This document shows, piece after piece, positions 1-23,245 of a stretch of DNA of 23,245 bases; position 1 is the first letter of the stretch; each line of letters begins with the position of its first letter. Origin of the DNA: an uncultured Flavobacterium sp. (GTDB lineage: Bacteria > Bacteroidota > Bacteroidia > Flavobacteriales > Flavobacteriaceae); assembly GCF_946481155.1 (NCBI RefSeq), contig NZ_CAMLMK010000043.1, positions 1-23,245 on the forward strand, read 5' to 3'. A model generated the notes under the pieces. The model was not told where the DNA came from. It was given only the letters and a program-made list of their open reading frames with translations, and ran no database searches. Position numbers and translations under genes: made by a program.

Positions 1-2
1 AA

Positions 3-746
3 TTAATTACTATAAACTTGAGAATATTTATTAATAGTTACTTGAGAATTAAACGGATCAAAATCTAAAAAAAACTCTATTGGTAAAAATTGTTCACTAA
101 ATTTTTGTTGTGCAGGATTAAACCATTTTACTTTAATTAAATCAGTTGATGCCAATCTTTTTACTTTTCCATTACCGTAAAACAAATCATTGTAAACTTC
201 TTTTTTAAAACCACAAGCAACAAAGTCTGGAGTTATATAATTTACGACATATTGCCTTGTTTTCTTTTTTATAATTTCATCATTAGTACTGGCAGGATCT
301 TCTACCACTTCCGTCTTTGTAGATTCTCTTTTCTTTAAAACTTCAAGTTTTTTAGTTTTAAAATACAAAACTATTCCATAATTGTAATCAATCTTTTTAG
401 GATAGTTGGTTACTTCAGTTATTACATCAGTATACCCTTCAGGCAATTCTTCATCATCAAATTTTGCTATTTTAAGATTTGAAAAACTTTCCAAATTGCT
501 TTCATAAAGATGGGACTCTATAAATTCGCTTTTGTTATCATCAAAATAAACGCAAATATATTTTATAGCATCTGAAACCTGGTAGCCGGTTTGTTCGTCA
601 AATTGCTTCTTCTCTTTATTTTCAAAAACAACCTCCTTAACAATCATAATTGGCGGCACATATTTACCGTCACCTTTTATATAGAAATCATTTAATAATG
701 GATGTGTCTTAAAAGTAACTAAATCACCAACGCTAAATTTGTTCAT
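3..746 (-). CDS. Unrecognised protein with possible paired SH3-like segments
   Basis: Complete gene of 247 residues; the stop codon lies at the left edge of the window. I chose the ATG at 746 (MNKFSVGDLVTF...) because the 15 extra residues available from 791 are low-complexity and overlap the likely promoter. I do not recognise the family. The N-terminus (FSVGDLVTFKTHP, later KYICVYFDD) and the C-terminus (DLIKVKWFNPAQQKFSEQFLPIE) both resemble small SH3-like barrels of the YodC/DUF2158 kind, joined by a Lys/Glu-rich linker around residues 130-165; this is inference. No signal peptide or membrane segment is visible, so it is probably cytoplasmic. The gene is A+T-rich like the neighbouring reverse transcriptase and is transcribed away from it. 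It may be accessory cargo of the same island, but nothing shows that the two act together. Confidence 0.7.
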   Translation of the reverse strand: MNKFSVGDLVTFKTHPLLNDFYIKGDGKYVPPIMIVKEVVFENKEKKQFDEQTGYQVSDAIKYICVYFDDNKSEFIESHLYESNLESFSNLKIAKFDDEELPEGYTDVITEVTNYPKKIDYNYGIVLYFKTKKLEVLKKRESTKTEVVEDPASTNDEIIKKKTRQYVVNYITPDFVACGFKKEVYNDLFYGNGKVKRLASTDLIKVKWFNPAQQKFSEQFLPIEFFLDFDPFNSQVTINKYSQVYSN

Positions 747-760
747 CTTTTTTTTTCTGA

Positions 761-792
761 TAAATGTATAAAAAATATTACATTTACCCAAA
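761..792 (-). promoter_or_regulatory. Candidate Bacteroidota promoter for the gene at 3-746
   Basis: Read on the minus strand there is TTTG (789-792), a 20-nt spacer and TACATTTA (761-768). This fits the Bacteroidota -33/-7 pattern with the last G of TAnnTTTG replaced by A, a variant also seen upstream of the gene at 22161. The predicted leader would be very short. Confidence 0.4.
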
Positions 793-899
793 GTAAGGAA
801 GTTCTTTAGTTATTGAAGTAAAACATTTGTTGAACTATTGTGTTTTAAAAAAACCACTTAATCAAACCTTATAATAATAAGGGTTAATAAATATGTAGA

Positions 900-1205
900 T
901 TAAGAAAAATGTAATTGCAGTTATATCCTGCAAATATAGCGCTATAAATGCAGTATAGAACTGCAAGGTCAGTTTTCTACTTAACCATTTATACACTATA
1001 AGTATTATACGAATAATTTCTGTGAATGTTACAAACATCTGTAAGTTATTTAGGTTGATAATATTAGTCATAGCTTCCCAATAGGGGAAAGTCAATGTAA
1101 AAATCCAGCGGGAGTCGAGAACTCGGCTAATGGTTCGATTTCATTTGAAATGTTACGTTTTATTTCGCTTTAAATCCGCGCGAGAACTTCACTTACTTTA
1201 TTTTA
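900..1205 (+). ncRNA. Candidate structured ncRNA upstream of the DRT-like reverse transcriptase
   Basis: The 464-nt gap between the divergent genes holds dense potential RNA structure in the orientation of the reverse transcriptase. There is a 25+25-nt hairpin at 916-965, a small hairpin at 1029-1044 (TTACA/TGTAA), one at 1075-1089 (TTCCC/GGGAA), one at 1113-1128 (AGTCGAG/CTCGGCT, with one G-U pair) and, abutting it, one at 1129-1145 (5-bp stem, 7-nt loop TTCGATT). Several DRT systems, DRT2 among them, carry a templating ncRNA of a few hundred nt directly upstream of the RT gene, which is the position seen here. The ends are a guess: I found no clear promoter on this strand and no terminator before the RT start. 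Confidence 0.45.
916..965 (+). repeat. 50-nt near-perfect inverted repeat (hairpin)
   Basis: The arms 916-940 and 941-965 match in 21 of 25 positions when one is reverse-complemented. The blocks TGCAGTT, CTGCA and TATAGC pair exactly with AACTGCA, TGCAG and GCTATA; the other three pairs are the TAT/ATA block between the two mismatches. The centre TATAGCGCTATA is a perfect palindrome with no spacer, and one more pair (915 with 966) extends the base. There is no T-run after it, so it is not a terminator. It lies within the candidate ncRNA. Confidence 0.8.
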
Positions 1206-1210
1206 TATGC

Positions 1211-2719
1211 ATGAACAAACAAAAAGATTGGTTTAAAGACAGAGGATATCCACATTTTACTAATAAAACTCCATTATCGACAAAGAAAGATATTGAGAGA
1301 TATATTACTGATCCTAAAAAAATAGCACAACATTCCTTCCATCCTCTATTATTTAAAGAAATCAATCAACGTAGATATAAACTTTCAGATTTTAAGGGAG
1401 TATGTAGACGGTCCCATAAAAAACTAAAAGATGGAAGAACAGTATCAAATACTAAAATTAGACAGATACTTTACGCAAGTCACATAGATGCTCATGTTTA
1501 TTCATATTATGCCCAGAAAATTATAACTCCGAAATATGAAAAATATTTAAGTACGGACAAAAACCTTACAAAAAGTATTACTGCTTATCGTCAAATTTTA
1601 ACAGATGACAAAGTAAAGTTTAAAAACAATGTTCATTTTGCAAAGGATATTTTTGAAGAAATAAAAAGACGAGAATCATGTGTTGTCTTAGCATTTGATA
1701 TAGAAAACTTCTTCCCTACGTTAAATCATAAGATGTTAAAGCTAATTTGGGCGAAAATTTTAGGTCATAAAACTTTACCGAAAGACCACTATAATATCTT
1801 TAAGGCTGCGACTAGATTCTCATATGTGAAATTAAATGACTTGAAAACTAAAAATGGTCATTTTGATGAAAAAAAAATGTCCAAATTGCAGAAGAAAGGT
1901 AAACATACTTTTTTTGAGAATGCAAAAGAACTGGTAGATTCAGATATTATTATTCATAAAAATCAAAAAAGAAAAGATGGAAAACTGATAGGAATACCTC
2001 AAGGTTTACCTCTTAGTGCTTTATTAGCCAATATCTACATGTTACCATTTGACGAAGCAATTACAAAAGAATTAGTCGTTAAAGAAAACGTATTTTATAG
2101 AAGATATTCTGATGATATAATTGTAATATGTAATGAATCTGACGTTGGAAAAATAGAAAATTTTGTAAAAGATGAAATAGAAAAGATCAAACTGGTAATT
2201 TCTTTTGATAAAACTGAAAAAACACTTTTTAAAATCGAAAATAAAAGGTTACAATCATTTAAGATTGATGGTATAAATTTTATAAAAAATATCCCTTTAA
2301 ATTACTTAGGATTTGAATTCTATGGATATAGAACCTTAGTTAAATCAAAGAATTTAGCTACTTTTTATCGTGACATGAAAAATTCAGTAAGAAGAAAAGC
2401 TAAAAGAGTTGAAAAAAACAATGCGAAATACCTGTTAGATGAATCACCCATTTTTAAAAGAAAAATATACAGACTTTACACCTTCAAAGGTGTTGAATCC
2501 AGATTATTAAATGCAAAAAAAGGTGAATTCATAAATAACAAATTGATTGTAAAGCCATTTCAAAAAAAATATAGAGGTAACTATTTAAAATATATTTATA
2601 GAGCATCTGAAGAAATGAATTCTCCAGAAATAAAAAGACAAGTTAGAAGACATTGGAAAATTCTGCAAAAAAAACTACATCAATATAAATTTTCTAACAT
2701 CAAAAACAAAAATGTTTAA
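1211..2719 (+). CDS. Defence-associated (DRT/UG-type) reverse transcriptase, probably DRT2-like
   Basis: RNA-directed DNA polymerase of 502 residues, predicted cytoplasmic. Visible RT motifs are VLAFDIENFF with the first catalytic Asp at about residue 163, GIPQGLPLSALLANIYM (Gln near 264), the catalytic box YSDD at 299-302, and YLGFEFYG (Gly near 367). A basic, probably helical C-terminal segment of about 130 residues follows. There is no maturase or HNH domain and no group II intron around it, which argues against an intron RT. The N-terminal pattern (DWFKDRGYPHF, ASHIDAHVYSYYAQK) and the single-gene layout behind a structured leader recall DRT2 (UG2) proteins; that class assignment is from memory and not firm. 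I chose the ATG at 1211 because the 27-residue extension from 1130 would start inside a leader hairpin and does not resemble RT sequence. It is markedly more A+T-rich than the core genes downstream. Expected role: cDNA synthesis from the upstream ncRNA in anti-phage defence. Confidence 0.85.
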   Translation: MNKQKDWFKDRGYPHFTNKTPLSTKKDIERYITDPKKIAQHSFHPLLFKEINQRRYKLSDFKGVCRRSHKKLKDGRTVSNTKIRQILYASHIDAHVYSYYAQKIITPKYEKYLSTDKNLTKSITAYRQILTDDKVKFKNNVHFAKDIFEEIKRRESCVVLAFDIENFFPTLNHKMLKLIWAKILGHKTLPKDHYNIFKAATRFSYVKLNDLKTKNGHFDEKKMSKLQKKGKHTFFENAKELVDSDIIIHKNQKRKDGKLIGIPQGLPLSALLANIYMLPFDEAITKELVVKENVFYRRYSDDIIVICNESDVGKIENFVKDEIEKIKLVISFDKTEKTLFKIENKRLQSFKIDGINFIKNIPLNYLGFEFYGYRTLVKSKNLATFYRDMKNSVRRKAKRVEKNNAKYLLDESPIFKRKIYRLYTFKGVESRLLNAKKGEFINNKLIVKPFQKKYRGNYLKYIYRASEEMNSPEIKRQVRRHWKILQKKLHQYKFSNIKNKNV

Positions 2720-2918
2720 AAATGTGAAGGAAATTATTTGCTAAGTTTTTCCTGCTACGCAAAGTCTCCCAACTGTGTTCACATAATATAGCATCGACAC
2801 CCGCAATCCACAATCCCTCCAAACTATACTGCTCCTCATTAACCCCTTGCAAAAATTTCACAAACACCAACCCCAGTAATACCCCATTCCGTTTTAAATT
2901 AAACCCTTCTTTAGTAAT
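2700..2918 (-). pseudogene. Possible decayed ORF at the island boundary
   Basis: Between the RT stop and rmuC, one minus-strand frame is open for 72 codons between stop codons at 2919-2921 and 2700-2702. Its first part reads like real protein (NGVLLGLVFVKFLQGV, then EGLWIAGVDAILCEHSWETL), and the DNA there is richer in G+C than the RT gene. It has no ATG start, and its last codons run into the RT 3' end. I read it as the remnant of a gene cut or replaced when the RT island arrived. The family is not recognised. A chance open frame cannot be excluded at this length. Confidence 0.3.
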
Positions 2919-2978
2919 TCAGTGCCTAACCAATATTATTTTTTGCTACATTTACGCTATACAATAAACCGCATATCC

Positions 2979-4349
2979 ATGTCACAAACCCTCTTAGTAT
3001 TAGCCGCATTTATCATTGCCCTCGGAATAGGTATTTTCATCGGGAAAGTCCTGTTTTCTGCGAAATCACAGTCGGAGAAATCCGGTCTGGAAGAGCGCAT
3101 CAATGGTCTTTTATCCCAAATCGAACAAACCAAACAGCAGTTCCAGAACGAACGTTTAAACTTCGAAAAACAAGTACAGATTGTCAATGCCGAAAAGGAA
3201 GCCATCCGCACCGAGAAGGAAGCCTTAGCCATTCAGTTAACCAAAAAGGAAGTCGATTTCGAGAACCTATGGGAACGCAATAAAGAACAAAAGGAAGAAG
3301 TCAGCCAGCTACAGGAGAAATTCACCAAAGAATTCGAGAACCTGGCCAATAAGATCTTAGAAGAGAAAACCAATAAATTTACCGAGCAGAACAAGGAAAA
3401 CCTGAAAAACATCCTTTCCCCGCTACAGGATAAGATACAGCTATTCGAAAAGAAAGTCGAAGATACCCACAAGGAAAGCATCGACTACCATGCCGCCCTA
3501 CGCCAGCAAATATTAGGCCTCCGCGAAATGAACGAACAGATGAGCAAGGAAACCCTAAACCTAACCAAAGCCCTGAAAGGCGACAGCAAGATGCAGGGGA
3601 ACTGGGGCGAGCTTATCCTAGAGCGCGTTCTGGAGAAATCCGGACTGGAGAAAGGCCGCGAATATGAAGTACAGCAGAGTTTCGTTACCGAAGAAGGCTC
3701 CCGCGTCCAACCCGACGTAGTAATCAACCTTCCGGACGGAAAGAAAATGATAGTCGATTCCAAAGTATCGCTAACCGCCTACGAACGCTTAGTCAATGAG
3801 GAAGATGATGAGATGAAAGCATCTTATCTGAAGGAACATGTCAATTCCATCAGACGTCATGTAGAGCAATTAGGCGCGAAAAACTATCAGGATCTCTACC
3901 AGATAGAAAGCCCCGATTTCGTGCTTTTATTCATCCCGATAGAACCTGCCTTCGCTTTAGCTTTAAACGAAGATAACGCCCTATACAACAAAGCCTTCGA
4001 GAAGAATATCGTAATCGTAACACCTTCTACGCTTTTGGCGACCCTGCGCACCATCGACAGCATGTGGGCCAACCAGAAACAGCAGGAGAACGCCTATGAG
4101 ATTGCAAGACAGGCCGGTGCATTATATGACAAGTTTGAAGGTTTCATCGCAGATTTAGTCAAGATCGGCAAGAAGATGGACGAAGCGAAAAGCGACTACG
4201 GCAATGCCATGAACAAGCTCGTAGAAGGCAAAGGAAACCTCATCACCAGCGTAGAAAAACTAAAAAAGATGGGCGCCAAAGCCAAAAAAGCCCTGCCCGA
4301 AAACATATTGGCCCGCGCCATAGAAAGCGAGCACAACGCAGAAAATTAA
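2979..4349 (+). CDS. rmuC: DNA recombination protein RmuC
   Basis: 456 residues. One N-terminal membrane segment (about residues 4-25, TLLVLAAFIIALGIGIFIGKVLF) is followed by a long Glu/Lys-rich coiled coil (about 35-185) and the RmuC nuclease-like domain, which begins near residue 206 with QGNWGELILERVLEKSGL and continues with VQPDVVINLPDGKKMIVDSKVS, where the conserved Asp and Lys residues of the PD-(D/E)xK-like core lie. Known RmuC proteins limit inversions and rearrangements at repeats; the biochemistry is poorly defined. I chose the ATG at 2979 because the 19-residue extension upstream is not typical. It leads an apparent operon, with the next gene starting 6 nt after its stop codon. It marks the return to core genome after the RT island. 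Confidence 0.93.
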   Translation: MSQTLLVLAAFIIALGIGIFIGKVLFSAKSQSEKSGLEERINGLLSQIEQTKQQFQNERLNFEKQVQIVNAEKEAIRTEKEALAIQLTKKEVDFENLWERNKEQKEEVSQLQEKFTKEFENLANKILEEKTNKFTEQNKENLKNILSPLQDKIQLFEKKVEDTHKESIDYHAALRQQILGLREMNEQMSKETLNLTKALKGDSKMQGNWGELILERVLEKSGLEKGREYEVQQSFVTEEGSRVQPDVVINLPDGKKMIVDSKVSLTAYERLVNEEDDEMKASYLKEHVNSIRRHVEQLGAKNYQDLYQIESPDFVLLFIPIEPAFALALNEDNALYNKAFEKNIVIVTPSTLLATLRTIDSMWANQKQQENAYEIARQAGALYDKFEGFIADLVKIGKKMDEAKSDYGNAMNKLVEGKGNLITSVEKLKKMGAKAKKALPENILARAIESEHNAEN

Positions 4350-4355
4350 ACGCTT

Positions 4356-4724
4356 ATGAGAAAGTACGTCCTATTCGGCATAGTGTCGTTATTCCTGATG
4401 TTTGCAGGGTATTTTGCCTTTATGTATTACGTGCCCTACAGCGAAGGGGTACGCGCCGGGGAACTGATCAAGCTGAGCAGGAAAGGCGTCGTGATGAAAA
4501 CCTGGGAAGGTGAGTTAAGTCAGGGGCTCTCAGGCGCAAAAATATTCCGCTTTTCGGTATTGGACAAAGACGAGAAAGTAATAGACGATTTAAAAAATTA
4601 TCAGGGCAAATACGTAAAAATCACTTACATAGAACGTTACACAACCTTCCCGTTTTGGGGCGACTCCCATTATTTCGCCACCGGTGTAAAACTGGAAAGT
4701 TCACCCTATTTTAATAAACCCTAA
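4356..4724 (+). CDS. Small membrane-anchored protein of unknown function
   Basis: 122 residues. A single hydrophobic segment at the N-terminus (about residues 4-27, VLFGIVSLFLMFAGYFAFMYYV) acts as anchor or uncleaved signal. The remainder is a compact, probably beta-rich domain (VVMKTWEGEL, IFRFSVLDKDEKVIDDL, YVKITYIERY) that would face the periplasm. I recognise it only as a conserved hypothetical protein of flavobacteria. It lies 6 nt after rmuC and 3 nt before the thioesterase gene, so all three are probably co-transcribed. No catalytic motif is visible. Confidence 0.8.
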   Translation: MRKYVLFGIVSLFLMFAGYFAFMYYVPYSEGVRAGELIKLSRKGVVMKTWEGELSQGLSGAKIFRFSVLDKDEKVIDDLKNYQGKYVKITYIERYTTFPFWGDSHYFATGVKLESSPYFNKP

Positions 4725-4727
4725 GCA

Positions 4728-5270
4728 ATGGAAAGATATAAGAAAGTAAGCGGCTCAAAGGTCACACTAAGCGAATTGATGCTACCCTCCCATTCCAATT
4801 TCAGCGGAAAGATTCACGGAGGTTATATCTTATCGCTAATGGACCAGATTGCTTTTGCTTCTGCCTCAAAATATTCCGGAAAATATTGCGTAACGGCTTC
4901 AGTGGACACCGTAGATTTCCTAAACCCAATTGAAGTGGGCGAACTGGTAACTTTGAAATCGTCCGTAAATTATGTAGGAAAAACGTCGATGGTGGTAGGC
5001 ATCAGAGTAACGTCCGAAAACATCCAGACCGGCAAGGTAAAACACTGTAATTCTTCCTACTTTACGATGGTGGCAAAAGACGAAGAAGGCAACTCCGTCC
5101 CCGTTCCCACGCTGATTCTCTCCAATCTGGAAGAGGTACGCCGCTTCTACGAATCGGTGAAAAGAATCAACAGCAAAAAGGAAAACAAAGACAATGAAAA
5201 CAACTTTAATTTCTCCTCTCCGGAAGCACTTAACAACCTGAAAGCCTTTAACGTAAAGTTAGAATTATAA
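4728..5270 (+). CDS. Acyl-CoA thioesterase, hotdog fold (YciA/BACH-like)
   Basis: 180 residues. The hotdog fold shows in HSNFSGKIHGGYILSLMDQIAF (about residues 22-43), where the Asn/His-Gly-Gly and Asp of the active-site helix fit acyl-CoA hydrolases of the YciA group, followed by ASVDTVDFLNPIEVGELV. Expected reaction: hydrolysis of acyl-CoA to fatty acid and CoA in the cytoplasm; chain-length preference cannot be read. The C-terminal 40 residues are a charged, Asn-rich tail outside the fold. It is the last gene of the rmuC operon. No clear terminator hairpin follows. Confidence 0.88.
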   Translation: MERYKKVSGSKVTLSELMLPSHSNFSGKIHGGYILSLMDQIAFASASKYSGKYCVTASVDTVDFLNPIEVGELVTLKSSVNYVGKTSMVVGIRVTSENIQTGKVKHCNSSYFTMVAKDEEGNSVPVPTLILSNLEEVRRFYESVKRINSKKENKDNENNFNFSSPEALNNLKAFNVKLEL

Positions 5271-5306
5271 CATTTTCAATATATTTTATTATTAATTAAG
5301 AAATTC

Positions 5307-5337
5307 TTACAAAAAACATATTTTTATTATATATTTG
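5307..5337 (+). promoter_or_regulatory. Candidate promoter of the dihaem cytochrome gene
   Basis: TATATTTG (5330-5337) exactly matches the Bacteroidota -7 element TAnnTTTG. The position 19 nt upstream holds TTAC (5307-5310), a weak -33 match. The ATG follows 29 nt after the -7 box. Confidence 0.5.
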
Positions 5338-5366
5338 AGTACACCACATCAAATTACATAATAAAT

Positions 5367-6479
5367 ATGCAACAAAAATACTTACTAAAACTTACCGGAT
5401 TACTTGTAATATCAACCCTTTTCACCATTCTGGCCTGTAATTCAAACGAGGACGAGGACTATTCTCCTGTGTCGCCTGTAGTGATGGATTTAACGCAAGT
5501 ACCGTATCCCAAACTATCTGATTATAAATTCTTTGAGGGTGATTTGAAGAATCAGAATCCTTCTTACAAAGTTTTACCCTTTGAACCTGCCAGTCAGCTA
5601 TTTACGGATTACGCCCATAAAAAACGTTTTGTATGGATGCCCGCAGGCTCGAAAGCCACTTATAACGGCGATGGGAAAGTGTTACAATTCCCCATAGGAA
5701 CCGCATTAATCAAGACATTCTACTACGAAAACGTTCAGCCTTCCAATACCACCCGAATTGTGGAAACAAGGGTAATGATCAAAAAAGGCGTTGACTCAGA
5801 AACACAACAGGACATCTGGGCTTTCGCCAATTACAAATGGAACGAAGCACAAACCGAAGCCTACTTAGACCTTGATGGAAGCTACCTCCCGATCTCCTGG
5901 AAAGATGAAAACGACGTGATTAAATCGTCCAACTATAGAATTCCTTCCGGCACCGAATGCCTAACGTGCCACAAATCAAACGAGCGCCCTATTCCAATCG
6001 GCCCGAAACCTCAAAATCTTAATTTCAACTACAGCTACACCAGCGGCTCCCAAAACCAACTGGCTAAATGGGTTTCAGAAGGTTATTTAGAAAGCTACCC
6101 GAATACTATCGTGAGCACCGTAAACTGGAAAGATACTTCCAAACCTTTGGAAACAAGGGTACGTTCCTACATCGACGCCAATTGCGCACATTGCCACGCC
6201 ACCAACAGCCACTGTGATTACAGACCGATGCGTTTTGCTTTCAGCGAGACTGCTAATCCTGTGAATCTTGGCGTTTGTGTTGCTCCTCAGGAAAACATTG
6301 ACAATTCACTAACGTATATCGTAACTAAAGGAAATTCACAGCGTTCTGTAATGCATTTCAGAATCAGCTCCGTGGACGAAGCCACCAGAATGCCATTATT
6401 GGGCAGAACCATAGTGCACGAGGAAGGCGTCCAGCTTATTGAGCAATGGATTAACGCTTTAGATCCGGCATGTAACTAA
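5367..6479 (+). CDS. SO2930-family dihaem c-type cytochrome lipoprotein
   Basis: 370 residues with a lipoprotein signal (FTILAC, Cys24). The mature part starts YPKLSDYKFFEGDL and contains LFTDYAHKKRFVWMPAG, GTALIKTFYY and LDLDGSYLPISW, the pattern I associate with the SO2930 dihaem family. Two haem attachment motifs are visible: CLTCH (198-202) and CAHCH (273-277). RMPLLGRTIVHEEGVQLIEQWI near the end is typical of cytochrome c C-termini and may supply a Met ligand. The protein should sit in the periplasm or outer envelope, tethered by lipid, and take part in electron transfer; its partner is unknown. It is followed after 36 nt by the FG-GAP T9SS gene, probably in the same transcript. The only oddity is a second CxxCH domain rich in Cys and His (SHCDYRP just after the motif). 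Confidence 0.9.
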   Translation: MQQKYLLKLTGLLVISTLFTILACNSNEDEDYSPVSPVVMDLTQVPYPKLSDYKFFEGDLKNQNPSYKVLPFEPASQLFTDYAHKKRFVWMPAGSKATYNGDGKVLQFPIGTALIKTFYYENVQPSNTTRIVETRVMIKKGVDSETQQDIWAFANYKWNEAQTEAYLDLDGSYLPISWKDENDVIKSSNYRIPSGTECLTCHKSNERPIPIGPKPQNLNFNYSYTSGSQNQLAKWVSEGYLESYPNTIVSTVNWKDTSKPLETRVRSYIDANCAHCHATNSHCDYRPMRFAFSETANPVNLGVCVAPQENIDNSLTYIVTKGNSQRSVMHFRISSVDEATRMPLLGRTIVHEEGVQLIEQWINALDPACN

Positions 6480-6515
6480 TCATAACCAACCTTAACCAAC
6501 TTAACTAGTACGCCT

Positions 6516-8531
6516 ATGAAAAAAATTACTTTATTTCTTCTCGGAATTACTTCCTGGATGACAAACGCCCAGAACACCTGTGCGACGGCGCTTCCTGTAA
6601 CTGCCGGAAGCCACATTGTAACCGCAATTGATGGGCCAACCGCCATAAATATTTTATGCGGACCAAACTCTACCAATGCCACATTGAGCGAATGGTATAC
6701 CTACACCCCATCAAGCAATTACACTATAACGCTTACTACTGATTTAGCGGCAAACTCAGGAAAAGACACGCGTTTCAACGTGTACACCGGAAGCTGCGGA
6801 ACCTTAAGCTGTTATGCAGGGGATGATGATGGCGGATCAATCGGAAACGGTTACTTATCCATTGCCACATTCAACGTAACAGCAGGCACAACCTACTACA
6901 TTGCCTTCGACAACAGATGGAGCGCAGCAGGTTTCACTTTCGATCTGATTGAAGCGCCTTATGTAGTGCCGGTAATCTCCTTTACACCACAAAGCATTAC
7001 GTTATCGGGTACTTACAAAAACTGCGTCGTAGACATGAACGGTGATAATCTGGATGACATTGTTGGCGTAAGTCCAAACGATATACAGATCCTGTATAAA
7101 AACAATGGAACGCCGGGGTTCGCTGCACCAACTACAATTCCTATCACTAACGCACCAAACATGCCGTCATGGAGTATCGCAGCAGGCGATTACAACAAAG
7201 ACGGTTATAATGATCTTCTATTAGGTGGTGGAAACGGCGCTACATTCCTACAGACTTCAAATGGCGGAGCAACGTATACTTCTGTGAACTTTGCGCAGTA
7301 TATCTTCTGTCAACGTTCCAATTTCACAGACATCAACAGAGATGGTAACCTGGATGCTTTCGTTTGCCATGACGTAGATCCGAATGTTTATTTCATGAAC
7401 AACGGAAGCGGTGTATTAAACTTCAACCAAGGCGGTTTAGGCGACCACACCGAAGGTGGTAACTATGGTTCTATCTGGGTAGACTACGACAACGACGGCG
7501 ACTCCGATTTATTCATTGCAAAATGTCGCGGAGGTGTAACTACTGCAAACATCAACGAATTACACAGAAATAACGGTAACGGAACATTTACCAACGTAAG
7601 TGTGGCTGCAAACATGGCCGATCCGATTCAGACATGGTCCTCCGCCTGGGGTGATTTCGACAACGATGGTGATATGGATGCTTTAGTTGGCGCAAGTTCA
7701 AATGCCAACGGAATGCACAAACTAATGAAAAACAACGGCGATGGAACTTTTACAAATGTAACTGCCGGTTCCGGATATGATACTTTCGGTTCAATGGGTA
7801 TTGAGCACGTAGCACATGATTTTAACAACGATGGTTTCGTAGATGTTTTCGGCGCGGGAAACACCGTGATGATCAACAACGGAAACATGACGTTCTCTCC
7901 ATACGTTGTAGGCCCTACAAACGGCCCTATCGGAGACTTAAACAATGACGGCTTCCTGGACATCCAGAATTCAAATACTATTTACTACAACGTCCCTAAT
8001 GCCAACAATTGGATCAAAATCAATCTAAAAGGTATTCAGAGCAACAGCAACGGTATTGGTGCCCGAGTGGAAATCTACGGTGCATGGGGCAAACAGATCA
8101 GAGATGTGAGAAGTGGTGATGGTTTCAGAAACATGAGCTCCCTAAACACGCATTTCGGAATCGGAACAGCTACCCAAATCACTTCAGTAGTAATCATCTG
8201 GCCTTCCGGTGTAGTTGATACGATTCTTAACCCGACAACAAACCAGGCGCTTACAGTAATTGAAGGCAGTACGCTGGCATTAGCTGAAAATAACTTAGGT
8301 AATTTCACGATGTACCCGAACCCTGCTCATGATGTAATCCGCTTCAATACCGCTGATGCCAATGAGAAAATCAAAATGGTTACCATTTATGACATCTCCG
8401 GCAGAATCGTTAAGAAAGGTGCCGCCGCAGATAATTCAGTATCCGTACAGGAATTACAAAACGGAACCTATGTAATTGTACTCGAGAATGACTTAGGCAA
8501 AAAATTCTCCGGTAAATTCATCAAGAAATAA
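6516..8531 (+). CDS. Secreted FG-GAP/VCBS repeat protein with UnbV/ASPIC domain and T9SS sorting signal
   Basis: 671 residues. A signal peptide (residues 1-18, cleaved about at TNA-Q) is followed by a jelly-roll-like segment (about 20-145), then a series of FG-GAP/VCBS repeats with calcium-binding type loops such as DYNKDGYNDLLLGGG, DYDNDGDSDLFIAK, DFDNDGDMDALVG and DFNNDGFVDVFGAG (about 165-480), which suggest a beta-propeller. An ASPIC/UnbV domain (NWIKINLKG ... GFRNMSSLNTHFGIG ... IIWPSGVVDTI, about 497-590) and a type A sorting domain (MYPNPAHDVIRF to the end) complete it. The protein should be exported by Sec and then moved to the cell surface or medium by the type IX system. The ligand is unknown. 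A strong terminator follows directly. Confidence 0.92.
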   Translation: MKKITLFLLGITSWMTNAQNTCATALPVTAGSHIVTAIDGPTAINILCGPNSTNATLSEWYTYTPSSNYTITLTTDLAANSGKDTRFNVYTGSCGTLSCYAGDDDGGSIGNGYLSIATFNVTAGTTYYIAFDNRWSAAGFTFDLIEAPYVVPVISFTPQSITLSGTYKNCVVDMNGDNLDDIVGVSPNDIQILYKNNGTPGFAAPTTIPITNAPNMPSWSIAAGDYNKDGYNDLLLGGGNGATFLQTSNGGATYTSVNFAQYIFCQRSNFTDINRDGNLDAFVCHDVDPNVYFMNNGSGVLNFNQGGLGDHTEGGNYGSIWVDYDNDGDSDLFIAKCRGGVTTANINELHRNNGNGTFTNVSVAANMADPIQTWSSAWGDFDNDGDMDALVGASSNANGMHKLMKNNGDGTFTNVTAGSGYDTFGSMGIEHVAHDFNNDGFVDVFGAGNTVMINNGNMTFSPYVVGPTNGPIGDLNNDGFLDIQNSNTIYYNVPNANNWIKINLKGIQSNSNGIGARVEIYGAWGKQIRDVRSGDGFRNMSSLNTHFGIGTATQITSVVIIWPSGVVDTILNPTTNQALTVIEGSTLALAENNLGNFTMYPNPAHDVIRFNTADANEKIKMVTIYDISGRIVKKGAAADNSVSVQELQNGTYVIVLENDLGKKFSGKFIKK

Positions 8532-8550
8532 AACAAAGAATACAGCAACA

Positions 8551-8581
8551 AAAAAGTCCCGATGCACTCGGGACTTTTTTT
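8551..8581. terminator. Bidirectional intrinsic terminator
   Basis: GTCCCGA (8556-8562) pairs with TCGGGAC (8568-8574) around a 5-nt loop, with an A-run before and T7 after. It serves the FG-GAP gene on the plus strand and the DUF5777 gene on the minus strand. Confidence 0.9.
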
Positions 8582-8598
8582 ATACAGTAAATTCCAGT

Positions 8599-9477
8599 TT
8601 AGAAAACTCTCACTAAATTAAATCCGAAGCAAATCTCCCCTTTATCCCACCGTCCTGAAGTCTGTCCAAGAAAACCGGTTTCATGCATGGCTCTGGAATT
8701 GGTAAAATGCATTTGAAATACATGTCCGCCTGTTTCTAAATCCACCCCTACGGATAACGGGTTTTTATAAATGGATTCCGAAGCACGGTTTAAATGCGCC
8801 GCATAGTCCATATTGACTGACCATCGTTTGGTTAATTTATAGCGGCCTCCCATTCCAATAGCAAATTGACTATTATTCTGCGGATTTGGCAAGATCGGAT
8901 TACCATTTGCATCAAAGACATCCCTTACGGTATTTTCGTGGAAATAAGTAGGCGCTAATTCTAAAGTCAGATTATCATTGAACTTTCGTGAAGCCAATAA
9001 TTGTGTAACATAGCTCAATCGGTTGCTGAACTCCATTCCGGGATAATCATCCTCTTTCATTTCTGTATTGATCGCAATACTGTTGAAACCTACCAAGGTA
9101 ATCGGAAACCCGTCCTGTTCCTGAGATTTGAGTCGGTATTTAGCAGCCAGATCATACGTTTCCTGGAATCCGCTTCGCGAGACATGAACGGTCAGCCATT
9201 CATTTACGCCATAAAGAAACTTTAACTGCGTATTGGCACCATCCAATCCGAAGAAATCATCAATACCATTCTCCACATAATCAAAACGGTGGGCTACTAT
9301 GAAATAGAAATCTCCTTTCGCTGCCAGTTTAGTCGATTCGAGATTGACAATTTTCAACGATTTAAAGGCCGATTCGACTTTTACGTCTGCTTTAACGGTA
9401 TCAATTTCGGAAAGCAGATCGTCCTGTGCAAAAACGCAGGCCGGCATCCACAATAGTGAAAGAAATAGTTTCCTCAT
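8599..9477 (-). CDS. DUF5777-family outer-membrane beta-barrel protein
   Basis: 292 residues. A signal peptide (about 1-18, ACVFAQ-DD) precedes a domain of alternating beta strands ending in FGFNLVRVF, an aromatic C-terminus typical of barrels. Blocks I associate with DUF5777 are GDFYFIVAHRFDYVENGIDDFFGLDGA, LVGFNSIAINT, SYVTQLLASRKFNDNLTLELAPTY, GMGGRYKLTKRW and VDLETGGHVFQMHFTNS. The function of the family is not known; in Bacteroidota it is often found next to YceI and cytochrome c genes, as here. It is the last gene of the minus-strand group, 3 nt after the DOMON-like gene, and ends at the shared terminator at 8551-8581. Confidence 0.88.
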   Translation of the reverse strand: MRKLFLSLLWMPACVFAQDDLLSEIDTVKADVKVESAFKSLKIVNLESTKLAAKGDFYFIVAHRFDYVENGIDDFFGLDGANTQLKFLYGVNEWLTVHVSRSGFQETYDLAAKYRLKSQEQDGFPITLVGFNSIAINTEMKEDDYPGMEFSNRLSYVTQLLASRKFNDNLTLELAPTYFHENTVRDVFDANGNPILPNPQNNSQFAIGMGGRYKLTKRWSVNMDYAAHLNRASESIYKNPLSVGVDLETGGHVFQMHFTNSRAMHETGFLGQTSGRWDKGEICFGFNLVRVF

Positions 9478-9480
9478 AAA

Positions 9481-10251
9481 TTAATTGATAACTAAAGTTT
9501 TAGTCCCTTCACCATCTTTTGTTTTTATGTTCATCAGATACGAACCGGTTGTAAGTCCTGTAAGATCAACTTTGGTATTGTCAAAAGTTACAGTGGCTTC
9601 TTTTACTTTTTTGCCCAGCATATCGTAGATGATAACCGAGGCTTCTGCTACCAGTTCCGGCAACTCAATATTCACGAAATTCTTTGTTGGATTAGGATAC
9701 ATTTTAAAGCTGTCGATAGCAAAACTTTCGTTTCCAAGATTAGAAGTCGTGCTACCGCAATTTCCGCTGCCATGATAAGTAACCACCAGAGAAGTTCCGC
9801 GGGCAAATGTTAGCGGTAAAGGTCCGGCCGAAAATGGAAAAGTGAAGTCCGTGCCTTCGGTTGCCACTCTGGCCCTTGTAGCGACTACGGTTCTCACACC
9901 GGAAGAAATATTGTTAGATTGTACTGTCCAGTTTTGCGTATCCGTTGGCGGTGTAACCCCTATTCCGTCAAAACTTCTGTCTGTCATGTTGGTTCCGTCA
10001 AAAATAAGCACATCGCTTCCTATATTATCCATCTGATTAGGAGCAGAAACATTAAAAGCAATCCCCAGCCAGCTTGTCGAAGGCCCGATAAGCGTAACGG
10101 TAGCCGTTGTGCTGGTAACATCTACTTTTCCTGAATAAGCCGTAGTCGGTCCGCCTCCAAAAAACGTAACAGTACCTGTTGAAAAGGTTTGAGCCAATAA
10201 TCCACTAGCCGTAAACAATAGCCCCAGAATTGTAAATGTAATTTTTCTCAT
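9481..10251 (-). CDS. Secreted DOMON-like protein with T9SS type A sorting domain
   Basis: 256 residues from the ATG at 10249-10251, which gives a clean signal peptide (MRKITFTILGLLFTASGLLAQ); the longer start at 10287 would overlap the upstream ankyrin gene. The middle part (about residues 22-170) resembles a DOMON sandwich fold: WLGIAFN, SDVLIFDGTNMTDRSFDG, NWTVQSNN, VRTVVATRAR and LPLTFARGTSLVVTYHG. Such domains bind haem or sugars; the assignment is by pattern only. The C-terminus (FKMYPNPTKNFVNIEL to the end) is a T9SS type A domain, so the protein is probably on the cell surface. It sits between the ankyrin gene (stop codon 4 nt upstream) and DUF5777, and close to a cytochrome, which fits a haem-related role. 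Confidence 0.82.
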   Translation of the reverse strand: MRKITFTILGLLFTASGLLAQTFSTGTVTFFGGGPTTAYSGKVDVTSTTATVTLIGPSTSWLGIAFNVSAPNQMDNIGSDVLIFDGTNMTDRSFDGIGVTPPTDTQNWTVQSNNISSGVRTVVATRARVATEGTDFTFPFSAGPLPLTFARGTSLVVTYHGSGNCGSTTSNLGNESFAIDSFKMYPNPTKNFVNIELPELVAEASVIIYDMLGKKVKEATVTFDNTKVDLTGLTTGSYLMNIKTKDGEGTKTLVIN

Positions 10252-10255
10252 GATT

Positions 10256-10774
10256 TTATTTTTTAAAGAGTTCAAGCAATTTTTCATCGTTGGTCATTCT
10301 GGCGTAATCTACAGCCGATTTCCCCCGAATGTCTTTTATATCAATATTCGCTTTAGCTTTTACAAGCATTTCAGCAATGTCATATTTTTTAAACTGCGTG
10401 GCGTAAATCAATGCCGTATTGCCGCTTTGATCGGCGATACTTGTATCTGCATTATGGTCCAGGAGTAATTTCACTATTTCACTGTTTCCTTTCACGACTG
10501 CTGCCATTAAAGGCGTTCCATAATTATTTGATCCGTTGATATCCGCGCCATTTTCAATGAGGTATTTAGCCACTTCATTATTTCCTCTGTAGGTAGCCAA
10601 TGTGAGAAGGCTATATCCATCACTGTTTACAGCTTTAACTCCATCCGGGCTTGATTTGAGGGCGTCTTTTAATTCTGCTACCGTTCCCTTTCTTGCTATT
10701 TCGAAAATATCTTGCTGACATAGAGCAATCTGGCAAAAAAGAAGGCATGCTAAAAGAGAAATTGTTTTTTTCAT
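10256..10774 (-). CDS. Secreted ankyrin-repeat protein
   Basis: 172 residues from the ATG at 10774, chosen because it gives a signal peptide (MKKTISLLACLLFCQIALC-QQ). At least four ankyrin repeats follow, with typical blocks DGYSLLTLATYRGNNEVAKYLIENGADIN, YGTPLMAAVVKGNSEIVKLLLDHNAD, SGNTALIYATQFKKYDIAEMLVKAKANID and RGKSAVDYARMTNDEKLLELF. Periplasmic ankyrin proteins in Gram-negative bacteria are sometimes linked to redox or peroxide-related proteins (for example AnkB with catalase); a scaffolding role in this cytochrome/DOMON cluster is inference. The Cys before the predicted cleavage site does not form a good lipobox. The gene starts 1 nt after the stop codon of the OB-fold gene upstream and ends 4 nt before the DOMON-like gene. 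Confidence 0.88.
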   Translation of the reverse strand: MKKTISLLACLLFCQIALCQQDIFEIARKGTVAELKDALKSSPDGVKAVNSDGYSLLTLATYRGNNEVAKYLIENGADINGSNNYGTPLMAAVVKGNSEIVKLLLDHNADTSIADQSGNTALIYATQFKKYDIAEMLVKAKANIDIKDIRGKSAVDYARMTNDEKLLELFKK

Positions 10775-10775
10775 C

Positions 10776-11171
10776 TTATTCCGTTTCCAATACACATTGG
10801 TCCATTTTTAATTCTTCCAGTAAATCGTCATATCCGATAAAACGTCCTTTTATTTTCACATTGGAAAGCACTTGTAAGTTGGCAGGTATTTTATCTTTGA
10901 AAATGGAAAACATTTTATCATCAACGATAATTGCATTTTCCGCCTCGTCTATTGTGGTGATTTTTCCGTACACGCTTATAGTTTTATCAAGATATTTTGC
11001 ATTTGCATTCTTCTCGTTTGCTTTGAATTCATCATGAAGGGCGTTCGCCGTTACCAGATAAGACCCTTTTTCAGACGCAATATCCCGATGGTCCTTATAA
11101 ATGTAAGAATAAATTAAATACCCTACAATCAGAATAACTATTAGCAGCAATAGAATTTTATATTTTCTCAT
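10776..11171 (-). CDS. Membrane-anchored OB-fold protein (tRNA_anti-like)
   Basis: 131 residues from the ATG at 11171. One membrane segment (about 5-24, ILLLLIVILIVGYLIYSYIY) is followed by an OB-fold domain matching the tRNA_anti-like pattern: ANALHDEFKANEKNANAKYLDKTISVYGKITTID, then NAIIVDD, VKIKGRFIGYDDLLEELKMDQCVL. In this family the domain is usually envelope-located and is not known to bind tRNA despite its name. It is the first gene of the minus-strand group of four, with a good -7 box 22 nt upstream. Function in the cluster unknown. Confidence 0.82.
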   Translation of the reverse strand: MRKYKILLLLIVILIVGYLIYSYIYKDHRDIASEKGSYLVTANALHDEFKANEKNANAKYLDKTISVYGKITTIDEAENAIIVDDKMFSIFKDKIPANLQVLSNVKIKGRFIGYDDLLEELKMDQCVLETE

Positions 11172-11192
11172 GTCGGAATAAATGATTTCCCA

Positions 11193-11200
11193 CAAATTTA
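11193..11200 (-). promoter_or_regulatory. -7 box for the OB-fold/ankyrin/DOMON/DUF5777 operon
   Basis: On the minus strand the octamer is TAAATTTG, an exact TAnnTTTG match 22 nt before the ATG at 11171. No TTG lies at the usual -33 distance; that stretch is pure A/T. Confidence 0.5.
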
Positions 11201-11235
11201 ACGAAATATTTTTTTATTTTTTAAAAAATTAGTCA

Positions 11236-11243
11236 TAACTTTA
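11236..11243 (+). promoter_or_regulatory. -7 box for the cytochrome/YceI genes
   Basis: TAACTTTA, one base off TAnnTTTG and identical to the box upstream of 22161, lies 20 nt before the ATG. It is divergent from the box at 11193-11200, so the two operons share a control region of about 50 nt. Confidence 0.4.
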
Positions 11244-11263
11244 AGCATAACAAAACTCATTCC

Positions 11264-11623
11264 ATGAATTTACCAAAAGTCGCTTTTTTTGTGATTTCAA
11301 CTTTTGTTTTATCGGGCTGTACCAGTGATTCAGAATCGGATTTGGTTAACTACACACCTGTAAATACGGTAACTTACAACGGGACTGTAAAAGCTATTAT
11401 AACAGAAAACTGCATTATGTGTCACACGCAGCCTCCACAAAACGGAGCGCCAATGCCGTTGCTCACTTATGAAAATGTAAAAAATGCTGTTTTGACCCGC
11501 GGATTAGTCGATAGGATTTCGAGTTTTGATCCCGCTTTCATGATGCCTTTCGGAGGCACACGACTGCCACAGGCAAAGATTGATCAGATTAAATCATGGA
11601 GAGATGCGAATTTCCCCGAATAA
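11264..11623 (+). CDS. Small monohaem c-type cytochrome lipoprotein
   Basis: 119 residues. A lipoprotein signal (STFVLSGC, Cys19) is followed by a small cytochrome c domain with the haem motif CIMCH at 50-54; MMPFGG at 93-98 probably supplies the distal Met ligand, and IKSWRDANFPE forms the usual C-terminal helix. Expected role: electron carrier attached to an envelope membrane. The next gene, yceI-like, begins 8 nt after its stop codon, a pairing common in Bacteroidota. The partner oxidase or reductase is not in the window. Confidence 0.9.
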   Translation: MNLPKVAFFVISTFVLSGCTSDSESDLVNYTPVNTVTYNGTVKAIITENCIMCHTQPPQNGAPMPLLTYENVKNAVLTRGLVDRISSFDPAFMMPFGGTRLPQAKIDQIKSWRDANFPE

Positions 11624-11631
11624 TACTAAAT

Positions 11632-12174
11632 ATGAAAACACTATATCCTTTCTTGGCGCTGCTCCTGTTTTCTTTTTCCGGATTGGCACAATCCAAAAAG
11701 ATTACAAAAACAGGGGAAATTAAATTTGAAGCTTCCGTACCTTCTTTTGAAGAAGTCAAAGCACAAAACAAAACCGCTACTTTTGTCCTGAATACCGAAA
11801 CAGGAGAAATTGCGGCTCTGGCACTGATTAAAGGATTCAGGTTTAAGATTGCCCTGATGGAAGAGCATTTCAACGAAAATTATATAGAAAGCAACCGATA
11901 TCCCAAAGCAACCTTTAAAGGAAAAGTTTACGGCTTTGACATGGCAAAACTATCGGAAAACTACAGAGATTTCACCATTAAAGGGCATTTGGAACTCCAT
12001 GGAAAATCAAAAGAGATCACCATTCCGGCCAAAATCAGAAAGACGGGTGACGGAATCGAACTACTCTCCAATTTTTCTGTAAATTCAGACGATTTCGATA
12101 TTACCATCCCAAAAATGGTAAGCAACAAAGTATCTAAAAAAGTAAATATAAGCCTAGATTGCATTCTCAAATAA
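11632..12174 (+). CDS. YceI-family lipid/polyisoprenoid-binding protein
   Basis: 180 residues from the ATG at 11632, which gives a signal peptide (MKTLYPFLALLLFSFSGLAQ); the upstream ATG at 11596 lies inside the cytochrome gene. The YceI lipocalin-like barrel is visible in GEIKFEASVPSFEEVKAQNKTATF, FRFKIALMEEHFNENYIESNRYPKATFKGKVYGF, DFTIKGHLELHGKSKEITIPAKI and FSVNSDDFDITIPKM. Members bind long isoprenoid or quinone-type lipids in the periplasm, which fits the neighbouring cytochrome. The last strand (VNISLDCILK) reaches the stop 21 nt before a strong terminator. Confidence 0.92.
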   Translation: MKTLYPFLALLLFSFSGLAQSKKITKTGEIKFEASVPSFEEVKAQNKTATFVLNTETGEIAALALIKGFRFKIALMEEHFNENYIESNRYPKATFKGKVYGFDMAKLSENYRDFTIKGHLELHGKSKEITIPAKIRKTGDGIELLSNFSVNSDDFDITIPKMVSNKVSKKVNISLDCILK

Positions 12175-12194
12175 ATTGTGTTAGTTATTATTAC

Positions 12195-12229
12195 AAAGCC
12201 TTTAAGTCATTTTCTTGGAGGCTTTTTTT
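12195..12229. terminator. Bidirectional intrinsic terminator
   Basis: AAAGCCTTTAAG (12195-12206) pairs with CTTGGAGGCTTT (12214-12225) with two G-U pairs, loop of 7 nt, then a T-run to 12229. It lies between the convergent yceI-like and potassium channel genes. Confidence 0.8.
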
Positions 12230-12233
12230 ATAA

Positions 12234-13190
12234 TCATAACTCCACTTCCTCGAATGCATTCAATTTGTCTATAAAAAGTAAAGTCTTATTATTATCCTCA
12301 CTCCGGGAATACATCGGAATAAATTTGGCACCATATACAAATTCTTCAAAAGTATACGACGTTCGTTTCATTACCGAAGTGCTGAACATATCATCAAAAA
12401 CCTTTACATACACCACCAGCTCCCCATGATTTCTCTCAAAATCTTCTTTAGATAAATTATAAAGCGGACTATCCTCAGTAATGGGGTGCACTAATGTCCA
12501 ACTCAGCGTTAATGCATTTATACGATGCATTTCCAGATCCAATGAGTAAAATTTGTTCACCGTTTTACCGTTTTCTTCCACTATCATCCCTAAAGTTAAC
12601 CTTGCTTCGGCATCCGTCAGATTTGTATTTTTATAAGGTGTCATTCGCAGCATTAAAGCGGTCATGTCTCTGTAAGGAGCAATAATAGCATTCTCTGAAA
12701 AACGGATAAAGGCTCTAGGTTTGCTGAACCTTCCGTAAAACAAACCAGTGGCAATGGCGAAACTCAAAAGTCCGAATAAGGCTTCCACAGAAGCAACAAA
12801 ACTGGCCCAAAAACCCGACGGACTAATATGACCGTATCCAACGGTGGTGAAAGTTTGCGCACTGAAGAAAAATGCCTGTCCAAATTTTTCCATGGCACTG
12901 TCCGCAGTAATCCCATTGAGGTTTTCTACTCCAATAAGGCTGTAAATACTCGCGAAACATAAATTCACAATTAGATAAAACACAAAAATAACTAACATGA
13001 ATTTCCATCGGGGAATCACCAGCATGGCATGGTACCAACTGATACTTTCCACAAAACCTATACCCTCTTTTTTGACGTTGGCATCGCCGTTTTTGGTAAT
13101 AAAACGACCACCGTAACTGGAGGAGTTAGTTCCGAAACCGGTATTGGTATCTGCTTTTGCTTTCGCATTTATCTTCTTTAAAAAGGCCAT
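12234..13190 (-). CDS. Inward-rectifier-type potassium channel (KirBac-like)
   Basis: 318 residues. A slide-helix region (SISWYHAMLVIPRW, about 49-62) is followed by TM1 (about 64-87), a pore helix and the K+ selectivity filter TVGYG at 116-120 (FTTVGYGHISP), and TM2 (about 128-152, SFVASVEALFGLLSFAIATGLFYGRF). The cytoplasmic C-terminal domain begins FSKPRAFIRFSENAIIAPYRDMTALMLRM and shows the immunoglobulin-like strands of IRK channels (LTLSWTLVHPI). The protein forms K+ channels in the inner membrane as a tetramer in known homologues. The N-terminal 45 residues are polar and probably disordered. It is a single gene with its own likely -7 box (TAGCTTTA, 13207-13214, minus strand). Confidence 0.93.
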   Translation of the reverse strand: MAFLKKINAKAKADTNTGFGTNSSSYGGRFITKNGDANVKKEGIGFVESISWYHAMLVIPRWKFMLVIFVFYLIVNLCFASIYSLIGVENLNGITADSAMEKFGQAFFFSAQTFTTVGYGHISPSGFWASFVASVEALFGLLSFAIATGLFYGRFSKPRAFIRFSENAIIAPYRDMTALMLRMTPYKNTNLTDAEARLTLGMIVEENGKTVNKFYSLDLEMHRINALTLSWTLVHPITEDSPLYNLSKEDFERNHGELVVYVKVFDDMFSTSVMKRTSYTFEEFVYGAKFIPMYSRSEDNNKTLLFIDKLNAFEEVEL

Positions 13191-13239
13191 AGTTCTATTG
13201 TTTAGGTAAAGCTATTAAATTTAAAACAGAATTTATTGG

Positions 13240-13247
13240 TATTTTTG
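13240..13247 (+). promoter_or_regulatory. -7 box for the GyrI-like gene
   Basis: TATTTTTG exactly matches TAnnTTTG and lies 20 nt before the ATG at 13268. This supports the upstream ATG, not 13324, as the natural start of the gene. Confidence 0.45.
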
Positions 13248-13267
13248 AAATTCACAAAGATTCCGCT

Positions 13268-13746
13268 ATGAAACCACGAATTGAAAATCTGCCTCAAAAA
13301 AAATAATCGGAAAAAGAATAATCATGTCACTGTCTGATAACAAAACAGGTGAATTGTGGCGCAGTTTTATGCCAAGGCGAAAGGAAATTCAAAATACAAT
13401 TGGTTCCGATTTATATTCGATGCAGATTTATGACCCTACCTATTTTATCGATTTCAAGCCTACTTCAGAATTTGAAAAATGGGCTGCAATTGAAGTCTCA
13501 GATTTTGAAACCGTTCCGACCGAAATGGAAACCTATTCCTTACCAGGCGGATTGTATGCCGTGTTTCTGCATAAAGGCTCTAATACTGATACCAGTACAT
13601 TTCACTACATTTTCACAACCTGGCTTCCGAATTCAGAGTACATCCTTGATGACAGACCCCACTTTGAGGTATTGGGAGAAAAATATAAAAATGGAGATCC
13701 GGCTTCTGAAGAAGAAATTTGGATTCCTATTAGACATAAACAGTAG
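13268..13746 (+). pseudogene. GyrI-like (effector-binding) domain protein, split by a one-base shift in A8
   Basis: The long open frame starts at the ATG at 13324 (140 residues, MSLSDNKTGELWRSFMPRRKEI...), but the family normally begins some 18 residues earlier. That missing beginning is present at 13268 in another frame: MKPRIENLPQKK and then a stop. One more A in the A8 tract at 13296-13303 would join the two as ...LPQKKIIGKRIIMSLSDNKTGEL..., giving about 159 residues, the usual length. GyrI-like/SOUL-fold proteins bind small ligands as stand-alone sensors; later blocks here are ETYSLPGGLYAVFLHKG and YILDDRPHFEVLGEKY. The shift may be a true mutation, a sequencing error in the homopolymer, or slippage that is corrected on expression. 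The domain itself is otherwise intact, so a shortened protein from 13324 is also possible. Confidence 0.75.
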
Positions 13747-13840
13747 CTTGATTTACAGTTAAATAATATAAGACATTTCATTAAGCGTATAAAATATTCC
13801 GAAAAATCTTCTATTTTTACTGCAAACTTAATTTTATTCT

Positions 13841-15970
13841 ATGAAAAATAAACTACTCCTTTTTTTATTGATCTCACTTAATTTGGCATTCGCTAAACCC
13901 AAAGAAAAATTAGTCGCAGGGCCTTCAATAGCACTGATAATGGAAGGCTATTTTATGGATCAAAACATGGTGCATTTTCGGTTTAGAATTATTAACAATG
14001 GAGACCAACCTCTTACAAATGTTACCGTAACAAATATTGACTATCCTCACAATGGCCTTATTAACATTGTAGGTGTTCCAATTGCAAGTCTTGCTCCAGG
14101 AGAAGAAGATACCACTACCTTTTCCGCTTATACATATAATCAATGTGTAGATTTGAGCCAAGCAATTGTTCACGCTACGACACCAGGCAATACAGAAATA
14201 ACAGACTTAAGTAGCCCATATTCCTATTATCAGGATGACATTACTTATACTTATTATAATGCTTACGCGGATTTTTCCCAACAAGGAATATATCAAGATT
14301 TAAACAGTAATTCTATCGTAGATGTTGGCGATGCCATAAATTACAATTATACTTTAAATTATTCGACTAATCAATCAGATTTTATTGTTTCAGACAGCAA
14401 TGCAACCCTCTCAAATCCAACCGGAAATGCATATGGGTGGTCATCTTCCGGCATTCATTATATCACTCAGGCCGAAGTAGATTTAGGATATGTATACAAT
14501 TGTCCTTATGTTCAGTTTATAAACAGCAATTGTACTTCTTATTCATTTTCAGACCCAACTCCATGCATCAGTTGTCCAGATCCAACTACAAGTTGCAATA
14601 ATGTGATTACCACCAAAATCACAGATCTTTTATCAAACAATATCGTAGGAAATGTGAAATTTAATGCAAATAATGATGGCTGTGCAACCGGTCTGAATTT
14701 TCCAAATCGCAAAATTGTTGCCACAAACGGCTCAACTACGTACGCCAGTTATACTAACAACAATGGTAATTACAACATATACATTCCAAACACTGGTGTT
14801 TATACTACTACAGCAACAAGCAATTTAGGGGCTAATTTCTCTTCAAATCCTACATCAGTTGCTATTACCAGCAGTGGTGAAAATATTGATTATAGCGGGA
14901 ATTTCTGCATTAGTTCAAGCACAAATTATACAGATTTACAAGTTGTTTTATATCCTATTGACCATGCTCGCCCCGGATTTAATTCTTTTTACAGATTGTA
15001 TTTCAGAAATAATGGAAGTACTAACTTAAACGGAACGATCCAATTAACATATGACAATGCTAAATTAAGTATAGTTGCTGCTAATCCTGCCCAAAATAGT
15101 GCCACATCAAATACATTAACTTGGAATTATAGCAATTTACTGCCTTTTGAACAACGTTATATTTATATAACTTTCAACGCTTTTACGCCACCAACGGTTA
15201 ACCAAGATGACATTTTAAGCTTTACTGCGGTCGGAAATCCAATAGCTGGAGACAATCATGCTACAGACAATACTTTTGCTTTAGATCAAACCGTAGTTAG
15301 CTCTTTCGATCCAAATGATAAAACAGTTCTTGAAGGCGCATACATTCAAGCCAGTCAGGCTAATGAGTATTTGCATTATATCACTCGTTTTCAAAATACC
15401 GGAACAGCAGCTGCAACGACTGTTGTTTTAAAAGAAACGCTTGATTCAAATTTAGACTGGAGCACTTTTGAACCGGTTGATGCAAGCCACATTTATAATA
15501 TCCAGGTAAAAGACGGGAACCAATTGACTTGTACTTTTTCTAATATAGGTTTACCAGACAGCACTACTAACGAACCAGCAAGCCACGGTTGGTTATCTTA
15601 TAAAATCAAACCAAAAAGCGGCTTTTCAATTGGCGACATCGCAAGTTCAGATGCTGCCATTTATTTTGATTACAACCCGCCAATTATCACCAATACAGTA
15701 ACTACTCAAATTGCTACTTTATCAAATAATGGGTTTACTGAAAATAATTTTAAAATTTACCCGAATCCTGCAAATAACTATTTTGTTATAGAAAACAATA
15801 CTGCGGGATTTTGTACTTATGAAATATATGATACCGGAGGGAAACTACTTTCAAATGGAAATGTCGAAAACAGGAAACCAATAGACATAAGCAAATTCCA
15901 AAGTGGTTTGTATTTCGTTTCCATTAAAACTGAAAACACAAAACAAACCTATAAAATTATAAAGCAATAA
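13841..15970 (+). CDS. Large secreted surface protein with DUF7619-like region and T9SS sorting domain
   Basis: 709 residues. A signal peptide (MKNKLLLFLLISLNLAFA, 1-18) leads into several beta-sandwich segments of the DUF11/CARDB sort (for example FRFRIINNGDQPLTNVTVTNIDYP). A SdrD-like segment follows at about 265-350 (VGNVKFNANNDGCATG ... NNGNYNIYIPNTGVYT), then a region resembling DUF7619 (about 365-610) with the typical SFDPNDKTVLEG near residue 486 and DAAIYFDYNPPIITNT. The C-terminus (FKIYPNPANNYFVIEN ... YKIIKQ) is a T9SS type A domain. The protein is probably exported to the surface, perhaps as an adhesin; no enzyme motif is visible. A strong terminator follows 10 nt after the stop codon. 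Confidence 0.9.
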   Translation: MKNKLLLFLLISLNLAFAKPKEKLVAGPSIALIMEGYFMDQNMVHFRFRIINNGDQPLTNVTVTNIDYPHNGLINIVGVPIASLAPGEEDTTTFSAYTYNQCVDLSQAIVHATTPGNTEITDLSSPYSYYQDDITYTYYNAYADFSQQGIYQDLNSNSIVDVGDAINYNYTLNYSTNQSDFIVSDSNATLSNPTGNAYGWSSSGIHYITQAEVDLGYVYNCPYVQFINSNCTSYSFSDPTPCISCPDPTTSCNNVITTKITDLLSNNIVGNVKFNANNDGCATGLNFPNRKIVATNGSTTYASYTNNNGNYNIYIPNTGVYTTTATSNLGANFSSNPTSVAITSSGENIDYSGNFCISSSTNYTDLQVVLYPIDHARPGFNSFYRLYFRNNGSTNLNGTIQLTYDNAKLSIVAANPAQNSATSNTLTWNYSNLLPFEQRYIYITFNAFTPPTVNQDDILSFTAVGNPIAGDNHATDNTFALDQTVVSSFDPNDKTVLEGAYIQASQANEYLHYITRFQNTGTAAATTVVLKETLDSNLDWSTFEPVDASHIYNIQVKDGNQLTCTFSNIGLPDSTTNEPASHGWLSYKIKPKSGFSIGDIASSDAAIYFDYNPPIITNTVTTQIATLSNNGFTENNFKIYPNPANNYFVIENNTAGFCTYEIYDTGGKLLSNGNVENRKPIDISKFQSGLYFVSIKTENTKQTYKIIKQ

Positions 15971-15980
15971 TTTTACCCAC

Positions 15981-16010
15981 AAAAAAAGCCCCAACATTGG
16001 GGCTTTTTTT
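15981..16010. terminator. Bidirectional intrinsic terminator
   Basis: A 14-bp perfect hairpin: seven A then GCCCCAA pairs with TTGGGGC then seven T, with a 3-nt loop CAT. It separates the T9SS gene from the convergent carB. Confidence 0.93.
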
Positions 16011-16029
16011 CATTTATTATCATTTGAGC

Positions 16030-18882
16030 TTATTTGCTCAAATACATTTTTCTTCTTGAGTATAACTCGTAGAATTGATCGTCTTTCAAATCATCAATGA
16101 ACAAAATGCTTTCTCCCGTTGATTTCATTTCAGGCCCTAACGCTTTGTTCACGTTTTTAAATTTGCTGAAAGAGAACACCGGCTGCTTAATCGCAAATCC
16201 TTTCAATTGTGGGTTGAAGGTAAAGTCGGTTACCTTATTGTGTCCTAACATCACTTTGGTGGCATAGTTCACATAAGGCTCGCCATATGCTTTTGCAATA
16301 AACGGAACAGTACGTGATGCTCTCGGATTCGCTTCAATGATGTATACAATATCGTCTTTAATCGCAAACTGAATGTTGATCAAACCAACTGTTTTCAGTG
16401 CTAATGCTATTTTATGCGTATGATCTTTAATCTGTTGCATTACAAACTCACCAATATTGAACGGCGGCAAGGTTGCATTACTGTCGCCCGAGTGAACACC
16501 GCAAGGCTCAATATGCTCCATGATTCCGATGATGTATACGTTTTCGCCGTCGCAAATTGCATCTGCTTCTGCTTCAATCGCGCCATCCAGATAATGGTCT
16601 AATAATAATTTATTCCCGGGAATTGATTTCAATAAATCAATTACGTGCTCTTCCAGTTCCTGCTTGTTGATTACGATTTTCATTCCCTGGCCTCCCAATA
16701 CATAAGAAGGACGAACCAATAACGGGAAGTCCAGAGAATCCGCTAATTGCGTAGCTTCTTCAGCACTTTCCGCGATACCGAATTTCGGGAACGGAATGTG
16801 TAATTCAGTTAACAGGTCGGAGAAACGTCCTCTGTCTTCGGCTAAATCCAAAGCATCGAAGCTCGTTCCTAGAATTTTGATTCCGTATTTTGAAAGTTTT
16901 TCAGCCAATTTCAAGGCCGTTTGCCCACCCAGCTGAACAATCACACCTTCCGGCTTTTCGTGACGGATAATGTCGTAGATATGTTCCCAGAATACAGGCT
17001 CGAAATACAATTTGTCTGCTGTATCAAAATCGGTTGAAACCGTTTCCGGGTTACAGTTGATCATGATGGTTTCGTAACCGCATTCGGCTGCAGCCAAAAC
17101 ACCGTGAACGCAGGAGTAGTCAAACTCAATCCCCTGCCCGATTCTGTTCGGACCGGAACCTAAAACCACTACTTTTTTCTTATCGGTAACGATACTTTCA
17201 TTATCCACGTAACGCGTTCCATCAGCTCTTTGGATTTCTGCTTCAAATGTTGAATAATAATAAGGAGTTTTCGCTTTAAATTCTGCCGCACAGGTATCTA
17301 CCAGTTTATACACACGGTTCACACCCATTTGGTCACGAAGGTTGTATACCTGACTTTCTAAACAACCCATCATGTGCGCGATTTGTCTGTCGGCAAAACC
17401 TTTTTGCTTCGCTTCCAAAAGCAGTTCTTTCGGCAGCGTATCTATTTTAAACTTTGAAATTTCTCTTTCCAGGGCAAATAATTCCTCGTACTGTTTCAGG
17501 AACCACATATCAATTTTCGTGATTTCGTGGATTCTGCTCAAAGGAATTCCCATGGCAATCGCATCATAAATTACGAAAACGCGATCCCAGCTTGCGAAAG
17601 TTAATTTTTCAATAATCTGATCGTAGTTGGTGTACCCTTTTCCATCAGCTCCCAAACCGTTACGCTTAATTTCCAGCGATTGCGTCGCTTTGTGTAAGGC
17701 TTCCTGAAACGAACGTCCGATTCCCATTACTTCCCCAACCGATTTCATCTGAAGGCCTAATGTTCTGTCGGCGCCCTCAAATTTATCGAAGTTCCAACGC
17801 GGGATCTTTACGATAACGTAATCCAATGTTGGCTCAAATAAAGCGGAAGTTGATTTTGTAATCTGGTTTTGCAATTCGTCAAGCGAATAACCTAAGGCCA
17901 ATTTCGTTGCGATTTTAGCGATTGGATAACCTGTTGCTTTTGAAGCCAATGCAGACGAACGCGATACACGAGGATTGATTTCAATCGCCACGATATCTTC
18001 TTTTTCATCCGGTGAAACCGCAAACTGTACATTACAGCCTCCGGCAAAGTTTCCAATGCTACGCATCATTAAAATCGCCATATCACGCATTCTTTGGAAG
18101 GTTCTGTCAGAAAGCGTCATCGCAGGTGCAACAGTAATACTGTCTCCGGTATGGATTCCCATTGGGTCCATATTTTCGATCGTACAGATGATTACTACAT
18201 TGTCGTTTTTATCGCGAAGCAATTCCAATTCGTATTCTTTCCAGCCCAAAAGCGCTTTGTCGATCAACACTTCGTGGATTGGTGACGCTTCTAATCCGCG
18301 GGTCAGTAAATCATCGAATTCTTCTTTTTTGAATACGAAAGCCGCTCCGGTACCCCCAAGGGTAAACGAAGGACGGATTACCAATGGGAACCCGAATTCC
18401 TGCGCAATTTCCTTTCCTTTTAAGAAGGAATTTGCTGTTTTTGCAGGCGCGGTAGGTATTTCTATTTTCTCAAGCAATTGTTTGAACTGCTCTCTGTCTT
18501 CTGTAATATTGATGGCATTGACATCCACACCGATTAATCGCACGCCAAAATCCTGCCAGATGCCTTTTTCATCAGCTTCCAGACATAAATTTAAAGCTGT
18601 CTGACCTCCCATTGTTGGCAAAACTGCGTCAATTTGAGGATGTGCTTTTAAGATTTCGATGATGGATTTTGTAGTCAGCGGTTTTAGGTAAACATGATCC
18701 GCCATGGTAGGATCTGTCATGATAGTTGCCGGATTGGAGTTAATTAAGATAACTTCAATTCCTTCTTCTCTCAGGGATCTTGCGGATTGCGATCCTGCAT
18801 AGTCAAACTCGCAGGCCTGTCCGATTACAATGGGTCCCGAACCAATAATTAAAACCGATTTGATTGAATTGTCTTTAGGCAT
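16030..18882 (-). CDS. carB: Carbamoyl-phosphate synthase large subunit, short form
   Basis: 950 residues. It makes carbamoyl phosphate from bicarbonate, ammonia from the CarA glutaminase and two ATP, for arginine and pyrimidine synthesis in the cytoplasm. Both ATP-grasp halves are present. The N half has SGPIVIGQACEFDYAGSQSARSL, RPSFTLGGTGAAF and EINPRVSRSSALASKATGYP; the C half repeats these as SGPNRIGQGIEFDYSC, RPSYVLGGQGM and EANPRASRTVPFIAKAYG. The chain ends shortly after GPEMKSTGESILFIDDLK, so the allosteric MGS-like domain of about 120 residues found in E. coli CarB (1073 residues) is absent; flavobacterial CarB is commonly this length. The 18883-18943 leader shows a small AGACG/CGTCT hairpin but no clear promoter. 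No carA is in the window. Confidence 0.97.
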   Translation of the reverse strand: MPKDNSIKSVLIIGSGPIVIGQACEFDYAGSQSARSLREEGIEVILINSNPATIMTDPTMADHVYLKPLTTKSIIEILKAHPQIDAVLPTMGGQTALNLCLEADEKGIWQDFGVRLIGVDVNAINITEDREQFKQLLEKIEIPTAPAKTANSFLKGKEIAQEFGFPLVIRPSFTLGGTGAAFVFKKEEFDDLLTRGLEASPIHEVLIDKALLGWKEYELELLRDKNDNVVIICTIENMDPMGIHTGDSITVAPAMTLSDRTFQRMRDMAILMMRSIGNFAGGCNVQFAVSPDEKEDIVAIEINPRVSRSSALASKATGYPIAKIATKLALGYSLDELQNQITKSTSALFEPTLDYVIVKIPRWNFDKFEGADRTLGLQMKSVGEVMGIGRSFQEALHKATQSLEIKRNGLGADGKGYTNYDQIIEKLTFASWDRVFVIYDAIAMGIPLSRIHEITKIDMWFLKQYEELFALEREISKFKIDTLPKELLLEAKQKGFADRQIAHMMGCLESQVYNLRDQMGVNRVYKLVDTCAAEFKAKTPYYYSTFEAEIQRADGTRYVDNESIVTDKKKVVVLGSGPNRIGQGIEFDYSCVHGVLAAAECGYETIMINCNPETVSTDFDTADKLYFEPVFWEHIYDIIRHEKPEGVIVQLGGQTALKLAEKLSKYGIKILGTSFDALDLAEDRGRFSDLLTELHIPFPKFGIAESAEEATQLADSLDFPLLVRPSYVLGGQGMKIVINKQELEEHVIDLLKSIPGNKLLLDHYLDGAIEAEADAICDGENVYIIGIMEHIEPCGVHSGDSNATLPPFNIGEFVMQQIKDHTHKIALALKTVGLINIQFAIKDDIVYIIEANPRASRTVPFIAKAYGEPYVNYATKVMLGHNKVTDFTFNPQLKGFAIKQPVFSFSKFKNVNKALGPEMKSTGESILFIDDLKDDQFYELYSRRKMYLSK

Positions 18883-18943
18883 TTGTGTTGTGTTGTTGTA
18901 GTTGTGGAGACGCTGAATATCACGTCTAATCTCTCTAAGGTAT

Positions 18944-18976
18944 AAAAAAAGCGTTACTGAATGAAAGTAACGCTTT
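18944..18976 (-). terminator. Intrinsic terminator of rpmH
   Basis: AAAGCGTTACT (18948-18958) pairs perfectly with AGTAACGCTTT (18966-18976) around a 7-nt loop. On the minus strand it is followed by a T-run (A-run 18944-18950 on the plus strand). It isolates carB from rpmH transcription. Confidence 0.88.
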
Positions 18977-18994
18977 ATTTATGATGTAACATCA

Positions 18995-19156
18995 TTATTT
19001 TTTGTGTCTTGGTTCGCTAGAAACAGTCAACTTGTGTCTTCCTTTAGCTCTTCTGCGTGCTAATACTTTTCTTCCGTTAGCAGAAGCCATTCTATCCATG
19101 AAACCATGTTTGTTTCTTCTTTTTCTTTTCGATGGTTGAAACGTTCTCTTACTCAT
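18995..19156 (-). CDS. rpmH: 50S ribosomal protein L34
   Basis: 53 residues: [19 protein letters not shown], then [26 protein letters not shown] and a short tail. The N-terminal KRTFQPS and the Arg/Lys-rich helix are the hallmark of L34, a small protein of the large ribosomal subunit. Many bacteria have it next to rnpA and dnaA; here it stands alone, with an excellent promoter upstream and its own terminator downstream, in front of carB. The stop codon overlaps the end of a perfect inverted repeat (18981-18995). Confidence 0.97.
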
Positions 19157-19229
19157 TGCTTTTATCTTTAAATCGTGTTTTTAAAATAGTTCCAGCTTTG
19201 AATAGTAACCTCGCTTTCAAAACCGAGTG

Positions 19230-19259
19230 CAAATATACAAAGACTTTTATTTCTGACAA
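19230..19259 (-). promoter_or_regulatory. Promoter of rpmH, consensus Bacteroidota type
   Basis: On the minus strand TTG (19257-19259), exactly 19 nt, then TATATTTG (19230-19237). This is a full match to the Bacteroidota primary sigma factor consensus and implies a leader of about 65-70 nt. Confidence 0.8.
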
Positions 19260-19381
19260 TAGGTTTGGTAAAAAAAATTTACACCCTATCAGATTATTGT
19301 TTTCTAAATAGTTAGAACAGCGAACGTAAGGAATTTCGATACTTTGAAAAAAACTTTTTTCAGTTGCTCATTTCTATTTAT

Positions 19382-19389
19382 TACATTTG
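19382..19389 (+). promoter_or_regulatory. -7 box for the gene at 19412
   Basis: TACATTTG matches TAnnTTTG exactly and lies 22 nt before the ATG at 19412. A TTG at 19364-19366 is only 15 nt upstream, so the -33 element is uncertain. The rest of 19260-19381 shows nothing recognisable. Confidence 0.5.
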
Positions 19390-19411
19390 CAAACTTAAAT
19401 ATAAAAACACT

Positions 19412-19927
19412 ATGTTTCACAAAAATATCAAACTGATTTTAGCCGGATTAATCATTGCCTTAGGCGTTTGGCAATTCACGGAAAACAACATCGGAAACGG
19501 GATTTTCCTTATACTTTTCTCCTTAATTTTCATATTGCTTTATTTTAAAAACGAATTCATCCTTCTGGCATTCCTTCAGTTGAGAAAACAAAACATGGAA
19601 GGCGCACAGAAATGGCTGTCTTATATTAAAAACCCGGAAACCGCTTTAATTCAAAAACAACAGGGGTATTACAATTACCTTAACGGAATTATGGTTTCCC
19701 AAACTAATTTATCCGCGGCAGAAAAATATTTCAAGAAAGCCATTGAATTAGGCTTGAATATGGATCAGGATCTTGCATTGGCTAAATTACAGTTGGCCGG
19801 AATTGCAATGACCCGCAGAAGAAAAATGGAAGCTACGCATTTGCTGAACGAAGCAAAAAAATTAGACAAGCAAAATATGCTGAAAGATCAAATCAAAATG
19901 ATGAAAGAGCAATTGAAGAAAATCTAA
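19412..19927 (+). CDS. Membrane protein with TPR-like cytoplasmic part
   Basis: 171 residues from the ATG at 19412; the earlier start at 19364 would put the coding sequence over the -7 box. Two membrane segments (about 8-23, LILAGLIIALGVWQF, and 29-55, GIFLILFSLIFILLYF...ILLAFL) are followed by a helical region resembling tetratricopeptide repeats: AQKWLSYIKNPETALIQKQQGYYNYLNGIMV, LSAAEKYFKKAIELGL and LALAKLQLAGIAMTRRRKMEATHLLNEAKKL. Such proteins usually act as protein-interaction platforms; the partner is unknown. It stands alone, ended by a good terminator. Confidence 0.83.
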   Translation: MFHKNIKLILAGLIIALGVWQFTENNIGNGIFLILFSLIFILLYFKNEFILLAFLQLRKQNMEGAQKWLSYIKNPETALIQKQQGYYNYLNGIMVSQTNLSAAEKYFKKAIELGLNMDQDLALAKLQLAGIAMTRRRKMEATHLLNEAKKLDKQNMLKDQIKMMKEQLKKI

Positions 19928-19946
19928 CATCAATCTGATAATCAAT

Positions 19947-19974
19947 AAAAAACGCCCCGAAAGGCGTTTTTTTT
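19947..19974. terminator. Bidirectional intrinsic terminator
   Basis: AACGCC (19951-19956) pairs with GGCGTT (19963-19968), loop CCGAAA, flanked by an A-run and T8. It serves the TPR-like gene and the convergent TauE/SafE operon. Confidence 0.85.
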
Positions 19975-20008
19975 ATTTATAGCATTTTAGAAAGCACTAA
20001 CCTACCAG

Positions 20009-20374
20009 TTACTTCCCAAAAATCATTTTTCCGGCAACGATAAGCAAAATCACTCCGAAGATTTTCTTGAGCATTCGCTGATCGATACTTACAGCTAATT
20101 TACTTCCGAAGTAACCACCTACTACAAAAAACACAGCAATAAGGGCTGCATAACGCCAATCGATATACCCTTCCTGATAATAATTATAAACCGCCGCAGC
20201 CGTTACCGGAACAACTAGTACCGCCAAACTTGTTCCCTGTGCCTGATGCTGTGAAAAACCCAGAAGCAACAACAGCGGAACCATGACAATTCCGCCGCCA
20301 ATGCCAACGAGCCCGCTTAACATTCCTGCTAATATTCCGATTGCTATTAATGCCAAAACTGTCGGTAACGTCAT
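20009..20374 (-). CDS. Half-size TauE/SafE-family membrane protein
   Basis: 121 residues from the ATG at 20374, 5 nt after the stop codon of the lytic transglycosylase gene; a TTG at 20383 would add three residues. Four hydrophobic segments are visible. The N-terminal block LAGMLSGLVGIGGGIVMVPLLLLLGF with the following QAQGTSLAVLVV is the typical TauE/SafE repeat, seen once here whereas common members of about 250 residues have it twice. It would work, if at all, as a homodimer transporting sulfite, sulfonates or other organic anions; the substrate cannot be predicted. Short single-repeat versions are known in this family, so this need not be a truncation. Last gene of the hydrolase/transglycosylase operon. 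Confidence 0.85.
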   Translation of the reverse strand: MTLPTVLALIAIGILAGMLSGLVGIGGGIVMVPLLLLLGFSQHQAQGTSLAVLVVPVTAAAVYNYYQEGYIDWRYAALIAVFFVVGGYFGSKLAVSIDQRMLKKIFGVILLIVAGKMIFGK

Positions 20375-20379
20375 GGTTT

Positions 20380-21273
20380 TCAATATTGTTTAGTGTAGCC
20401 TTCCAGCGGAATTTCAACAACATACACTTTGTTAGGCTGCACCACCAGTTTTTTATCGCGAAGCCATGGATTATGGACTTTCAGTATTTTGTAATTGATT
20501 CCTTGCTCGATAGCGAAAGTTGCCAGATCCTCAATATTGGAATTTACTACAATCTTTTTCGTTGGAATTTGCTTATACAGGACGTCAGGCGGTAAAGAAT
20601 AACCGTATTTCTGTTGGTTTTGCATGATTTCCTTCAATGCTAAAATTCGGAAAACATATCTTGACGTTTCTTCATTCACGAGCAAATCGTAATAATCTGT
20701 TACTTTTTGCGCTTCCATAAAACGATCCATCCCGTTAACTCCGCCATTATAAGACGCTGCTGCCATGGTCCAGTTACCGAATTTCGCTTTTGCTTTCAAC
20801 AGGTAATCGCAGGCCAATTGTGTCGACTTTTCCAGATGATATCTTTCGTCTACAATATCATTTACTTCCATTCCCATCTGCTTTGCAGTTTCGGGCATAA
20901 ACTGCCAAACCCCTTTCGCTCCCGAAGGCGATGTAGCATTTACCAATCCGCTTTCAATAACGGCCAGGTATTTAAAATCGTCCGGCACACCATTTTTCTT
21001 CAAGATGGGTTCAATAACCGGGAAGGCGCGATTCGCTCTTTTAATAACCAATTCTGTCGTGGCATGCAGGTTTACATTTACGGTCAGTTCCCTGTCAAAA
21101 CGCTCATAAACATCTGAAACTGATAACGGAACCTTTTCTCCGGCAAAATCAATATTCATGGGAACTTTTGTAAATTCATGTTTCGAAGAATGTATAGTGG
21201 TTGTAGCCTCGACAAATATTCCGCACAATACAACTACGGATGCTACTGCTGCTGTTCTCTGTATCAAATTCAT
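20380..21273 (-). CDS. Lytic transglycosylase, SLT (MltD-like) family
   Basis: 297 residues with an N-terminal export signal (MNLIQRTAAVASVVVLCGIFVEA). The transglycosylase domain (about 85-225) has the catalytic Glu at about 107 in YLAVIESGL, followed by SPSGAKGVWQFMPETAKQMGM and the AAASYNGGVNGMDR block, all family signatures. It cleaves the glycan strands of peptidoglycan to 1,6-anhydro products in the periplasm. The C-terminal part (IPTKKIVVNSNIEDLATFAIEQGINYKILKVHNPWLRD) resembles one degenerate LysM module, as in MltD. It lies 11 nt after the hydrolase gene and 5 nt before the TauE/SafE gene, so the three are probably one transcript. Confidence 0.93.
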   Translation of the reverse strand: MNLIQRTAAVASVVVLCGIFVEATTTIHSSKHEFTKVPMNIDFAGEKVPLSVSDVYERFDRELTVNVNLHATTELVIKRANRAFPVIEPILKKNGVPDDFKYLAVIESGLVNATSPSGAKGVWQFMPETAKQMGMEVNDIVDERYHLEKSTQLACDYLLKAKAKFGNWTMAAASYNGGVNGMDRFMEAQKVTDYYDLLVNEETSRYVFRILALKEIMQNQQKYGYSLPPDVLYKQIPTKKIVVNSNIEDLATFAIEQGINYKILKVHNPWLRDKKLVVQPNKVYVVEIPLEGYTKQY

Positions 21274-21284
21274 ACTCTTACTTT

Positions 21285-21941
21285 TTATTCTGTTATTATT
21301 CTCGGAAGATTCTCATTCAGCCATTTGTATTTAAACAAAATCATGGCATGCGTTCCTCCTTTTACTAAAATACAATTTTTTATGTTCTTAACCGGAAAAA
21401 CATTGTCACTATCGCCATGAATATGCACAATATCTTCATCAATTTCTTTCCTGTTCCAACTTAAAACATTTTCAATCGCCCAATTGAGGTATTTTTTATC
21501 GCTCACTGACAAATACATTTTGTAAAGTGCCAGACGGTCCTTTATTTTTTCACCCATACCGTATTTCAGCAGAAATTCCACATTGGAAAATAAACTGGTC
21601 GGAATAAGTTTATAAGCTTTAGTGTTTTTTGCTAATTTCATGCGCAGCGGAAATTCTCCATTGCATTTTACACTGGAAATGATAATTGTTTTACGCACAG
21701 GTTTAATTTTAGCAATTTCCTGAACAAGCATCCCTCCAAAGGAAACGCCAATCAAAACTGCATTGTCATGCCTGATCTCTGCAGCCATACGTTTGGCATA
21801 ACTTTCCAGGGATTCCCGCTCTTCGGGTAAGAACCATTCCAGCAAATGCACCTCGAATTGTTCTTCGGGAAGATGAATTTTTTCAAAAATCTTCGGACTT
21901 GCTGCCAGGCCCGGCATAAAATAAACGGGTATTTTGTTCAT
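21285..21941 (-). CDS. Alpha/beta hydrolase
   Basis: 218 residues, no signal peptide. The nucleophile elbow is GVSFGG (65-70, Ser67), the acid lies in HGDSDNVFPV (Asp177 or Asp179) and the His in GGTHAMI (His198), giving a complete triad. The oxyanion region is FMPGLAAS near the N-terminus. The substrate is unknown; typical small esterase or lipase-like members have this size. It is the first gene of the operon with the lytic transglycosylase. A likely -7 box TATTTTTA is at 21987-21994 (minus strand). Confidence 0.88.
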   Translation of the reverse strand: MNKIPVYFMPGLAASPKIFEKIHLPEEQFEVHLLEWFLPEERESLESYAKRMAAEIRHDNAVLIGVSFGGMLVQEIAKIKPVRKTIIISSVKCNGEFPLRMKLAKNTKAYKLIPTSLFSNVEFLLKYGMGEKIKDRLALYKMYLSVSDKKYLNWAIENVLSWNRKEIDEDIVHIHGDSDNVFPVKNIKNCILVKGGTHAMILFKYKWLNENLPRIITE

Positions 21942-22097
21942 TAACTGATGATTAAACTCAGCCGAAAATCAGCATTGAAATTTCCATAAAAATACCATTT
22001 TATATTATTTATTAAATAATTCTGTTGCTTAAAATTATCCTAAAAATGACATCAATCTTTTTATTTTTTTTAATCCTCAGCAATAAGTCAGAAACTG

Positions 22098-22128
22098 TTT
22101 GATATTGATTTTCAAATGAGTAACTTTA
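22098..22128 (+). promoter_or_regulatory. Promoter of the GNAT-like gene
   Basis: TTTG (22098-22101), exactly 19 nt, then TAACTTTA (22121-22128), 32 nt before the ATG. Spacing and -33 are consensus; the last -7 base is A instead of G. The rest of 21942-22160 is A/T-rich with nothing else recognised. Confidence 0.65.
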
Positions 22129-22160
22129 CAAAATAATTTACACGGCTAAAACTCCTCTCA

Positions 22161-22445
22161 ATGACAATCAAGAACAATGAATTTTCAAGGCAATTCGAAA
22201 CTACCATTGACGGGCAGTTACTCACTATTGAATATTCATTTCAGGAAAAAAAGATTTTTCTGTCCAGGGTAAATATTCCGGAGCAGTTTGAAGGGTCAGA
22301 AATTATGTCTGATTTTTTAAAACAGGTTTTATTGGTTGCAGAAGAAAAAAAATGGAAAGTGGTACCAATTCATCCGAAAGTGGCTGCATTTTTCAGAAAA
22401 AATCCGGTTTACAGAGAATTACTTCCTCCGGGAATTAAGATTTGA
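22161..22445 (+). CDS. Small GNAT-fold N-acetyltransferase (YjdJ-like)
   Basis: 94 residues, the whole length of the short YjdJ-type acetyltransferase domain. It shows the reduced fold: GQLLTIEYSFQEKKIFLSRVNIPEQFEGSEIMSDFLKQVLLVAEEKKWKVVPIHPKVAAFFRKNPVY, where the strand-turn-helix after IPEQFEGSEI takes the place of the acetyl-CoA pyrophosphate loop and HPKVAAFFRKNPVY is the conserved end. Substrate unknown; members are poorly characterised. Single gene with its own promoter and terminator. Confidence 0.85.
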   Translation: MTIKNNEFSRQFETTIDGQLLTIEYSFQEKKIFLSRVNIPEQFEGSEIMSDFLKQVLLVAEEKKWKVVPIHPKVAAFFRKNPVYRELLPPGIKI

Positions 22446-22452
22446 TCAGAAT

Positions 22453-22487
22453 AAAAAAGTCGTTCCAAAAACAGAGCGACTTTTTTT
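22453..22487 (+). terminator. Intrinsic terminator
   Basis: AAAAAAGTCGTT pairs with AGCGAC and the T7 that follows (one G-U pair), loop of about 10 nt. It lies 8 nt after the GNAT-like gene. Confidence 0.8.
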
Positions 22488-22517
22488 ATATCTCAGAAAT
22501 TAGTGTATTTTTATTGC

Positions 22518-22859
22518 ATGACACCAGAGGAATTCTATACCGATATCATTCATTTTTTTGAAAATATCCAGAAATATTATGGCAGCAGAACCGAAATCAC
22601 GGAAGGTATTTGCTCATCAGCGGGCGATTTTTCTGCCGATTTTACGACCTGGAATCTTTTCGAATTCGATTTAATCCGTTCCGCATACCGCAAAACGGGA
22701 GATCGTTTTATGATGGAAGGCACCGGAATGTATTACGAAATTGGCGCCGGAGCTATAGTTTCCTTTACGCAGCCCGGCCGAAATAAATTTGAATTCATAG
22801 AACAATTAGGTGACAATGTGTATCGCATTACTAAATTGCGTTTTCACTATAAATACTAA
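22518..22859 (+). CDS. Conserved hypothetical protein, family not recognised
   Basis: 113 residues from the ATG at 22518 (MTPEEFYTDIIHFFENI...); a GTG at 22503 would add five residues. No signal peptide or membrane segment. An N-terminal helix (about 3-22) is followed by a mixed strand pattern, WNLFEFDLIRSAYRK, DRFMMEGTGMYYEIGAGAIVSFTQPGR and VYRITKLRFHYKY, which may be a small alpha+beta or beta-barrel domain. No catalytic motif is evident. It stands alone between two terminators, and its codon use resembles its core neighbours. Confidence 0.7.
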   Translation: MTPEEFYTDIIHFFENIQKYYGSRTEITEGICSSAGDFSADFTTWNLFEFDLIRSAYRKTGDRFMMEGTGMYYEIGAGAIVSFTQPGRNKFEFIEQLGDNVYRITKLRFHYKY

Positions 22860-22900
22860 GAAAGAGGAAAGAGAGTAGAACAGAGAATATAGATAATAGA

Positions 22901-22939
22901 AAAAAGAGGATGAATCTTATGTGACTATCCTCTTTTTTT
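22901..22939. terminator. Bidirectional intrinsic terminator
   Basis: AAAAAGAGGAT (22901-22911) pairs with ATCCTCTTTTT (22927-22937), loop of 15 nt, T-run to 22939. It lies between the convergent genes at 22518 and 22980. Confidence 0.82.
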
Positions 22940-22979
22940 ATTTGCATATCTCTATGCTCTATTTTCTATTTTCTTCCCT

Positions 22980-23245
22980 CTATCTCAACACCTCCGCATT
23001 CAAAAATTCCATTCGAACGCTGCCGTCATCGTCAATTCGGGTCAGATTAATTTCATGGAGTGTGTTCACCAATCCCGGATTCCAGGGCGTTTTTACTTTT
23101 ACGTAGTTTTCGGTAAACCCGTGAATATAACCTTCTTTGTTTTCGCCTTCAAATAAAACCGTTCGATTAGTTCCCAGCTGACTCTCATAGAAAGCACGGC
23201 GTTTTTTAACGGATAGTCCGCGTAACATTTTGCTTCGTTTCGCAC
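22980..23245 (-). CDS. mtaB: MtaB, tRNA methylthiotransferase, C-terminal part (runs off the right edge)
   Basis: The last 88 or so codons of a gene whose beginning lies beyond the window; the frame continues upstream of the Met at 23228 (AKRSKMLRGLS...). The visible part, LSVKKRRAFYESQLGTNRTVLFEGENKEGYIHGFTENYVKVKT, matches the end of the radical-SAM core linker and the TRAM-like domain of MtaB proteins, which add the methylthio group to t6A37 of tRNAs. The catalytic iron-sulfur domains would be outside the window, so the call rests on this tail alone. Confidence 0.82.
   Translation of the reverse strand, partial: AKRSKMLRGLSVKKRRAFYESQLGTNRTVLFEGENKEGYIHGFTENYVKVKTPWNPGLVNTLHEINLTRIDDDGSVRMEFLNAEVLR

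Follow-up and report, generated by a model that had tools for sequence, protein, structure and literature searches.

The left end of the window, by which we mean the whole 23,245-nt stretch of uncultured Flavobacterium sp. DNA analysed here, most probably (at roughly 0.8) carries a divergent, three-part DRT2-type anti-phage system, composed of a structured non-coding RNA (ncRNA), a Drt2-family reverse transcriptase (RT) and a YodC-like partner, with a product, Neo, that would be encoded by a concatemer. This reading draws on the family of the RT, covariation in the RNA, template limits set by comparison among loci, the length and open frame of the repeat unit, and the linkage of the YodC gene. 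The original prediction had described a stand-alone RT behind a structured leader, starting at position 900 and without a protein partner; that part must be revised, since the divergent frame at 6-746 (- strand) matches a catalogued RT-associated family, a homologue of it accompanies the RT in 25/25 loci, and the system extends left to about position 3.

The RT (1211..2719, + strand, 502 aa) is a member of the Drt2 family and represents a divergent branch of it. Its open reading frame is intact, ends at 2719, and begins at the ATG at 1211, which the alignment of homologues identifies as the conserved start; the motifs DIENFF, IPQG, YSDD and YLGFEF agree with the complete enzyme originally described. 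The YSDD box, already contrasted there with the YCDD of KpDRT2 from Klebsiella pneumoniae, is invariant in the 30/30 aligned homologues (the window's RT included), whereas the active site of KpDRT2 is indeed given as YCDD in the accessible text of PMC12039810. The PADLOC Drt2 scores of the RT are 457.6 and 321.8 bits, compared with 76.1 for the best non-Drt2 family, and KpDRT2 chains in the PDB match it by sequence at about 1e-52, colinearly over query residues 3-460. A predicted structure (pLDDT 71) finds the DRT2 entry 9c0i as its best PDB fold match (E 2.8e-25; next entry 1.2e-9). Against the NCBIfam Drt2 equivalog model the RT scores 374.6 bits and narrowly misses the cut-off of 390; we therefore use the label "divergent DRT2-type" rather than that of a strict equivalog. 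The suggested DRT2-like placement is thus upheld by the leading PADLOC score and the KpDRT2 fold match, and the suspicion of a divergent branch by the missed NCBIfam cut-off, the length of 502 aa and the YSDD box. This placement is based on profile and fold scores rather than on an RT tree, and by these scores the protein does not fall with group II intron or DGR RTs. Two other assignments were rejected at the profile level: group_II_RT_mat reaches 61.2 against a curated cut-off of 300, and retron_St85_RT 65.4 against 235. A protein search scored 7996 candidates and returned 1777 homologues, the named ones among the 120 listed including Flavobacterium, Lutibacter, Algibacter and Polaribacter. 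An Rfam scan of the window yielded zero matches at gathering scores, viral contigs searched with the RT alignment yielded zero relatives, and none was found among plasmids searched with window positions 1-3200; tblastn with the RT returned 30 plasmid and 3 phage records, all below 60% identity.

The partner gene (3..746, - strand; ORF 6-746) is divergent from the RT and encodes 247 aa, with its ATG at 746 and its stop at 3-5. Residues 2-232 of the 247 match the PADLOC profile RTasYodC (PDLC03806) at 1.6e-85, and Pfam leaves a sub-threshold DUF2158 trace (E 0.06). A possible -7 box for this gene, TACATTTA, was read by eye at 761..768 (- strand), agreeing with TAnnTTTG at 5/6 positions. Across the 25 distinct loci compared (the window and 24 others at an RT identity of 53% or more, designated by L numbers, the duplicates L003 and L004 being left out), a homologue adjoins the RT in every one, divergently in 20/25 and co-directionally upstream in 5/25 (L036 and L013-L016); because the orientation has changed in the latter, the pairing has survived rearrangement. 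In a sample of 397 genomes, where the best candidates per genome were scored (up to seven for the partner, up to three for the RT), the partner (E<=1e-10) occurs in exactly 13 genomes, and these are the 13 with an RT match at E <1e-190; a partner homologue without an RT of this branch was not found among those candidates, and the 14 genomes with distant Drt2 relatives only gave no YodC match. YodC is, in short, strictly linked to the DRT-type RT of this branch. PADLOC already holds an RTasYodC model, which records the association without assigning a function, so the co-occurrence seen here tests a catalogued association; the link between RTasYodC and the GTA-edged neo branch described below comes from the present analysis. 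The predicted partner model (pLDDT 82) consists mostly of beta strands arranged in two halves; 0/362 PDB fold matches reach E 0.001, and a search of plasmids with the partner protein found none. One locus, L040, is a decaying copy, with a broken yodC and an RT full of stops; its neo unit is still open.

Between the divergent ATG (746) and the ATG of the RT (1211) lies a 464-nt gap, as originally measured, and the proposal that it holds an upstream templating ncRNA gains support from leader alignments, which show two kept ends around a hypervariable middle, and from covariation at both ends. The leader is a structured ncRNA, which we predict to span about 791-1199 (+ strand, ~409 nt). Its ends are set by the terminal helix (arms ~790-806 and 1183-1199) and by a possible -7 box, TACATTTA (TAnnTTTA), at 779..786 (+ strand), read by eye with the leader alignment. 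Such a box sits at -12 to -5 relative to the transcription start in the accessible text of PMC9723704, which places the predicted start near 791, where the terminal helix begins. Pairing on the same arms is the best end-to-end pairing in each of the 25 loci, the best being taken per locus and without a shuffle control. The region 791-1200 folds better than 100/100 dinucleotide shuffles (z -3.69), in keeping with the density of hairpins first noted.

Compensatory changes among homologues were present in both conserved parts, the check that had been proposed for this region. Two helices make up the 5' part, and their 13 pairs are 97.5% paired and show 78 two-sided changes: a hairpin at 840..855 (+ strand; 840-846 with 850-855, 5/6 pairs changed on both sides), and a pre-template stem at 857..904 (+ strand; 857-863 with 898-904, 99.4% paired, two-sided changes in 5/7 pairs) that ends 6 nt before the template and may act as a stop for the RT. 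Among 500 shuffles, the covariation score of the whole 5' part was reached by 0, its number of pairs changed on both sides by 1 and its number of pair types by 44. The 3' scaffold (1108..1179, + strand), recognised by covariation, contains a long-range helix (1108-1112 with 1175-1179) and a hairpin (1113-1128); its 11 pairs have 95.3% of cells paired and 31 changed on both sides, and the corresponding shuffle counts are 0, 1 and 26. Both sets of helices were tested on the alignments in which they were found, which favours them; sliding the partners by 1-3 columns lowers the pairing to 19-55%.

The limits of the template were sought by scanning all offset pairs around two anchors in 19 loci with RT identity >60%. 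A single offset pair has strongly shared triplets: GTA-1, the 5' edge of the template (911..913, + strand), and GTA-2, the predicted jump target after it (1097..1099, + strand). The window reads GTA/GTA, and the two triplets are identical in 14/19 loci, against 6/19 for the next best pair. GTA-2 is GTA in 18/19 loci and GTT in the remaining one; one of the 19 has GTT at both edges, and in five (L033, L035, L037, L039 and L011) the edges differ, with GAA or GTT against GTA. The same scan was ambiguous in three distant Drt2 groups, and in a five-locus control group of this branch the GTA pair was absent from the best six; a few related loci thus cannot reveal the edges, and the evidence for them rests on the 19. 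In a further control, the 420 nt upstream of a Psychrobacter plasmid gene annotated drt2, one ACA/ACA unit of 105 nt is open on the antisense strand and closed on the sense strand, a weak control because the tested range of 100-140 nt contains a single ACA pair and because units of KpDRT2 relatives are longer, at 111-129 nt in the accessible text of PMC12039810.

These edges delimit a putative template and neo unit of 186 nt (911..1096, - strand), whose antisense frame runs through 62 codons without a stop and continues from one copy into the next, a property absent from the original prediction. The candidate start codon lies at 1036..1038 (- strand, offset 58 after the junction), and a second in-frame ATG at 1069..1071 (- strand, offset 25). 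Among the 19 loci with RT identity >60%, the unit is 183-192 nt long and a multiple of 3 in 18, and each of these 18 has exactly one antisense frame free of stops with the junction included, compared with 2/18 on the sense strand. Six further loci (RT identity 53-57%, edges picked by eye) have units of 171-186 nt, all divisible by 3, each with one open antisense frame, the sense strand being open as well in 1/6. Over all 25 loci, units therefore measure 171-192 nt, 24/25 are divisible by 3 with a single endless antisense concatemer frame, and the sense strand is open in 3/25; as the loci are related, these counts do not represent independent events. The exception, L041, has a closed unit of 182 nt, the sole one not divisible by 3, next to open RT and YodC frames; its neo may be dead, or its edge may be another one. 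When the 18 units were shuffled with dinucleotides preserved, an open frame arose in 0.2-3.2% of trials (0.9% for the window's unit). Of all the evidence that the mechanism is of the DRT2 type, this never-ending antisense frame is the strongest.

Among pairs of the 18 units, seven are at least 47% identical in encoded residues and the others lower. Substitutions between related units fall on all codon positions, the second showing a mild deficit at most, and this gives no clear sign of purifying selection on Neo residues. Hydrophobic residues make up 58.4% of the open frame, against 48.9% of the other antisense frames (24 units). Comparison of these sequences supports selection for an open, hydrophobic frame rather than for a fixed sequence. 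This fits the KpDRT2 relatives, whose template is likewise poorly conserved and biased towards hydrophobic residues (accessible text of PMC12039810).

Concatenation would also assemble a promoter. In the window, a TTG at 931..933 (- strand), the would-be -33 element, comes to lie 22 nt from a weak -7 box, TGACTTTC, at 1087..1094 (- strand, 4/6 positions) only once copies are joined. Flavobacterial promoters carry TTG at about this distance. Taken alone, the TGACTTTC box is no better than chance, as 58% of windows in the same unit score as high. Elsewhere, the start of the repeat (cDNA sense) has an exact TAnnTTTG in L035, L036, L001 and L037, and 5/6 of it at +1 or +2 in L039, L034, L010, L011 and L012. 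With the -7 positions fixed after inspection of the boxes, 11/25 loci have a TTG that precedes the box by 19-22 nt on the far side of the junction, compared with a background of 9.4%. Seven of the nine loci with a good box (5-6 of 6) also have this TTG, that is 7/25 loci, and these appear to possess a good Bacteroidota-type promoter across the repeat junction. Support for a junction promoter accordingly extends to part of the branch; for the window's copy, whose own version is weak, such a promoter is uncertain.

Two other explanations of the open frame deserve consideration. It could be an ordinary small linear gene, or an antisense transcript overlapping the ncRNA, rather than concatemer-borne, and the window's frame is indeed open in the linear genome as well, for 77 codons from a TTG and with an internal ATG. 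However, in the linear genome a stop follows beyond GTA-1 at distances that differ among loci, and the phase of the frame relative to the junction varies (0, 1 and 2 in 9, 11 and 4 loci) although 24/25 loci keep the distance between the edges at a multiple of 3, which a repeated unit explains better than a linear gene does. Moreover, the TTG at 19-22 nt from the -7 position, present in those 11/25 concatemers, is found in 0/25 linear copies. We consider a linear gene or transcript improbable. Still less probable is that the RT makes another product, as DRT9 and DRT10 do with their homopolymer or short repeats, and that the open frame is a by-product: those systems likewise pair an RT with an ncRNA in the accessible accounts, and DRT9 entries do appear in the fold list, but DRT2 is far ahead of DRT9 in both fold (2.8e-25 against 1.4e-9) and PADLOC profile (457.6 against 47.2 bits), and a by-product would not account for units that combine an open frame with a length divisible by 3.

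The third alternative concerns the partner and is bound up with the genomic setting. In 15/25 loci, most of them compared over 1.5 kb of flank, rmuC directly follows the RT (2719-4349 in the window, and in L001, L002, L005-L012, L032, L033, L040 and L041), and this shared position would fit YodC being a mere passenger of a common insertion site, outside the mechanism. Yet the pairing also holds in the other 10 loci and through the change of orientation in L036 and L013-L016, and the 397 genomes, with up to seven of the best candidates scored in each, gave no YodC homologue without this RT. A passenger role is hence unlikely, though we give it somewhat more weight than either explanation of the frame. 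The GC content of yodC (27.7%), leader (28.9%) and RT (26.6%) is lower than that of rmuC (45.2%) and carB (42.3%), consistent with the A+T-rich surroundings first described, and the whole resembles a defence module that was acquired and sits at a preferred place in the chromosome. carB shares the contig of the RT in 6 of the 13 genomes, about 5-10 kb away (13 kb in the window), and the rmuC/carB region is possibly an insertion hotspot for this module in Flavobacteriaceae. One genome, G056, harbours on a single contig the YodC-type locus L013 and a distant Drt2 relative, L031, ~47 kb apart.

Returning to the three-part DRT2-type system, we propose the following mechanism, in which jumping, second-strand synthesis, transcription, Neo toxicity, defence and the whole of YodC's role are inferred. 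The RT would hold the ncRNA and copy the 186-nt template up to GTA-1, 6 nt beyond the pre-template stem; the end of the cDNA would then re-pair with GTA-2, and copying would restart, producing tandem repeats. Once double-stranded, the junction would join the TTG of one repeat to the -7 box of the next, and the resulting promoter would drive an antisense message without stop codons, encoding Neo, a hydrophobic 62-residue repeat protein that would stop the infected cell. YodC would serve this system alone as an accessory, and its likeliest role would be that of an adaptor, either sensing infection or licensing the RT complex. We give even odds to a more specific scheme, a flavobacterial three-part endless-gene system in which an end-paired ncRNA yields GTA-jumping cDNA, neo has out-of-order promoter pieces of the Bacteroidota type, and YodC is obligate, sensing infection, licensing cDNA or second-strand synthesis, or restraining Neo. 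If this is true, YodC would be a protein part that the accessible accounts of the one-RT KpDRT2 system do not describe.

Compared with KpDRT2, as documented in the accessible text of PMC12039810 and PMC11100668, the locus shares the colinear Drt2 RT, an upstream ncRNA with kept ends and a template of low conservation, short identical triplets at the template edges with a unit divisible by 3, an apparently endless antisense frame rich in hydrophobic residues, and putative promoter pieces that are out of order in the genome. The differences lie in the particulars: the edges are GTA/GTA here and ACA/ACA in KpDRT2, the same principle in different letters; the unit measures 171-192 nt rather than the 111-129 nt of KpDRT2 relatives; the ncRNA is ~409 nt with pairing ends, against 280; the RT has 502 aa, against 425; the putative -7 box is of the Bacteroidota type, in contrast to TATAAT; and a YodC gene is strictly linked, whereas KpDRT2 consists of one RT and its ncRNA. 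Most sequence comparisons thus suggest a likeness to KpDRT2, from which the locus departs in lacking the ACA motif, in scoring below the NCBIfam cut-off and in the weakness of its own junction promoter. Within the same bacterial family, the distant Drt2 relatives L017-L031 (RT 28-36% identical to the window's) likewise have, upstream of a Drt2-related RT, long stretches whose antisense strand is free of stops. In five of these loci (L023 and L025-L028, RT 32-34% identical), ATTC marks either edge of a 129-141-nt stretch whose length is a multiple of 3 and whose antisense strand has an open frame in 5/5; this is possibly another edge motif, although the scan is ambiguous there. In a search of the mostly open-access literature, neither neo in Bacteroidota nor YodC as a part of DRT2 was found described, and a prior description is possible. 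Overall, the locus looks like a DRT2-type system of a divergent branch, its neo design apparently intact, that is set apart by the letters of its edges, the greater length of its unit and a strictly linked YodC.

The branch would show the logic of DRT2 written in other letters: the edge triplet is not the same, the unit is longer and the promoter is that of another phylum. It thereby sets what seem to be the needs of the mechanism, namely matching edges, a length divisible by 3 and an endless frame, apart from the particulars of the Klebsiella relatives, and it adds a strictly linked protein to the DRT2 picture. The locus seems to add a new branch to an anti-virus defence already known, its function being inferred; an endless gene appears to be concealed in the reverse strand of the ncRNA, and it would come into being only through repeated copying of the RNA.
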